NCBI GenBank assembly: GCA_903900705.1
Contig: CAIUOG010000176.1
Coordinates: 1 to 64,000, forward strand
DNA from: an uncultured Acidobacteriia bacterium
Lineage (GTDB): Bacteria > Acidobacteriota > Terriglobia > Bryobacterales > Bryobacteraceae
DNA length: 64,000 nucleotides
Reading direction: 5' to 3'
Part shown: piece after piece, positions 1 to 64,000 of the stretch
Numbering within the stretch: the stretch's first letter is position 1
Layout of the letters: every line of letters starts with the position of its first letter
Notes under the pieces: generated by a model
Seen by the model: only the letters and a program-made list of their open reading frames with translations
Told to the model about the DNA's origin: nothing
Database searches by the model: none
Translations under genes and position numbers: made by a program

Positions 1-2
1 CG

Positions 3-581
3 TTTGGCGGGGGGGATCGTGGCCCGCGCAAGGATTTTGGGGATCGTCCATCGCGCCCGCCGTTTGGCGGCGGTGGTGACCGTGGTCCCCGTCCCCCGTT
101 TGGCGGCGGTGGTGACCGTGGTCCCCGTCCCCCGTTTGGTGGTGGGGATCGGTTTGGCGGTGGGGATCGCGGTCCGAGGAAAGACTTCGGCGACCGTCCG
201 CCGCGCCGGGATGACGACCGTCCTTCGGGTCCGCGCCCGCCGTTTGGTGGTGGGGATCGTGGTCCGCGGAAGGATTTTGGGGATCGTCCGTCGCGTCCGC
301 CGTTTGGCGGGGGTGACCGGGACCGTGGTCCGCGGAAGGATTTCGGAGATCGCCCATCGCGTCCGCCGTTTGGTGGTGGTGGCGACCGTGGTCCGCGTCC
401 TCCGTTCGGTGGGGATCGGGGACCGAGGAAAGATTTCGGTGATCGTCCGCCCCGCCGGGATGACGACCGCCCGTCGGGTCCGCGTCCGCCGTTTGGCGGC
501 GGTGGTGACCGCCCGCGTCCTCCGTTTGGTGGTGGTGGCGGTGGACGTCCGCCGCAGCGTCCGTTCCGCAAAAGACCGTAG
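3..581 (+). CDS. RG-rich, intrinsically disordered C-terminal tail of a protein (5' end outside window)
   Basis: The reading frame starting at base 3 is open from the window edge to a TAG at 579-581 and encodes only low-complexity repeats. Units of the type PFGGGDRGPRKDFGDRPSRP recur about five times, with a charged variant carrying RRDDDRPSG, and the protein ends in basic RPFRKRP. A neighbouring frame is also open, but it gives a compositionally odd product; the Gly/Arg/Asp/Pro periodicity identifies the real frame. Such RG-rich tails occur on bacterial RNA-binding enzymes, for example RsuA/RluB-type pseudouridine synthases and DEAD-box helicases, where they contact RNA. The catalytic part is not in the window, so the enzyme cannot be named. 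Confidence 0.75.
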   Translation, partial: FGGGDRGPRKDFGDRPSRPPFGGGGDRGPRPPFGGGGDRGPRPPFGGGDRFGGGDRGPRKDFGDRPPRRDDDRPSGPRPPFGGGDRGPRKDFGDRPSRPPFGGGDRDRGPRKDFGDRPSRPPFGGGGDRGPRPPFGGDRGPRKDFGDRPPRRDDDRPSGPRPPFGGGGDRPRPPFGGGGGGRPPQRPFRKRP

Positions 582-600
582 GGTGATTTAAACTCAGTAG

Positions 601-621
601 AGCGCCGGTTCCGCCGGCGCT
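601..621 (+). terminator. GC-rich hairpin between the RG-tail gene and the tRNA
   Basis: Bases 601-608 pair perfectly with 614-621 around a five-base loop, 20 bases after the stop codon. No U-tract follows, so it is either a weak terminator or a processing hairpin upstream of the tRNA. Confidence 0.35.
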
Positions 622-625
622 CCCA

Positions 626-701
<76 letters not shown>

Positions 702-742
702 ATAGAATCCATTGCGTGCATTTACGAAATGCGGCTGATTAT

Positions 743-1291
743 TCAAATCAGGCGGACTTGAGCGGCACAGACTGACTGGACACGGGATTTACTTTTTGGA
801 TGTCGGTTGAGGACCATCGTCTGTGAAATGAACGGTTCAACCCAAATGCCATTGCCGGGGAGAGCGGTGTCGAGCAGGATACCGAATGCCTGACTTATGG
901 TACTCTCATCAGCCCCATGAAGAATCCACACTCCAAAGCAACTGGTTCGGCCAGCGGTCAATAGTTTCAGATGTTTCTTGTAGTCCTTGGCAACCTCATC
1001 GATCCGTCCCGATTGAGAACAAACGTCCGACGCACGCCAGGGGCCTTTGATTTCTATCGCTTCTGCTAAAGTCGAACCGTCTCGAATGGCGATGTCTATC
1101 TTCTTTTCTTCCATCCACGCGTCGTAGCCAAGAGCGACCAGCTCTCGCCAGAGGAGGAACTGAATGTCGTATTCCCTGTATTGGCGCGAACTGCGAGTGC
1201 CATTCAGACCTCTCAAGAAGACCTCCTCTGCCGCCAGCAAGTTGAGCGTTGTCTCTGCGAGGTACCTGGTGGTGATAACCCGGATTTCCAT
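743..1291 (-). CDS. hypothetical protein with PD-(D/E)XK-like signature
   Basis: A 182-residue soluble protein from the ATG at 1291. An upstream TTG at 1375 would add 28 residues of no recognisable character. Asp66 followed by Glu80-Ile-Lys82 within two predicted beta strands (KKIDIAIRD, then EAIEIKGPW) matches the D...ExK arrangement of PD-(D/E)XK nucleases. The surrounding residues look like a substrate-binding nuclease-fold domain, but I recognise no family. It is the last gene of a probable three-gene minus-strand operon and ends 41 bases from the tRNA. Nuclease activity is inference from three residues. A non-catalytic hypothetical protein is equally possible. Confidence 0.6.
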   Translation of the reverse strand: MEIRVITTRYLAETTLNLLAAEEVFLRGLNGTRSSRQYREYDIQFLLWRELVALGYDAWMEEKKIDIAIRDGSTLAEAIEIKGPWRASDVCSQSGRIDEVAKDYKKHLKLLTAGRTSCFGVWILHGADESTISQAFGILLDTALPGNGIWVEPFISQTMVLNRHPKSKSRVQSVCAAQVRLI

Positions 1292-1384
1292 TAGTCCCAA
1301 TCTGGTATGTTTATGCGTGGAAGTGGAGCCCTGAACATACGCCGTTTCACTCCTTTCGGAGCAATTGCGGAGCAATCCGAAATG

Positions 1385-1555
1385 TCAGACTTCGCCATTT
1401 GCGGTTTCGTCGGAGATCAGTCCCATCAGGAATTCCATCGGAGTACCCGGTGGAAACATCACGTTGTCACCGAACTTCTCACCAGTAATCTCAGTTCCGG
1501 TGGCGTCGTCACGATAGACCACCGAACTTTCGTCATGTCTGATCAGCACAAACAT
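1385..1555 (-). CDS. small hypothetical protein
   Basis: A 56-residue acidic protein. I take the ATG at 1555, because AAAGAGG lies just upstream of it; an ATG at 1570 adds five residues. No motif, signal peptide or membrane segment is visible. It sits between two other short minus-strand genes (7 to 22 bases after the upstream stop, depending on start), which supports co-transcription. A plus-strand frame also runs through here but has no ribosome binding site or recognisable content. Confidence 0.45.
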   Translation of the reverse strand: MFVLIRHDESSVVYRDDATGTEITGEKFGDNVMFPPGTPMEFLMGLISDETANGEV

Positions 1556-1577
1556 GAGGCCTCTTTCCATTCAAGCT

Positions 1578-2126
1578 TCATACGAAGCCGTAGGTGATTC
1601 GAGTGCCAGTTCGGACGTTCGCCCACTCCCGCATCGATCTCTCTCGAATCCAGGGATCTGCTTCGCCAACAAATCCTGGTAAAGGATCGCCAGCGAGAAT
1701 TTTGGTTCGCCGCTCGTCTATGGAATTCTGGTATTGCTTACTCCAGGGCGGCAGGTCGTGATCGTCACCTCGCGAAATCAATCGCAGGTGCCGGGGTTCC
1801 ACAACGATGTTCACCGGTTCCAGTGTCCATTCTTCAACGTGAACCTGAGGTTCGCCATCCTCCCATACTCTATATCCCGGAGGGATATGCGCTGAGACAT
1901 CCAGGGAAACGGAATCGTCAAGGTTCACGCGATGGACTCGACATGTTTTTCTGAGGCTTTTCCGAAAGAAGAACTGCCACCCGTTCCAATCCTTGTCTGA
2001 AGTCGGTGCGGGAAGGGTTTCGATTCTTACCCAGTCGCCGACCTGCGGGACCTGCGACGAAGCCGGGGCGCCAGAGGGGAAGATCGGAATGAGGGCAGAG
2101 GAGAGAAAGTCGCGTCTGGTCGACAT
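1578..2126 (-). CDS. hypothetical exported protein with Tat-like leader
   Basis: A 182-residue protein from the ATG at 2126. The N-terminus STRRDFLSSALIPIF followed by small residues is Tat-like (twin arginine, then a short hydrophobic stretch), which decides this start over an upstream one that would overlap the divergent sulfatase. The rest is rich in Trp, Pro and charged residues (GDWVRIETLP, then a WEDGEP...VEEWTLEP region). That suggests a small beta-sheet domain, possibly SH3-like, but I do not recognise a family. It is the first gene of the three-gene minus-strand cluster. The divergent spacer to the sulfatase is 67 bases. Confidence 0.55.
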   Translation of the reverse strand: MSTRRDFLSSALIPIFPSGAPASSQVPQVGDWVRIETLPAPTSDKDWNGWQFFFRKSLRKTCRVHRVNLDDSVSLDVSAHIPPGYRVWEDGEPQVHVEEWTLEPVNIVVEPRHLRLISRGDDHDLPPWSKQYQNSIDERRTKILAGDPLPGFVGEADPWIRERSMREWANVRTGTRITYGFV

Positions 2127-2193
2127 GCACTCTAATTGTAAGTCTCGCAGGGCTTGCCTCCGCCCACCCCGATCCGGTACAGTCGCAAGTGCC

Positions 2194-3630
2194 TTGAAAA
2201 TCTCCCGCCGCACGCTTCTTGAATCCACCCTTGGCGCGACAGCGCTCGGCGCCGCCGCGAACCCGGCAGGCGCCGCGCCTGGCGACCGCCCGAACGTTCT
2301 CTACATCATCATGGAGGACACGGGGCCGCAGTTCGGCTGCTATGGCGAGCCGCTGGTGAAGACGCCGAATCTGGACCGGCTTGCCAGCCAGTCCATTCGC
2401 TTCACCCACGCTTATACGACCGCGCCCGTCTGTTCCGCCAGCCGTTCGGCGCTGATGACCGGGTGCTACCAGACCAAAATCGGCGCGCACCAGCATCGGA
2501 CATGGGAGTGGCACAAGACGGCGCTGCCCACGCCGACCCGCCACGTCGCCGAATGGTTCCGCGATGCCGGCTATTTCACGTGCAACCTGCAGCCCAGCGG
2601 TCCGAACAAAGGCAAGGGGCCTTATGGCGCGGCCGGGGCAGGCAAAGTCGACCTCAATTTCTTCCTGAACGGCGCGAACAAAAACAAATTCTTCGAGGGC
2701 ACGGACTGGAATCAGCGGCGGCCCGGCCAGCCGTTTTTCGCGCACATCACCATCATCGAAACGCATAAGGGCGAAGGCTGGAACATCGCGCGGCGGCAGC
2801 CGAAGTCCGAACTGGTGGACCCTGACAAGCTGCAACTCGCGTCTTACTACCCCGATAGTCCCATCGCGCGCGATGAGTACGCGAACTATCTGGACGCAAT
2901 TCATCTCTCGGATGGCTATGTGGGTCAGGTGCTGGCGCGCCTCGAAAAAGACGGTCTCGCGGAGAACACGATCGTCGTCCTTTCGAGCGACCACGGGCCG
3001 CTCTTTCGCGGGAAGCAGTTCCTCTACGATGGCGGCATTCATCTGCCGCTGCTGATTCGTTTTCCGGACGGCAAAGGCGCGGGCGCCACGGATGACCGGT
3101 TCGTCAGCGGCATTGATTACGCGCCCACGCTGCTGGGCTTCGCGGGTATTCGCCCGCCGGCGGGCGCCATGCAGGGGCAGGATCTGTTCGGAAGCGGTTC
3201 GAGGCCGCGGCCCCACATCTTCGCCGCGCGCGACCGCATGGATATTTCCATCGATAAGATGCGCGCGGTGCGCACGAAGCAGTTTAAGTACATCCGGAAT
3301 TACTTTCCGGGCACGCCTTACATGCAGCACAACCCTTACAAGGAAGATTCCTATCCGACGTGGAATCTGGTGAAGGCGTGGGCTCGCGAGGGTCGGCTCA
3401 CGGCGGCACAGGGGCTGTTTGCGGCATTGGAAAAGCCGATTGAGGAGTTGTACGACGTGCAGGCCGATCCGGATGAAGTGCACAATCTGGCCGCGGCGCC
3501 GGCGCATAAGAACACGCTGCGGGAACTGCGCGCACTGGTGGATGGCTTCGTGGCGGAAAATGACGCCCGGGTTGTGGCGGAAGATCCGGTTGATATCTAT
3601 CGCGGCTATTATGGAGCTGACGCTTATTAG
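2194..3630 (+). CDS. type I sulfatase (arylsulfatase/alkaline phosphatase superfamily), exported
   Basis: Hydrolyses sulfate esters, probably on polysaccharides, outside the cytoplasm. The TTG at 2194 gives an ideal Tat leader (MKISRRTLLESTLGATALG); the ATG at 1993 would run through the divergent gene and add about 67 unconvincing residues. Cys80 in CSASRSALMTG is the position converted to formylglycine (C-x-A-x-R form). Metal-binding residues appear near MEDTG (Glu41-Asp42, where most sulfatases have Asp-Asp) and in the SSDHG motif, with a following Lys in GKQFLYDGGIHLPLLIRFP. The length of 478 residues is normal. The beta-helix gene follows after 8 bases and is probably co-transcribed, which suggests joint action on a carbohydrate. 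The exact substrate cannot be read from the sequence. Confidence 0.9.
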   Translation: MKISRRTLLESTLGATALGAAANPAGAAPGDRPNVLYIIMEDTGPQFGCYGEPLVKTPNLDRLASQSIRFTHAYTTAPVCSASRSALMTGCYQTKIGAHQHRTWEWHKTALPTPTRHVAEWFRDAGYFTCNLQPSGPNKGKGPYGAAGAGKVDLNFFLNGANKNKFFEGTDWNQRRPGQPFFAHITIIETHKGEGWNIARRQPKSELVDPDKLQLASYYPDSPIARDEYANYLDAIHLSDGYVGQVLARLEKDGLAENTIVVLSSDHGPLFRGKQFLYDGGIHLPLLIRFPDGKGAGATDDRFVSGIDYAPTLLGFAGIRPPAGAMQGQDLFGSGSRPRPHIFAARDRMDISIDKMRAVRTKQFKYIRNYFPGTPYMQHNPYKEDSYPTWNLVKAWAREGRLTAAQGLFAALEKPIEELYDVQADPDEVHNLAAAPAHKNTLRELRALVDGFVAENDARVVAEDPVDIYRGYYGADAY

Positions 3631-3638
3631 GGAAACCT

Positions 3639-5510
3639 ATGTCGCCTATTCGAATCCTGTCTTTCCTGGTGTTGCTGCCTCTGTTGCGGGCGCAGACTTT
3701 GTATGTTTCTCCGGATGGCCCGCTGCGTTCTCTCGCGGCAGCACGGGACGCGATTCGCAAGGCCCGGGCCAATCCCGCGACGCCTTACACGGTGCTGGTC
3801 CGCAATGGAACCTGGCGGCTGAACGAAACGCTCACGCTGGGGCCGGAGGATTCCAATGTTACGTGGGCCGCGTATCCGGGCGAGCATCCGGTGATCAGCG
3901 GCGGCACGTCGATTACCGGCTGGAAGAAGGTGAAGGGCAATATCTGGAGCGCCCCCGCCACGGGAGATTTCCATCAGCTGTTTGTGAATGGACGACGCGC
4001 TCAGCGGGCGCGCACGCCGAACTATGGCTATTACCGAATCGACGGGCCGAGTTCGCAGGATAAGCCGTTCCAGCTTCGGTATCGCGGCAATGATATCCGG
4101 AAGGCGTGGGTGGAGGCGGGCGATGTGGAAGTGGTGGCGCTGCTCGCGTGGGCTGAGTTGCGCATGCCGGTGACGCGGGTGAATGAGACGGAGCATGTGG
4201 CGACGCTGACGGGAAATCCGCGGCCTTCGAACAAGGAAGTGGATGCGCGTTACTGGATTGAAAACGCGCCCGATGCGCTCGATATGGCCGGGGAATGGTA
4301 CTTCGATAAGAAGGCGGGGACGGTGCAGTATTGGCCGGTGAGTGGTGAGAATATGGCGGAGGCGGAAGTGATCGCTTCGTCCTTACCCACGCTGGTTCAT
4401 GTGGAAGGGGCAAACAATGTGACCTTCCGCGGGCTGGACTTCCGCCATGCGGATTGGAAGATGCCGTTGCAGGGCTATGCCGATAGTCAGGCCGCGATTG
4501 AAGCGCCTACCGCGCTGGAGACCGTGGGCGCGGGCCATCTGAGTATTGAGAAATGCTGGTTCAGTGAACTGGGTGGCTACGCGATCTGGCTGGGGCGGGG
4601 TTCGAAGCAGGGGCGGGTGGTGGGAAATCAGATCTTTGATACAGGCGCGGGCGGTATCAAGGTGGGGGAAACGACGCAGCGCCCGAGTGAAGCGGACCAG
4701 AACTTCGACAACGTGATTTCCGACAACGGCCTGCACAATCTGGGTTTGGTTTATCCCTCGGCCATTGGCATCTGGGTGGGCCAGAGCAGCCGGAATACCA
4801 TCGCGCATAACGATGTTCACGATCTGTTCTACACCGCGATCTCAGTCGGGTGGACCTGGGGCTATGCGGCGAATCAGTGTCATCACAACATTATTGAGTT
4901 CAATCACCTCTACAACATCGGTAAGGGCGTGATGAGTGATATGGGCGCAATTTATACGCTTGGCGTGCAGCCGGGCACGGTCATCCGGAATAACCTGATT
5001 CATGACGTCAGTTCCTTTACCTATGGCGGGTGGGGGATTTATCCCGATGAAGGCACGAGTGATGTGGTGATTGAGAATAATATCGTTTACCGCACGAAGA
5101 GCGCGCCGTTTCATCAGCACTACGGGGCGAATAACTTAGTCCGGAATAATATCTTTGCGCTGGGGGCGGAGTATCAGGTGATGCGCACGCGCGCGGAGGA
5201 CCACCTGTCTTTCACGTTTGAGCGAAATATTGTCTACTTCGATTCCGGCATGCTGCTGGGCAGTAACTGGAATGGGACGCAGTTTCACATGGACCATAAC
5301 ATTTACTGGGACGCGCGTGGGCTTCCATTGCGACCGGCCGGTAAGTCCTGGACCGAGTGGCAGGCCGCCGGGCAGGACGCGGGTTCGCTGATCGCGGACC
5401 CGCTGTTTGCCGATCCCGCGGGCGGGAATTTCACGTTGTCCGCCAACTCGCCGGCGTGGAAGCTGGGCTGGAAAGCAATTGATCTTTCGACGGTGGGACC
5501 CCGGCCGTAA
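3639..5510 (+). CDS. secreted right-handed parallel beta-helix protein
   Basis: A 623-residue protein with a Sec signal peptide (MSPIRILSFLVLLPLLRAQ). The N-terminal part (TLYVSPDG, AARDAIRKARAN, VLVRNGTWRL, YPGEHPVISGG) is the start of the family of right-handed beta-helix glycan-active proteins. The middle contains many Asn-rich strands (NVISDN, NTIAHNDVHD, IIEFNHLYN, VIRNNLIHD, VVIENNIVYR, LVRNNIFA) typical of parallel beta-helix rungs, as in polysaccharide lyases and some glycoside hydrolases. It follows the sulfatase closely and probably acts with it on a sulfated or uronate-rich glycan. I cannot assign catalytic residues. Confidence 0.85.
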   Translation: MSPIRILSFLVLLPLLRAQTLYVSPDGPLRSLAAARDAIRKARANPATPYTVLVRNGTWRLNETLTLGPEDSNVTWAAYPGEHPVISGGTSITGWKKVKGNIWSAPATGDFHQLFVNGRRAQRARTPNYGYYRIDGPSSQDKPFQLRYRGNDIRKAWVEAGDVEVVALLAWAELRMPVTRVNETEHVATLTGNPRPSNKEVDARYWIENAPDALDMAGEWYFDKKAGTVQYWPVSGENMAEAEVIASSLPTLVHVEGANNVTFRGLDFRHADWKMPLQGYADSQAAIEAPTALETVGAGHLSIEKCWFSELGGYAIWLGRGSKQGRVVGNQIFDTGAGGIKVGETTQRPSEADQNFDNVISDNGLHNLGLVYPSAIGIWVGQSSRNTIAHNDVHDLFYTAISVGWTWGYAANQCHHNIIEFNHLYNIGKGVMSDMGAIYTLGVQPGTVIRNNLIHDVSSFTYGGWGIYPDEGTSDVVIENNIVYRTKSAPFHQHYGANNLVRNNIFALGAEYQVMRTRAEDHLSFTFERNIVYFDSGMLLGSNWNGTQFHMDHNIYWDARGLPLRPAGKSWTEWQAAGQDAGSLIADPLFADPAGGNFTLSANSPAWKLGWKAIDLSTVGPRP

Positions 5511-5526
5511 GCCTGTTCCGGCTTAC
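5507..5526. terminator. bidirectional hairpin covering two convergent stop codons
   Basis: Bases 5507-5513 pair with 5520-5526 around a six-base loop. The stem contains the TAA of the plus-strand gene (5508-5510) and the complement of the TAA of the minus-strand gene (5523-5525). There is no strong U-tract. It is the only structure in the 12-base gap between convergent genes. Confidence 0.45.
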
Positions 5527-6857
5527 AGGTTCTTCAGCCGGGTATCGGAATCGCCGAACTTATCGAGCTTCACGCCCATCTTATCCATGATGGAAAGATA
5601 GAGGCTGCACATCTTCCGCTCTTCATCCGGGGCATCGAGATAGCTCAGAGTGCGACCGGTTTTGAGTTCTCCGCCGAGCCCGCCCACGGTTACCAGCGGC
5701 AGTCGCCGGTTATCGTGCTTACGGCCGGCCCACATGTTCGAAAGGAACATGAGGCAGGAATTATCGAGCACTGTGCCTTCGCCTTCCTTCATGGCATCCA
5801 GCTTGGTGGCGAGATAAGACAACTGGCCCAGATGGAAAGCGGAAATCCGCTCATAGGCGGCTGAGAGGTTATCGTGGGAGGCCGCGTGGTGTCCGTCCAT
5901 GACCTTCAGCCAGGGGTAAATCATCGCCGAAAGATCGCGGGCCAGCACGAGCGAGGCCACGCGCGTCTTATCGGTCTGGAAAGCGATGGCGATGATGTCG
6001 CACAACAGGCGCGCATGTTCGCGCTGGTCTTCGGGCAGGCCGTTGGCGGGGCGCTCCATCATGTGGATGGAGGTGTTTTTCCCCTTAGCCGCATCTTTAG
6101 CCGCTTCCATGCTCTTGCGCATGCCGTCGACGCGCTTCTCGACTTCACGCACGCTGGTGAGATACTCGTCGAGCTTGTATTTATCGCCGGAGCTGATCTT
6201 CTTCGTCAGCGCCTCTGCACGGTCTTTCACGCGGTCAAGCACGCTCAGGTTCAGCAGGCTGCCACGGTTTTCAAACAGCGCGTCCCAGGCGAGGGCGGGA
6301 TAGACTTCCACCGGCACCGGCGAATCCGGGGTCTGCCAGGAGATATGCGAACTGTAGGCCAGCGAGAAATTGGTTTCGTGGTAGCCGGTCATGGGCTGTT
6401 CGCCCGCCAGCACCAGGCTCTGGAGCGGCGTTTCCTGGCCGATGGTGGCGGCCAGCATCTGGTCCACGCTGACGCCGGAGTGAATGATCGCGCCTTTTGA
6501 GATTTTCGCGCCGGAGAGCAGGCTGCCGGTCTGCGCGGGGTGAATCCCCTGGCCTGTGAGAGCTTTTACGAAAAGCCCGTCGATGACGTTGACTTTGGCC
6601 TTGAGCGGTTCGAGAGACTCGAGCGTCTTGCCGAACTTCATGTCGGCTCCCTGGCCGGTGGCGCTCCAGTGATCCTCATTGATGCCCGTGCCCATGAACA
6701 TCACGCCAAAGCGCTTCGGGAAGGCCTGTGGGGTCTTCGTGTCCGCGAAGGCGGGCAGCGACTCCATCCAGGGCAGTGACATGGCAACGCCCGCCCCGCG
6801 CAGCACGGTACGCCGGGAGATACGAGGGCTGGTATAAGAACGGGGGATCTTATTCAC
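5523..6857 (-). CDS. DUF1552 family protein, Tat-exported
   Basis: A 444-residue protein from the GTG at 6857, which overlaps the upstream stop by 8 bases and has GGTGAG upstream. The leader SRRTVLRGAGVAMSLPW is a Tat signal and is characteristic of DUF1552. The body (FMGTGINEDHW, HMMERPANGLPEDQREHARLLCDIIAIAFQTDKTRVASLVLARD, DGHHAASHDN) fits that family of unknown function. In planctomycetes and acidobacteria DUF1552 proteins are usually encoded directly after DUF1592-type cytochrome proteins, exactly as here. The overlap suggests translational coupling and a shared periplasmic role, which remains uncharacterised. Confidence 0.88.
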   Translation of the reverse strand: MNKIPRSYTSPRISRRTVLRGAGVAMSLPWMESLPAFADTKTPQAFPKRFGVMFMGTGINEDHWSATGQGADMKFGKTLESLEPLKAKVNVIDGLFVKALTGQGIHPAQTGSLLSGAKISKGAIIHSGVSVDQMLAATIGQETPLQSLVLAGEQPMTGYHETNFSLAYSSHISWQTPDSPVPVEVYPALAWDALFENRGSLLNLSVLDRVKDRAEALTKKISSGDKYKLDEYLTSVREVEKRVDGMRKSMEAAKDAAKGKNTSIHMMERPANGLPEDQREHARLLCDIIAIAFQTDKTRVASLVLARDLSAMIYPWLKVMDGHHAASHDNLSAAYERISAFHLGQLSYLATKLDAMKEGEGTVLDNSCLMFLSNMWAGRKHDNRRLPLVTVGGLGGELKTGRTLSYLDAPDEERKMCSLYLSIMDKMGVKLDKFGDSDTRLKNL

Positions 6858-9800
6858 TTTTCTTCTCACCTTTGCCGGATGTGGACCCGGGAACACTGAC
6901 TGATGTGGAGATCTTCACTTCGGGCGCCCGCTTTGTGAGGAACTGCGGGCTGGTGACGATGGTCTCCACCATCGCACCAATTTTATAACCATTTGCGGCC
7001 AGACGCGAGTTCATCTTCGCGATCACGGCCTCATCTGAAAGCTGCAGCGAACGGTTCAGTGCGTAAGACAACATCTTGCGGCTGAGACCATCCACAAACT
7101 CGGCCTGCTTGTGATCGCGGATAAACGCCTGCACCGATTCAAAGCCGTTGCCTTCGGTGCCGTTGGGGAAATTCACCTTGGTATCGACCGGTCGTCCGGC
7201 GAGGTCAACCTTGCGGGAATTGCCCACCGGGCCGTAGTTTTCAAAGGCCAGCCCGAAGGAATCGAAGCGGATATGGCAGCCGGCGCAGACGGGATTTTCG
7301 CGGTGTTTCGCGAGCGTGGCGCGCACGGGCAGATCCATCCTGGCTTCGTCATGCGGCAGTTCGGGAACCACGGGCGGGGGCGGCGGGATGGTCTCGCCCA
7401 GCACCCGGTGGACAACCCAGTAGCCGCGCTTCACGGGGCTGGTGCGAAGGCCTGGCGAGTTCTGGGTGAGGAATACGGACATGGGCAGGATGCCGCCGCG
7501 CTGGTACTGGCCGGCATTTTCCACTTTGACCCAGTGGTTGTTTTCGCCCTTCACTTCCGGCATTCCGTAATGCTTCGCGAGCACCGGGTTGACGAACGTG
7601 TAATTGCCGTAGATCAGGTCGAGCACAGAGCCGTTTCGGTTCAGAAGATCTTCCACGTAGCGGATGGGCTCTTCGAACATGGCGTCGCGCAGTTCGTTGG
7701 TGAATTCGGGGAAGCGTTCACGGTCGACTGAGGCCACCGTTTGGAAGCCGCGGGAGCCGAGCCAGTTGCCTGCAAATTCCGTCGCGAAATCGTGCGCGCG
7801 CGGATCTTTCAGCATCCGCCGGACCTGCGCCGTGAGGACTTCCGGATTCTGCAGATCCCCTTTGGCGGCATGCGCCATCAGTTCCTGATCCGGCATGGTG
7901 GACCACAGGAAGTAGCTCAGACGGCTGGCGAGCGCGGTGGAGGGGAGAGGTTTCGGCGTCGTGGAGACCGGCGCTTTCGTCTGCGATACGGTCGGCGCGA
8001 GATCGATGCGATAGGTGAAGTCGGGCGACATCAGGATACCCACGACGGAGATGCGCATCGCCTCTTCGTGCGAGAGGCCGTTCTTGTCCCGCAGCGTGTG
8101 ATAGTAGGCCAGCAGGTCGTCCTTCTCGGCCCTGGTGAGGGGGCGGCGATAGGCTTTGGCCGCGAACTGCAGCAGTGTGTCCATATGCTTCGGCTCGGCC
8201 TCGGCGCGCAGTTTCAGTACGCCCTGAATGGTGTCGTTGACCCAGTTGAAGTGCAGTTTGATGGCGTCGATGCAGGCCGGATCATTGCCGGGCGCGTCGG
8301 CCTTGGCGAGATATTCCTTCATCAGGCCGAAGATGACGCTGGGGTCGGTGATCTCTTTGTCTTTGGGGCGCTCCGTGCCGGACTCGCGGTTGCGGATACG
8401 AATTTCGCCGCTCTGGTTGAAGAAGTATTGCGTCCAGGTGTGGATGGTGTAGTCGCCGACAAAGTCGAACTCGGTCCAGAGGCGTTCGAGTTGCTTCTTG
8501 CCTGCCTCATCGAGGATGAGTTCCTGCAGCGGCTGATCGTCGCGCCAGTAGCCCATCACGTTGTGATAGCCGGCGCTCAGCAGGCGGCCCTTGTCTTCGG
8601 AATCATCGGGGAAGAATCGCCCGCGCTCGCTCACATAGAACACGTCGGGGAAGACATTGGCGAAGCGGGCGAAGGCGGCTTCGTACTGCGCGCGTTCGGC
8701 CTTCGGGACTACGAGATCCATATCGGGCAGGCGGTTTTTGAGCGCGATCAGAGCCCAGCGATTGCCGGCTTCCTGACCGAGTCCGCCCTGGCGGGGGATG
8801 GTGGGTGGCGCGGGCGTGGGGTCTTCGGCGTTGCGCAGTGTGGCGGGGTCGAAATTGCGGCGGTTGGCATTGATCTGGCGGAGCTTCCAGTTCATCAGCG
8901 GCTGCGAGGTGGGGTCGAGGCCCTTCATTTTCGGGGCGAGGAACGTCTTGGCGGTATGTTCGCGGATGCGGACGACAAAGTCGCGCATGGCCACGGTCTG
9001 CTTGTGCAGGGCTTCCGGCTCTTTGCCGTCGCCGCCGTTTTCCGGAGTGGGCAGGGCCTTCCACATGGCCTGCAATTTGGCGATGGGGCCGAGCGCATCC
9101 TTCTGCTCTTCCAGAATTCCCCAGACCAGCGGCAGGTATTTCGGGCTGATCTTTGATTCGGTGGCGATGCTTTCGAGCGAGGCTTTCGGCTTGCCGAGCG
9201 CGACGCGGTTCTTATAGCGCCAGGCGGCGTCGAAGTAATCGGCGTAATCGGTGGGCTGGCTCTTATAGAAATTCACGATCCGCTGGATGGCATAGAGTTC
9301 ACGGTCGGTCTCGACGAGCGCGGGCTTGGGCGAAAAATCGAACCCATCCGGGGTCAGCACCATGTGGTCGGCCACTTCGCGCGCGGCGTCGAGATACTTC
9401 TTCAGCAGCGCGGGGGACATGGTGAGGGATTCGCCCGAATTATCGAAGCCGGCGGTGTTGGCGGGGTCGACGGGGAACTCCCGTGTGGGCTGCAGATCGA
9501 CGCCGGTAAGATCGCGAATGGTGTAATTGTACTCGGCGTTGCTGAGCCGCCGGGCCAGCACGGGGCCGGGGTCTGAGCCATGCTTGCGGACCTCATCGGC
9601 GCGGACCGCGGCAATCCAGTCGATCACCTGCTGCCGAAGGTCGGCAGGCGGCTCCGGCATCGGTTTGGGCGGCATGGTTTGCGCGGTCAGCCGGTCGCTG
9701 ACGGTCACCCAGCGGAAGTAGTCCTTCTTCACGGACTCGAGCGTCGTGTAATTCTTCAGATCGAGCGAGGCGGCGGGCGTAGTGCCGCTATGGCAGCCCA

Positions 9801-9924
9801 CGCAGTTCTTCGTGATGAACGGCCTGACGACCTGCGTGAACTTGCGGTCCAGCAAAGGGGTGGTATCTGGCGCCGCGGAGTAAGCGGTAACGCAGCTGAG
9901 GACAAACAGGGTACAGAGACGCAT
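6850..9924 (-). CDS. DUF1587/1592/1588/1585 multidomain protein with cytochrome c haem motif
   Basis: A 1024-residue exported protein. The true start is the ATG at 9924 (MRLCTLFVLSCVTAYSAAP signal peptide); the frame stays open upstream only as a shadow of the protease gene. The haem motif C41-V-G-C44-H45 lies in a planctomycete-type cytochrome c domain, and a second CxxCH (VCAGCHIRFD, near residue 880) lies in the DUF1588/DUF1585 part. In between are the DUF1587 (LARRLSNAEYNYTIRDLTGVDL), DUF1595-like (LLQFAAKAYRRPLTRAEKDDLL) and DUF1592 (LASRLSYFLWSTMPDQELMAHA) regions. The usual length is about 800-1000 residues. It is probably periplasmic and redox-active. Its partner is the overlapping DUF1552 gene downstream. 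The substrate is unknown. Confidence 0.9.
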   Translation of the reverse strand: MRLCTLFVLSCVTAYSAAPDTTPLLDRKFTQVVRPFITKNCVGCHSGTTPAASLDLKNYTTLESVKKDYFRWVTVSDRLTAQTMPPKPMPEPPADLRQQVIDWIAAVRADEVRKHGSDPGPVLARRLSNAEYNYTIRDLTGVDLQPTREFPVDPANTAGFDNSGESLTMSPALLKKYLDAAREVADHMVLTPDGFDFSPKPALVETDRELYAIQRIVNFYKSQPTDYADYFDAAWRYKNRVALGKPKASLESIATESKISPKYLPLVWGILEEQKDALGPIAKLQAMWKALPTPENGGDGKEPEALHKQTVAMRDFVVRIREHTAKTFLAPKMKGLDPTSQPLMNWKLRQINANRRNFDPATLRNAEDPTPAPPTIPRQGGLGQEAGNRWALIALKNRLPDMDLVVPKAERAQYEAAFARFANVFPDVFYVSERGRFFPDDSEDKGRLLSAGYHNVMGYWRDDQPLQELILDEAGKKQLERLWTEFDFVGDYTIHTWTQYFFNQSGEIRIRNRESGTERPKDKEITDPSVIFGLMKEYLAKADAPGNDPACIDAIKLHFNWVNDTIQGVLKLRAEAEPKHMDTLLQFAAKAYRRPLTRAEKDDLLAYYHTLRDKNGLSHEEAMRISVVGILMSPDFTYRIDLAPTVSQTKAPVSTTPKPLPSTALASRLSYFLWSTMPDQELMAHAAKGDLQNPEVLTAQVRRMLKDPRAHDFATEFAGNWLGSRGFQTVASVDRERFPEFTNELRDAMFEEPIRYVEDLLNRNGSVLDLIYGNYTFVNPVLAKHYGMPEVKGENNHWVKVENAGQYQRGGILPMSVFLTQNSPGLRTSPVKRGYWVVHRVLGETIPPPPPVVPELPHDEARMDLPVRATLAKHRENPVCAGCHIRFDSFGLAFENYGPVGNSRKVDLAGRPVDTKVNFPNGTEGNGFESVQAFIRDHKQAEFVDGLSRKMLSYALNRSLQLSDEAVIAKMNSRLAANGYKIGAMVETIVTSPQFLTKRAPEVKISTSVSVPGSTSGKGEKKSE

Positions 9925-10013
9925 CGGGGATTCATAAGCATCATACAGGTCCAGCCAATCGCGAACAACCTGGCCCAGGGCAGGTTGTTCGCGACCGCAT
10001 GCCGGTTTCCGCG

Positions 10014-12776
10014 TTACTGGGTGATGTTGATGGTCGCGGGCGCGCTGGCCACGCCGCCCACGGTGACGATGACCGGCTGTTTGCCGAGAGGCGCGGTGGC
10101 GGGCACGGTGTAGTTGATCTGGGTGGCTCCGATAGCCCAGCCGGGCACCCCCACATAGGTGAGTCCAGCTGCGGGAACCGCTACGCCGCCGACGCTCACG
10201 GAGACGCTCTGCGTGGGCCTGGTGTTGGCGCCGGCTGGTACGTCGCCCGGATTCGGCGAGGGCGTTACCGCGCCTTCGCCGGTGATATAGAGCGTGATCA
10301 CATCGCCGCGCTTTGCCGATTCGTTCGGTATGGTAGCGCCGTTGGCGGGATCGACGAAGATGCCTGGCGCGGCGGCCGTCACGGTGAAGTTGATGGATGC
10401 GCTCTGGCCCCCGTAACTCACTTTCAGCGTGGCCGGGCCAGGGGAGATGTAGTACGGAATCTGCACGTTGATCTGGGTGGGCGAAATGTAATAGAGCGGC
10501 GAGAGGTAACCGTTGATGGTGACAGCGGTTCCGCTCAGCTGGGTGGGCAGCGGGACGAGGGGCGCGCTCTGTGCGGCGGCGGCCATGGCGGTACCGAAAA
10601 CGGAGACGATGGTCCCGGGCGCGAAGCCCTGTTTGAAGGAAGCCGCATTGGTGGCGCCGGAGATCGTGAGCGTCTGTGCGGGCAATACGGAGATGGTGAT
10701 GTTGCCGGCGGCGGGTGAGAAAGCGCTGTCTCCACCGTAAGCGGCTGAAATGATCACGGTGCCCACGGCAAGTTTGCTCGCCGGAACCGTGAGGGATGCC
10801 GTCGCTTTGGTGCCCGAAACCGTGATCGCGCCCGAGCCCAGCTGCATTCCGGCGACGGACCAGTTCACGGCGCCGGTTGGCGTGCCGCTTGTGCCGGAGA
10901 GCGTTGCGGTCAGCACCAGGCTGCCGCTGGCGGCGAGGCTCTGCGTGCTGCTGGTGACCGTGACGGTCGCGGCTTTGAGGGTGGTTTTCAGATGCCACGC
11001 GGTGACGAAATTAAACGCGTCGAGCGAGCCCAGGCCGGAGGCCAGATCGTAGCCCGGTCCCGCCGAATAACCCACATTGGCCGCGCCGCAACTCCGGTTG
11101 CGGGTGGGGCAGGGGTTGACCGAGTTGCTCCCGGTGGTGACGTCATGAAACGCGCCCGGTGAACTCTGCGCCATCGCATACAACTGCGGGTTGATGTTGC
11201 TCAGGCCGGGAGTCGCCTGAAATCCGTTGGCCACCTGATATTGATTCAGCAGGGCCAGCATACCGGCGAAAACCGGTGTCGCCACAGACGTCCCGCCAAC
11301 CACGCTGCGGATCCCTCCGCTGAAGTACAGGTACCCGTCATGATCCGCCGAGGCCGCAAAAGACACATCCGGCACGTCTCTCGCGCTGTCGTTCGGCACG
11401 CCCGGGCCGGTCTGCCAGGTGGGCTTGGAAAAGAATGTACTGACGCCGCCGCCGCCTGAAGCCGGGGTGTTGTCCGCCACGCTGTCATTCCAGACCATCT
11501 CCGGAATATAGCCGGTAGCCGAAGCGAGACTGCTGCTGTTGGTGGCATTCCACCAGTTGCCGGAGCCCTCGTTGAACTCGAGTCCTCCCACGCCGGTGAC
11601 TTCCGGCACGCTGGCAGGGGCGTCCACGGCGATCTGCGCGGCGCCGCGGGAACTGGGGTCATAGCAATCGGCGCCACCGGAGTCGCCGGACGCAGCCACC
11701 CACGTGATGCCCTGGGCGTTCGCCTGCTGGGCAAAGGTGCGAAGGCTGTTCAGTTCGGCAGTGCCGGTCAGGCTTTCGCAGAGTCCATAACTCATGCTGA
11801 TGACGGGCGCGAGATTCTGCGTGATGGCGTACTGCAGGGCATCGGTGACGTCCTGCGAATAGACGAAAACGATGGTTGCCTTGCGGGCCACAGCTCCGGC
11901 CCATTCGATGTCGAGATCGGCTTCGCCGAGGTCCGCGGTGCTGATGCCGGGGTCGGGCAAACCGGGGACCAGGAGCAGTTGAGGATCGACGGCGGGCAGG
12001 TTGTAGGCGTTGCGAAATTCCCGGATATCGTTAATATTCACCTGGGTCTGGCCCACGATGGCGATTTTCTGGCCCGTGCCGTCGGTGCCGGCGTTCAGCA
12101 GTGGCGAGACGTCGTAGATGGCAGCGATGTCGTCCGGCGTGAGGTAGTGCGTGGTTCCATCCACAGCGGAGGTGTAGCGCGCCTTGCGGGCCTGTGGGCG
12201 GAAGTCATGCAGACCGTGGATGGCTGTGACCATACCGTCCAGCGTGGCCGGAAGGCGGGGCGCGGTGGCGTTGGCGAAGTGTTTGACGCCTTTGACGGTG
12301 TAGCGGTGGATCTCTGTGCCGAAGGCTTTCTCCACGTCGCGGACGCCGCCGGTGAACACAATGGAGTTCCGGCTGGGCGGCACGGAGATCACCTTCAGAT
12401 TCCGGCCGGCGAGCCAGGCGGTGATGCGGTCGATATCGGCCTGGGAGACGCCGAAGCGGTATCCGTACTCTTCCGGAGTGAGCCAGTGATGAAAATCAGG
12501 GGAAGCGGGATCCTGCTGGCGCGCGAGAAAGGCTTCAAGGTCAGCCTGCTGTTGGGCGGTGGGCTTCAGCACCATGGTCAGGTTCGGCAGCATGAGGGCA
12601 TCCTCCGCCGGACCCTGATCATTCTCCGCAGTGGCGTAAGCGTGAACCTGGCCAGCCAGGGTCACCTGTTTGCCCGTCTCAACCCGGCCCTGCAACCGGT
12701 TCCGCTGCGCTTCCAGATTCCCGGCGCCCGCCAGGCACAAAGCAGCGTAAATCGCGAAAATCACCCGTTTCCCCAT
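10014..12776 (-). CDS. secreted S53 (kumamolisin/sedolisin-type) serine-carboxyl protease with Ig-like and Solibacter C-terminal domains
   Basis: A 920-residue protein with an N-terminal signal peptide (VIFAIYAALCLAGAG). The pro-domain of about residues 60-200 contains the typical HHWLTPEEYGYRFG. The catalytic domain of about 220-560 carries the Glu and Asp of GEADLDIEWAG (near 285 and 289), the oxyanion Asp in ASGDSGG, and the nucleophile Ser in GGTSVATPVFAG (near 496), so all key S53 residues are present. A bacterial Ig-like domain follows. The last 250 residues are the TIGR03437-type domain (SVFGTAM..., YYISPTQINVQIPY, ITLYITGEG, GATQINYTVPA). It is likely active at acidic pH outside the cell, like its relatives. 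It is flanked by separately promoted genes. Confidence 0.93.
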   Translation of the reverse strand: MGKRVIFAIYAALCLAGAGNLEAQRNRLQGRVETGKQVTLAGQVHAYATAENDQGPAEDALMLPNLTMVLKPTAQQQADLEAFLARQQDPASPDFHHWLTPEEYGYRFGVSQADIDRITAWLAGRNLKVISVPPSRNSIVFTGGVRDVEKAFGTEIHRYTVKGVKHFANATAPRLPATLDGMVTAIHGLHDFRPQARKARYTSAVDGTTHYLTPDDIAAIYDVSPLLNAGTDGTGQKIAIVGQTQVNINDIREFRNAYNLPAVDPQLLLVPGLPDPGISTADLGEADLDIEWAGAVARKATIVFVYSQDVTDALQYAITQNLAPVISMSYGLCESLTGTAELNSLRTFAQQANAQGITWVAASGDSGGADCYDPSSRGAAQIAVDAPASVPEVTGVGGLEFNEGSGNWWNATNSSSLASATGYIPEMVWNDSVADNTPASGGGGVSTFFSKPTWQTGPGVPNDSARDVPDVSFAASADHDGYLYFSGGIRSVVGGTSVATPVFAGMLALLNQYQVANGFQATPGLSNINPQLYAMAQSSPGAFHDVTTGSNSVNPCPTRNRSCGAANVGYSAGPGYDLASGLGSLDAFNFVTAWHLKTTLKAATVTVTSSTQSLAASGSLVLTATLSGTSGTPTGAVNWSVAGMQLGSGAITVSGTKATASLTVPASKLAVGTVIISAAYGGDSAFSPAAGNITISVLPAQTLTISGATNAASFKQGFAPGTIVSVFGTAMAAAAQSAPLVPLPTQLSGTAVTINGYLSPLYYISPTQINVQIPYYISPGPATLKVSYGGQSASINFTVTAAAPGIFVDPANGATIPNESAKRGDVITLYITGEGAVTPSPNPGDVPAGANTRPTQSVSVSVGGVAVPAAGLTYVGVPGWAIGATQINYTVPATAPLGKQPVIVTVGGVASAPATINITQ

Positions 12777-12845
12777 GCGTCTCCTGACGAAGCCAGAGCC
12801 GGTGCGGTTTCGGCGGATGAGCTTCGCAATTACAAAGTGAAAGCC

Positions 12846-15170
12846 CTAGCTCAGCTGCATTTTGGTCAGCAGAGCATGGTAGCGGGGATCTTCCCGCAGA
12901 CCATCAAAGATCGGGTTCGATTTGAGGCCCAGAATATTGGGATCCCGGTCGAATACAGCCTGGTCGAGGTGCTCAAACGCCGCATCCCGGTCACCGAGGG
13001 CCGTGCAGATATAGGCGATGCTGACGGGCGAAATATATTCGCTCGCCGCTTTCCGGCTGATGTCGTCCAGCATGGCCCGCGCCTTTTCCTGCTTCCCGGC
13101 CACGGCGAGCGTCATGGCTTCAAGAGAGTCGAGGAACTTACTGTCCTGATCTGCCTCCCGGGCTTTGGCGTAGCAATCCAGAGCCTCATCGAAATTGCAG
13201 GTCTGCGTATAGGCCTGGCCCATCATGGCGTGCGCCAGGTAGTATTGCGGATTCATCTCCAGCACCTTGCGGAACTGAGCGATGGAGTGCTCGTACTGGT
13301 GTTGCAGGTAATAGAAGAAGCCCAGATGCACGCGGAACAGGATGGAAAGCGGATCGAGCGAGAGCGCATTCTGCACTTCCGTGATGGCTTCCTGAATCCG
13401 GCCCACCGGGCGCAGGAAGTAGAACGCGAAGACGTCGCGGGAAACCGGCGATGAACCGTTCAGTTCGATGGACCGCATGAGTTCCCGCTCCGCGCCGGCC
13501 CAGTCCCAGTCGTAGAGCGCGAGAATGACGCCCAGCGTGGCATGCGCCTCCGCCACGGATTCGTCGAGTTCGATGGCGCGCCGCACCGCCGCTTTCGCTT
13601 TCGGCATGGCCTCTTTCGGGGCGACGAAACCGAGGAAACCCTCGGAGTACCAGCAGTAAGCCAGGCCGTCATGCGCCAGCGCGTAGTTCGGATCGAGGCG
13701 GATGGCTTCTTCGAAAAGATGCTTGCTGCTGTCGAGCCCTTCGCGGGTCATCTTGTAGAGGTCGTACCGGCCCTTAAGGTAAAGGTTGTACGCGTCCAGA
13801 TTTTCGGTGTACCGTTTGACCGGGGGCGCGACGGGCTGCGACAGATCTGTGCCGGAACCGGTCTGGCTGGCAAGCCGGACTTTCAGTTTCGCCACGATCG
13901 CCTGGGAAATCTCGTCCTGGATTTCGAAGACGTCGGTCATTTCCCGGTCGAACCGCTCCGACCACAGATTGTTACCGTCGGAAACGTTGATCAACTGCAC
14001 GGAAATGCGGACCCGGTTTCCGGCTTTTCGCACACTGCCTTCGAGCACGCTCAGCACATTGAGCGTCTCGCCAATCTGGCGGATATCCTGCTGCGTTCCC
14101 CGGAATGCGAAGGCGGAGGTGCGGGCGGTCACGCGCAGATTGTCAATCCGGGTGAGCGCGTTGATGATCTCTTCGGCCAGGCCATCGCTGAAATATTCGT
14201 TTTCCTTATCGGAACTGAGATTCAGAAAAGGCAGAACCGCGATGGAAGGCGTGGCTCTGGCCGCCACGGGGCGTTTCCAGACCCCGGAGGACATCATCAC
14301 GATGCCGGACCGCGTGGCGAAGTAGATCTGCTCCAGCCCCATCTTCACGTCGGTCATCGACTGGAAGCGTTGATCGGGATCTTTTTTGAGGCAGCGGAAG
14401 ACGATTTCCTGGATTTCCCCGGATACGTCCGGAATGCGCTTTGGCGTGTCGCGCAGCACGGCCGCCAGGGTTTCCAGCCCGGAATTCCCGTGAAATGCGC
14501 GGTCGCCCGTCAGCATTTCGTAAAGTAACGATCCAAACGAGAAGATATCGGAGCGGGAATCGATTTTTCTGCCCTCCGCCTGCTCCGGCGACATGTACGC
14601 CACGGTGCCGATGATGGCGCCTTCCGCCGTCCGCGGACGGGAATTGACGTGAATGGAAACGGTGGCGTCGGATTCCTCAAAACCCAGCGCGCTCTCGTTA
14701 TCGGCCAGTTTCGCGAGGCCGAAATCGAGCACTTTGCCGAGGCCGTCCGGGGTCACCATGACGTTGGCCGGCTTGAGGTCGCGGTGGACGATGCCAATAT
14801 TGTGCGCCGCCGCGAGGGCATCGGCGATCTGCATGGCGAGTTTCAGGCAATCGACCGTTGGAATCCGCCCCGCCGAAATCATGTCGCCGAGCGTTTGCCC
14901 TTTGACAAGCTCCATCACGATGCAGTCGCCCTGCTCGATTGTGACAATATCGTGAATTGTGATGATGTTCGGATGGTTCAGAGACGACGCCGCCCGCGCT
15001 TCCTGGATGAAGCGGGCGCGGCGGTCCGGAGAGTCGCCCGCGGTGGGGATCAGAACCTTAATGGCCACCATGCGGCCCAGTTGCAGATCCCTTGCCTGAT
15101 AGACAACACCCATCCCACCTTCCCCGAGCTTACTCAGGACCTCGTAATGCGAGATGGTAGTTCCGACCAT
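12846..15170 (-). CDS. serine/threonine protein kinase with TolB-like and TPR domains
   Basis: A 774-residue protein. The kinase domain (residues 1-270) has the glycine loop [13 protein letters not shown] lysine, HRDLKPAN catalytic loop, DFGLAKL metal site and a SPEQ activation-segment end, all canonical. A TolB/FlgO-like nucleotide-free domain follows ([28 protein letters not shown], about 310-450), then tetratricopeptide repeats to the C-terminus. I see no hydrophobic membrane segment between kinase and sensor parts, so it appears cytoplasmic, unlike many of its relatives. It stands alone, with about 70-110 base spacers on both sides. Substrates cannot be predicted. Confidence 0.93.
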
Positions 15171-15278
15171 GAAGAAGAGAGACTAGAAGTTTTGAGTGTT
15201 GCACACCGGTTCAAGCAGAACGGCCCGGTGCAAACAGCATTATGTCTTTGAGGGGCGTTCCGCCGCAACATCAGCGGG

Positions 15279-18200
15279 CTAGGGCTGCACGGAAATCACG
15301 GTGGGATTGCTGGCGACGCCGTTCTGTGTGACCACCAGGGGCAGATCTCCCGCGGCCACGGCGGCCGGAATCTGGAAGTTCATCTGATAGAGCCCCACCA
15401 GTCCGGGAGTCAGTCCGGCGAATAGTATCTGCACCGATTTGCCGTCGAGAGTCAGGGCCGGTGTGGATGCGGGCCTGGCCAGGGGCGCGGAAGGCGACGC
15501 CGCGCCGGTCACGACCGGATTATCGGTATCGCCCATGCCGGCCAGATAGGCCACGATGTATTCACCGGGTTTGGCGGGGGCGGTTTTCGAGACCAGAGAC
15601 CCGTCGGCATGCTGCGCGATGAGTCCGCCATCGGCGAAGGCGGCGAGGCCCGGGATGGCGGAAGTCATCTGGAGCATGTCGGGTGTGGTCAGAGCGTTGT
15701 TCGCCTGCACCACGATCTGGTATTGCCGGTTGGGATCGAGTTCAAACGGAATCTGGGCATTGATCTGCCCCGCGCTGACAAAATAGAGCGGCGCGGCAAT
15801 GCCGCCGATCAGTACGGTGGTGCCTCCGATATTGGTGGGCAGCGGGATCGAGGTTGCGACCGAGGTCTGGGATGCGAGATTATCGCCGTAAATCTGCGCG
15901 ATGGTGCCGGGCGCGAGCGGCGCGCCGAGCTTCGGAGCGAAGCTGTGCAGGGTGCCGTGCGGGGTCAGCACCGGGGCGGAGTTGGGGACCACCGCTCCGA
16001 TAATCTGCGTGGTGGCGGTGGCAAAGCCCGGCGCGGCGGCGCGGGCCTGCACGGTCACCTGACCGGAGGATTTCCGCGGAATCCAGGTTCCGGAATAGAC
16101 GCCGCTGGTGGTGTCCGCCGTCACGAGCGGCAGGGGCGGATCGCCGTTGGAGAATGTCGCAACCACCTGACCGTTGGCGACCGGCGCGCCGCAGTCCGTC
16201 ACCAGTTTTATGGAAAGGATGGTTGGCCAGGAGGTGGGGGCGGAGAAGTTGTTCACCAGACCGGTCTGAGTGGGTGCGAGCGCGGAACCGGCGCAGGCAG
16301 CCCGGGAGATCTCGCCGGACGTCCGGGCGGCGGGAACCGCCTGGGCGGTGCTGCCCTGCACGATCAGCGTCACGTTCACGGTGCGGACGCCGGAACCGGA
16401 AAGCGCGTAGTTCACGCCGCCCCGGTAGATGCCCGCCGGGAGGCCGGCCGGATTGACGGAAACTGTGGACACGCCGGGTGATGACGCCGAGGTGTTGCCG
16501 ACGGAGGGCGTGACCGAAAGCCAGGCGCCGCCGTCCGTTGTGCTGGCGGCTGCCGACCAGGGCACCGCGACGGTGGAACTGGCAAATACCTGGACCGTCT
16601 GTGGCGCGACCACGGCGCTTCCGGAACTCAGGAAAAGGAGGCCGGCGGGTTCCGGGTCCGGACGGATCGGGTCCGTGGTCGCTCCAATGTTCAGTACGAC
16701 CAGGAAGATCTGTGGCGAATTAACCGCTCCCGGCACGGTCACCGTGATGTTCCCGTAGTAGGTCTGCGGAGTCAGGGATACGGCTGCCGGACTGATGGAA
16801 AAGCTCACGACGCCGGGATTCGTGGGCGTTGCGGCGCCACCCGATGCGCCGAGTTGCAGCCAGTCGCCGCCGGCGGTCACCGCGGCGGACCATTCCAGAG
16901 ACGAGCCGCCGGAAACGCTCACCAGAAACGAACCGGAGGGATTGCCGGGCATGCTGCCGGCGGGTGCGCTGAACTGCGTTCCGCCGGGAACCAGGCTCAT
17001 GTTCGCGGTTGTCGCCACGAACAGCGTCACGGGGGCCGAAGCGGGGCCGGCGGACGATGCGATATCCACGGAGGTTTGGTAGAAGCCCGCCGCCAGTCCC
17101 GCCGGGTTCACGGAAACCGGGAACGCCGCCGTGGCTCCGCCCGGGATGCTGCCGTTGCCGCCGGCGCTACACCAGGAGGCCTCGCAGCGGATGGAGGAGA
17201 CACCGAGTGCGCCGCCGCCGCTATTCTGCAGAATCAGGGACTGGCCTGCCGGGGCTGATCCGGGGGACGAGGAAAACGCCAGCACGGAGGTCTTCACGCT
17301 CAACGCGGGCGCGGGGGATGTGACGGTAAGATCCACTGCAACCTGCTGCGGGGTTTTGGTGGCGCAAAGGTCTGAGGCGCAGGCGATCGAAACGACCGCA
17401 TGATAGGCCCCCGCGGGCAACGCCAGAGCCGCGTCGGTCGGGCTTACCTGCACGGCGCCCGGAGTGGTGGCCCCTCCGGAAACGTTCAGCCAGTTCGCTC
17501 CCGCTGAAATGGTTACGGTATAAGGGACTGGCTGCGACACAACTGACGACTGCACGCCCACACTTTGCGCGGGAGGCAGTTCCCCGGTTCCGCCGGAAGC
17601 GGAGAACGACAGGCTGCCCGCCGAGAGAATCAGATTGAGCGCGGGCGGAACGATGGTGACGGTGAAACCGGCATTGGCGGCGGCATTGGCGGAATCGTGA
17701 ACCGTGACGGTAAATGTTGACGTGCCTGCGCCTGAGGGCGTGCCGCCGATGGTGCCGTTGTTCAGAGTCATCCCCGCCGGCAGCGCCCCGGCAGTGACCG
17801 AAAAGGTGTAGGGCGCAATGCCGCCCGAAGCGCTGAGAATCTGCTGCGGATAATCGGTGCCCTGCACGCCCGAAGGCAGAGATCCCGAGGTGATCTGCAA
17901 CTGCGCGGGCTGGATGTTGAGCGATGCCGCGGCGTTGGCGGAGCCGCCGGTCGAATCGGCAACCTGCACGCGGAAGGCAAACGCGCCGGCCTGCACGGGT
18001 ACGCCGGAGAGTTGTCCCCCGGAACTGAGGGAGAGTCCTGTGGGAAGTGTGCCGCCCACTACGCTCCAGGAATAAGGCGGGTTCCCGCCTGTGGCCGTGA
18101 ACGTCTGCGAGTAGCTGGTGTTGACTTTACCATCGGGCGTGGACAGGCCGGAAAGGGAGAGTGGGTTCCCCAGCGAGACGGTCAGGCTGGAGGATGTGCT

Positions 18201-20909
18201 GATGGCGAACCCGGCGGCGTCCCGCACCTGCACCACGATGGTGGAGGCGCCGGCGGTGGTGGGGAAACCCGAAACCACGCCGTTGGACGAGACCGACAGA
18301 CCAGCGGGCAGGCCGGTTGCCGAGTAGGTGTAAGGCGGTGTGCCGCCGACTCCTGAATAAGCCGCACTGAAGAACGCGTTCACGCTGCCAGAGAGATTCG
18401 CGCCGGGGGAGGCGATTCCCAGGACCAGGATGGGGACGCTCACGGTGGAGGTGAGTCCGCCGGAATCGGCGACCTTCACGCTGGCGGTATAGTTTCCTGC
18501 GACGCCTGAGGCCCCGGAAACGGCTCCCGTCGACACTACAGAGACGCCCGGCGGCAAAGCTCCCGAATCGAGCGACCAGGTGTAGGGCGTGGTTCCGCCG
18601 TTCGCCGTCAGGGCGATGCTGAAGCTCTGGCCCTGCAGCACCTCTGTGCTGTGAGGGGGAACACCGATCAGCGCCGGAATCGAGACCTGGAGGCTGAACG
18701 TTGCCTGGGCGGTCTGGCCGGTCACGCTGTCCGTGACGGAAACGGCAATCCGGGGGAACGCGCCACCGGTACCGGGAGTTCCGGAGAGGACGCCGGCGGG
18801 CGACAGTGTCATACCGGGAGGCAGACCCGTTGCCGACCAGGTGAGGTTTGCCGCGGAGTTCGAGCCTCCGGTCGCGGTGAGTGTGATGGGCGCGTAGAGG
18901 GCGTCCCGCAAAGCGTTCGGCAGAGCCACCTGCGAGATCGCGAGCGGCGGCGTGATGAGAATCGAGACGTTGAAGGTGGCGGTGGCGGAGATGCCGTCGG
19001 ACGCGGTAACGGGGAAGGTGTAGGTTCCCGCCGCGGCGGGCGTTCCCTGTAACAGGCCGGTCGAAGTGAGGGTCAGCCAGTTGGGCAGAGCGTTCACCGG
19101 GGCCAGCCATTGGATGGCGGCCTGGGGCGCGCCCGTCCCAGGCGTTACGGTGAGTTGGAATGAGTACGGTAGTCCCACGCTGCCGACCGGGGCTGCCGGG
19201 CTGGCGGAAATAGCCAGGCTGGGGCGGATGCTCAGGTTGACGGTTTGCGAGAGTTGATTGCCGGCCTGATCGGTGACGCGAGCGGTGAAGGAAATGCCGA
19301 CGGCGGTGGCCGGTGCGCCGGACAGAGTCCCGTCCGATCCCAGCGTGAGTCCGGTGCCGTTCAGGCCACTGCCGGAAACGGTCCAGGTGTAACTGCCGTA
19401 GCCGTTACCGGCGGCCAGCGTCTGGTGGTAGGGGACGCCCTGGATCGCAGCCGGGAGACTGGGCGCCGGAAAGCTCAGCGGCAGGTAGGTGACCAGGGTG
19501 GCCGTCTGCCGGGCAGCGGGCGAGGCGGAGTCATTCGCCAGTACCGTGAAGTTCCACGTGCCCGCCCCGTTCGGGATGCCCTGCAGAACACCGGCGCTGG
19601 TCAGGGAAAGCCCGGGCGGCGTGGTTGATCCGGTTGCAAGTGAGAAAGTGTAAGGCCCCAGCGTCCCGCCCTGTGCCACAAAAGCAAAACTGTAGTTCAC
19701 GCCGGTGGACGCAACCGGCAGGGTGGCGACCGAACTGATCGATAAGACCGGATTCACCGTGAGGGTGAGTGTTTTGTCCTTCTGGTTTCCCGCCTGGTCG
19801 GACAGATGAGCGGTGAAGGTGATCTGGCCGGACGCGGTAGGCCTGCCGGTCAGATTGCCGGCCGCGTCGAGTGCGAGCCCGGTACCGTTCAGCCCGTTGC
19901 CGGTCAAGCTCCACGTGTAGCTCCCGCTTCCGCCCGCGCCGGTGAGAGTCTGTGTGTAGGGGTTGCCCTGAATGGCATTCGGCAAAGAGGTGGTGGAAAT
20001 GCTGAGCGGCGTATAGACCTGCAGCGAGGCGGTGAACTGCGCCGGTCGCGAAACATTGTCGCTGGCCTGGAGAGCGAACGAGTAGGTTCCCACACTGGCG
20101 ACGGAACCGTGGAGCACGCCCTGGGAATCCAGTACCAGTCCCGCCGGCAGAGTCGAACTCTGCGGCACGGTCCAGGAGTAGGGCCCGCCGGTCCCGCCGG
20201 TTGCCGCGAGGGTGACCGAGTAACTTTGTCCGGCGGGCGTTGCCGGGAGAGTTGCGCCCGTTGTGATGGAAACGTTGGGGTTCACCACGATGGGCAGGCG
20301 TTGAAATGCGGTGGAAGAAGCCTGGTCGGTTACCTGCACGGTGCAGTCCAGCGTGCCCGCAACCGCGGCGACGCCGCTGAAGTTCCCGGTATTCGAACTG
20401 CTCTGGCTGGTGAAGGAAAGCCCGGAACCATTCAGGCAGGCGGGGTTGGTCAGGTTCCATGTATAGCCTGTGACGCCGCCGGAAGCCTGCACGGTCTGGT
20501 TCACTGCCAGCCCCACCACGGTGGAGGGCAGGGAAGTGGTGAGAATCACCAGCGGAGCGGGATTGATCTTGATGCCGACCAGGGTGGATGCGGTCTGGGC
20601 GGGCGAACTACTGTCGGAGACCTGTGCCTGAAAGTATGTCGTTCTCGAAACCGGGCTGTTGGGGATGCCGCTCAGTGTTCCGGTGGAATCGAACAGGAGT
20701 CCGCCGGGAGGAGGCGTACCCACCACAGTCCAGTTGTAAGGCCCGACGCCGCCGGTGACCGCCAACTGAGCGGAATAGCTCTGGCCGACAGTGGCGTTGT
20801 TGACAATGATGAAGCCGGCTGACGCGCCTGTGATGGTGAGCGCGCCCTGCGCCAGTTCCCCGGCGCCCAGGGCAAGAAGCAGCAAAGCGTGAATCGGGCG
20901 AATGGTCAC
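15279..20909 (-). CDS. giant secreted Ig-repeat (He_PIG-type) protein with Solibacter C-terminal domain
   Basis: An 1876-residue protein starting at the GTG at 20909, with signal peptide MTIRPIHALLLLALGAGELAQG. About a dozen repeats of roughly 85-95 residues share the pattern GGxxPYxWxVxxGxLPxGLxLxxxGxLxGxP...F.V.V.D, which is the putative Ig (He_PIG) domain. Two BACON-like or choice-of-anchor-like stretches follow (about 1090-1550). The final 240 residues form a TIGR03437-type domain (LAPGTIAQIYGDNL, APLYFVSAGQINAQIPF, YIVAYLAGMGDTD). It is predicted to be an adhesin or surface stalk. A PEP-CTERM gene ends 9 bases upstream of its start, so the two are probably co-transcribed. The repeated DNA is degenerate and not a CRISPR array. 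Confidence 0.88.
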   Translation of the reverse strand: MTIRPIHALLLLALGAGELAQGALTITGASAGFIIVNNATVGQSYSAQLAVTGGVGPYNWTVVGTPPPGGLLFDSTGTLSGIPNSPVSRTTYFQAQVSDSSSPAQTASTLVGIKINPAPLVILTTSLPSTVVGLAVNQTVQASGGVTGYTWNLTNPACLNGSGLSFTSQSSSNTGNFSGVAAVAGTLDCTVQVTDQASSTAFQRLPIVVNPNVSITTGATLPATPAGQSYSVTLAATGGTGGPYSWTVPQSSTLPAGLVLDSQGVLHGSVASVGTYSFALQASDNVSRPAQFTASLQVYTPLSISTTSLPNAIQGNPYTQTLTGAGGSGSYTWSLTGNGLNGTGLALDAAGNLTGRPTASGQITFTAHLSDQAGNQKDKTLTLTVNPVLSISSVATLPVASTGVNYSFAFVAQGGTLGPYTFSLATGSTTPPGLSLTSAGVLQGIPNGAGTWNFTVLANDSASPAARQTATLVTYLPLSFPAPSLPAAIQGVPYHQTLAAGNGYGSYTWTVSGSGLNGTGLTLGSDGTLSGAPATAVGISFTARVTDQAGNQLSQTVNLSIRPSLAISASPAAPVGSVGLPYSFQLTVTPGTGAPQAAIQWLAPVNALPNWLTLTSTGLLQGTPAAAGTYTFPVTASDGISATATFNVSILITPPLAISQVALPNALRDALYAPITLTATGGSNSAANLTWSATGLPPGMTLSPAGVLSGTPGTGGAFPRIAVSVTDSVTGQTAQATFSLQVSIPALIGVPPHSTEVLQGQSFSIALTANGGTTPYTWSLDSGALPPGVSVVSTGAVSGASGVAGNYTASVKVADSGGLTSTVSVPILVLGIASPGANLSGSVNAFFSAAYSGVGGTPPYTYSATGLPAGLSVSSNGVVSGFPTTAGASTIVVQVRDAAGFAISTSSSLTVSLGNPLSLSGLSTPDGKVNTSYSQTFTATGGNPPYSWSVVGGTLPTGLSLSSGGQLSGVPVQAGAFAFRVQVADSTGGSANAAASLNIQPAQLQITSGSLPSGVQGTDYPQQILSASGGIAPYTFSVTAGALPAGMTLNNGTIGGTPSGAGTSTFTVTVHDSANAAANAGFTVTIVPPALNLILSAGSLSFSASGGTGELPPAQSVGVQSSVVSQPVPYTVTISAGANWLNVSGGATTPGAVQVSPTDAALALPAGAYHAVVSIACASDLCATKTPQQVAVDLTVTSPAPALSVKTSVLAFSSSPGSAPAGQSLILQNSGGGALGVSSIRCEASWCSAGGNGSIPGGATAAFPVSVNPAGLAAGFYQTSVDIASSAGPASAPVTLFVATTANMSLVPGGTQFSAPAGSMPGNPSGSFLVSVSGGSSLEWSAAVTAGGDWLQLGASGGAATPTNPGVVSFSISPAAVSLTPQTYYGNITVTVPGAVNSPQIFLVVLNIGATTDPIRPDPEPAGLLFLSSGSAVVAPQTVQVFASSTVAVPWSAAASTTDGGAWLSVTPSVGNTSASSPGVSTVSVNPAGLPAGIYRGGVNYALSGSGVRTVNVTLIVQGSTAQAVPAARTSGEISRAACAGSALAPTQTGLVNNFSAPTSWPTILSIKLVTDCGAPVANGQVVATFSNGDPPLPLVTADTTSGVYSGTWIPRKSSGQVTVQARAAAPGFATATTQIIGAVVPNSAPVLTPHGTLHSFAPKLGAPLAPGTIAQIYGDNLASQTSVATSIPLPTNIGGTTVLIGGIAAPLYFVSAGQINAQIPFELDPNRQYQIVVQANNALTTPDMLQMTSAIPGLAAFADGGLIAQHADGSLVSKTAPAKPGEYIVAYLAGMGDTDNPVVTGAASPSAPLARPASTPALTLDGKSVQILFAGLTPGLVGLYQMNFQIPAAVAAGDLPLVVTQNGVASNPTVISVQP

Positions 20910-20918
20910 GATGAAGAA

Positions 20919-21809
20919 TTAAGCGTCAAATCTGCGCGCAGACCGCCACCGAATAACGAAGAAGGTCAGAAAACCAAGGAAAACGAAGCTGGCTGTACCG
21001 GGTTCCGGGGCGACGACGGAGAGCGCGGGCAGTTCCGTCACTGTCCAGTGAGTCACGGAAGTGGGTGTGAAGACCAGATTCAGACCGGCCAGATTCGTGT
21101 TGTCGCCGCTGGCTATCATTTGATAAACGGCGGTTGCCGCCGGCGCAAAGGCAAAACCCGGCGAGGCGGCAATGGAGCTCTGGAAATTGCTGGAACCCGG
21201 GTCTGCCACACCGTAGCCCGGCGAGATTCCCACGATAGCCTGCTGGGTACCCAGCAGAGAACTCGGAACGCCGGTCAGGTTCGGGTTCAGCGTATTGAAA
21301 GCCTCATAGCCGAAAACCACCATGCCGTTCTGGTAGAGCGTGACCTGGTAGGTGGAGAGGTTGGAGGGGACAACGGAAAGGCTTGGCGGCGGCGCGTAGG
21401 AACTGACGTCGAGATAAGTAATCACCACGTGATCGCTGAAGGAGTTGTAGAGGATGACGCCGCCACTATCCTGCACGTCCACGTCGTACCAGGCGGGGGC
21501 GATTCTCGGAATTCCCTGAAGAAACTGGGATGCATTCGCGTCCGGCTCCGCGCCCGCGTTGCCGCCGAAGGTGACATATCCCTTCGACGAAACCGAGGCG
21601 GTGGAGTACGACTGCCCGTAGAGGGTGAAGTTAAACGGCAGGTTTACAGTTGTATCGGTAACCGCGTTGGCTGAGGAAATGAGAGCGTTGCCGAAGGCGT
21701 TTTCCCAGATCGGCGGAATGCCGATGGCAAAAGCCTCCGTCGAAATCGACAGAGTGAGGGCTATCAGGAGATAAATACGACCTGCGCGGCACAGCTCTGT
21801 GTGTTGCAA
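20919..21809 (-). CDS. PEP-CTERM sorting-signal protein
   Basis: I place the start at the TTG at 21809, which gives a compact signal peptide ending STEAFA and has GGAG about ten bases upstream; a GTG at 21878 would put 23 extra residues in front. The body (AVTDTTVNLPFNFTLYGQSYSTASVSSKGYVTFGG) is a beta-rich extracellular domain seen in nidogen-like exported proteins. The C-terminus has the PEP motif (VAPEPGTAS), a hydrophobic stretch and RWRSARR, which is the exosortase recognition tail. No exosortase is encoded in this window. It is likely co-transcribed with the giant Ig-repeat gene 9 bases downstream and may decorate the cell surface or exopolysaccharide. Confidence 0.85.
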   Translation of the reverse strand: MQHTELCRAGRIYLLIALTLSISTEAFAIGIPPIWENAFGNALISSANAVTDTTVNLPFNFTLYGQSYSTASVSSKGYVTFGGNAGAEPDANASQFLQGIPRIAPAWYDVDVQDSGGVILYNSFSDHVVITYLDVSSYAPPPSLSVVPSNLSTYQVTLYQNGMVVFGYEAFNTLNPNLTGVPSSLLGTQQAIVGISPGYGVADPGSSNFQSSIAASPGFAFAPAATAVYQMIASGDNTNLAGLNLVFTPTSVTHWTVTELPALSVVAPEPGTASFVFLGFLTFFVIRWRSARRFDA

Positions 21810-21952
21810 AGGAAATGGACTCCGTTTCTGACGGCGGGAGCGACCCAAAGTCAGGGACTTATTGTCACAGGTTAGCACGCCGATGCCACAAAGTGTCTGC
21901 TAACTCCTTTTCTGTTACAGGTTTGCAGTATTATGCCGTACTGTACCCGGTG

Positions 21953-24900
21953 TCAGAATTCCAGCCGCATCAGGAGTTGCAATTGGCGGGCGGTTTCGTT
22001 GAGAGGATTCACCGCCGGGAATCCGGAGGCCGTCCCCTGGCGTCCGTAGGTCGCCAAACCGAAGGTGGGTGACCCCAGAAGATTGTCGGGATTGCCGAGG
22101 TTGGCGTGGTTCAGAAGATTGAATACATCCGCCCGCAGGGTCAGCACCGGGCCTTCGGAGACTTTGAGAAGGCGAACCGCCGGCAGTCGGAAGCTGTGCG
22201 CCAGGGAGATATCGGTGTTGTAGAGACCCGGCCCCCGGAACGCATTGCGACCGGAATTGCCCGGGCGATTCGGATCGGGCATGGCAAAAGCGGCCGCATT
22301 CAGGAGGTACACTCCGCCCGCGCCCGCCGTCGGGTGGGAAAGCACGGCAGAGGAGGGGTTGAGCACGTCGGCCCTCTGGTTATAAAAGGCGCCGCCCGAA
22401 TCCGGGGGGAAGAAGGTTTGCGACAGCACGGTGTAGGGCGTCCCGGTGCGGAAGGCCGCGAGCCAGGAAAGTTTCCAGCCTCGTGCGAGACGCCAGCGGA
22501 CGTCCGGCTGCCAGACGCCCAGCAGAAACAGGTTGTGTCGCTGGTCGAAGGCCGAGTTGCCCCGGTCGCCGTTGCTGTCGAACTGGCGCACGAAGGACGA
22601 CCGCGGGATGTTCGCGCCGCCGCCGTTGACGGTGCTGATGTTCAGATCGGCAAATTCGCCGATCAGCGGATCGCTCTGGTTGTCGATGGAATGGCTCCAG
22701 GTGTATGACCCCTGGAGGAACAGGCTCCGCGTGCGGTAACGGGCCAGCGCGCTCAGCGCATAGTAGTCTGACTTGCCCTGGCCCGAGCGCCAGATAATCT
22801 GCTGCAGCGACGGGTTGTAAGAGCCGGTAAAAGTGCTGAAATCCCGGTTCACCAGATCGGAAGTAATGAGCCGACGCCCCAGCGCGCTGGTGCCGTTGAC
22901 TTCGATACTCAGGTTGTCTCCCAACGCCTGCTGGACGCCCAGGAAGGAGGTCTGCGTATAGCCGTTCTTCAGTTTTGGATCCACCAGTGTCAGCGGTTCC
23001 TGGCTGATCGCCACCGGGTTTACGCCCGTGAAGGTCTGTAACTCCGCCGTCACCGGCTGCAGGTAGTTGGTTGCCTTGGCGGTCGAGAGGCCGTAAAGAT
23101 TCAGATTGATGCCGTTCAGCCGCGTATTCTGCCAGAGGTTATCGAAAAGGCGGTCGTAGAAAATGCCGAAGCCGCCGCGCACCAGGGTTTTCGATTTGCC
23201 CAGCGGATCCCAGGAGAAGCCGAGCCGGGGTCCGAAATTGCCGTTGTCGGAGCCAAAGAGTTGCTGGTTTCCCGCGCCCGGGAGGGTCAGCGTTGCGGCG
23301 GCGATGCGCGCCGGGAAGTTCGCGCCGTTGCCCAATACCACCTGGCCGTCTTTATTTGTTCCCGTATTGCCGGGCGAACCGAAGCTTTCGTAGCGAAGCC
23401 CGAAGTTGAGCGTCAGCCGAGGCGAAACGCGGAAGCTGTCCTGCACGAAAAAGTAACTCTGGTTCTGCCGGTAGCTGCGGTCATAGGCCGGCTGCGCGAG
23501 GTTCTTAGCCAGCCGGTCCACGCCCATGTAGAAGTAGGACGGCGTGTCGTTGGCGAAGAACAGCAGTCCCTGAAACTGGTATTCTCCGTCGCGCAGTTCC
23601 GTGAGGTAGCCGCTGTTGAAACGGAACAGGCCACCGGCGCCCGCCGTGATCACATGCCGGTTGCGCGTCCAGACCATGCTGTAAATCAGCTCGGGAGAGC
23701 GGTTGTGGTTCCGGTAGGAGTAGAGCGCCTGGCTGCCCGGCAGGGTAACGCCATCGCTGGAACCGAGAGTCGGGATCTCGGGATGCGCCCGGTCCCACCA
23801 TAGATTGTCGTCGCTGTAGCTGACCTTGAACTCGCTGGTGAGGCGGGGCGTCCAGGAGCGTTGCCAGTTTACGGCGGCGCTGGTGGTGTGCTGGTTGATG
23901 CCGGAGGTGAAGTCCGGATACGGCGTCCAGAAGAAATTCGGTTCGCCGAAGCGGGCGAGCGAAACCCGGCCGGTGAAATGATCTTTTCCGTTTTTCGGGG
24001 AATAGTCGAAGCGCTCGAGCGCAATGGTCCGGTCCACCACCACGGGCGGCGCCACCGTGTAAGCCGCCGTCAGCGCGAGGGACTTGATGACCGGTCCCGG
24101 ATACTTTTCGAGCAACTGCCGGGAAAGCCTGGTACCGGGAATGTTCAGCGCCGGAATGAAGTTGGTGGTGGGCAGTTTGAAGGTTTGGGGGGCGCCGTTG
24201 CCGTGGCTGAGCAACTGTTCAAAAGAGCTGGAAAAGAAGAGGCGGTTGCGCAGCGCGCCTTTGGGCACAACCGGTCCGCCGGCCTGATACCCGAACTGGT
24301 TCTCTTTATCCTGACGGCGGCCCACACCGGAGAGATTGTCGCCAAAATCGGCGCTGTTCAGCTTCGTATTTTTGAAGTACTCGTAGAGCACGCCGTGGTA
24401 GGCGGGGCCACCGGCGCGCGTGACAGCATTGGCGATAAAGCCCGCGGTGCGGCCATACTCCGCGGAGTAATTATTGGTTGAAATCCGGTATTCCTGGACG
24501 GCTTCCGGCGCGACCGGGTTCAGGGGGCCGGTGACCAGATAGTTGTTATTCTCGACGCCATCCAGCAGGTAGTTCGATGCGGAGGGCCTCTGCCCGGCCA
24601 CGCTGATGCCCAGGCCGCGACCCGTGCCGCTGTCCGCTCCCACCGTGGGCAGGCCCACCAGGATGGAGTAAACGTCGCGCCCGGGCAGGGGGAGATCACC
24701 AATCTGCACCGGGTCGATGACATAAGAAGATGAGGTGTCAAGCGTTCCCCGCTGGCCCTTCTGGGATTCGAAAGAACCCGAGCGGCTGCTGTCCACGTCC
24801 GGTCCGTAGAACGTCACGATGGTTTTCGTGCCGGGCAAAAACACGCTGCGATACTGCCCGGATTCCCACACGTCGCTGAGGGGACGGAGCCGGAAGTCCA

Positions 24901-25207
24901 GCTGAATCCGTCCCGCGACGGGGAGTTCCACCTGCTGCAACTCCTGGGGTTGGTAGTTGTCACCCGCCGCGCGGACCGTGTAGGTTCCGGCGGAAAGCAG
25001 GGGAAGGAAGTAGTAGCCCAGCGAGTCGCTCCGGAGTGTTCCGGAGGCTGAAAGTGTGCTGCTGGTGTAGGAAACAGAAGCGCCCGCGACAGGTCGTCCG
25101 GTAACCGAGTTCAGGATTTGTCCGGAGATCAGGCCCTGCGTTGTCTGAGCCTGCCCTGTGGCAAACGCGGCGAGGGCCGCCATCGAAAGCCGGAAGAGGC
25201 TGCGCAT
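21953..25207 (-). CDS. Oar-like TonB-dependent outer-membrane receptor with carboxypeptidase-regulatory N-domain
   Basis: A 1084-residue protein from the ATG at 25207 (MRSLFRLSMAALAAFATGQAQ signal). A carboxypeptidase-regulatory-like Ig domain (GLISGQILNSVTGRPVAGASVSY) comes first. It is followed by a plug domain (SVAGQRPSASNYLLDGVENNN, EAVQEYRISTNNYSAEYGRTAGFIANAVTRAGG) and a large beta-barrel ending in QLLMRLEF with a terminal aromatic. This architecture is common and expanded in acidobacteria. The ligand is unknown, and transport versus adhesion cannot be decided. It is separated by 74-143 bases from its neighbours, depending on the start chosen for the PEP-CTERM gene. Confidence 0.92.
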   Translation of the reverse strand: MRSLFRLSMAALAAFATGQAQTTQGLISGQILNSVTGRPVAGASVSYTSSTLSASGTLRSDSLGYYFLPLLSAGTYTVRAAGDNYQPQELQQVELPVAGRIQLDFRLRPLSDVWESGQYRSVFLPGTKTIVTFYGPDVDSSRSGSFESQKGQRGTLDTSSSYVIDPVQIGDLPLPGRDVYSILVGLPTVGADSGTGRGLGISVAGQRPSASNYLLDGVENNNYLVTGPLNPVAPEAVQEYRISTNNYSAEYGRTAGFIANAVTRAGGPAYHGVLYEYFKNTKLNSADFGDNLSGVGRRQDKENQFGYQAGGPVVPKGALRNRLFFSSSFEQLLSHGNGAPQTFKLPTTNFIPALNIPGTRLSRQLLEKYPGPVIKSLALTAAYTVAPPVVVDRTIALERFDYSPKNGKDHFTGRVSLARFGEPNFFWTPYPDFTSGINQHTTSAAVNWQRSWTPRLTSEFKVSYSDDNLWWDRAHPEIPTLGSSDGVTLPGSQALYSYRNHNRSPELIYSMVWTRNRHVITAGAGGLFRFNSGYLTELRDGEYQFQGLLFFANDTPSYFYMGVDRLAKNLAQPAYDRSYRQNQSYFFVQDSFRVSPRLTLNFGLRYESFGSPGNTGTNKDGQVVLGNGANFPARIAAATLTLPGAGNQQLFGSDNGNFGPRLGFSWDPLGKSKTLVRGGFGIFYDRLFDNLWQNTRLNGINLNLYGLSTAKATNYLQPVTAELQTFTGVNPVAISQEPLTLVDPKLKNGYTQTSFLGVQQALGDNLSIEVNGTSALGRRLITSDLVNRDFSTFTGSYNPSLQQIIWRSGQGKSDYYALSALARYRTRSLFLQGSYTWSHSIDNQSDPLIGEFADLNISTVNGGGANIPRSSFVRQFDSNGDRGNSAFDQRHNLFLLGVWQPDVRWRLARGWKLSWLAAFRTGTPYTVLSQTFFPPDSGGAFYNQRADVLNPSSAVLSHPTAGAGGVYLLNAAAFAMPDPNRPGNSGRNAFRGPGLYNTDISLAHSFRLPAVRLLKVSEGPVLTLRADVFNLLNHANLGNPDNLLGSPTFGLATYGRQGTASGFPAVNPLNETARQLQLLMRLEF

Positions 25208-25343
25208 AGAAACCAGAGTATACGAGCGAATCGCCCCGGACAAAGAACCTTTTCTGTCGCCACGCGCGACGAACCGGGAAACCCGTCTCCCATTTTGTGG
25301 TCGCGGGGTAGTAAAATTCAGACAGTTCACGCGAAGGGTCCTG

Positions 25344-27266
25344 ATGAAACGCAACTGGAAAAGGCTCGCTATTTTCGCCGCGATCGCGCTCAGCAGCGTT
25401 GTTCTGACGCTGCTGATGGCGAATATCGAGTTCTTTCAGATTGTTGATCTGAAAGCGCAGGACGCGCATTTCGTGCTCCGCGGCGCGATTCCCACGAAGA
25501 ATATCGAACTCATCGAGATCGACGATAAAACCAAAAGCCGGTACCCGGAACTGTTGTCCTTCTGGCATCCCTATTATGCCGACGCGATGCGCGGCGCGCT
25601 GATGGGGGGCGCGAAAGTCATGGTCATCGACGTGGCGTTCGGCACCAACGTGGCAAAGTATGACCCGACGGCGGATTCGGTTCTGGCGGGTGCTTTCGCG
25701 GAAGTCGCCACGCAGATGCCGGTTGTCTGCGCCTTTGTTCCCGCTTCCACCGAGCAGCAACAGAACCCGGATTTCATGGTGCCGCTGAACATGGCGGCCT
25801 CCGCGTTCGGGCTTTCCGCGTTTCCCAACCTGACGTCGGATGGCGACGATTTTGTCCGCCGGCAGGTCCTTTTTGAAACGCCCAAGGCCGGTGTTCCGTT
25901 CGAAGCTCTCACGCGGGGCATGGCTCTGCGGGCGGCGGAGAAATTTCTGGGCAAGGACGCCGAACTGCGGGATGGCAAGCTTTTCCTGAATGGCCGGGAG
26001 GTTCCGATTGACACCGACCGGCAGATCATTGTGAACTACGCCGGTCCGGCGGACACTTTTCCGCGCGTCTCTCTGTTCGACGTGGTGCAGGCCTACCGGG
26101 ACGGCAACAAGGCCCAACTGGAGAAATGGCTGAAAGGGAAGGCCGTGCTGATGGGGACCGACGACATTGGTGACCGTCGCGATACGCCCTTCTTCACCGC
26201 CTTCGCCGGCAGCGGCAAATGGACCACTCCCGGGGTGGAAGTGCACGCGAACGTCCTCCGGACGCTGCTGGACGGCGATTTCCTGAAGCCCGTGCCGGAG
26301 TGGGCCCGAGTCTGCGCCATGTCGCTGACCGCGGTTTTGTGCGTCCTTGCCATCACCGCCTTCCCCTCGGTTCCGTTGACGGCTCTCGGTTCGTTTTTGC
26401 TGCTGATGAGTCTGCTGGCCGGAACCCATCTGCTGTTCCGCGCGGGCTGGCTGCTTTCGACCTCGCAACTGGTCCTGGCCTTCGGCTGGGCACTGCTGGG
26501 CGGCGTGATTTACCGTTTCGCCACGGCGGAAAAGAAGAGCAGCTTCTTCAGGAACGCGGTGGCCCTGTTCGTCGGCAAGCAGGTTGCCAGCGATCTCGAA
26601 GCGAAGCAGGAGATTGAACTGACCGGCAAACGGCAGATTGTCACCATCCTGTTCACCGATATCCGTGGTTTCACCGCGTTCTGCGAATCGAAAGACCCGG
26701 CCGTGGTCGTCGAACTTCTCAACGTTTACATGTCGAAGATGGTGTCCATCATCGTGAAGAACGGCGGTCACGTCAATAAGTTCATTGGTGACGGTATTCT
26801 GGCGGTCTTTTCCGATGACGACCCTGGAGCGAAACCGGGCGACCACGCACTCCGTACCACTATTTGCGCCGCGGAAATGGTGAGTGAAGTGGTGGGGGAA
26901 TTCCGGACCGGCGCGGGTTTCCACACCGGCGAAGTGGTTATCGGCAACGTCGGTTCCAGTGACAAGCTCGAATTCACGGTTCTGGGCAATACTGTGAATC
27001 TTGCTTCCCGTCTGGAAAGTCTCAACAAGGACCAGCGTTCCCGATTGTTGATGAGCGCGGAATCGCGTGAAATGTTGAAGGGGGCAATCGACACTGTTTA
27101 CTTGGGTGCGGTCCCTGTGAAAGGGAAAACGGAGAAAATGAAGCTGTACTCCGTGCCCTCGCTCTTTGATGAGGAGCGCCTGGCGGAAATCCGGGCGGCG
27201 AATCCTCAGGAAGAGGGCGAGACAGAGTCCCGCGCTGAGCAGTATACGGAGAAGGTCTCATCATGA
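25344..27266 (+). CDS. CHASE2-domain class III adenylate cyclase, membrane-bound
   Basis: A 640-residue protein from the ATG at 25344, with GAAGGG 6 bases upstream; an earlier ATG would overlap the divergent receptor. A first membrane helix (residues 8-25) is followed by an extracytoplasmic CHASE2 sensor (about 26-310), three closely spaced membrane helices (about 315-395) and a class III cyclase domain (about 430-600). The metal-binding Asp residues (FTDIRGFT, GDGILAVF), the base-recognition Lys (NKFIGDG) with Thr in EFTVLGNTVN, and the transition-state Asn and Arg (NTVNLASR) are all present, so it should be active. Lys/Thr favours ATP over GTP. It is the first gene of an operon whose next gene overlaps by ATGA. 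The signal sensed by CHASE2 is unknown. Confidence 0.93.
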   Translation: MKRNWKRLAIFAAIALSSVVLTLLMANIEFFQIVDLKAQDAHFVLRGAIPTKNIELIEIDDKTKSRYPELLSFWHPYYADAMRGALMGGAKVMVIDVAFGTNVAKYDPTADSVLAGAFAEVATQMPVVCAFVPASTEQQQNPDFMVPLNMAASAFGLSAFPNLTSDGDDFVRRQVLFETPKAGVPFEALTRGMALRAAEKFLGKDAELRDGKLFLNGREVPIDTDRQIIVNYAGPADTFPRVSLFDVVQAYRDGNKAQLEKWLKGKAVLMGTDDIGDRRDTPFFTAFAGSGKWTTPGVEVHANVLRTLLDGDFLKPVPEWARVCAMSLTAVLCVLAITAFPSVPLTALGSFLLLMSLLAGTHLLFRAGWLLSTSQLVLAFGWALLGGVIYRFATAEKKSSFFRNAVALFVGKQVASDLEAKQEIELTGKRQIVTILFTDIRGFTAFCESKDPAVVVELLNVYMSKMVSIIVKNGGHVNKFIGDGILAVFSDDDPGAKPGDHALRTTICAAEMVSEVVGEFRTGAGFHTGEVVIGNVGSSDKLEFTVLGNTVNLASRLESLNKDQRSRLLMSAESREMLKGAIDTVYLGAVPVKGKTEKMKLYSVPSLFDEERLAEIRAANPQEEGETESRAEQYTEKVSS

Positions 27267-30079
27267 AGAAGTCGCTGTTCCAATCCGCGTTGGTTGCCGC
27301 CGGCCTTTTGACGGCAGGCCTGACCGCGAGTCTGCAGGGCGCGGCGCCGGTCCGTGAGGAACCGGTCGGCCTGGTTTTGGCCGCCGGGGGAGGGAAGGTG
27401 CTCCGCGCCGGCACCGAAACGCCGCTGGCGGTTCGCTCCGGCGACATTCTTTTTTCCGGTGATTCCCTGAAGTCGGACGCCGGCACGACAGGCTTTCTGT
27501 ACTGCCCCAGCAAAACGTCCCAAATTCTGGAACAGGGCGGCGAGGTGCTGCTGGACTCGAAGGCGCTCAAAGTCAAAACAGGCAAAATGGGTGTTTCGAA
27601 ACCCGTCAATGCCTGTTTCCTGCCGCAGGTGGTTCGCGTCGCGGTTGCCAGTCAGCAGCATTACGGGGTGAGCATGACGCGCGGTCTGGCAAAGCCGGAA
27701 GGCGACGTGATCGCGTTCGATGCATTGCCCGCCGGCGTGCGTGGCCAGTTGGCGCCTCTTGAAGAAGGCCTGCGCGCGAACCCGAACGATGCGCAGATGC
27801 TGGTGGAGGAAGCCTCCGTATTTGACCAGAACAAACTGGAATCGAACGCGCTCGCCGCCTATCGCAAAGCCTCTGTCGTCTGGCCGGACGCCGTCTGGAT
27901 CCGCGGTCGCATCTTCGAACTCGAAGAAGCTCTGGCGACGCAGGCCGCGATCAAAGCAGCCGCAATTTCTCCGGACGCCAAGACCTACGCGATGATCGTC
28001 GGGGTCAGCGAATACCAGAAGCTTCCGAAGGATCTCTTCCTCCAGTTCCCGGCGGCCGACGCGAAATCCTTCGCCGACCACCTTGCCAGTCCGCGCGGCG
28101 GCGGTGTGCCGCAGGATCAGATGCTGGTCCTGACAAACGAACAGGCCACCACAGCCGCCCTCCGCAACGCTTTTCAGACTTTTCTGAAGGCCCGGCCGGG
28201 TAAGAAAGACACCGTGTTCATCCTGCTCGCCGGTCACGGTACAGTGGATTCGCGCGGCGCCTTCATCCTGACCAACGATAGTGACCCGCAGGACCTGTCC
28301 TCCACCGCCATCCCGATGTCTGAGATCCAGGCGCTGGTGGAGGAAGAGCTTTCGAAGGTGGGCCGGGTGGTGCTGCTCGCCGATATCTGCCGCGCCACCA
28401 CCATCGGCAATATTAAGAACGGTTCCATCGGTAGTGCGGTTGAAAAGCTGGGCCAGGCGCCCGGCGAAATGCTGGGCCTGGTGGCCTCCCGTCCTAAAGA
28501 AGTCGGCCTCGAAGGCACGCAGTTTGGTGGCGGCCATGGCGCGTTCACCTACTCCATTCTGCGCGCGCTTGAAGGCAGTGCGGACGCCAATAAAGACCAT
28601 TCGGTCACGGCGGGTGAGTTCATCGACTTTGTTCGCAGTGACGTGGCCAGCCAGACCGGCAACAAACAACATCCCCGCGACTTCGGCAATCTGGAAAACG
28701 CCACGCCCCTGGCCGATCTTTCGAAGGCGGGAATCAACATCACCCGTTTCCGGACCCTGTACGACTCCCGCAATGGCGGCCCGCTGTTCCTCGCTTCCGC
28801 CGCAGACGTTCCGCCGGTGAGCCAGCAGGCGCAGCGCGATATCGACGCCTTCCAGACGGCGTTGAAGGACGGCAAGTTGCTGCCATCCGAACCCGGCAGC
28901 GCCTTCGGCATGATCGACAAACTGCGCGCCGAACTCCAGCCGGAGCTGATGCTCATCCAGGAGAATTCCCTGCGGGTGGCGCTCGAAAACAAGGCGCAAC
29001 AGGTGCTGCTCCACTATCTGGCGGGCGACCAGAACCCCACCTCGAAGAAGGAATTCGACGCCGGTTCGCAGTACATGGAAGCGGCTATGAAGCTTACGCC
29101 CGAGTCCCTGTACCTGCAGGGGCGGGATTCTTTCTTCGCGGGGCGCGCGCTGCTTTTTGAAAAGCAGTTCAGCAAAGCCGCCGACCTGCTGGAAAAGTCT
29201 GTCCGCATCGATCCCGGCGAGGCCTACGGCTACAACGCCCTCGGCATTGCTTATCTGGAACAGGCGGATTTCGCCAAGGCTATTCCGGCCTTCCGGGATG
29301 CTGTTCACCGTGCTCCGAACTGGTCGTATCCGCTGCATAATCTGGCCGTTGCTTCGGTGGAGGCCGGTGATTCCGAGGGAGCAATCCGGGCTTACCAGCA
29401 GGCCATGAAGCTGACCCCGCAGTACAGCTATCTCCCCTACAATCTTGGCCTTGTCTATCAGCGCACCAATCGCAAACGCGAGGCGGAACAGGCTTATCGC
29501 CGCGCTGCGGAAGTGGCGCCGGATTCGGCTGAGCCGCTGAATGCGCTTGGCAGTCTGAAAGCGTCGGAAGGCAAAAATGCGGAGGCCGAGAAGTTCTACA
29601 AATCGGCCCTCGAAAAGAATCCGAACCTGCTGCCGGCCCGCCACAATCTGGCGCTGCTGCTTTCGACCACGAAGGGCCGGGAAGCCGAGGCCATCGAGCT
29701 CTGGAAGAAGAATCTGGCGGATAAACCGGACTTCCTGCCATCCCGTCTGGCGCTCGCGGAACTTCTCGTTAAAAGGGGCGATTCGGCCGGCGCGGTGGAG
29801 CAGTACAAAGAAGTTGTCGCGGCCCGACCGGAATATGTGGCGGCGCGCGTAGCACTTGCAGGAGAATTAACCAAGGCTGGCCAGAAAGAGGCGGCGCTCG
29901 ATCAGCTGCGCGCCGCCGTGAAGCTGGATGGACAGAACGGTTCGCTCTGGGAACAGTTGGGCGATCTTGAACTCGCGCAGAAGAATATGAAAGAATCGCG
30001 TGAAGCTTACGCGAAGGCCCTGCAACTCGGGGCGGTAAAAGCAGACCGCAAACGTCTCCAGACTAAGATGGCATTTTAA
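27263..30079 (+). CDS. caspase-like (peptidase C14) protein with FecR-like N-domain and TPR tail
   Basis: A 938-residue exported protein (signal ending SLQGAAP). Residues about 30-125 resemble a FecR-type domain (GGGKVLRAGTETPLAVRSGD, then KTSQILEQGGEVLLDS). The caspase-like domain spans about 235-490 (TYAMIVGVSEY start) with catalytic His325 in LLAGHGTVDSRG and Cys376 in LLADICRAT, the usual His/Cys dyad positions. At least eight tetratricopeptide repeats follow (about 590-930), probably for protein binding. Translation is coupled to the cyclase (ATGA) and to the hydrolase (TAATG). The signal peptide implies that protease and TPRs are periplasmic or lipid-side, while the cyclase product is cytoplasmic, so any direct gating by cAMP is not obvious. 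Proteolytic activity is inferred. Confidence 0.88.
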   Translation: MKKSLFQSALVAAGLLTAGLTASLQGAAPVREEPVGLVLAAGGGKVLRAGTETPLAVRSGDILFSGDSLKSDAGTTGFLYCPSKTSQILEQGGEVLLDSKALKVKTGKMGVSKPVNACFLPQVVRVAVASQQHYGVSMTRGLAKPEGDVIAFDALPAGVRGQLAPLEEGLRANPNDAQMLVEEASVFDQNKLESNALAAYRKASVVWPDAVWIRGRIFELEEALATQAAIKAAAISPDAKTYAMIVGVSEYQKLPKDLFLQFPAADAKSFADHLASPRGGGVPQDQMLVLTNEQATTAALRNAFQTFLKARPGKKDTVFILLAGHGTVDSRGAFILTNDSDPQDLSSTAIPMSEIQALVEEELSKVGRVVLLADICRATTIGNIKNGSIGSAVEKLGQAPGEMLGLVASRPKEVGLEGTQFGGGHGAFTYSILRALEGSADANKDHSVTAGEFIDFVRSDVASQTGNKQHPRDFGNLENATPLADLSKAGINITRFRTLYDSRNGGPLFLASAADVPPVSQQAQRDIDAFQTALKDGKLLPSEPGSAFGMIDKLRAELQPELMLIQENSLRVALENKAQQVLLHYLAGDQNPTSKKEFDAGSQYMEAAMKLTPESLYLQGRDSFFAGRALLFEKQFSKAADLLEKSVRIDPGEAYGYNALGIAYLEQADFAKAIPAFRDAVHRAPNWSYPLHNLAVASVEAGDSEGAIRAYQQAMKLTPQYSYLPYNLGLVYQRTNRKREAEQAYRRAAEVAPDSAEPLNALGSLKASEGKNAEAEKFYKSALEKNPNLLPARHNLALLLSTTKGREAEAIELWKKNLADKPDFLPSRLALAELLVKRGDSAGAVEQYKEVVAARPEYVAARVALAGELTKAGQKEAALDQLRAAVKLDGQNGSLWEQLGDLELAQKNMKESREAYAKALQLGAVKADRKRLQTKMAF

Positions 30080-30912
30080 TGGCAGAACCCAGGGTACGGC
30101 TCAGGTTCTGGGGAGTGCGGGGCTCGACCCCCACTCCCCAGGTGGAAAATCTTACTTTCGGCGGCAACACGTCCTGCGTCGAGATTCGAACGGCGTCGAA
30201 CGACGTCCTCATTTTTGACGCCGGCAGTGGTATCCGGAATCTGGGCCAGTCCCTCATGAAAGAAGCGGCGGGACAGCCTTTGAACGTCAAACTCTTCCTC
30301 ACCCACTTTCACTGGGATCACATCCAGGGTCTGCCTTTTTTCATCCCCATCTACGGTCCGAAGAATCACGTCTCGTTCTTTACCGGAATTGAAGGACGGC
30401 CGCTCCAGGAAACGCTGGAAGGCCAGATGGCGAAGCCGTATTTCCCCGTCGACTTCGATCAGGTGGCTGCGCGCCGCGACTTCAACACCATCGAACCCGG
30501 TGGCCATGTGCAGGCTGGCGGGGTCAAGATCATTCCGTTTCCGCTGAACCATCCGCAGAATGCCGCGGGCTACCGGATTGAAGCCGATGGAGCCGTAATC
30601 GTCTATGCGACTGACTACGAACACGGCCATCCAAAGCTCGATAACGTCCTTCGCGACTACGCTCAGGGCGCCGACATCCTCATCTGCGACTCCCAGTACA
30701 CTCCCATTGAATATGAGAAGCACAGGGGTTGGGGCCACAGCACCTGGCTCAATGGTGTGCACGTTGCCCGCGACGCGAAAGCGAAGCAATTGTTCCTCTT
30801 CCATCACGACCCCACCCACGACGACCAGCAGATGATGCGCATCACCGAAGATGCCCGCATGCAGTTCGAGAACACCACCGCCGCCTGGGAAGGGTTCGCC
30901 GCCGTTTTATAG
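30079..30912 (+). CDS. MBL-fold metallo-hydrolase (PhnP/COG1235-like)
   Basis: A 277-residue cytoplasmic protein whose ATG overlaps the preceding TAA. The N-terminus RLRFWGVRGSTPTP and GGNTSCVEIR are signature segments of a metallo-beta-lactamase-fold group often labelled class II cyclic-phosphodiesterase-like or PhnP-like. The metal ligands are THFHWDH (HxHxDH), the His of FPLNHPQN, the Asp of YATDYEHGH and the His of FLFHHDPTHDD. Genomic coupling to an adenylate cyclase makes cyclic-nucleotide or phosphodiester hydrolysis a reasonable guess, which would end the signal. The family also includes nucleases and phosphonate enzymes, so the substrate is uncertain. Confidence 0.9.
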   Translation: MAEPRVRLRFWGVRGSTPTPQVENLTFGGNTSCVEIRTASNDVLIFDAGSGIRNLGQSLMKEAAGQPLNVKLFLTHFHWDHIQGLPFFIPIYGPKNHVSFFTGIEGRPLQETLEGQMAKPYFPVDFDQVAARRDFNTIEPGGHVQAGGVKIIPFPLNHPQNAAGYRIEADGAVIVYATDYEHGHPKLDNVLRDYAQGADILICDSQYTPIEYEKHRGWGHSTWLNGVHVARDAKAKQLFLFHHDPTHDDQQMMRITEDARMQFENTTAAWEGFAAVL

Positions 30913-30988
30913 ATTTCCAAAAAGTTTCCGGGCATTTGTCGAACTCCGCCAGTTCCTCTCGTCGTATGCATGAAGGAGAAACATCCAC

Positions 30989-31336
30989 ATGAAATACGCC
31001 ATGCTGATCTACACAGACCAGGCCGCTGAGAGTTCCCGGACGGCGGAGGAACAACAGGCCATAATGGTCGGCTATCACGGTTTCACCACCGAAGTCCGGG
31101 AAAAGGATCTCTACAAAGCGGGTGAGGCGCTTCACCCCACTACCTCCGCCACCACCGTGCGGGTACGTGACGGTCGCACCGTGACCACGGACGGCCCCTT
31201 TGCTGAAACCAAAGAACAACTGGGCGGCTTTTACATTCTGGACTGCAAAGATCTGGATGAAGCGATCGAGTATGCCGCGAAGATTCCCGGCGCGGCGCAT
31301 GGCTCGGTTGAGGTGCGGCCCATCGTGATCTGGTAG
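30989..31336 (+). CDS. YCII-related (DGPF-domain) protein
   Basis: A 115-residue dimeric ferredoxin-like-fold protein. The start is supported by AAGGAG upstream of the ATG. The N-terminus MKYAMLIYTD and the central TTDGPFAETKEQLGGFYIL are the hallmark DGPF motif. The family function is unclear. These genes are typical targets of ECF42 sigma factors encoded beside them, and one follows here after 21 bases. Confidence 0.92.
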   Translation: MKYAMLIYTDQAAESSRTAEEQQAIMVGYHGFTTEVREKDLYKAGEALHPTTSATTVRVRDGRTVTTDGPFAETKEQLGGFYILDCKDLDEAIEYAAKIPGAAHGSVEVRPIVIW

Positions 31337-31357
31337 CGGGGCGCGTTCCGGAGACAG

Positions 31358-32566
31358 ATGCCGCCGGCTATTGACGAAGTCTTTCACAACGAATCGGGCC
31401 GGATCCTCGCTTCACTGATCCGGCTCTCCGGTTCGTTCGACCTTGCCGAGGAGGCCCTGCAGGACGCTTTTACCCAGGCCTGCCAGACCTGGCCGGAGCA
31501 GGGAACTCCCCTCAACCCGGCCGCGTGGCTGCTGACCACGGCGCGCCGCAGACTGATCGACGCCGTCCGCCGACAGCGTACCCGGACTGACAACGCCGCC
31601 GCGCTCACCCACGACATCCTCCTGCGTCAGGAAAGCGAATCTCCGGACATGCCAACCGTACTTCAGGACGACCGTCTGCGTTTGATTTTCACCTGCTGCC
31701 ATCCGGCGCTCAACCGTGATGCCCAGGTGGCCCTGACTCTCCGGACCCTGGGCGGGCTGACTACTTCTGAAATCGCCCGGTCGTTCCTTGTCCCGGAACC
31801 CACCCTGGCCCAGCGAATCGTCCGCGCGAAGAACAAGATTCGCGACGCCCGTATTCCCTACGAAGTCCCGACGCGCGATCGTCTGCCCGAACGTCTGGCT
31901 TCAGTTCAGACCGTGATCTATCTCATCTTCAACGAGGGGTACGCCAGTACGTCCGCCAGCAGCCTGGTTCGGGGCGATCTGTGCGGCGAAGCCCTCCGGC
32001 TGGGCCGGGTTCTCTGTGAACTGCTGCCGGAGGACACGGAAAACCGGGGGCTGCTCGCCCTGATGCTGCTGCAGGATTCCCGCCGCAATTCGCGCACCGG
32101 CCCGAACGGCGAACTCGTGACGCTGGAAGACCAGGACCGCACTCTCTGGAATCAGACTGCGATCCGGGAGGCCCTGGTGCTGTTGCCGCTCTCTGGCGGC
32201 CCCTATTCATTGCAGGCGCTGATCGCGGCCACGCACGCACGCGCCGCATCGCCCGCGCAGACGGACTGGCGTCGCATTGCGGCACTTTATCAGGAACTGC
32301 TGCAACAGATTCCCACCGCCGTTGTCGCGCTGAACCACGCGGTTGCCATCGCCATGGCCGAGGGTTACGAGCAGGGACTTGAACTCATCGACCGCATTCC
32401 GGAACTGGAGAGCTACCACCTGTACCACGCCGCCCGCGCGGATCTGCTGCGCAGACTGGAGCGCCCGGCAGACGCGGCGGCGGCTTATCGCCGCGCATTG
32501 ACGCTGGTCACCAACCCGATTGAACGCGAATATCTCAGCCGGCGTCTTCGACAACTCGCGCCGTAA
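31358..32566 (+). CDS. ECF42-type RNA polymerase sigma factor with C-terminal TPR-like extension
   Basis: A 402-residue protein. Regions sigma2 (EEALQDAFTQACQTWPEQGTP) and sigma4 (TLRTLGGLTTSEIARSFLVP) are followed by a long helical C-terminal extension containing FNEGYASTS and the TPR-like end AADAAAAYRRALTLV. ECF42 sigma factors carry this extension, lack a classical anti-sigma factor and control adjacent DGPF genes, matching the YCII gene just upstream. The last 32 bases overlap the convergent xseA gene. It probably autoregulates the pair. Confidence 0.93.
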   Translation: MPPAIDEVFHNESGRILASLIRLSGSFDLAEEALQDAFTQACQTWPEQGTPLNPAAWLLTTARRRLIDAVRRQRTRTDNAAALTHDILLRQESESPDMPTVLQDDRLRLIFTCCHPALNRDAQVALTLRTLGGLTTSEIARSFLVPEPTLAQRIVRAKNKIRDARIPYEVPTRDRLPERLASVQTVIYLIFNEGYASTSASSLVRGDLCGEALRLGRVLCELLPEDTENRGLLALMLLQDSRRNSRTGPNGELVTLEDQDRTLWNQTAIREALVLLPLSGGPYSLQALIAATHARAASPAQTDWRRIAALYQELLQQIPTAVVALNHAVAIAMAEGYEQGLELIDRIPELESYHLYHAARADLLRRLERPADAAAAYRRALTLVTNPIEREYLSRRLRQLAP

Positions 32567-33935
32567 GCGCGTCCTTTTCGAACAGCACCCGCAGTTCTTC
32601 GCCCGGCCCGGTCTGCAGCGCGGTTTTCAGAATCTCGCCGCGCTCATTCAGCACGATGGCATAGCCGCGCGCGAGCACGGAACGGGGATTCAGCTGCCCC
32701 AGCTTGGCATCGAGCGTCTCATAGCGCTGCATCTTCTTCGTCAAAGAAGCCTTCATGAGGCGCGCCAGCAGTGCCGTTCCATAGGTGAGCCGTTCGCGGT
32801 CCCGCCGGAGCCGTGGCCGCAGATCGAAGTAGCGGAGTTTTTCTTCGAGAGCACGCCGTTTCTTCTCCTGCGCGGCCAGTTGTCGTCGCATGGCCGACCG
32901 GAGGCGCTCTTCGGCATCGTCCACGCGCTGCGTGCGCCGCGAAAGCGCCCGGTGCAGCAGCGAGGTTGCCCGGTCGATGGCCTGTTCATGGAGTCGCCGC
33001 GCGAGCATCGCCAGGCGGTACCGCACCAGCTGGATCATCCGGGCTTCCAGCGCCGCCACGCGGTCCAGCACCTCCTGCCTGGTACAGATCACCATTTCCG
33101 CGGCAGCCGAGGGCGTGGGCGCGCGCAGATCCGCCACGAAATCCGCAATCGTGACGTCGGTTTCGTGTCCCACGGCGGAGATCACCGGCACCGGCGACTC
33201 AAAGATCGCCCGCGCCACCACCTCTTCATTGAAGGTCCAAAGGTCTTCGAGGGACCCGCCGCCGCGCGCGACGACAATCACTTCCGCCCAGCCGGTCTGT
33301 CCGAAATACGCGATGCCCCGGCATACGTCTTCCATGGAGCCGACCCCCTGCACGCGCGCCGGGAACAGCCGGATGTGGACGCCGGGGAAGCGCCGCGAGA
33401 GGATCTCCACAAAATCCCGGATCACAGCGCCCTGGGGAGCCGTCACAATGCCGATCCGTTGCGGAAAGCGGGGCAGCGGGCGCTTCCGGGATTGCTCGAA
33501 CAAGCCCTCCTGCAGCAACCGCTGCTTCAGGAGTTCAAAGGCTATTTGCAACGCGCCCTCGCCGCGCGGCTCAATCGCCTCCACCACGAACTGGTACTCG
33601 CTGCGCTGCTCGTAGATATCGACGCGTCCGCGCACCAGCACCGCCACGCCATCCTTCGGCTTGAACTTCAGCCGCCAGTAAGAAAGCTTCCAGCAGACGC
33701 ACTTGATCTGCGCCTCGCTGTCTTTCAGCGTGAAATAGCAATGGCCGCTCGGGACGAGTTTTGTTCCGGAGATTTCGCCGGAAAGCCAGATGTTGGTGAA
33801 GCTGCGTTCGATGGTGGCGCGCAGGGAATCGCTGAGCTCCCGGAGGGAGTAGATGCGGCGCTCCGGTGGTTTGGGTGCGGGCGGGGGCTCCGGTTTTGCG
33901 TTTGCCCGCGGACCGAATAGATCGAACTGTTCCAA
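32535..33935 (-). CDS. xseA: exodeoxyribonuclease VII large subunit
   Basis: A 466-residue cytoplasmic nuclease subunit that, with XseB, degrades single-stranded DNA from either end. The OB-fold N-domain (YSLRELSDSLRATIERSF, IWLSGEISG, GHCYFTLKD) and the catalytic segment (RIGIVTAPQGAVIRDFVEILSRRFP, VIVVARGGGSLEDLW, VPVISAVGHETDVTIADFVADLRAPTPSAAAE) are fully conserved. A coiled coil covers about 260-400. Translation seems to start at the TTG at 33935; no strong ribosome site is visible. xseB is not in the window. The receptor gene ends 9 bases upstream on the same strand. Confidence 0.96.
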   Translation of the reverse strand: MEQFDLFGPRANAKPEPPPAPKPPERRIYSLRELSDSLRATIERSFTNIWLSGEISGTKLVPSGHCYFTLKDSEAQIKCVCWKLSYWRLKFKPKDGVAVLVRGRVDIYEQRSEYQFVVEAIEPRGEGALQIAFELLKQRLLQEGLFEQSRKRPLPRFPQRIGIVTAPQGAVIRDFVEILSRRFPGVHIRLFPARVQGVGSMEDVCRGIAYFGQTGWAEVIVVARGGGSLEDLWTFNEEVVARAIFESPVPVISAVGHETDVTIADFVADLRAPTPSAAAEMVICTRQEVLDRVAALEARMIQLVRYRLAMLARRLHEQAIDRATSLLHRALSRRTQRVDDAEERLRSAMRRQLAAQEKKRRALEEKLRYFDLRPRLRRDRERLTYGTALLARLMKASLTKKMQRYETLDAKLGQLNPRSVLARGYAIVLNERGEILKTALQTGPGEELRVLFEKDALTARVVEDAG

Positions 33936-33944
33936 GTTCTGAGT

Positions 33945-36206
33945 TTACCGTTCGAACAGAATCCCCACAGAAGGCAGAATGGGCAGCATTTTGTCGAGCG
34001 TGACAGAGGTCTGTCCGGTCTTCGTGTTATAGCTGTTCAGACTGTCGAACAGGTAGTTCGTCCGGTTCGTCAGGTTGATCAGTTCGCCATAGAACGTGAT
34101 CTTCCACTTGTCGCGGGTCCACGATTTATTGACACGAATGTCGGTCCGCTGGTAGTAATCGAGCCGCAGCTGATTGCGGGCCGGCGCGAGGAAGTACACG
34201 CCATTGGTCCGCGTCAGATAGCCGGGGATCGGGAAGCCGCTGCCGTAGCTCGAATGGAGGCTCAGATTCACGCTGGGCCGGAGCCGGTAGCTGCCGTAAA
34301 TATTCACGGTGTGGCGCTGATCGAAGTCACTGGGGAAGCGCGCTCCGGTCACGCCTTCCCGCATCCCTGTTCCGCCGTAGGCATAAGACACCCACCCGGT
34401 GAACCGGTTCGCGCTGGTGCGCTGCACAAAGAATTCCGCGCCGCGCGAATAGCCGCGCAGGGACGTTGTATAGGCCGGCCCCACGGGCGGAACAAACACC
34501 TTGCCGGCGGTGAACCGGGGATCCGCCAAAGGTTGAAAGGGCAGATCGCGGTCGGCCCGGTTATAAAACTCCGCCCGGAACCGCAGCCGTTCGGTGAACC
34601 TCTGTTCCACTGCCGCGAGTGCATGGTTCGACCGGATCGGCAGCAGCCCGCGGCCCCCCAGCGGCGACGTCAGCAGAGACACTTCGGGGAACTGCGCGTA
34701 TTGCCCCCAGCCGAGCTGCACCCGAGTGGATGCCGTCACGATCATCGATGCCGAGGCCTGCGGCGTGCCTGTGGAAACGCCATCAATCGAGTGATGATCC
34801 CCGCGCACGCCCGCCGAAAGATGCAGTCGTCCGCCCAGGGCGGTCCACGACTGCTGCACAAACCCGCCCCCCAGCGCGCCTGTGCCGTTAAAGTGATCGA
34901 GCAGGCGGGCCGGCGACGTCAGCGACTGATACTGCGCGGTAAAGCCTTCGTTCCGCAGCCGCCGCACCGACGCGCCGAAATCGAGCGTCGCATTCGCTCC
35001 CTCCGTCCACGATCCGCTGGTGTTCGCCACCCACTCGCCATAAAATCCGTCACCGAGCCGCAGACCGCCCGGACTGTTGTTGTCATACTTCTCGCGCATC
35101 CACGCCGCGTGCGTCACAATTGCCACCCGCGCCGATGGGGTAAACTTCCAGCCCAGATTTCCCAGCGTGTAGTTGTATCCGGCCCTGGCGAGGGAGTTCA
35201 GGCCCAGACCTGTCGCTTTCGAGCGGTCGAGTGAGGAAAAGCTCTCCAGCACGTAGAGAGTCAGGTTATTCTTTGGCGTCAGGTCATACGTGAAGCGTCC
35301 CTGCACGTCTTCCAGTCCGAAGACCAGCGAACTGCCGTCATTCGGCGCAATGCGTCCGATGATGTACTGCAGATAGCTCTTGCGGGTTGCCACCAGCCAG
35401 CTGCCGCGATTCTTCCTGCTGAACGGAGCTTTGAGTGGTCCCTCCGCCACGAAGCCCGCGTTCGACATGCTCGCCTCCGCCCGGAACGTGGTGGCGGAAC
35501 GGCTGCCGTCCCGCGTGTGCACGTCGAGGATGCCGGCGCTGCGGTCCTCAAACCGCTGCGGAAACGCCCCCTCGTGCAGTTCCAGATTCTCCACCATGTC
35601 GCCATTGAAAGCGGCCCCGGAGCCCGTTACGTTCTGCCCGGCCAGCATGTGGAAGGGCTGGTGCAGCAGCACGTTATCGAGGAAGAGCCCGATGCGGCTG
35701 TAGTCCGCCCCGCGAAGGGAAAAGCGCGCGTCGAAATCGTTATTGGACGTTACGCCCGGCAGGCTTTGCACGGCGCGCAGCGGATCGTCGGCCAGCACGC
35801 TGGCCAGGTTTTTGATATCGTTCCCCGCCAGCGTGAGTGTCGACGGGCTGTCCTGGCGCGCCGTCTCAAACGGCCCCGCCGTCACCTCCACGGTATCGGT
35901 CCGCCGAAAGCTGTCGGGGCTCAGGACGATCTCAAACTGCTTTGTTTCCTCGGCCGCCTCCACACGAAAGGGCCGGTTCACGGTGTGATAGCCGACGGTG
36001 GAAACGGCGAGCGTATAGTCACCCGGCGGGACATCGGGAATGGCGAAGCGGCCCGCGGCATCCGACACCGCGCGGAGTTCAGCTTTACCCAGGCGCACGG
36101 CCACGTTGGCGAGTGGCTCGCCGCCGCGGGCATCGGTAACTACGCCCGAAACCACCGCGGCCCGCGCCGCGAGGCCGGCCAAAAACAGAAGTACTGCCAC
36201 GCGCAT
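33945..36206 (-). CDS. TonB-dependent receptor with carboxypeptidase-regulatory domain
   Basis: A 753-residue outer-membrane protein from the ATG at 36206 (MRVAVLLFLAGLAARAAVV signal). The regulatory-like domain VVSGVVTDARGGEPLANVAVRLG is followed by a plug (PSTLTLAGNDIKNLASVLADDPLRAVQSLPGV, SLRGADYSRIGLFLDNVLL) and a barrel ending PILPSVGILFER. It is shorter than the Oar-like receptor at 21953 and closer to classical TonB receptors. The ligand is unknown. xseA lies 9 bases downstream, so some readthrough transcription of the housekeeping gene is likely. Confidence 0.92.
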   Translation of the reverse strand: MRVAVLLFLAGLAARAAVVSGVVTDARGGEPLANVAVRLGKAELRAVSDAAGRFAIPDVPPGDYTLAVSTVGYHTVNRPFRVEAAEETKQFEIVLSPDSFRRTDTVEVTAGPFETARQDSPSTLTLAGNDIKNLASVLADDPLRAVQSLPGVTSNNDFDARFSLRGADYSRIGLFLDNVLLHQPFHMLAGQNVTGSGAAFNGDMVENLELHEGAFPQRFEDRSAGILDVHTRDGSRSATTFRAEASMSNAGFVAEGPLKAPFSRKNRGSWLVATRKSYLQYIIGRIAPNDGSSLVFGLEDVQGRFTYDLTPKNNLTLYVLESFSSLDRSKATGLGLNSLARAGYNYTLGNLGWKFTPSARVAIVTHAAWMREKYDNNSPGGLRLGDGFYGEWVANTSGSWTEGANATLDFGASVRRLRNEGFTAQYQSLTSPARLLDHFNGTGALGGGFVQQSWTALGGRLHLSAGVRGDHHSIDGVSTGTPQASASMIVTASTRVQLGWGQYAQFPEVSLLTSPLGGRGLLPIRSNHALAAVEQRFTERLRFRAEFYNRADRDLPFQPLADPRFTAGKVFVPPVGPAYTTSLRGYSRGAEFFVQRTSANRFTGWVSYAYGGTGMREGVTGARFPSDFDQRHTVNIYGSYRLRPSVNLSLHSSYGSGFPIPGYLTRTNGVYFLAPARNQLRLDYYQRTDIRVNKSWTRDKWKITFYGELINLTNRTNYLFDSLNSYNTKTGQTSVTLDKMLPILPSVGILFER

Positions 36207-36289
36207 CGTTATCACCTTCGTCAGTCCGAAGTTATCACGCAAAACACGCTAAGCTTACGGGGAAGTCCCTTCACCTGAGGAAATACAAA

Positions 36290-36820
36290 ATGAAGAAGAA
36301 GCTCGTTCCGGTATTGGCCCTCGCCGCCCTCTGCTCGCTCGCCGCCTGGACCATGTTCGCGCAGGATAAGGCCGCGCCGTCATCGTCCCAGATTCTGAAA
36401 GGCGCCTACACCCGCATCAAAACCAACTTCCAGAAGGCAGCTGAGAAGATGCCGGAGGATCAGTACAACTACAAACCGGTGGACGCGGTGGAAACCTTCG
36501 GCCAGCGCGTCGCCCACATCGCCAACCAGATGGGTACCTGCTCCGCCCTGAATGGAGCGCGCAAACCCAGCAGCGCCGCGGGTAAGACCGCCAAGGCCGA
36601 TCTCGTGGCCGGTCTCGCCGAATCCTTCGCGGAATGCGACAAGGCCTTTGACGCGCTCACGGACGCCAACGCGATGGAGTCGGTTTCCGCTGGTCGTGGA
36701 ATGCAGCCGCGGATCAATGTGCTCTACGGCATTGTGGTCCACGCGAACGAAGTCTACGGCGCCATGGGTGTTTATATGCGCATCAAGGGTCTGGTTCCGC
36801 CATCGAGCGAAGGCCGGTAG
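36290..36820 (+). CDS. exported DinB-like four-helix protein
   Basis: A 176-residue protein with signal peptide (MKKKLVPVLALAALCSLAAWTMFAQ) and an upstream GAGGAA. The pattern ILKGAYTRIKTNFQKAAEKMPEDQYNYKPVDAVETFGQRVAHIANQM and the later VVHANEVYGAM correspond to the first and third helices of the DinB/YfiT fold, with His residues in metal-ligand positions. Most DinB proteins are cytoplasmic; an exported version is typical of acidobacteria. The thiol-transferase role known for some relatives cannot be assumed. Confidence 0.82.
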   Translation: MKKKLVPVLALAALCSLAAWTMFAQDKAAPSSSQILKGAYTRIKTNFQKAAEKMPEDQYNYKPVDAVETFGQRVAHIANQMGTCSALNGARKPSSAAGKTAKADLVAGLAESFAECDKAFDALTDANAMESVSAGRGMQPRINVLYGIVVHANEVYGAMGVYMRIKGLVPPSSEGR

Positions 36821-36828
36821 GATTCGCG

Positions 36829-36856
36829 CTGTTAAACTCCGCCCTGTTAAACTCCG
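36829..36856. repeat. 13-base tandem duplication in front of membrane-protein gene
   Basis: CTGTTAAACTCCG occurs at 36829-36841 and again at 36844-36856, a 15-base period. The second copy ends 3 bases before the ATG at 36860, so the duplication occupies the ribosome-binding region, which has no clear Shine-Dalgarno sequence. Confidence 0.7.
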
Positions 36857-36859
36857 GTG

Positions 36860-38497
36860 ATGCGTTTGCGCGCGGCGCTCATCGTGGTCTCGCTTTTACT
36901 CGTTGGTCTCTACTACCGCTGGGGCGCGCACGCAGCGGGAGTGGATTTCCAGTGGGATGGACATGCCGGCGGCTACTACAATCTTCTGGCGCAGGGCTTC
37001 GCGGCGGGGCACCTATACCTCCCCGTGAGCCCGTCGCCGGAACTGCTCTCCAAAACGAACCCGTGGGACCCCGCGGTGGACGACTCCCTCAAGCTCTACG
37101 ACGCCGCGTTGTTCCACAATCGCTACTACCTCTATCACGGCATCGCTCCGGCGCTGGTCCTGTTTCTGCCCTTCCGCCTGCTCACCCACCGGGACCTCCC
37201 CGAAAACTTCGCCTCCTTCCTCTTCTGCTTTGCCGGCTATCTTTTCTCTGCGGCCGCGCTTCTTCAGTTGATTCGCTCCGGCCCCCTCCGCACCTCGTTC
37301 CTTCTGCTCGCTCTGGGGCTGACGACGGGCATTCCGTTTCTGCTGAACCGCACGTGGGTTTACGAAATCGCCATCGCGGCCGGGTACTGTTTTTCCTCCG
37401 CCGCGCTGTGCTGTCTTCTGGGCGGAATGGCGGTGAACTCCCGTCGCTGGTTCGCCGCCGGCGGACTCGCCTGCGGTCTCGCCATCGCGAGCCGTCCGCA
37501 CCTTGGTTTGTTCGCCGTTGCTTTCTTCGCGCTGATGCTTCTGCGCAGGCCTCGCGCCCTGCCCGCGTTTCTGCTGCCCCTGCTGCTCGCGGGTCTCGGG
37601 ATCGGCCTCTACAACGAACAGCGCTTCGGCAACCCCACTGAGTTCGGTATGACGTACCTGCTCACCGGCAGGAACCAGAACAAAGTCCGCCCCGCACTGG
37701 CCAACGTCGCCCCGGAGTCTTTCTATTTGCTCGCCGCGCCGCCACGGACCGGGCCTGTGTTCCCCTGGCTCCGCATGGCCTGGCCACCTGCGGAAATCTC
37801 ACGTCCCCGGGACTTCTATCTGGAACCCTCCGTCGGCGCGCTGTGGCTGGCCCCGTTTCTTCCTTTCATCCTGCTGCTGCCCGGACGACCCGGTCCACAC
37901 CGCCTGCTCTGTCTGCTGTTTGCACTCGCCTCCGGCGGCATTTTCCTTTTTCTTGCTTCCACAGGCTGGAGCACGCAGAGGTATGAAGTGGACTTTCTTC
38001 CCGCGCTGGTGCTGGTTTCGCTCGTCTGCCTCGCCGGTCTCCGCAATCCGCTTGCGCGGACCGTCGCCACATTGCTGATCCTCGGCGGCATCTCCGTCAA
38101 CCTTGCGATCGCGGTCGGTGGCCCCCTCGACGAGATGCTCCGAAATCGCCCAGACCGCTTTGTTCGTCTTTCACAACTCCTCACGCCGTTGGAACGCTAC
38201 CGGCTGCGCCTCGACGCGCCGTTCTCGCTCCGCTGCCCGGTCTCCGGTTGGCGCACACTACTCTCCGTGGGCGGCACTCTCTTCCGGTACGAACTTGTGG
38301 CCGAAGGCGAACGGACTCTGGTTTCGCGCCGTTTCGATTCGGAAGTTCGGGCCGATGTGGGCGAGGTCCGCGAGGTGGAAGTCCGCTATGCCGCCGGGGA
38401 CCTTGTGGTGCTCTCGAACGGCGTTGAGCGGCTGCGCCACCGCCTCGGTCACCTGCTCACGGCGCCGGTTGATCTCGAAGGTGCCTGCAGGCCCTGA
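36860..38497 (+). CDS. polytopic membrane protein, GT-C glycosyltransferase-like
   Basis: A 545-residue protein (ATG at 36860; a GTG directly before would add one residue). About ten to twelve membrane helices can be drawn from residue 5 to about 420, with an early extracytoplasmic loop WDGHAGGYYNLLAQGFAAGHLYLP. That loop resembles the first periplasmic loop of dolichol-phosphate-sugar-type (GT-C) enzymes. A soluble C-terminal part of about 110 residues follows. No DxD-type motif is evident, so the enzymatic assignment is weak. It is followed at 46 bases by the metalloprotease. Confidence 0.75.
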   Translation: MRLRAALIVVSLLLVGLYYRWGAHAAGVDFQWDGHAGGYYNLLAQGFAAGHLYLPVSPSPELLSKTNPWDPAVDDSLKLYDAALFHNRYYLYHGIAPALVLFLPFRLLTHRDLPENFASFLFCFAGYLFSAAALLQLIRSGPLRTSFLLLALGLTTGIPFLLNRTWVYEIAIAAGYCFSSAALCCLLGGMAVNSRRWFAAGGLACGLAIASRPHLGLFAVAFFALMLLRRPRALPAFLLPLLLAGLGIGLYNEQRFGNPTEFGMTYLLTGRNQNKVRPALANVAPESFYLLAAPPRTGPVFPWLRMAWPPAEISRPRDFYLEPSVGALWLAPFLPFILLLPGRPGPHRLLCLLFALASGGIFLFLASTGWSTQRYEVDFLPALVLVSLVCLAGLRNPLARTVATLLILGGISVNLAIAVGGPLDEMLRNRPDRFVRLSQLLTPLERYRLRLDAPFSLRCPVSGWRTLLSVGGTLFRYELVAEGERTLVSRRFDSEVRADVGEVREVEVRYAAGDLVVLSNGVERLRHRLGHLLTAPVDLEGACRP

Positions 38498-38543
38498 TGT
38501 CCCGCGGTGCGCGGCCCGGCCCGTTCCCTGTTACCCTGTTGTG

Positions 38544-41174
38544 ATGTTGCGATTGCCGACCGCGTCACGCCTTTGCTTCCAGTTCTGCTTCTTCACGTTC
38601 TGTTCCGCGCTGCTCTTCGCTCAGAGAGGCGGCGCTCCCGCCGGCGGAGCCGCACCCGCGGGCCGCGTTCCCACTATTGAGGAGCGCACCGCCGGTTTGC
38701 AGAAGCTCGACGGCTTTTTCCCCCTTTACTGGGAAGAGCGCACCGGGAATCTGCTGCTCGAAATCCCCCGCTTTGACAGTGAATTTCTTTACACCACCGG
38801 CCTCGCCGCCGGCCTGGGCTCGAACGACATCGGACTTGACCGTGGTCAGGGTGGCCAGGGACGCCTGGTGACATTTCAGCGCGTTGGCCCGAAAGTCTTC
38901 CTCATGCAGGGGAATGAGTCCTTCCGCTCCACCAGTTCCAACCCCGCTGAGCGCCGCTCTGTGGCGGACTCCTTCGCCAAATCCATCCTCTGGGGTTTCA
39001 CCGTCGCGGCGGAATCGAACGGGCGCGTTCTGGTGGACGCCACGCCCTTCTTCCTGCGGGACGGTCACGGCGCGGGTGGCTCTCTCCGGCCCGGCCCTTA
39101 CCGTGTCGATCCCGCGCGCAGCGCCGTTTACATGTCCCGGACCAAGGCCTTCCCGAAGAATACGGAAGTCGAGGTCACGCTCACCTTTGCCTCCGACGGC
39201 GGTGGCGGACGCGGCGGCTTCGGTGGCGGTCCTTCTCAGGGCCCGCCGCAGATCGGGGCTGCCGGAGGACGCGGCGGTGGTGGCTTTGGCGGTGGCCTCT
39301 TCTCCGGCACGGTCGCCAGCGTGACGCCCAGCGCGGAAGCCGTCACTCTGCGGGAACACTACTCGCTGGTGGAACTTCCGGATGACAAGTACGTCCCCCG
39401 CGAGGATGACCCCCGCGCTGGCTACGGCGGCCTGACTTACATGGATTACTCCACGCCCATCGGCGAGCCCATGGTCAAGCACTTCGTCCGCCGCCACCGC
39501 CTGGTGAAGAAAGATCCCACTGCGGAGATGAGCGAGCCCGTGAAGCCCATCGAATACTGGGTCGATTCCGGCGCCCCCGAAGATGTTCGCAAAGCACTGG
39601 TGGAAGGCGCCAGCTGGTGGAGCCAGGCCTTCGAAGCGGCGGGCTTCAAAAACGCCTTCAAAGTCGCGGTGCTGCCCGATGGCGCGGACCCGATGGACAT
39701 CCGGTACAACATGATCAACTGGGTGCATCGCTCCACCCGCGGCTGGAGCACTGGTGGTTCCGTCTCAGACCCCCGTACCGGCGAAATCATTAAAGCAACC
39801 GTGACGCTCGGCTCCCTCCGTGACCGGCAGGATTACATGATCTTCGAGGGCCTGCTTTCCCCGTACACCACGGGCTCTGAAAAGCCGGAGATCCTCTACC
39901 AGACCGCGCTCAAGCGGATTCGGCAACTGGCCGCGCATGAGGTCGGCCACACGCTGGGCCTTGGCCACAACTACTACGACAGCGAAAAGGGCTGGATCTC
40001 CGTGATGGATTACCCCCATCCCCAGGAAAAGCTGCTCGCGGATGGCTCCATCGACATTTCGGATGCCTATCCGGCGCGCATCGGTGATTGGGACAAAGTT
40101 GCCATCAACTACGGCTACCGCCAGTTGCCCGTTGGCGATGAGGCTCCGGTGCTGAATAAGATTCTGAATGACGCCTGGGCGCAGGATCTTCGCTATATGA
40201 CGAACCAGGACACGGACAGCAATCCCCGCGTCGACCAGTGGTCCAACGGGGTCAATCAGGCGGACGAACTCAACCGGCTGATGAAGGTCCGCCGCTCCGC
40301 CCTGAGCCGCCTGGGCGAACACACGATCCGCACCGGCGCGCCGATGGCGACTATCGAAGAACCCTTTGTGCCGATCTTCATGTACCACCGCTATACGGTG
40401 GAATCGACGGCTTCCATGGTGGGCGGGGTGGATTACATTTACGGCATGCGCGGTGATGGCCGCACGACCGTGAAGTGGGAATCGGCAGCCAACCAACGCA
40501 AAGCTCTTGACGCTTTGGCCGCCACTTTGAAACCCGCTGAACTGACGGTGCCGAAGCAGATTCTGGATGCCATTCCGCCCCGTCCGCCGGGTTACGGTCG
40601 TCACCGCGAACTCTTCCCCCGCACCACCGGGGATGGTTTCGACCCCCTGAGCCCCGCCACCGTCGCTTCCGATGTGACGGTCGGCTTCGTGCTGCAACTG
40701 GACCGTGCTGCCCGCATGGTGGCGCAGCATGCGGTTGACCCCACGTTGCCCGGTCTCGAAGAAGTGATCGACCGCCTGACGAAGGCTACTTTTGATGCGC
40801 CCGTGGCGACCCCCTACGAAGCGGAAGTCCGTCGCGCCGAAGAGCGCGTCCTGGTCGACCGCGTGATGTGGCTCGCTACCGGCGCGCCCAACGGCCAGGT
40901 GCGCGCCATCGCGTCTCTCAAGCTGCAGAAGCTGGCGGCGCGCCTGCGGACCGACGCCGGCGCCAGCGAGGCGGAACAGGCGCAGCACACCCTGCTCGCA
41001 GCCGACATCAAGCGCTTCCTCGAACGCCCGGCCGAGACGATGAAAAACATCGCCCCGCCCGACGCGCCCCCGGGAGCTCCGATCGGTGACACTGGTAACG
41101 ACTGGCTGGCGCCCGCGCCCTGGACGATCCCGTCCGGCGCGTCTGCGCAGGACAATTCATTGCCGCCGATGTAG
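38544..41174 (+). CDS. exported zinc metalloprotease (DUF5117/DUF5118/DUF4953 family)
   Basis: An 876-residue protein from the ATG at 38544 with a signal peptide (FCFFTFCSALLFAQ). The long open frame upstream is a shadow of the membrane-protein gene. The N-terminal beta-rich part contains FPLYWEERTGNLLLEIPRFDSEFLY and a Gly-rich insert (about residues 215-250). The metzincin-like zinc site HEVGHTLGLGHNYYDS (HExxHxxGxxH) lies in the middle, followed by SVMDYPHP (Met-turn). The C-terminal part carries SVMDY/EEPF-like segments of the family. It probably cleaves proteins in the periplasm; no substrate is known. Confidence 0.92.
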   Translation: MLRLPTASRLCFQFCFFTFCSALLFAQRGGAPAGGAAPAGRVPTIEERTAGLQKLDGFFPLYWEERTGNLLLEIPRFDSEFLYTTGLAAGLGSNDIGLDRGQGGQGRLVTFQRVGPKVFLMQGNESFRSTSSNPAERRSVADSFAKSILWGFTVAAESNGRVLVDATPFFLRDGHGAGGSLRPGPYRVDPARSAVYMSRTKAFPKNTEVEVTLTFASDGGGGRGGFGGGPSQGPPQIGAAGGRGGGGFGGGLFSGTVASVTPSAEAVTLREHYSLVELPDDKYVPREDDPRAGYGGLTYMDYSTPIGEPMVKHFVRRHRLVKKDPTAEMSEPVKPIEYWVDSGAPEDVRKALVEGASWWSQAFEAAGFKNAFKVAVLPDGADPMDIRYNMINWVHRSTRGWSTGGSVSDPRTGEIIKATVTLGSLRDRQDYMIFEGLLSPYTTGSEKPEILYQTALKRIRQLAAHEVGHTLGLGHNYYDSEKGWISVMDYPHPQEKLLADGSIDISDAYPARIGDWDKVAINYGYRQLPVGDEAPVLNKILNDAWAQDLRYMTNQDTDSNPRVDQWSNGVNQADELNRLMKVRRSALSRLGEHTIRTGAPMATIEEPFVPIFMYHRYTVESTASMVGGVDYIYGMRGDGRTTVKWESAANQRKALDALAATLKPAELTVPKQILDAIPPRPPGYGRHRELFPRTTGDGFDPLSPATVASDVTVGFVLQLDRAARMVAQHAVDPTLPGLEEVIDRLTKATFDAPVATPYEAEVRRAEERVLVDRVMWLATGAPNGQVRAIASLKLQKLAARLRTDAGASEAEQAQHTLLAADIKRFLERPAETMKNIAPPDAPPGAPIGDTGNDWLAPAPWTIPSGASAQDNSLPPM

Positions 41175-41207
41175 TGGGTAGCCAGGCCGCCGCGTTAACC
41201 TGGAAGC

Positions 41208-41948
41208 GTGACGCCCTCACTCCTCAGCAAAGCCGATGCCCTGCCGGTCCACTCGCGGACGCCTCCCGAGTGGGCCCGGGCCGTTCTTCAGGACCCCATC
41301 GCCCTGCTGATCGACCACGCCTTCCTCGAAAGGAAGGCCGCTCAGAACGCTATCGAGTTGCTGACCCGCTGGCCCGGGGAGTGGATGCCCGGCTGGATTG
41401 AAACCATGACCGGCGTGGCGCGCGACGAAGCCGCTCACCTCTCGCAAGTCACGCGCATTCTCACCCGGCGTGGTGGTCGTCTGGGACGCGGCCATCGCAA
41501 CCCTTACGCGAAGAAGCTCCGGACCCTGGTGCGACTGGGCGGCACTGCGGAACCGCTGGACCGCGTCCTGGTGTCGGCACTCATTGAGGTGCGCTCCTGC
41601 GAGCGGTTTGCGGCGCTGGCCGCGGTCGCGGAAGACGCCGAACTCGCCGCGCTGTATAAGGCACTCTTCTCATCGGAAATGGGCCACTACAAGGTGTTCC
41701 TGCGCCTTGCTCAGAAGATCTCCGGCCGCGCGGTGGCGAATACGCGGTGGGAACAGCTACTGGCGGAAGAAGCGCGGATCCTGGCAGAGCAGGAACCCGG
41801 CCCCCGGATGCATTCCGGGCTACCTGTTGAACCCCTGCCTACTCCACCCTTGTCTACTCCACCCCGTGCTGCCGAAGCTTCACAATCTGTTCGGAAGTCA
41901 GGCCCGTTATCCCCGTCGCCCGCAGATTCCGCAGATAGTCTTCCGTAA
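41208..41948 (+). CDS. miaE: tRNA-(ms2io6A) hydroxylase, MiaE-like
   Basis: A 246-residue di-iron enzyme that hydroxylates the isopentenyl group of modified A37 in tRNA. The start is a GTG at 41208 with little ribosome-site support. The diiron ligands are visible as ERKAAQ, DEAAH, SCERFAAL and SEMGHY, in the ferritin-like four-helix order. The family is about 190-210 residues. The last 40 or so residues here are Pro/Ser-rich, come from two near-repeats of CTACTCCACC, and overlap the convergent gene by 95 bases, so this tail looks like read-through of a lost stop codon. Confidence 0.85.
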   Translation: MTPSLLSKADALPVHSRTPPEWARAVLQDPIALLIDHAFLERKAAQNAIELLTRWPGEWMPGWIETMTGVARDEAAHLSQVTRILTRRGGRLGRGHRNPYAKKLRTLVRLGGTAEPLDRVLVSALIEVRSCERFAALAAVAEDAELAALYKALFSSEMGHYKVFLRLAQKISGRAVANTRWEQLLAEEARILAEQEPGPRMHSGLPVEPLPTPPLSTPPRAAEASQSVRKSGPLSPSPADSADSLP

Positions 41949-42615
41949 CGCCGTGGGCGGTGAGATCAATCAGTTCCTGTGACCGGAAACGGTACCCGAG
42001 ATCCATCGCCATCTGCGCCAGTTCCGTGCGTACGCCATGTTTCTTCAGGTCGATGAAGTCGCCGGCTGTAAAGCCCCGGTAACCCGCTTCCTGCAGGCTT
42101 CGCACAGACTCCGGGGTGACTCTGAATCGCCGCATCTCCAGCAGGTCATCGGTGGACGCCCGCAGGCCCGCTTCCTTTGCGGTGCGGGCAAACTCCAGGT
42201 TCACGCCATCCAGCGTCATGCGGAAGAGTTGCTCCTGGTCCGGCGTCGCATACCCGAGTTCCCGAAGCTCCCGGACAAACTCGTCGTTGGGTTGAAACGT
42301 CCACGTGCCGGAACCCTTGCCGAAAAACATGCGGCCCTCGCAGACCAGCCTGCCGGCATCCTGCACATACTCAAACTGCACCGGTCCGACCGAATTCAGA
42401 GAACCCTGCCGGAAGTTTCGGAAGTTTGACACTGGCACCTGGTTGTTTTCCTGGGACCAGTTCCCGATGCGCGTCCGGATCACGGTGAAGTCCACGCGGC
42501 CCGAATCGGCAAAGCGCCGTTCCACCCGCCATTCCTGCTTCGGTGTCGCAGTATTCGCCAGCACCGCCGCCACCAGAATCCCGCCTAAGATGAGCGCTTC
42601 CCGTCCGTAGACCAT
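41854..42615 (-). CDS. membrane-anchored protein with five ~28-residue helical (HGV) repeats
   Basis: A 253-residue protein with an N-terminal hydrophobic segment (LILGGILVAAVLANTA). A beta-rich middle (FTVIRTRIGNWS, GRMFFGKGSGTWTFQ) precedes five repeats of the pattern (E/D)-hydrophobic-x-x-L-x-x-x-GY...(D/E)LI-x-L-x-x-HGV, at about residues 105-253. The same repeat forms the tail of the M56 peptidase encoded directly upstream. The ATG abuts the peptidase stop (TAAATG), implying translational coupling. I do not recognise an assigned family. A partner, ligand or inhibitor of the sensor peptidase is a reasonable inference. Confidence 0.85.
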   Translation of the reverse strand: MVYGREALILGGILVAAVLANTATPKQEWRVERRFADSGRVDFTVIRTRIGNWSQENNQVPVSNFRNFRQGSLNSVGPVQFEYVQDAGRLVCEGRMFFGKGSGTWTFQPNDEFVRELRELGYATPDQEQLFRMTLDGVNLEFARTAKEAGLRASTDDLLEMRRFRVTPESVRSLQEAGYRGFTAGDFIDLKKHGVRTELAQMAMDLGYRFRSQELIDLTAHGVTEDYLRNLRATGITGLTSEQIVKLRQHGVE

Positions 42616-44094
42616 TTAGATCACCCCCGCGCGCTTCAAACGGACCACCTGCTTCAGCGTCAGCTGCGTCCCGTACTGCCGGGCCTCCTGCAAATTCCCG
42701 GCTCCGAGTCCGCAGTCCTGGGCCTCAATCACTTCCTGCACTGTTACGTTTTTGAAGCCATGCTCTTTCAGCGCATGGAACAGTTCGGGGCGCACGCCGC
42801 GCTGGTGCAGCTCAATGGCATCCCGCAGCGTGGCGGCCTCCAGACCAGCCTCTTTCACTTCCCGCGTATACTCGGGCGAAACGCCATGGTTGTGCAGGTC
42901 CACGATTTCCTGCGCACTCAGCTTGCCCCATCCGCAGTCTTTGATGCCCCGGATGTAGTCGGCGCCGACGCCATGGTTTTTGAGGCTGATGATGTCGTCC
43001 ACCTGCATGTCGCCGTACCCGCTCGCCACCAGCGCCGCCAGCAATGAGCCTGGCCTCGCGGGCCCCACGCGCATCCCGGCCTTTGGCGCAGCCGTTTGCG
43101 CATAAGCGATCCACGAGGGTGCGGACGCGCCTGCCCCGATACACGCGAGCAACACCACCACGGATAATGCCACCCGCCGCAGCGACGTCCGCGGCTGCGC
43201 CGGGAACTTCGCGTCCAGCAGGGTTTCGATTCGCTCGCCGAGGCGCGACGAACGGTCCGCCATCCCGGTGGCCAGCAACTCACTGCGCCGCAACCGGCAC
43301 AACTCAAACAGCCGCGCCAGCGTCGCCGCGTAGGGTCGCGGAGCGCCGGTCGCCGCCACTACCCACTCGTCGCAGGCCAGTTCGCGTTCACGCTCGATGT
43401 TCCGCAACACGAACAGCGCCACCGGATGAATGGCCAGCACCGCGCCCGCCAGCCGCGCCAGAAGATTGCTCCACTGGTCTCCGCGCTTCAGGTGCGCAAT
43501 CTCATGCAGCAGGATGTGGTCGAGTTCAGCATCCGAGATCTCGCGCAGCAGACTGGCAGGCAGGATGACTGCCGGTCTTCGGAATCCGCACGCCATGGGT
43601 GAAACGATTTCGTCGGATGCCAGAACCTCGCCCGGCAGCCCCGCCATATGCCGCCGGAAACGCGACGCTACCGGATCCGGCACCGGACGGCACCGCCGGA
43701 CAATCCCGCGAACCCGCCGGTAGCTGAAACCGAGTTGCAGCAGGAACAGACCGGCCATCAGGCCCCACCCGATCATCAGCGCCGAAGGAGCATTCCCGGC
43801 CCGAACCTGATGGCTGTTCGCCGCTGCGGTGCTTGCCGCAGGCGCGGCAGTTCGCGCAGGCGCGAGGACAATCAGCGCTGACTTTGGACTGCTTTCCCGC
43901 CGGGTCGATTTCATCAGCGGCAACAGGAGTACTGCCCCCAGCACCGTCCACCAGATGGCGTGCCGCGTCGCCGCATTGGGTCCGCGGAAGACCCGCAGCG
44001 CCAACCAGACGCCGCCCGCGATCACCGCACTCTGCCAGAGGCAGTTCAGCTGCATGAGCAGCGTTCCATTCGCCACTTCCTGAAATCCGGTCAC
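42616..44094 (-). CDS. BlaR1-type M56 membrane peptidase with C-terminal helical repeats
   Basis: A 492-residue protein starting at a GTG that overlaps the blaI stop by one base. The N-terminus has four membrane helices; the cytoplasmic zinc site is LLHEIAHLKRGD (HExxH), followed by ERERELACDEWVV with the third ligand. After the last helix (VALSVVVLLACIGAGASA), the usual beta-lactam-sensor domain is replaced by five ~28-residue repeats ending in HGV or similar (about residues 350-492). In BlaR1/MecR1 systems this peptidase senses a ligand and inactivates the BlaI repressor. Here the sensed molecule is unlikely to be a beta-lactam. Confidence 0.93.
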   Translation of the reverse strand: MTGFQEVANGTLLMQLNCLWQSAVIAGGVWLALRVFRGPNAATRHAIWWTVLGAVLLLPLMKSTRRESSPKSALIVLAPARTAAPAASTAAANSHQVRAGNAPSALMIGWGLMAGLFLLQLGFSYRRVRGIVRRCRPVPDPVASRFRRHMAGLPGEVLASDEIVSPMACGFRRPAVILPASLLREISDAELDHILLHEIAHLKRGDQWSNLLARLAGAVLAIHPVALFVLRNIERERELACDEWVVAATGAPRPYAATLARLFELCRLRRSELLATGMADRSSRLGERIETLLDAKFPAQPRTSLRRVALSVVVLLACIGAGASAPSWIAYAQTAAPKAGMRVGPARPGSLLAALVASGYGDMQVDDIISLKNHGVGADYIRGIKDCGWGKLSAQEIVDLHNHGVSPEYTREVKEAGLEAATLRDAIELHQRGVRPELFHALKEHGFKNVTVQEVIEAQDCGLGAGNLQEARQYGTQLTLKQVVRLKRAGVI

Positions 44095-44480
44095 TATTTT
44101 TCTCCCTTCTGCAGCAACTGACGAATTCGCTGCAGTTCACTCCCGCTCAGTTCCTCGTCTTCAATCAGATTCAGCACCAGCAGATCCGCCGAATTCCCGA
44201 AGAACCGGCTCACCAGATGCCGTACCGCATTGCTGCTGGCCTCTTTCCGCCCCATCACCGGTTCGTAGACGAAGGCCCGACCCTCTTTCGCCTTGCTGTG
44301 CGTCACATGGCCCTTCTGTTCCAGAATCCGCAACGTCGTCAGGACGGTGTTGTATGCCAGCGCCGGCTCCCCAGGCAGTGCTTCCGCCACTTCGTTCACC
44401 GTGGCGGCGCCGCGGTTCCACAGCACATCCATTAAACGAAGTTCGGCCTCGGTCAGGTTCGGAGATTGTTTGCGTGCCAG
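44094..44480 (-). CDS. BlaI/MecI-family transcriptional repressor
   Basis: A 128-residue winged-helix repressor that dimerises on operators upstream of its own operon. The ATG at 44432 would cut off helix 1 (LTEAELRLMDVLWNRG). The frame remains open upstream, and the only suitable codon with a ribosome site is CTG at 44480, with AGGAAGG (44488-44494) exactly 7 bases away. The recognition helix is within NTVLTTLRILEQKGHVTHSKAKEGRAFVYEP. It is the first gene of the repressor-peptidase-repeat-protein operon. BlaI-type repressors are about 120-130 residues, which this start matches. Confidence 0.92.
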   Translation of the reverse strand: MARKQSPNLTEAELRLMDVLWNRGAATVNEVAEALPGEPALAYNTVLTTLRILEQKGHVTHSKAKEGRAFVYEPVMGRKEASSNAVRHLVSRFFGNSADLLVLNLIEDEELSGSELQRIRQLLQKGEK

Positions 44481-44495
44481 ATTCGCGCCTTCCTT

Positions 44496-44555
44496 TCAAC
44501 TATGGAATTAAGAGTAAATCCGTCGGAGGCGTTTGTCAACTATGGAATTAAGAGT
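44496..44555. repeat. two 20-base direct repeats, likely tandem BlaI operator
   Basis: TCAACTATGGAATTAAGAGT occurs at 44496-44515 and again identically at 44536-44555, a 40-base spacing, or about four helix turns. Each copy contains an imperfect dyad (ACT...AGT). They overlap the -10 and -35 of the blaI promoter. Confidence 0.85.
44511..44539 (-). promoter_or_regulatory. blaI operon promoter with overlapping operators
   Basis: On the minus strand a perfect TTGACA (44534-44539) is followed by 17 bases and TACTCT (44511-44516). The predicted start of transcription near 44504 leaves a 24-base leader to the CTG start codon. The -35 lies in the upstream operator copy and the -10 in the downstream one. 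Confidence 0.75.
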
Positions 44556-44572
44556 GCTGCGCGTTCACGCAT

Positions 44573-45856
44573 ATGGCACAAGAAACAGGGAGACGTGATT
44601 TTCTGAAAACAGCCGCGGCAGCGGCCATGGCATTGCCTGTCGCGGCCCCGGGCCTTGCGGCAGACCGCAAGACCGATGTCCCCAACATCGGGTGGATCGG
44701 CGTCGGCACCCGGGGCTACTGGGTACTGCAGCAGATGTACGCCGGCAATCCCAAAACCACCCGGGTAGCCGCAATCTGCGACACCTTTACCGATCACCTG
44801 AACAAGGGCGTCGATTACGTCCAGACCAAGTGGGGCAACAAGCCCGACGCTTATACGGACTATCGCCAGATACTGGATCGCAAAGACATCGACACGGTCT
44901 TTATCGCCACCCCCGAACACCTCCACTACCCGATGTTCATGGCCGCCATGAAGGCCGGCAAGAACGTGTACGTCGAAAAACCGCTGGCCCACACAATCGA
45001 ACAGGGCGCGGAAATGGTCAGGGCGTGGGAGAAGGCGGGTGTCGTCGCGCAGGTGGGCACCCAGAACCGCAGTTCTACCCTCTACCGGCGCGCAAAGGAG
45101 ATGGTGGCGCAGGGCATGATCGGCGATTGCCACTTCGTCCGCGCGTTCTGGTACCGCAATTCGCCGTCCGATAAACCCGCCTGGCGCTACGATATTCCCG
45201 CCAATGCCAACGAATCGAACACCGACTGGCAGCGCTTTCTGGGTGGCCAGGCGCCGAACCGCGCCTTCAGCCTGGAACGCTACTACCAGTGGCGTCTTTA
45301 TTGGGATTACTCTGGCGGCATCTCCACCGACCTGCTGGTCCATCAGACCGACATCGTAAACTATGTGCTGGATAAGAAACTGCCGCAATCCTGCATGGCA
45401 TCCGGCGGGATCTATCGCTGGACTGAGAAAGACGACCGCGACGTGCCGGATACCTTCAGCGCCATCTATGATTACGCGGACCGGTTTCAGGTCAACTATT
45501 CCAGCTACTTCGGGAACGATCATTACGGTTATGGCGAGCAGTTCATGGGGAACCAGGGCACTATTGAAGTAATGAACCGCAAAGACCTCTACTTCTACCC
45601 GGAGCCCCACGGGGACGCGGTTGGACAGAAGCGGCCCGAGCTTCATCTCAATGGCCCCAACGAATTTGGCGAGGCCGACGGACTGGTGAATCACGTCCGG
45701 AATTTCATTGAAGCGGTTCGCGGTAACGAACAGGTGATCGCGCCACCGTCCGCCGGGCAGCAGGCGGCGATTAGCGGACATATGGCAACGCTGTCGTTCC
45801 GAAACAACAGGAAGGTCTTCTGGGACACAGCCAGGAACAACGTTCGTTTGGGTTAA
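44573..45856 (+). CDS. Gfo/Idh/MocA-family oxidoreductase, Tat-exported
   Basis: A 427-residue NAD(P)-dependent dehydrogenase with a Tat leader (GRRDFLKTAAAAAMALPVAAPG). The Rossmann motif is GWIGVGTRG, and EKPLAH is the conserved catalytic Lys-Pro segment. The C-terminal domain continues to FWDTARNNV. Exported relatives are abundant in acidobacteria and planctomycetes and act on sugars or sugar acids. It is divergent from blaI with the tandem repeats in between, so it may share that regulation. I cannot name its substrate. Confidence 0.92.
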   Translation: MAQETGRRDFLKTAAAAAMALPVAAPGLAADRKTDVPNIGWIGVGTRGYWVLQQMYAGNPKTTRVAAICDTFTDHLNKGVDYVQTKWGNKPDAYTDYRQILDRKDIDTVFIATPEHLHYPMFMAAMKAGKNVYVEKPLAHTIEQGAEMVRAWEKAGVVAQVGTQNRSSTLYRRAKEMVAQGMIGDCHFVRAFWYRNSPSDKPAWRYDIPANANESNTDWQRFLGGQAPNRAFSLERYYQWRLYWDYSGGISTDLLVHQTDIVNYVLDKKLPQSCMASGGIYRWTEKDDRDVPDTFSAIYDYADRFQVNYSSYFGNDHYGYGEQFMGNQGTIEVMNRKDLYFYPEPHGDAVGQKRPELHLNGPNEFGEADGLVNHVRNFIEAVRGNEQVIAPPSAGQQAAISGHMATLSFRNNRKVFWDTARNNVRLG

Positions 45857-45915
45857 ACCTCACGCCCCGCCGCAGGCTGATTGCCGCGACGGGGCTCACC
45901 ATTGCCGTTTACGGA

Positions 45916-46998
45916 ATGGAAGCCACGCTGCTCGGCACCATTCTGCCCGAGTTGTCCCGCACTCTCACACCGGGGCAAAGCGGCACGCTCGCCTCGGTGC
46001 AGTCGATTGGACTCATGGCGGCGTCACTGGGGGCCGGTCCGGTTCTGGATCGCGCGGGCCGTAAAGCCGGCGTTCTGACCGGGCTCACTCTGGTGGTTGC
46101 CGCTCTGTTGCTGTTGCCGCACGCCGCAACCTACCACTTGCTGATCGTGGTTCTCGCGCTGCTCGGGCTGGGGGGAGGCGTGATTTCGACCAGTACGAAC
46201 ACGCTGGCGTCAGACCTGGGTGGCACGAATCAGGCGCAGATGATGAACCTGCTGAACTGCTTCTTCGGTCTGGGGGGCCTTGCAACTCCGGCGCTGGGGG
46301 CATTTCTGCCCACAAGCACGCTGGCTCTGCTGATTACGGGCATCGCGATTGGCACCATGGCGTTGCACGCTACGATTCCGCACGCGCGACCGGCACACGC
46401 GCATCGGCTTGATACCGCGGGACTTTCGGGAATCCTGGGCCGTCCATTGTTCCCGCTGCTCGCGCTGCTGCTTTTCCTCTACGTATCCGCTGAGATCGGC
46501 GTCTGGAACTGGTTTGCGGTTTACCTGACGGGCAGGGGAGTGCCCCGCGGTGATGCCCTGCATATTCTCTCGTTCGGGTTTGCGGCAGGGATCATCACCG
46601 GGCGTTTCATTGCCCCGCGGGTGCTGCGGCGGTTCCGCGCCACTTCTGTGACACTGGGCTGCTCCGTCCTCATGTCCGTCTCAACGCTGATGATGCTGCA
46701 GGTGAGTGGCACCGTTATGGCCGGAATCGCTGTGTTCTTCGCGGGACTTTCGATGGCGCCGGTTTATCCCACGACGCTATCGCTGGTCAGCGTGGCTTTT
46801 CCGCGCGGTACGGCCACGGTGATCGGGATTGCGGTAACGGTCGGCTGGGTGGGAGTTGCTGCAAGCTCGAAGATCATAGGGCTGATCGCGGGAACGGATC
46901 CTTCGGGACTGGGGCGGGGCTTGCTGGTGATTCCGGCTTGTTCCGTGCTGATGATTCTGGTCAGCTTGTGCATCCGTCGTCTGTTGCCAAAAACGTAG
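45916..46998 (+). CDS. MFS transporter
   Basis: At least 360 residues with about eleven to twelve membrane helices. The ATG at 45916 cuts the first helix short. The frame continues upstream as LIAATGLTIAVYG, joining TM1, but no ATG or GTG lies there, so the start is unclear and may be a CTG. The first inter-helix motif SIGLMAASLGAGPVLDRAGRKAG is the typical loop 2-3 of major facilitators, in the fucose-permease/FHS-like branch. It follows the oxidoreductase, which ends 59 bases upstream and could supply or use the transported sugar. A hairpin terminator follows. Confidence 0.88.
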   Translation: MEATLLGTILPELSRTLTPGQSGTLASVQSIGLMAASLGAGPVLDRAGRKAGVLTGLTLVVAALLLLPHAATYHLLIVVLALLGLGGGVISTSTNTLASDLGGTNQAQMMNLLNCFFGLGGLATPALGAFLPTSTLALLITGIAIGTMALHATIPHARPAHAHRLDTAGLSGILGRPLFPLLALLLFLYVSAEIGVWNWFAVYLTGRGVPRGDALHILSFGFAAGIITGRFIAPRVLRRFRATSVTLGCSVLMSVSTLMMLQVSGTVMAGIAVFFAGLSMAPVYPTTLSLVSVAFPRGTATVIGIAVTVGWVGVAASSKIIGLIAGTDPSGLGRGLLVIPACSVLMILVSLCIRRLLPKT

Positions 46999-47010
46999 GC
47001 GGCAAAAGCA

Positions 47011-47038
47011 AAAGGACCCGGCCGAGGCCAGGTCCTTT
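47011..47038. terminator. bidirectional hairpin terminator
   Basis: AAAGGACC (47011-47018) pairs with GGTCCTTT (47031-47038), with an inner GGCC/GGCC pair. The A-rich and T-rich flanks provide a U-tract in both directions, between the convergent MFS and FecR-like genes. Confidence 0.8.
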
Positions 47039-47064
47039 ATGAACTGCAAGTTGAATGGTAAAGG

Positions 47065-48066
47065 TTATTCGGGGGAAGAGCTGCTGAACGAGCCAGCTGC
47101 CGCAGCGCCACCGACCGCTGCCGCTGTTGCTGCCGCGACGCCGCCAACCACCAGAACCGTCGTGCTGACGCCAACCGCTGCCGCCGTAGCTGCACCAGCC
47201 GCTGCCGCGCCACCCGCTGCCGCTGCCGCGCCTGCACCAGCCGCTGCCGCCGCACCGCCCGCAGCACCTGCACCAGCCGCCGCACCCAGACCAGCAACTG
47301 CCGTCGTCGCGCCAACCTTCTGCGCAACCGAAGTGCAGCCGCCCTTCTTGGTTACCGTCGCCTTGGAAGCCTTCACGACCGAGGTCGCACCCGCGGCGGG
47401 AGTCGCCGAGGAATCCACCACACCACTCACGGTAGTCTGGTTGCCGATGGCCTTGCGCATGTCAAGACCACGAACTTCGTAGACCTGATTCGTCTTGCCA
47501 TCCACCACCAGAGCCGCACCACCCTTATTCACAACACAACCCGTGCTTTCGAACGAACTGGCTGCGCCTGCCTGGGGCAGGAACGAGAGCGGCATACCCG
47601 GCGTGACGCGGGCGACCAGAAGACCTTCTTTATTCAGGACGTTCACGGGGCTGTTCAGGGCCGTGACCATTACTTCCTTGTTGCCATCGAGCTTCACGCG
47701 CGCAATCGAATTCGCTTCCGACGGCTGAATACGCAGCGTACGGGCGTCAATTTCGAAGCCGGTCGAGCTCTGCACCTCGCTGGTGCCCTGTTGCAGAGAA
47801 ACCCGGTTCGCGAAAACCTGAGCCTTTGATCCCGCCGCGAGGTCAAGCCGGGAACCGTTGCTGAGGTGAATCCGGGAGTACCCGGTCGACTGAAGAGTCG
47901 AACCCTCGAAAATCGTTGCGTTCCCCGAAACCTTGGCGTTGTCAAGCAGCGCTCCGCTTTGGGCGGATGCCATGCCGATTACCGGAGTGGCCGCCGTTGC
48001 CAGGGAAGCTGTGCCCACTGAGAACAGGATGGTAACACCCTGAAGGGCAAGTCTGTTTAATTTCAA
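47065..48066 (-). CDS. exported FecR-like protein with Ala/Gly-rich C-terminus
   Basis: A 333-residue protein starting at the TTG at 48066, with AAGGGGG close upstream. A signal peptide (VTILFSVGTASLATA) precedes a FecR-like beta domain (about 40-185: GNATIFEGSTLQSTGYSRIHLSNGSRLDL). The last 100 residues are almost only Ala, Gly, Thr and Ser, with a Val-rich membrane-like stretch at the end, which resembles a glycine-zipper membrane anchor. I cannot assign a function. It is divergent from the TPR/ligase gene pair, separated by 38 bases, so the two promoters overlap. Confidence 0.8.
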   Translation of the reverse strand: MKLNRLALQGVTILFSVGTASLATAATPVIGMASAQSGALLDNAKVSGNATIFEGSTLQSTGYSRIHLSNGSRLDLAAGSKAQVFANRVSLQQGTSEVQSSTGFEIDARTLRIQPSEANSIARVKLDGNKEVMVTALNSPVNVLNKEGLLVARVTPGMPLSFLPQAGAASSFESTGCVVNKGGAALVVDGKTNQVYEVRGLDMRKAIGNQTTVSGVVDSSATPAAGATSVVKASKATVTKKGGCTSVAQKVGATTAVAGLGAAAGAGAAGGAAAAAGAGAAAAAGGAAAAGAATAAAVGVSTTVLVVGGVAAATAAAVGGAAAAGSFSSSSPE

Positions 48067-48104
48067 TTTTCCCCCTTATATCCTTCCGTCTACTATCATG
48101 GGCT

Positions 48105-49355
48105 ATGTTGACTCCTGATGCAAGCATTTCGCGCGGTTCCAGTGTTAGGTTCGGAACCATTTTTTTTACCGGCATCGTCTTGGCAGGGGTATCATTCCTC
48201 GGGGTTTATCATTCCCTGCGCGCGGCTCGCTCGGACTATTTATACCGCCTCAACACTCCCGAATCGTTAAAGTCCGCCATTTCCCTGGATCCGGACAACG
48301 CCGCGTACCATGCGCTGCTGGCCGAAAATATGGAGAGTTCCGGTGTGGATCCCATACCGCAACTGGTTGAAGCCATTCGGCTTAGCCCCCTCGATTCGCT
48401 TGCGATGCTCCGCATAGCCATCCGTGCGGAATCGGTGGGAGACTTTGCGACCGCGGAGCAATATCTGAAGCGCGCGGTGGCTGTCGACAACAAATTTACT
48501 CCCCGTTCCGCCCTTTTGAACTACTACTTCCGTCGTGACATGCGGCCGGAGTTTTGGCGCGCCGTCACGGAAGCAATCCGGACCGCATCGATAGAGGATG
48601 TGGACGGCGTTTTTCGGCTTGCGTGGGAAATGGACCCCAACCAGGAAACGCTGCTCAGCCACATCAAACCCACCCGAGCCAATCTTGACGGCTATCTTGG
48701 ATTCCTGCTCAGCACGCGGAAGATGGAAGCCGCCGCGACCGTTGCCCGACGGTGCGCCGAGGTATCCGATGAACAAGACAAGAAGCTGCTGCTGAGCTTT
48801 TGCGAGCGAGCCCTCTTCACGGACAGCGAGTCTTCGGTCGCCGTCTGGAATGTTCTTGTTGCCAGGAAACTGATCCCTTACGAGCCCCTCAACCCCAGGG
48901 CGGGGGCCTTTCTGACGAACAAGACTTTTCTCGTTTACCCCACGCCGGGCGGTTTTGACTGGACGACGCCATCGGTCGACGGCGTCTATGTAAGCCAGCT
49001 GACAGATGGCCAGGGCGCCAGCGTGCACCTGACGGGCACACAGCCTGAAGACTGTGTGATACTGCAACAGTTCATCCCACTTGCGCCAGGTCGCCGCTTC
49101 CGCTTCTCCTATGAATACTCCTCGCCGGAAGACGAAAAAATCAGCGGACTGCAGTGGGAGGTCAGCAACGCAGATGGCATGATCGCCACTTCACCGGAAC
49201 TCGTCACCACGGCGGGCGCGAAGAACGGACAACTGGACTTTTCCGCTGATGGCGGTTGGGCGAAGCTGATCCTGCGCTATAAGCGCACAGCCGGTCACGT
49301 TCGGGCTGAGGGCACGGTTGCCATCCGGAAAATGACGGGGCAGTTGGTCCCATGA
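48105..49355 (+). CDS. membrane-anchored TPR-like protein
   Basis: A 416-residue protein with one N-terminal membrane helix (FGTIFFTGIVLAGVSFLGVYHSLRA). Helical repeats of tetratricopeptide type follow (about 55-200: ISLDPDNAAYHALLAENME, AIRLSPLDSLAMLRIAIRAESVGDFATAEQYLKRAVAVD). The C-terminal 160 residues are a beta-rich domain. It overlaps the O-antigen-ligase-like gene by ATGA, so the pair probably works together in polysaccharide assembly or export. Confidence 0.85.
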   Translation: MLTPDASISRGSSVRFGTIFFTGIVLAGVSFLGVYHSLRAARSDYLYRLNTPESLKSAISLDPDNAAYHALLAENMESSGVDPIPQLVEAIRLSPLDSLAMLRIAIRAESVGDFATAEQYLKRAVAVDNKFTPRSALLNYYFRRDMRPEFWRAVTEAIRTASIEDVDGVFRLAWEMDPNQETLLSHIKPTRANLDGYLGFLLSTRKMEAAATVARRCAEVSDEQDKKLLLSFCERALFTDSESSVAVWNVLVARKLIPYEPLNPRAGAFLTNKTFLVYPTPGGFDWTTPSVDGVYVSQLTDGQGASVHLTGTQPEDCVILQQFIPLAPGRRFRFSYEYSSPEDEKISGLQWEVSNADGMIATSPELVTTAGAKNGQLDFSADGGWAKLILRYKRTAGHVRAEGTVAIRKMTGQLVP

Positions 49356-50551
49356 GGGTCTTCTCCGCTGTCTACCTTGCCGTGGTCCTGGCCGCCACTG
49401 TCTCGGTGATGTTTCTCAGTGCTAAATGGGCCACATCGGTTCCCGAGGTCTCGTGCTTCGTCCTGGCCGCGGTTTGGGGGATCGGCTTCATTATCAGTTC
49501 GATACGGGGCGGGTCACTGAAACCGGTGTTCTCCGTGGCACTGGCGCCGCTGGCTGGTGTTGTGTTGTGGGCCCTGCTGCAGTTGTTGCTGGGAACCACG
49601 GTTTATGCCTGGCCGACCCGCATGGCGGCGCTTTACTGGGCCGGAAATCTGGCCGCCTTCTTTTGCGCCCTGCAGGCTTTTGACGATGCCGACGTGCGGG
49701 ACCGCCTCCTGCGCTATCTGGTGTTTTTCGGCGCAGTGGTCGCCGCACTTTCCTGTGTGCAGGCCTTCCTGTCTCTCGGGAAGATCTACTGGAAGTTCAT
49801 TCCGGACTATCCGCAGGACGTGATTTTCGGACCTTTTGTTTACCGGAATCAGTTTGCGGCTTTTATTGAAATCATTCTGCCGCTGGCGCTCTATTACGGG
49901 ATTACTTCCCGGACGAAGAAACTGCTTTACCTCGTCCCGGCAGCCGTTTTGTATGGCGCGGTGATCGCCTCGGCATCGCGGGCGGGCTTCATCCTGGCGA
50001 CAGTGGAACTGGGCGCGGTTCCGCTGCTGGCCGCGCGCCGCCATCGCTTTTCGAAATCGCAGAAAATCAATGGAGCGCTTGCCCTGGTTGCCATGCTGGT
50101 CTGGATGGCGGTGCCGGTAGGCCCCGGTACGCTGATCGACAGACTCGAAAAAGCGGACCCATTTCAGGCGCGCCGTGAATTCAACGAATCCACGGTACGG
50201 ATGGTTCGGGACCGCCCGCTGATTGGCTTCGGACTCGGTACGTGGTCGACGGTTTATCCCGGTTATGCCACCTTTGACGATGGCAAATTCGCGAATCAGG
50301 CACATGATGACTGGGCGCAGTGGGCGGCGGAGGGCGGGATTCCCTTATTTCTCCTGATGCTGGGGCTCGCTGTCTGGGCCGCCGGACGCGGACTGCAAAC
50401 CGGCTGGGGCATCGGCTTGCCGGTTATCTTCCTGCATTGCGTGGTCGATTATCCAATCCAGCGGCCCGGCGTTTCGATACTTTTCTTCATCGTCATGGCT
50501 GCCGCGGCGGGTGTTTCCAGGCGTGAGGGACGACAACCGGAATCCGCATGA
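49352..50551 (+). CDS. O-antigen ligase/polymerase-like membrane protein
   Basis: A 399-residue protein with about ten membrane helices. The region VYRNQFAAFIEIILPLALYYG and the later periplasmic loop with RMVRDRPLIGFGLGTWSTVYPGYA, ANQAHDDWAQWAAEGGIP are the signature of the Wzy_C/WaaL family, including the conserved HxD-like and Arg residues. Those enzymes join sugar chains onto lipid or protein acceptors in the periplasm. The ATGA overlap with the preceding TPR gene indicates one operon. The acceptor is unknown. Confidence 0.9.
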   Translation: MRVFSAVYLAVVLAATVSVMFLSAKWATSVPEVSCFVLAAVWGIGFIISSIRGGSLKPVFSVALAPLAGVVLWALLQLLLGTTVYAWPTRMAALYWAGNLAAFFCALQAFDDADVRDRLLRYLVFFGAVVAALSCVQAFLSLGKIYWKFIPDYPQDVIFGPFVYRNQFAAFIEIILPLALYYGITSRTKKLLYLVPAAVLYGAVIASASRAGFILATVELGAVPLLAARRHRFSKSQKINGALALVAMLVWMAVPVGPGTLIDRLEKADPFQARREFNESTVRMVRDRPLIGFGLGTWSTVYPGYATFDDGKFANQAHDDWAQWAAEGGIPLFLLMLGLAVWAAGRGLQTGWGIGLPVIFLHCVVDYPIQRPGVSILFFIVMAAAAGVSRREGRQPESA

Positions 50552-50576
50552 TCCGCCTGCCTTAGAATCAAAGCTG

Positions 50577-50987
50577 GTGAACCAATTGGACAACGCGATC
50601 TCGGAATATCAGCGGTGGAAGCAGCAGGGTGAGAGTCTGCGCGCGCAGGCAAAGCAGGCAATGGAAACCCGTTTCCGCGACCTCCTGACGGAAGCCGCCC
50701 GCATTTCGCAGGAGTACCAGTCTGATTTTGGTGCGGCGCTGAAACCGCCCCCGCAGGTGACAGCCTTTCGCTTCAAGGCCGCTGCGCCGACGAAGGGAAA
50801 GAAGTCCGTGCCGGTTGCCGTGAAGGCCGCGCCCGCCGCGCCGAAAAACGCGGCTCTTGAAAAGAAGCTCGCACAGGCAAAAACCAAACTGGAAGCCGCG
50901 AAGGCAGCCGGGAAACCTACCCGTAACCTGGAAGATAAGGTATATGAGATTGAAGACGAAATCCGTCTGGCGTCGGAAAAGATCTGA
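50577..50987 (+). CDS. small coiled-coil protein
   Basis: A 136-residue protein from the GTG at 50577. The N-terminal helix (LDNAISEYQRWKQQGESLRAQAKQAMETRF), the alanine/lysine-rich linker (about 70-95) and a heptad-like C-terminal helix (ALEKKLAQAKTKLEAAKAAGKPTRNLEDKVYEIEDEIRLA) suggest a coiled-coil or DNA-binding accessory protein. No family recognised. The 16-base convergent spacing to the next gene shows no terminator. Confidence 0.7.
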   Translation: MNQLDNAISEYQRWKQQGESLRAQAKQAMETRFRDLLTEAARISQEYQSDFGAALKPPPQVTAFRFKAAAPTKGKKSVPVAVKAAPAAPKNAALEKKLAQAKTKLEAAKAAGKPTRNLEDKVYEIEDEIRLASEKI

Positions 50988-51003
50988 CCAGCCTCGCCGG
51001 TGT

Positions 51004-51207
51004 TTAATCGTCCCCGCGAAGCCACAACAATAGTCGGGTGACCGGGTTTCGGGGCGCGCGACCTCCGCAGACCGGGCATTTGCCTGTGGATTTGCACCCC
51101 AGACAGTGTTCGTTTTCGGTATTGAGGTGGGTGTTTAGTCCGCTGCCAAAGCATTCCGGGCACAACCCCGAACCCTTGCAGTGGACACACTTTCCTCCGC
51201 CCGGCAT
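51004..51207 (-). CDS. 67-residue zinc-ribbon protein, DnaJ-zinc-finger-like
   Basis: Four CxxC pairs occur in 40 residues: CVHCKGSG, CPECFGSG, CLGCKSTG and CPVCGG. Spacing and the CxxCxGxG form match the zinc-centre of DnaJ, but no J-domain or substrate domain is present. A short basic hydrophobic end (TRLLLWLRGDD) follows. It starts 5 bases after the MerR gene stop, so it is part of that transcription unit. Confidence 0.75.
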   Translation of the reverse strand: MPGGGKCVHCKGSGLCPECFGSGLNTHLNTENEHCLGCKSTGKCPVCGGRAPRNPVTRLLLWLRGDD

Positions 51208-51212
51208 AAGAA

Positions 51213-51755
51213 CTAGCCCAGTTTGGTCCGCGTGATGACGCCGGAGCCTTCTGATTTCGCCGGTTTCCGTGCGGGCGCGACCGATGGAGCCGGGGCGGGC
51301 GTGGTCTGCGCCGCGGGACCGTGGAAGCGCCGCAACTGATCGGTGACACAGACGAGGAACATTGGCTGCTTCGCGTTCTTCAGCACGTCGATTACGCGGC
51401 CAGGCTCATCTTCGAGATAAATGTTCTTGCCGTCGGTAATCAGGTGGATATCGTGCTCGCCAGCGAGTGACTCGCCGAGCCGTTTGCCCATTTCACGCTG
51501 CAGAAACCGCAGGACCCGGCGGATCTTCTGGAGCGAAAACCCTTTGCGCCGCAGTTCCGCAATGACCGAAACCTCCACAACCTCCTGCGCCATGTAAACG
51601 CGCCGGTGGCCTTCCTGCCGCGGAGAAACGACGCTGCGTTCGTCCCACCACTGCAGTTGCCGCAGGCTCACGCCGGCGATCCGGGCCACATCGCCGCTGG
51701 TGTAGCGTTCCTGATCGGGTGGAGTTACGGAGAGGTCCTTTTTTGTTTTGAACAT
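51213..51755 (-). CDS. MerR-family transcriptional regulator
   Basis: A 180-residue protein. Its N-terminal helix-turn-helix (YTSGDVARIAGVSLRQLQWWDERSVVSP with the wing HRRVYMAQEV) is the MerR DNA-binding domain, and a long helix follows (EVSVIAELRRKGFSLQKIRRVLRFLQREM). The C-terminal part has no Cys cluster, so it is not a metal-responsive MerR. It encodes a domain with DGKNIYLEDEPGRVIDVL and a Pro-rich tail. It is co-transcribed with the small zinc-ribbon gene. Target promoters are unknown. Confidence 0.9.
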   Translation of the reverse strand: MFKTKKDLSVTPPDQERYTSGDVARIAGVSLRQLQWWDERSVVSPRQEGHRRVYMAQEVVEVSVIAELRRKGFSLQKIRRVLRFLQREMGKRLGESLAGEHDIHLITDGKNIYLEDEPGRVIDVLKNAKQPMFLVCVTDQLRRFHGPAAQTTPAPAPSVAPARKPAKSEGSGVITRTKLG

Positions 51756-51823
51756 TTTGCGCTGCCTCTGTTACCTGAATCCGAGCACTAAGGATTCTAC
51801 CAGATTGTACCGGACCAGACTGG

Positions 51824-53245
51824 TCAGCGCTTGAGCGGGTCTTCCACCCAGGGCGGCGTTGCGTCGATGAGAGCCCCCAGCCCGGGTTCGGTTTCCATGA
51901 TTCTCTGCTTCATTTCCCACGCGATTTCGCGGTAGCTGAAGTGTCCCTTCACGCCGCTGCGCACGCGTGAAATGTACTCCACTTCGGCGAAATCCATCTT
52001 AAACAGGAAACGGGAGCGCGCGCCGAAGGGCAGCAGATACTCGCGGGCGGGACCTGGCAACTCCCGCATTGCCTGGAGCGCCCGGTCCATGGCGGCGCGG
52101 TAGGCGGCTTCCGCTTCCGGCGCTTCTTTGAGAACGGCGGGCACATCGTAGCCGTGCAGGCCCGAATACGCCTGGCGGTACTGATGGCAGCGACGGTGCC
52201 GGTGCATGTCCCGGTAGGCGCCGATATCGATCAGCATGTCGAAGCAATATTGCCCGCCGCGGAAGCCGCGCAGCAGATCGTCCCGCTTGCCGCGCGACTT
52301 CGTTGCCGCTTCCAGCACTTCCAGTTTCCGCGTGGAACTCCACTCCTGCACCGTCTCATAGAGATCCCGGAAGGGCGCATCGCATACCGGGTAGAGCAGC
52401 GTGGCGGCGATTTCGGAAAGCGTATCGAGGGGACGAATCAGGTCCACCCGTTTTGCGTCCCCCACGCCGACCTTCAGGTTGGCGGCAGCCCAGGTTGCGA
52501 CGTCTTCATTCGACTGCCGCAGGTGTTCATCGGGATCGGCATGCCGGGCCAGTGTCGGCGCCAGTGGTTCATTGCGCTCGGCGTCCCACACGCATTCCGG
52601 AACTTCCGCACAGGCCCCGGCAATTTCGAGGCCCAGTTCCCGGACCTCGCCGTAGGGAGAAACGCGCAGCCGCCGGATCTGCTTCTCCAGCGTACGGATA
52701 CTGGTGACCTGGCCGACATTGGTGGGCACGCCCCAGAACAGCAGATAGCGGGCGACGTCGAACGCGCGGGCGGCGATGTTGCGCCCGTAGGCCTCGGGCT
52801 TCATGGTTTCCGGGCAGGGGAGTTTCACGCGCAGATGGGCATCCATCCTGGTGTGGATGTCCTTGTAGGCGGCCAGCAGCGCATCGCCCTCGGCTCGATA
52901 CCGCTCTGCTTGGGCGTCTTCCAGTTCCGGCGGCGTGATGAAGCCGCTTTTTGAAAAATCCTGGTAGCGGGAGGACTTCGCCTGGCCGTCCCACAGGACT
53001 TCATCCTCAATCTCACTGGCGGCCAACTCGCTGATGCCCTCAAAGCAGAGCACGGTATGGCCGAGGTCCGCAATCGACTGGTGGCCGTATTGGAAGTAAT
53101 AACTTTCGAGGAACTGCTGGGTGTTATGGGTTCTGACCCATTCGATGGACTGCCGGATGGAATCGGCGGACCGGCTGTACCGCGCGAGCGCATAGGCGCT
53201 CTTTTCCGGCGGCATGGGAGCGATAGTGAGAACTCGTTTAGCCAA
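51824..53245 (-). CDS. thyX: two-domain ThyX-like FAD-dependent thymidylate synthase
   Basis: A 473-residue protein, about twice the length of classical ThyX (220-250). It makes dTMP from dUMP using folate and FAD. The N-terminal half has the ThyX core [19 protein letters not shown] and SSRYQDF (residues 91-97) but not the RHR part of the signature. The C-terminal half has [14 protein letters not shown] (near residues 348-361) but not the xxSxRY part. The two halves together may rebuild the RHRxxSxxxxSxRY motif. It starts at a TTG, 17 bases from the divergent dut start, which supports a dTMP role. An inactive ThyX homologue cannot be excluded. Confidence 0.85.
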
Positions 53246-53250
53246 ACGGC

Positions 53251-53256
53251 TATGAT
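53251..53256 (+). promoter_or_regulatory. candidate -10 of dut
   Basis: TATGAT, one mismatch from TATAAT, lies 7 bases before the TTG start codon of dut. The mRNA would therefore begin at or within a base of that codon. There is no good -35 match at the expected place inside the thyX start. Confidence 0.4.
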
Positions 53257-53262
53257 AACGGG

Positions 53263-53694
53263 TTGCTGGTAAAGATCAGAAGACTACATCAAGACGCGCT
53301 CATTCCGCGCTACGCACACGGGCCGGAAGAGGATGCCGGCATGGATCTTCACGCGGTGGAACAGGTCGCGCTGGCGCCGGGTGAACGGAAGCTGGTGCCG
53401 ACCGGACTGGCGATCGAATTGCCCGCCGGCTTTGAGGCGCAGTTGCGGCCGCGCAGCGGTCTGGCTCTGAAGTATGGCATTACGCTGCCCAACAGCCCGG
53501 CGACTATTGATCCTGGCTATCGCGGCGAAATCAAGGTGATTCTGCAGAATACGGGCTCCGCGCCGTTTACGGTGGAACCCGGTGAGCGCATCGCACAGAT
53601 GGTGATCGCGCGGTATGAGGCGATCGAGTGGGAAGAAGCGGAACTCGGAGAATCGCTGCGCGGCGAAGGCGGTTTCGGCTCCACCGGCCGCTGA
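53263..53694 (+). CDS. dut: dUTP diphosphatase (dUTPase)
   Basis: A 143-residue homotrimeric enzyme that hydrolyses dUTP to dUMP, keeping uracil out of DNA and feeding thymidylate synthesis. All five motifs are present: [40 protein letters not shown] and [10 protein letters not shown]. The frame is closed by a stop just upstream, so translation starts at the TTG at 53263 or the following CTG; no Shine-Dalgarno sequence fits. It is divergent from thyX with 17 bases between, and the two products act consecutively. Confidence 0.95.
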
Positions 53695-53710
53695 GGGCGG
53701 CGGAGCCGGT

Positions 53711-53737
53711 CAGCCTACATGAACCAGCCTACATGAA
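53711..53737. repeat. 13-base tandem duplication over the dnaJ stop
   Basis: CAGCCTACATGAA occurs at 53711-53723 and at 53725-53737. The second copy contains the complement of the dnaJ TAG. The first copy is a non-coding duplicate beyond it. Confidence 0.7.
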
Positions 53738-54856
53738 ATAGTCTTTGACCTTTTCGAGGAGCCCCTTCTCATGGGGCTCGTTGTTCACTGGCAGGGAATC
53801 TTCCAGTTGCTCGAAGATTTTCCGCTGGTCTTTGGTGAGCTTGGTGGGGATTTTGACAATCACCTGCACCACCAGGTCGCCACGTCCCCGGCCCTGTACT
53901 TCCGCGATGCCCCGGCCCTTGACCCGCAGTTCCGTGCCGCTCTGCGTCCCTTCCGGAATGTCGATCTTGTGCGGACCTTCGAGCGTGGGCACCTCAATGG
54001 ACGCGCCGAGCACGGCCTGCGCGATGTTGATGGGCACCGTGCAGTGGAGGTCATTTTCGCGCCGTTCGAAGATGGGATGCTCCTTCACGGAGAAGAAGAT
54101 GTAGAGATCCCCGTTCGGGCCGCCATTGGCGCCAGGCTGTCCCTCAGCCGAAACGCGCAGCCGGTTTCCATCCGCGATACCGGCGGGCACGGAGACCTTC
54201 AGCCGCTTCTGGACGTGTTTGTAGCCTTCGCCCTTGCAGTCTTTGCAGACGTTTTTGACGATCTGGCCCGCGCCGCCGCAGTGCGAGCAGGTCCGCCGCA
54301 CGGAAAGGAAGCCCTGCGTGTAGATCTGTTCGCCGCGCCCGTGGCAACCGGGGCAGGTGATGGTGCCGGAACCGGGTTCCGCGCCCTTGCCCATGCAGCG
54401 CGCGCAGGGTTCCAGCTTCGGGACCTGAATCTCGACGGACTTGCCAAAGGCGGCTTCCTCAAAGGTCAGCGTCAGGTCGTAACGAAGGTCGTCGCCCTTG
54501 ACCGGTCGGCTGCGTCCGCCGCCGCGCTGCTGGCCGCCGAACATGTCGCCAAAGCCAAAGACCTGGCTGAGCAGATCGCCCAGATCCATGTTGTTGGGGT
54601 CGAAGCCTCCGCCCCCGCCCATGCCGGAGAGACCCTGGTGGCCGTAAGCGTCATAGGCGGCGCGCTTCTGGGGGTCTGACAGGACGCCGTAAGCCTCGGC
54701 TGCTTCCTTGAACTTTTCTTCGGCTTCGTGATCGCCTGGATTGCGGTCCGGATGGAACTGCATGGCGAGCTTGCGGTAAGCGCCCTTCAGTTCCTGCTCT
54801 CCCGCGCCCTTGCTGACGCCGAGCACTTCGTAATAATCGCGTTTTGTGGCCGGCAT
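53729..54856 (-). CDS. dnaJ: chaperone DnaJ
   Basis: A 375-residue Hsp40 co-chaperone that stimulates DnaK ATPase and binds unfolded proteins. The J-domain contains the HPD tripeptide ([10 protein letters not shown]), then comes a Gly/Phe linker ([12 protein letters not shown]). Four zinc motifs follow: [24 protein letters not shown] and CKDCKGEG. C-terminal substrate domains and the end KDYFM complete the normal length. It is the last gene of hrcA-grpE-dnaJ; dnaK is not in the window. Confidence 0.97.
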
Positions 54857-54869
54857 TTACTTCTGGATT

Positions 54870-55409
54870 TTACGGCTTGACCGCGACTCTCACCATGGAG
54901 GGACGCAGCAGCTTTCCTTTAAAGTTATAGCCGCGCTGGAATTCGCCCAGCACGGTGTTGTCGGGCGCGTCCTCGGTGGGCACGCGCTCAATCGCCTGAT
55001 GCAGATGAGGGTCGAACGGCTGACCTTCGGCTTCGATGGGTTCGAGGCCCAGTTTCTTCAGCGAGTCCGCCATGCGCGAGTAAATCATTTCGACGCCTCG
55101 GGCATACTCCGGACTGGGGCACTCCGACTTCAGCGCGCGCTCAAAATCGTCCAGCACCGGGAGCAGTTCCTTCACCGCTTCCATGCTGGCGTATTGCAGA
55201 TAATCCGAGCGCTCGCGTTCGGTTCTTTTCCGGAAATTATCGAATTCCGCCTGCCGGCGAAGGAGAAGTTCGCGGAGCTCCTCACGGTCCGCCTTAATAT
55301 TGTCGCGGTCTGCGCGCAGCTGCGCCAGTTCGTCTGCTCCGGCTTCGTTCTGCACCGGTGTTTCTTCAGCCACGTTTTCCGCCTTCACTTCGTTGTTTTC
55401 CACGTTCAA
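54870..55409 (-). CDS. grpE: nucleotide-exchange factor GrpE
   Basis: A 179-residue exchange factor for DnaK. A long N-terminal coiled-coil (ADELAQLRADRDNIKADREELRELLLRRQAEFDNFRKRTERER) is followed by the four-helix bundle and beta-wing (EGQPFDPHLHQAIERVPTEDAPDNTVLGEFQRGYNFKGKLLRPSMVRVA), which are diagnostic. Translation starts at a TTG (55409) or the GTG two codons later. It lies 13 bases before dnaJ and 65 after hrcA. Confidence 0.96.
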   Translation of the reverse strand: MNVENNEVKAENVAEETPVQNEAGADELAQLRADRDNIKADREELRELLLRRQAEFDNFRKRTERERSDYLQYASMEAVKELLPVLDDFERALKSECPSPEYARGVEMIYSRMADSLKKLGLEPIEAEGQPFDPHLHQAIERVPTEDAPDNTVLGEFQRGYNFKGKLLRPSMVRVAVKP

Positions 55410-55474
55410 AACTCAGGTTAGCATCTGAGCCGCAGACAGGTTGTCGCGGCCACTACCAGGAATTACGCCAATGG

Positions 55475-56512
55475 TCAGGCGAGTGTTTCAAAAGTCCGGC
55501 CGATTTGCTGCACGGCGGAAATTACGCGTTCGTAGTGCATCCTCATCGGTCCGAGCACGGCAATCTGCGTCCGGACTCCGGACGGCATATCGACCGTCAC
55601 CCCTATTAGAGTCAGTTCCCGCATTGCGGGATGCGCGTCTTCGAGGCCAACGTGAATACCGATCTTCCCCTGCGACGCTTCGAGGAAGCGATCAAGCAGC
55701 GCGACCACCCGCTTCTTCTCTTCGAGGGCCTGGAAAAGCTCCCGCATGCGCTCGCGTGTCAGGTGCAGGTCCAGGCCTACCAGCCAGGAGGTGCCGTCCA
55801 TTTCGACCTGCGGATCCCGGTCGACCAGCAGTAGTCCCTTTTCGCAAAGCAGTGTCAGTTGCTGCAGCACCGCATCGTACATGGCGCGTTCGTGTTCGAT
55901 GCGACGCAGTAGCTCGGCGCGGGCGCGTTCGAGCGTCCAGCCAGCGAAATTGACGTTCACGTAGTTCCGGATGGTCGCAAGTTCGTCCTGGGTCAGCGTC
56001 CGGTCCAGCGTCACCACCCGATTGCGAACCATGTGGTCCCGGGTCGCGACGATCATCAGGACGCGCCGGTCCGAAAGTGCTACCAGTTCGAGATGTTCCA
56101 GTTCCTGGCTCGTGCGGGGCAGGGCGGCGGCAATACCCACGTTGCGGGTCATTTCCGTCAGCACGCGCGACGCGATGGCAACCCTCTCTTCAAGGGACTC
56201 GCCCATCTGCATCTGGTTAAAAATACGATCCCGATCCGGCGCGGAGAGGGGTTTGCCGGAGACGGTTCGGGCGAAATCGCGAAAGGCTTTATCGGTGGGG
56301 ATGCGTCCGGCCGAGGTGTGCGGCTGCGCGAGATAGCCCTCATCCGCCAGATCCGCCATAACGTTTCGGATAGTGGCGGGACTCAGGGCGAGGTGGCGCA
56401 GACGCGAAAGCGTACGGGACCCCACCGGCTCGCCATTCTCGATGTAGGCGCGCACGATCAGGTGCAGAATCTCACGTTCTCTCGAATTCAACTGCCTGCC
56501 GGAAAAGACCAT
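55475..56512 (-). CDS. hrcA: heat-inducible transcription repressor HrcA
   Basis: A 345-residue repressor. The ATG at 56512 is the start that preserves MVFSGRQLNSREREILHLIVRAYIENGEPVGSRTLSR, the winged-helix N-terminus; the longer frame only overlaps metK. The rest (SPATIRNVMADLADEGYLAQPHTSAGRIPTDKAFRDF) is typical. HrcA binds the CIRCE element, but I find no TTAGCACTC-N9-GAGTGCTAA in the 173 bases upstream, which is shared with metK. The only promoter hint on this strand is TATATT about 35-40 bases upstream. Confidence 0.96.
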   Translation of the reverse strand: MVFSGRQLNSREREILHLIVRAYIENGEPVGSRTLSRLRHLALSPATIRNVMADLADEGYLAQPHTSAGRIPTDKAFRDFARTVSGKPLSAPDRDRIFNQMQMGESLEERVAIASRVLTEMTRNVGIAAALPRTSQELEHLELVALSDRRVLMIVATRDHMVRNRVVTLDRTLTQDELATIRNYVNVNFAGWTLERARAELLRRIEHERAMYDAVLQQLTLLCEKGLLLVDRDPQVEMDGTSWLVGLDLHLTRERMRELFQALEEKKRVVALLDRFLEASQGKIGIHVGLEDAHPAMRELTLIGVTVDMPSGVRTQIAVLGPMRMHYERVISAVQQIGRTFETLA

Positions 56513-56640
56513 CCCAGCCCCGGAACTCCTGTATCCAAATATATAACGGAAGTCTGTGTCACCACGGCGCCCGCCGTTGGGATTGACGGCACCGCAGGCC
56601 CTTCTGTAGAATGAAAGTTTGTTCAAATTGTATTTCCCGC

Positions 56641-56657
56641 CTGCAATGTTCTTGCAG
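56641..56657 (+). promoter_or_regulatory. short hairpin in the metK leader
   Basis: CTGCAA (56641-56646) pairs with TTGCAG (56652-56657) around a five-base loop, about 28 bases before the metK start. It is too small for a known SAM riboswitch class and might be incidental. Confidence 0.25.
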
Positions 56658-56685
56658 TAGTCCTCATTCTGAAACCGGAGAGTTC

Positions 56686-57837
<1,152 letters not shown>

Positions 57838-57855
57838 TTCAGCCAGCGGCAATCG

Positions 57856-57890
57856 AGGCCGGTGACTCCGTTCGCGGAAGTCACCGGCCT
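57856..57890 (+). terminator. strong rho-independent terminator after metK
   Basis: A 15-base-pair stem with one bulged A and a TTCG tetraloop (57871-57874), followed by TTTCTT. It lies 19 bases after the stop codon. Confidence 0.95.
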
Positions 57891-57905
57891 TTCTTATTGA
57901 CTATC

Positions 57906-58070
57906 ATGTGTGCCTGTGGATGTTTCTTCCTCGCCGTGGTCGCAGCAGCGCTGGGTTATTGCGCGCTGCACGGAATGTGGATTCTCTTTTCGGTGATCGT
58001 CGTCGTTTCCGTGGTGGTGGGCTGGTTCGGCCGCAAGGCGGCGGACTGGCGTCCCGCGCCTAAGAAGTAG
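57906..58070 (+). CDS. 54-residue Cys-rich membrane protein
   Basis: The ATG at 57906 opens MCACGCFFLAVVAAALGY, a hydrophobic segment, then a second one (WILFSVIVVVSVVVGW), and ends in a basic tail. Two helices are therefore likely, with three Cys in the first five residues after Met. There is no clear Shine-Dalgarno sequence, and the gene follows the metK terminator directly. The last 11 bases overlap the convergent dehydrogenase. I do not recognise it. Confidence 0.5.
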   Translation: MCACGCFFLAVVAAALGYCALHGMWILFSVIVVVSVVVGWFGRKAADWRPAPKK

Positions 58071-59028
58071 TCAGCAGCACTTTTAAAACACCTTTTCGCG
58101 CCGCTCTTTCGAAACCTTTCGGGGCTTCGGTCAGCGGGAGACGGTCGGCGATCATCGATGCCACGTCCACCGCTCCGCGCTCCAGAAGCGCGAGAGCCGG
58201 TTCAAACCGTCCGCAGCGTGAACCCACCAGGGTGACTTCGTTCACGATCACGGGCGCCGTGTCGATGGCCACAGACCCGTGAACGGTGGACTTCATGATG
58301 ACGACGCCGCAGGGTTCCACCATCCGGATTGCCGCGCGGAGGCCGTCGGGCGAGCCGGTGGAATCCACCACCCAGCGGTACGCGGCTTCGGGCAGGGTCT
58401 CTCCCGCTAAATCCCCCACAACTTCGACCGTCACGCCGCGGCGTTCCGCGATGGCGAGTTTCTCCCGATGACGACCAAACTGATGGACGCGGCAGCCGTG
58501 CGCCTGTAAAACCTGCCCGATCAGCAGTCCCAGTTTGCCGTCGCCGAGCACGGCAACCGGACTCCCGGCCGGAATCGCCACCTGGTCGAGAATCTGGCAG
58601 GCGGCGGCGAGTGGCTCGGTGAACACGGCAATCTCGTCGGGAACGGTGTCCGGCACCACGTGCAGATTGTGTTCGGGCAAAGTGAGGAACTCCCGAAAGG
58701 CGCCCGGATGCCGCACGATCCCCAGTACCGTCCGGTGCGGGCAATGCCGTCCCAGCCCCCGCCGGCACCAGGCGCAGTTCGTGCAGGCCAGATTGATTTC
58801 ACCCACCACACGTTTGCCGCGGAGGGCGGGGGAGTCCGCTTCCACGACCTCACCCACGAATTCATGGCCGGGGGTGCCGCTGAAACCGTAGTAGCCACGT
58901 TGCAATTCGAGGTCGGTATTACAGATGCCGCCCGTCAGCAATCGAATCCTCGCAAAGCCCTCGGGGCGGGGAGGCTCGGGCGTTTCGCGCAACTCCACCT
59001 TCCCGTTTTCCAGATACACGGAAACCAT
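58060..59028 (-). CDS. zinc-dependent MDR-family alcohol dehydrogenase
   Basis: A 322-residue medium-chain dehydrogenase that oxidises alcohols or sugar alcohols with NAD(P). The zinc sites are GGICNTD (catalytic), GHEFVGEV and CTNCAWCRRGLGRHC (structural four-Cys lobe). The nucleotide-binding motif is VAVLGDGKLGLLIGQVL (GxGxxG). It is slightly shorter than the 340-360 residue norm. It stands alone on the minus strand, divergent from the cupin gene. Confidence 0.93.
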   Translation of the reverse strand: MVSVYLENGKVELRETPEPPRPEGFARIRLLTGGICNTDLELQRGYYGFSGTPGHEFVGEVVEADSPALRGKRVVGEINLACTNCAWCRRGLGRHCPHRTVLGIVRHPGAFREFLTLPEHNLHVVPDTVPDEIAVFTEPLAAACQILDQVAIPAGSPVAVLGDGKLGLLIGQVLQAHGCRVHQFGRHREKLAIAERRGVTVEVVGDLAGETLPEAAYRWVVDSTGSPDGLRAAIRMVEPCGVVIMKSTVHGSVAIDTAPVIVNEVTLVGSRCGRFEPALALLERGAVDVASMIADRLPLTEAPKGFERAARKGVLKVLLTTS

Positions 59029-59062
59029 AAGCGTTATGATAGGCCCTCAGGAGATCCTCATC

Positions 59063-59488
59063 GTGAAACTCACGCCCGCCATCGCCATGCTTTTTGCCGC
59101 CGTATCCCTGCTGTCTGCCGCCGATGCGACATTCGTCGGTCACGCTCAGGTTGCTGAAGCTCTCGCCAAAGGCGGGACGCTGGTCAAAGCGGAGACATAC
59201 ATCGTCTCCGGCAGTCATCGGGACAAGAACGGCCAGGTGGAGGTTCACGAGAAGGAAACCGATGTTATTTACGTGCAGGATGGGACTGCGACGTTTGTGA
59301 CGGGGGGCAGGATGGTGGGGGGAAAGCAGACTACGCCGGGACAGTATCTGGGAACGAGTATTGAAGGCGGGGTGACTCACCACCTGGTCAAGGGTGATGT
59401 GGTGGTGGTGCCGGCCGGCACTCCCCACTGGTTTCAGGAAGTGCCCGGCACGGTCAGTTATTTCGTCGTAAAGGTGGTTAAGCCTTAG
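59063..59488 (+). CDS. exported cupin-domain protein
   Basis: A 141-residue protein from the GTG at 59063, which has AGGAG 9 bases upstream; this start gives a signal peptide (VKLTPAIAMLFAAVSLLSAADA). The cupin motifs are HEKETDVIYVQDGTATFVTGG and GDVVVVPAGTPHWFQEVPG, with metal-binding His residues. Such small exported cupins are often of unknown function. It overlaps the convergent metallophosphoesterase gene by 11 bases. Confidence 0.88.
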   Translation: MKLTPAIAMLFAAVSLLSAADATFVGHAQVAEALAKGGTLVKAETYIVSGSHRDKNGQVEVHEKETDVIYVQDGTATFVTGGRMVGGKQTTPGQYLGTSIEGGVTHHLVKGDVVVVPAGTPHWFQEVPGTVSYFVVKVVKP

Positions 59489-60587
59489 CGCTTGCGGCTG
59501 TGAGGCGGATCAGCGCAATTTCGGGTTTGGCTCCCAGGCGGGCGGGAATGCCGATGGTTCCCAGGCCGCTGGTGACAAACATGGAAGAGCGACCCTGCCG
59601 GAACTGCCCGTAAACGAAAGGGGTGCTGAAACGCGCCGGGTTCATCTTCGGATGCACATACTCGAACTGCACCTGGCCGCCATGGGTATGGCCGGAAAGC
59701 GTCACATCCCAGCCCTGCTTCGCGGCAACGGGAAACACGTCGGGGCTGTGGGAGAGCAGCAGGTTCGTTGTGTCGGGGCGGAGCAGTTCCTGGGCGCCCA
59801 CCAGATAGGGGCGGTTGATTCGCTGATAATCGACGCCCGCTACATTCAGCTTTGCCTTGCCGAAGTGAAGGACCTCCGCTTCTGAACGCAGGAACCTGAT
59901 GCCATTCTGCCGGCCGAGGGTGGCGGTGAGAGCCTCCACGCCGGCGAGGATCTCATGGTTGCCCAGGCAGCCGTAGATGCCCGCCCGCGCCCGCAGTCGC
60001 CTGAGTTCGGCGATGGCTTGGTCGAGGGGATCGGAAGAGGAGGAGATCAGGTCGCCGGTGACCAGCGCGAGATCGGCGGAGAGACTGTTGGCCTGATCGA
60101 TAACGCGCCGCAATTCTTCACGGGAGAAGAACGGGCTCAGGTGGATATCGCTGATCTGAACCAGGCGCAGGCCTTCCAGATCGGGATGCAGATCGAAGAC
60201 CGGCATGGTCAACTCGCGAACCTGGGGTTCCCGGTGCGCTTCGCGGATCGCGAAGGCCACGCCAGTGAGCGGCGCAGCAGCCAGAACCGCTCCGGCGCGC
60301 AACACCATACGTCTGCCGGAATCGACGGGCGCCGATTTCTCCGCGTGCCGCCATAAGGACCTTGCCAGCAGCAGCGGGCCTGCAATCACAAACCAGAAGA
60401 CGCCGAACGCGCGGACCCACTCCACGGCGGGCACCCACTCGAACAGGCGGAAGGTGTCGGCGGCGACAATTGACAGGCTCAGGGTGGTCCAGACGGTGAG
60501 GGCTGTGAAGACCAGGCGGTTGCCCCGCGCATGCCGGTAGTTGAAGTACGCGGCCACGATGGCGATGAGGAACTGCAGGGCGTGCAT
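59478..60587 (-). CDS. membrane-anchored metallophosphoesterase (YkuE/calcineurin-like)
   Basis: A 369-residue protein with about four N-terminal membrane helices (residues 5-135). A calcineurin-like hydrolase domain follows. Metal-ligand motifs are ISDIHLSPFF (D-x-H), VTGDLISS (GD), CLGNHEI (GNH), LLLSHSPD (H) and SGHTHGGQ (GHxH), the complete set. Related proteins hydrolyse UDP-sugars or phospholipid head groups at the membrane. Its start is 1 base from the rfbB stop (TGACATG), so it is translationally coupled to that gene. Confidence 0.92.
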   Translation of the reverse strand: MHALQFLIAIVAAYFNYRHARGNRLVFTALTVWTTLSLSIVAADTFRLFEWVPAVEWVRAFGVFWFVIAGPLLLARSLWRHAEKSAPVDSGRRMVLRAGAVLAAAPLTGVAFAIREAHREPQVRELTMPVFDLHPDLEGLRLVQISDIHLSPFFSREELRRVIDQANSLSADLALVTGDLISSSSDPLDQAIAELRRLRARAGIYGCLGNHEILAGVEALTATLGRQNGIRFLRSEAEVLHFGKAKLNVAGVDYQRINRPYLVGAQELLRPDTTNLLLSHSPDVFPVAAKQGWDVTLSGHTHGGQVQFEYVHPKMNPARFSTPFVYGQFRQGRSSMFVTSGLGTIGIPARLGAKPEIALIRLTAASAKA

Positions 60588-60588
60588 G

Positions 60589-61632
60589 TCAGATCACTCC
60601 GGCGGAGCCGGTATGTTTCGCCTGCTGCAACTGGCTGTACTGCCGCTGGTAGTAAGTTCTGTATTCGCCGCTGCGCACCGCGTTGACCCAAGCCTGATTC
60701 TCCTGGTACCACTGAATGGTTTCGCGCAAACCCTGGGCGAACGGGATGCGCGGGGCCCAGTTGAATTCCGCGCTGATTTTGCTGATGTCGACCGCGTAAC
60801 GCCGGTCATGCCCCAGCCGGTCGGCAACCCGTACCAGCAGGGACTGCGGCTGTCCCACCAGGCTGAGCAGCATCGCCAGCACTTCCAGATTGGTCCTCGG
60901 CACGCCGCCGCCAATGTGATAGGTCTGCCCGGCCCGGCCATGCCGGAGCAGCAGCATCAGGGCGCGGACGTTGTCGGAGACGTGTACCCAGTCGCGGATC
61001 TGCATGCCGTCGCCGTAGACGGGAATCCGCTGGCCTTCGAGCGCGTTGCAGATGGCGAGGGGAAGCAGTTTTTCGGGGAACTGGTAAGGTCCGTAGTTGT
61101 TGCCGGTACGCGTGATGATGTAGTCGAGTCCGAAGGTTGCGCCTGCGGCACGGACCAGATGTTCCGCCGCCGCTTTGCTGGCCGCGTAGGGGCTGCGGGG
61201 GTCGAGTTTGCCGTCCTCCTTAAACCACTCCTGCGGATCCATGGTGCCGCCCACTTCGTCCGTGGAGATGTGCAGAAAGCGTTTGACCTTGCGCTCCCGC
61301 GCCACGTCGAGCAGCACCTGCGTTCCCATGACGTTGCTGCGCACGAACTCGGCTGCGCCGGCGATGCTGCGGTCCACATGGGATTCCGCGGCGAAGTGGA
61401 CGATGGCGTCGGCATTCTCCGGGATTGCTTCGAGCAGAGCGTCTTTGTCGCAGACATCGCCCTCCAGGAATGAATAGCCCGGTTCGCCCGCGACGGGAGC
61501 GAGATTCGCCAGGTTGCCCGCGTATGTCAGTTTGTCGAAGTTGATGACCGGGCTGCCGGGAAAGCGCGTCACCCAGTCCCTTATAAATTGAGAGCCGATG
61601 AAGCCTGCGCCGCCCGTCACAAAAATCCGCAT
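60589..61632 (-). CDS. rfbB: dTDP-glucose 4,6-dehydratase
   Basis: A 347-residue short-chain dehydrogenase making dTDP-4-keto-6-deoxyglucose for rhamnose and related sugars. The start at 61632 has AGGAAGG upstream. GGAGFIG binds NAD, DKLTYAG and SHVDRSI are family signatures, and SPYAASKA contains the catalytic Tyr/Lys. The usual STDEVYG is STDEVGG here: the acid residues Asp-Glu are kept but the following Tyr is Gly. The end is normal. It heads the EPS block and is divergent from a sugar transferase. Confidence 0.9.
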   Translation of the reverse strand: MRIFVTGGAGFIGSQFIRDWVTRFPGSPVINFDKLTYAGNLANLAPVAGEPGYSFLEGDVCDKDALLEAIPENADAIVHFAAESHVDRSIAGAAEFVRSNVMGTQVLLDVARERKVKRFLHISTDEVGGTMDPQEWFKEDGKLDPRSPYAASKAAAEHLVRAAGATFGLDYIITRTGNNYGPYQFPEKLLPLAICNALEGQRIPVYGDGMQIRDWVHVSDNVRALMLLLRHGRAGQTYHIGGGVPRTNLEVLAMLLSLVGQPQSLLVRVADRLGHDRRYAVDISKISAEFNWAPRIPFAQGLRETIQWYQENQAWVNAVRSGEYRTYYQRQYSQLQQAKHTGSAGVI

Positions 61633-61925
61633 AAATTCGAATTCCTTCCTGCGGCGGTAAAGTGCAGCGGAAGCGCCAAACGCCCCTGGCTTCCGCCATG
61701 AAACGCAACTATAAGGAACTAAAACAGTTCCGTGACCAGCGCGCGGGTTTGCTCCCCGGCGGAAGGTTGTTTCGCTTCGGAACACCTCCGCCGGTGTTGT
61801 TTCGTTCCGTGCCCGGCGCGGGCGAAACAGTCGGCGGCGTGAACCACTCTAAGTGGTCGTATTTTCAACGCTCGCCGCCGCTGGTGCGTTTGGCGCGCCG
61901 GCTGCATTTCGCACACTGTCCCTTT
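61633..61925. other. intergenic region between divergent rfbB and sugar-transferase genes
   Basis: The largest non-coding gap in the window (293 bases). It holds the ribosome site of rfbB at its left end and a six-base hairpin GGAACT/AGTTCC (61715-61720 and 61726-61731). I see no convincing -35/-10 pair. An open frame (61662 onward) extends the transferase upstream, but its residues do not resemble any family start. Confidence 0.6.
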
Positions 61926-62624
61926 ATGAGTCCCGACATTGCGCTTTCCCTTGATCGATCGCCCGCCCGGGCCGTCTTTTCCGCCACGGTGAGAAAGGCC
62001 CTGTGGCGTCTGAACCGCGCCACGCCGCAGGTGGTAAAACGCCTGATCGATGCCTGTGTCGCCGGGCTGGTCCTGCTTTTCTGCCTGCCCGTCTTCGCCG
62101 GGATTGCGATGCTGATCCGCCTGGAAGACGGAGGGCCGGTGCTTTACTGGCAGACGCGCGTGGGCAGGTACGGTCGCACATTCCGCTTCCCGAAGTTCCG
62201 TTCCATGGTGGTGAACGCGGAGGCCAAACTCGCGGAGATTCAGAAACTCAACCAGCACGGAGACACGATCACCTTCAAGATGAAGCACGACCCCCGCATC
62301 ACCCGCGTGGGCCGCACGCTGCGCCGCTTCAGCCTGGACGAGTTACCGCAGCTCTGGTGCGTGCTGAACGGCGATATGTCTCTGGTTGGTCCCCGTCCGG
62401 CGCTGCCGCGTGAGGTTGCCAACTATAGCCTGGAAGCCCGCCGCCGCCTTGATGTGACGCCCGGGCTCACCTGCATCTGGCAGGTTAGCGGGCGTTCGCA
62501 GCTTGCGTTCCCGATTCAGTGCCGCATGGACGTCGACTACATCGACCAGCAAAGTCTCAAAATGGACATCAAACTTCTCGCCCTTACCGTTCCCGCCGTC
62601 ATTTCCGGCAAAGGAGCCTACTAA
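61926..62624 (+). CDS. bacterial sugar transferase (undecaprenyl-phosphate glycosyl-1-phosphate transferase)
   Basis: A 232-residue membrane-anchored enzyme that starts lipid-linked glycan synthesis by adding a sugar phosphate to undecaprenyl phosphate. One membrane helix (residues 40-60) precedes the catalytic domain: FPKFRSMVVNAEAKLAE, RRFSLDELPQLWCVLNGDMSLVGPRPALPREV, GLTCIWQVSGRSQL and DVDYIDQQSLKMDIKLL, all strongly conserved, including the DELPQL and GPRPALP motifs. It initiates the exopolysaccharide pathway here. Three bases separate it from the next gene. Confidence 0.95.
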   Translation: MSPDIALSLDRSPARAVFSATVRKALWRLNRATPQVVKRLIDACVAGLVLLFCLPVFAGIAMLIRLEDGGPVLYWQTRVGRYGRTFRFPKFRSMVVNAEAKLAEIQKLNQHGDTITFKMKHDPRITRVGRTLRRFSLDELPQLWCVLNGDMSLVGPRPALPREVANYSLEARRRLDVTPGLTCIWQVSGRSQLAFPIQCRMDVDYIDQQSLKMDIKLLALTVPAVISGKGAY

Positions 62625-62626
62625 TC

Positions 62627-63604
62627 ATGAAAGCGGTTCTTCACTCCAGTCTGCCCGTTGCCGACCTGCTTTCGCCGGTGCTGGACCGGCCGCTGCTGCG
62701 CCACATTGTGGAGCAACTGGTGCGCCGCGGCATTGACCGGATTGATCTCACGTTCCCGGATCCCGATCTGGACGCCATTCGGAATCTGCTGGGCGACGGC
62801 AGCCGGTGGGGGATTCGCATTGCCTGCCACTCGGTTCATTTCGGGGAACTGTGCGATCTCAAATCGACCACCGCGGTTCTGTTTGGAGACGCCGCCTGTC
62901 TGCCCGCGCTGCCCGCGACGTTCCCGGACGCGCCGGCCTCCGCCATCTTCTTTCACGATCGCGACCGGATGTCACGCTGGACCGGTTGGGCGATTCTTCG
63001 CGAAAGAGATATTCCTGAATTCGCCAACCGGGTTGCCTCCGGTCTGGACTGGAGGACGGTGAGCCGAGCCTGTGGACTTTACCCGGAGAAGGTCTTTCTC
63101 GAAGGGCTGCCGTTGTCGGCGGGCTCACCGAAACAGACTCTCGAAGCCAATCTCACCGCGGTTTCCGGGCAATTCCCCGGACTCTATTTTGACGGGCGCG
63201 AACAGCAGCCCGGCGTCTGGGTCGCGCGCGGAGCCAGGATTCCCGCCACTGCCGTGCTGACCGCACCCTGTTACATCGGAGAAGATGCGTGGCTGGGCGA
63301 GGGTTGCCGGATTGGGCCAAACGCGGTGGTGTCGCCGACGTGCGTGGTGGAATCCGGCACGATCATTGCGAACGCCGTTGTCACACCCGGCACATACGTG
63401 GGCGCCGAACTCGAAATTACCGATTCGGTGGTGATTCACAATACAATTCATAATGTGCGGCTGGAAGCGTCCATTGAAATTACCGAACAGCATCTGATCT
63501 CGCCGCTGACCGCGGGCCCGACGGCTCCGGTGTGGGTGAAACGCGCACTCTCGGTACTGGCCGGAGCAGCCGGGATCCTGCTCGCCGCCGCCTTTGTGAA
63601 ATGA
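62627..63604 (+). CDS. left-handed beta-helix protein with nucleotidyltransferase-like N-domain
   Basis: A 325-residue protein (ATG at 62627, AGGAG 10 bases upstream). The N-terminal 180 residues look like a sugar-nucleotidyltransferase Rossmann domain (AVLHSSLPVADLLSPVLDRPLLRHIVEQLVRRGIDRIDL) without the glycine-rich nucleotide loop, so it may be catalytically dead. Residues about 200-275 are hexapeptide repeats (APCYIGEDAWLGEGCRIGPNAVVSPTCVVESGTIIANAVV), as in acyl or acetyltransferases. A C-terminal hydrophobic segment (VLAGAAGILLAAAF) is an anchor. The stop overlaps the next ATG (ATGA). It is part of the EPS operon; the exact role is open. Confidence 0.85.
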   Translation: MKAVLHSSLPVADLLSPVLDRPLLRHIVEQLVRRGIDRIDLTFPDPDLDAIRNLLGDGSRWGIRIACHSVHFGELCDLKSTTAVLFGDAACLPALPATFPDAPASAIFFHDRDRMSRWTGWAILRERDIPEFANRVASGLDWRTVSRACGLYPEKVFLEGLPLSAGSPKQTLEANLTAVSGQFPGLYFDGREQQPGVWVARGARIPATAVLTAPCYIGEDAWLGEGCRIGPNAVVSPTCVVESGTIIANAVVTPGTYVGAELEITDSVVIHNTIHNVRLEASIEITEQHLISPLTAGPTAPVWVKRALSVLAGAAGILLAAAFVK

Positions 63605-64000
63605 CCATACTGGCAGGACTTCCGGCGTTGTTCGCGATCCTCTGGATTGCCCGGAAGTCCTGCTACAGAGCCTATATCGACGTCTATCTGTTCTCTGTCT
63701 TCCTGCTCCCCGGCTGGTGCCGCTGGCCGGTGCCGGGCGCGCCCGACCCCACGTTTCACGAAGCAGCCATTCTCCCCATCGCCGGTTATTACATCCTGAA
63801 AAGCCCGAAAACCTGGCGGCTTTCCATTGGCGACGTCCTCATCTTCCTTTTTGCCCTGCAGATGGGCTGGTCCGAATACACCAACGCCGGCTACAACGAA
63901 GCCCAGAATCTGCTGTTCGACGTGATTGCCGCCGGACTTTTCCCGTATATGCTCGCCAAGGGTCTGGTGGTCACCCCGGCGCAACGTATCGAGTTCGTGA
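63601..64000 (+). CDS. membrane protein of the exopolysaccharide operon (3' end outside window)
   Basis: The ATG at 63601 overlaps the preceding stop by four bases. The 133 codons visible encode hydrophobic segments (LAGLPALFAILWIA, YIDVYLFSVFLLPGWCRW, IGDVLIFLFALQMGW, VIAAGLFPYMLAKG), about four membrane helices so far. Position after a sugar transferase and a beta-helix protein suggests an O-antigen/EPS polymerase-type protein, but the visible part has no diagnostic motif. Confidence 0.8.
   Translation, partial: MTILAGLPALFAILWIARKSCYRAYIDVYLFSVFLLPGWCRWPVPGAPDPTFHEAAILPIAGYYILKSPKTWRLSIGDVLIFLFALQMGWSEYTNAGYNEAQNLLFDVIAAGLFPYMLAKGLVVTPAQRIEFV

Follow-up and report, generated by a model that had tools for sequence, protein, structure and literature searches.

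The three overlapping genes and the divergent receptor gene

The window, i.e., the whole analysed stretch of 64,000 nucleotides from an uncultured Acidobacteriia bacterium, carries three genes on the forward strand that run directly into one another (Table 1). The stop codon of the cyclase gene (TGA, 27264-27266) overlaps the start codon of the caspase gene (ATG at 27263) by four bases, and the stop codon of the caspase gene (TAA, 30077-30079) has one base in common with the ATG of the MBL gene (TAATG). The coordinates and both overlaps in the first-pass annotation were exact on re-checking, and the catalytic residues that it described as intact in all three proteins are indeed present and invariant in the genus alignments. 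Its interval holds for the three genes, but the conserved neighbourhood reaches beyond it to the divergent receptor gene.

Table 1. Coordinates of genes, domains, and the first gene junction at the locus.
Feature	Position	Strand	Basis or remarks
Oar-like TonB-dependent outer-membrane receptor	21953-25354	-	CarboxypepD_reg, Plug, OMP_b-brl_4
CHASE2 receptor adenylate cyclase, class III, 640 aa	25344-27266	+	Pfam
CHASE2 sensor domain, predicted periplasmic	25401-26336	+	Pfam residues 20-331; own-genome match, same coordinates
Class III cyclase catalytic domain	26634-27152	+	D439, K479, D483, T545, N552, R556, one chain
ATGA overlap, cyclase stop / caspase start	27263-27266	+	
Exported caspase-like/TPR protein, 938 aa	27263-30079	+	Pfam
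Predicted signal peptide, about residues 1-27	27263-27343	+	Hydrophobic N-terminus, pattern conserved in orthologues
N-terminal beta domain with conserved SQQHYG motif	27344-27697	+	AlphaFold strands 34-106; weak DUF7354
Caspase (C14) domain	27986-28675	+	Pfam residues 242-471; His325 28235-28237, Cys376 28388-28390
C-terminal TPR array	29138-30037	+	
MBL-fold hydrolase, 277 aa, probable cyclic-nucleotide phosphodiesterase	30079-30912	+	Pfam, residues, gene context

Pfam places a CHASE2 domain (1.7e-30; 106.9 bits against a cut-off of 26.3) and a Guanylate_cyc domain (2.5e-22) in the first protein. Signal peptides and membrane topology were taken from hydropathy, which gives hydrophobic segments in the cyclase at residues 8-26, 323-341, 347-365, and about 371-394, i.e., the CHASE2 domain is preceded by one transmembrane segment and followed by two or three hydrophobic ones, the arrangement of a CHASE2 receptor. 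In such receptors the sensor faces outwards and the cyclase lies inside, and the hydropathy here agrees with this topology. The six catalytic-domain residues of Table 1 are invariant across the 15 cyclase sequences of the genus alignment and comprise, on a single chain, the metal Asp pair, the substrate Lys and Asp/Thr, and the transition-state Asn and Arg of homodimeric-type class III enzymes, spaced in the canonical manner of Anabaena CyaB1. Judged by sequence, the protein has every one of the six residues that a class III enzyme needs to be self-sufficient, the Lys/Thr pair indicates ATP as the substrate, and cAMP would be the product; the invariant residues bear out the earlier assignment as a receptor cyclase of adenylate type. 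In all, three class III cyclases are encoded in the 6.1-Mb genome of the window, and a plasmid search with the cyclase gave no match at 1e-40.

The second protein consists, in this order, of a signal peptide, a beta domain, a helical segment, a caspase fold, and a TPR array. Pfam matches Peptidase_C14 (3.5e-11) and TPRs, and the His/Cys dyad of the C14 family is in place. H325 and C376 are invariant in 13 genus sequences and in all 20 sequences that reach the dyad among 23 wider ones, an invariance extending down to about 47-50% identity. A fold search with the caspase domain matched metacaspases and MALT1 (Z about 18-21); phmmer with this domain against PDB sequences found no match, and the EACC1-associated caspase model NF047832 scored 73.8 bits, under its curated cut-off of 140. 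The N-terminal domain is FecR-like in position and sequence pattern and all-beta in the predicted model. Despite this pattern, an identity as FecR (PF04773) was rejected, with no match at an E-value of 5 among 10 members; DUF7354 matched the domain in 9 of 10 members, weakly, with a best value of 8e-4. The signal peptide is retained in essentially every caspase orthologue, which makes a periplasmic location, probably beside the CHASE2 sensor, likely for this protein.

The third protein matches Lactamase_B_2 (PF12706, 2.9e-18), and its HxHxDH motif (residues 76-81), H158, D179, and H242 are invariant in 14 sequences. The motif reads THFHWDH (residues 75-81, 30301-30321); [T/S]HxHxDH together with PF12706 is the signature of atypical class-II phosphodiesterases (PMC9293780), which the protein carries in both motif and fold, with a Trp rather than a small residue at one of the x positions. 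The cyclic-nucleotide phosphodiesterase model NF041851 gave 67 bits, far under its curated cut-off of 400, and by sequence the best curated family is RNase Z, with 80.8 bits against a cut-off of 292.95 and a split match that leaves model positions 151-215 unmatched. The tRNA-binding arm of RNase Z would presumably fall at these positions. No protein elsewhere in the genome of the window scores above the RNase Z cut-off. Among the fold matches listed, RNase Z (Z 26.7) and Bacillus subtilis YhfI (Z 26.6) are about equal, and Apyc1 is among the Foldseek matches; YhfI prefers cAMP and cGMP (PMC9117128). Considering the motif, the YhfI fold, and the gene context, a cyclic-nucleotide phosphodiesterase is most likely the best reading of the MBL protein, and cAMP would be its substrate.

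The divergent gene encodes a receptor with OMP_b-brl_4 (5.1e-106), CarboxypepD_reg (1e-14), and Plug (7.5e-07) matches. Its true start is probably near 25210, with a signal peptide beginning MRSLFRL, which would leave a common upstream region of about 130 bp before the cyclase. Each genus genome, as well as genome G027, has one full-length receptor orthologue, which in fragmented assemblies is broken at contig ends. These are the genomes with the cyclase plus G016, where the cyclase matches are distant only. At 18 of the 35 caspase loci described below, the receptor gene is divergent to the cyclase and caspase genes or close by; at L067 the caspase gene is divergent to the receptor gene with no cyclase between. 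In 10 of the 18 other genus genomes the receptor gene is located elsewhere. TonB receptors of the Oar-like type are numerous. The receptor likely belongs to the neighbourhood, more loosely than the three genes.

Conservation of the gene order and the two gene pairs

Among 41 relatives searched, cyclase orthologues were found with 59-77% identity in 17 other genus genomes and with 53% identity in another family. The cyclase-caspase-MBL order on one strand is present in all 14 genus genomes with an uncut contig, the window included, and the junctions overlap mostly by four bases and one base. The three-gene order thus passed the conservation check within the genus, and the interpretation as a true operon stands, since the overlaps and order persist among orthologues whose cyclases are only 59-77% identical, beyond what chance would leave.

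When 84,980 species genomes were scanned, the caspase protein turned up at 35 loci, all in Bryobacterales-like MAGs labelled Acidobacteriota except for one mislabelled bin. A CHASE2-cyclase lies directly upstream of the caspase/TPR gene in 33 of them, down to about 40% identity; the adjacent cyclase is absent at L067 and L076. Cyclase/caspase overlaps of four or eight bases are usual and are retained in other genera, where identity is about 50%. At L083, the cyclase and caspase form one open frame of 1505 codons, in which a stretch, not a single base, has been lost at the junction and an internal hydrophobic segment lies after the cyclase domain, exactly at the former position of the signal peptide. 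This fusion comes from one MAG and gives only a hint in favour of the pairing. Across 396 phylum genomes, the complete caspase architecture occurs in the genome of the window and one other of the same family, the other matches being caspase domains alone.

We traced the MBL family through the same 396 genomes, scanning the flanks of most matches, and found strong matches (E <= 1e-30) in 81 genomes. The MBL gene directly follows the caspase gene only in the genus of the window, to which the three-gene unit proposed earlier has to be restricted. Outside this genus, it occupies a different position in the vicinity at L068, L079, L083, and G227, and most other Bryobacterales loci do not have it as a direct neighbour, so the cyclase/caspase core pair must work without an MBL gene in cis. 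Eleven Acidobacteriota loci, spread over several families, have no caspase but a CHASE2-cyclase gene as the direct 5' neighbour of the MBL gene, and all 11 operons encode, in this order, an SH3 protein, an M48 peptidase, the CHASE2-cyclase, and the MBL protein. An MscS-type channel homologue follows 3' of the MBL gene in 10 of the 11, and both channels checked by Pfam have a cNMP-binding domain. The reverse order, MBL before cyclase, was seen in L187, where an M48 peptidase follows the CHASE2-cyclase, and in L206 with an FHA-GAF cyclase. In L068 the MBL gene lies directly 3' of a different cyclase, an FHA-cyclase, and in L079 and L083 beside an oxidoreductase gene, which in L079 encodes an NDH2 with a cNMP-binding domain.

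On an Ensifer plasmid, a CHASE2-cyclase gene overlaps an MBL homologue, with FecR and TPR genes divergent, and in Rhizobium, Mesorhizobium, and Phyllobacterium the MBL homologue is near cyclases, cNMP-binding genes, or Crp-type genes; in Mesorhizobium the gene of a cNMP protein lies 7 bp upstream of it. We also found an MBL-REC-cNMP-GGDEF fusion. With just three class III cyclases in the genome of the window, the MBL-cyclase linkage is not due to chance: counted by genome, the probability of at least 13 adjacencies in 70 is far below 1e-10 under independence. Parsimony on the MBL tree, the deep branches of which have modest supports, gives about 10 state changes, so that the linkage was gained or lost repeatedly. 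The idea of the MBL gene as a casual, genus-specific passenger was dropped because the linkage to cyclases and cNMP-binding proteins recurs in other loci. The recurrent linkage supports the MBL protein as a predicted cAMP-degrading off-switch, and the proposal that this enzyme ends a cyclic-nucleotide signal is backed by its gene context. The three-gene operon is two older pairs joined, cyclase with caspase and cyclase with MBL.

Roles of the caspase and the MBL protein

The first-pass annotation had the caspase activated by cAMP as a proteolytic effector, with the MBL enzyme terminating the signal. The caspase shares an operon of conserved order with the cyclase, its dyad is intact, and bacterial caspases act as effectors in other systems. 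However, the conserved signal peptide would put the protease on the sensor side and cAMP is made on the opposite side of the membrane, Pfam finds no cNMP-binding domain in the caspase protein, and in L083 the caspase domain comes after the hydrophobic segment behind the cyclase domain. We therefore consider the effector role quite improbable. The tension between an exported caspase and cytoplasmic cAMP, raised in the same annotation, is best resolved if the caspase acts before the cyclase or alongside it; with the sensor outside, a caspase bearing a signal peptide is most likely found with the sensor and not with cAMP, and is probably an input or partner of the receptor rather than a cAMP effector. 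The caspase/TPR protein might also be catalytically competent and yet mainly a structural ligand or scaffold of CHASE2, in which proteolysis is not the point. This alternative is doubtful but deserves attention, considering the large TPR array with its N-terminal beta domain, the FecR and TPR genes adjoining the CHASE2-cyclase/MBL pair in Ensifer, and the LysM-FecR protein that the BiofilmReg operon encodes next to a CHASE2 histidine kinase (PMC5192318). The invariance of H325 and C376 over such a range of identity argues instead that proteolysis matters, as does the presence of M48, another peptidase family, in the corresponding place of the 11 related operons, which by analogy suggests that proteolysis may be part of the input.

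The MBL protein could be an RNA- or metabolite-processing hydrolase, similar to RNase Z or PhnP, that shares the operon by chance. Its best curated score, the joint best fold of RNase Z structures among the matches listed, and a genome with nothing above the RNase Z cut-off would agree with such a role. Nonetheless, we regard it as unlikely because this score is far below the cut-off with part of the model skipped, because a family with strong matches in 81 of 396 genomes is distributed unlike a housekeeping enzyme, and because its linkage to cyclases and cNMP-binding proteins is recurrent. A Pycsar-type antiphage system based on cyclic nucleotides is highly improbable, even though the cyclase domain matches the PADLOC PycC models (1.3e-23), the caspase matches a PADLOC caspase model, and phage MBL enzymes cleave Pycsar signals (PMC9117128). 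The similarity goes no further than the cyclase domain and the caspase model, neither a PycTM nor a PycTIR effector is among the three proteins, and the CHASE2 receptor architecture, the adenylate-type K/T residues, and the stable synteny across the genus and beyond all point away from it.

A possible transenvelope cAMP switch

On balance, we lean towards a transenvelope cAMP switch as the explanation of the whole locus. An inner-membrane CHASE2 receptor, with its sensor outside and its cyclase inside, would make cAMP. The periplasmic caspase/TPR protein would act next to the CHASE2 sensor and set the activity of the receptor, whether through cleavage of a protein signal or partner or in the role of a scaffold or ligand, and the Oar-like outer-membrane receptor would probably join it in setting cyclase activity. 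The cytoplasmic MBL enzyme would hydrolyse cAMP and reset the switch, and the output might run through cNMP-binding proteins encoded elsewhere in the genome, where cNMP-binding domains give 18 matches in about 16 genes. The direction of signal flow from caspase to cyclase, the signalling role of the receptor, and the events preceding and following cAMP are what we infer from this arrangement. The analysis lent no support to the label of a stress-sensing module given to these genes before.

Sinorhizobium meliloti NsrA-CyaK/CyaD1/CyaD2 likewise have inner-membrane CHASE2 receptor adenylate cyclases, which need the outer-membrane NsrA to sense an extracellular protein signal, and their cAMP acts via a CRP-type regulator (PMC7529298, PMC13001267). 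This precedent makes the outer-membrane receptor a candidate here, although NsrA is a predicted beta-barrel and not an Oar-like TonB-dependent receptor, and the available portions of these reports describe neither a caspase nor an MBL protein in the pathway. Burkholderia BiofilmReg (PMC5192318) also encodes a CHASE2 receptor with a LysM/FecR-type partner, but with a histidine kinase and response regulator as output and LysM-FecR in place of the caspase/TPR protein. A caspase is linked to CHASE2 in the metacaspase-CHASE2 fusion of Trichodesmium erythraeum, which differs as a single protein with a caspase predicted to be cytoplasmic and no cyclase (PMC3501461, PMC2853523). HC-dyad caspases with TPRs are common to the bacterial caspase operons surveyed, in which Lactamase B is among the commonest enzymes; the accessible part of that survey mentions no cyclase operon of the present kind (PMC3501461). 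YhfI, Rv1339, CpdA (PMC9293780), and Apyc1 (PMC9117128) have the MBL fold, PF12706, and [T/S]HxHxDH in common with the protein studied here, which differs by low sequence similarity, a score below the phosphodiesterase cut-off, and the bulky Trp in the motif. The M48 operons of Acidobacteriota likewise join tightly an exported peptidase, a cyclase, and an MBL protein of the same family, but have the M48 metallopeptidase for the caspase/TPR protein and a cNMP-binding channel gene of their own. In agreement with the initial statement that no system with the present gene order has been described, none was found in the open-access literature, and the open-licence literature yielded no paper combining CHASE2, caspase, and adenylate cyclase, or CHASE2 and the MBL fold, an absence that is weak evidence.

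Bacterial caspases are mostly discussed as cytoplasmic death or defence effectors. The translationally coupled, conserved operon, carried by soil Acidobacteria, would set a caspase beside the sensor of a receptor cyclase, on the same side of the membrane, and offers a test case for a caspase that serves as signal input; this suggests that a caspase in bacteria can act as an input to cAMP signalling and not execute its orders. The operons also provide strong context evidence on the substrate of a widespread, unassigned MBL family and context evidence for candidate partners of CHASE2. We tentatively propose, somewhat short of an even chance, that exported proteases might be a general input layer for CHASE2 cyclases, with one MBL phosphodiesterase family resetting them; a caspase in Bryobacterales and M48 in other Acidobacteriota would sense or cut an envelope signal. 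In the open-licence literature we found no report of such an upstream signalling role for bacterial caspases. If such a layer exists, the caspase would be a periplasmic signalling protease acting upstream of a second messenger.

Variants of the cyclase and caspase genes

In the MAG CH-Jul18-89 (locus L083), the cyclase and caspase/TPR genes are fused into a single open frame of 1505 codons, and comparison of the junction with those of loci L079 and L086 revealed that their ATG overlap is deleted in the fusion. The L086 operon lies on a contig titled Bordetella parapertussis; its flanks are common to the Bryobacterales loci L079 and L083, and L086 is probably a mislabelled bin.

The stand-alone caspase of the window's genome is closely paralogous to the caspase domain encoded in the operon. 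In L070, L073 and L074, the gene directly 3' of caspase/TPR is a caspase-only gene resembling it. At L067, from MAG SRVP_25, the genes for the Oar-like receptor and caspase/TPR protein diverge without a cyclase between them; the same MAG has a further copy with the cyclase (L069). The second CHASE2 gene of the window's genome is followed by an overlapping gene, the beginning of which resembles a response regulator.

Flanking genes and cyclic-nucleotide-binding domains

The YCII-family and ECF sigma factor genes, also found downstream in L064, L080 and L081, probably form an operon of their own. Besides the L118 protein, other homologues are MBL-REC fusions, one of them (L126) in the window's genome.

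Coordinates of operon variants and related features
Feature	Location	Strand	Remark
Secreted protein, 1876 residues	window 15279-20909	(-)	~11 putative Ig (He_PIG) repeats
Genes for a YCII-family protein and an ECF sigma factor (DUF6596)	window 30989-32566		directly 3' of MBL
Second CHASE2 protein	L050:9083-12255 (G000:C66)		window's genome
Receptor and caspase/TPR genes	L067:203-6103		divergent
NDH2-like oxidoreductase	L079:12688-14280		C-terminal cNMP-binding domain; adjoins MBL gene
Cyclase-caspase/TPR fusion	L083:8222-12739
Single multidomain protein	L118:4186-6396		MBL, response-regulator-like, cNMP-binding and GGDEF domains
Exported caspase of 275 aa, stand-alone	L172:6224-7051 (G000:C113)		window's genome, away from operon

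M48-peptidase operons in other families

Other Acidobacteriota families have the conserved order SH3, M48 peptidase, CHASE2-cyclase and MBL (L199, L200, L201, L203, L205, L207, L208, L209, L218, L225 and L227), followed in 10 of the 11 by an MscS-type channel gene, with a cNMP-binding domain in the two checked (Pfam). These SH3-M48-CHASE2-cyclase-MBL operons are apparently new to the literature.
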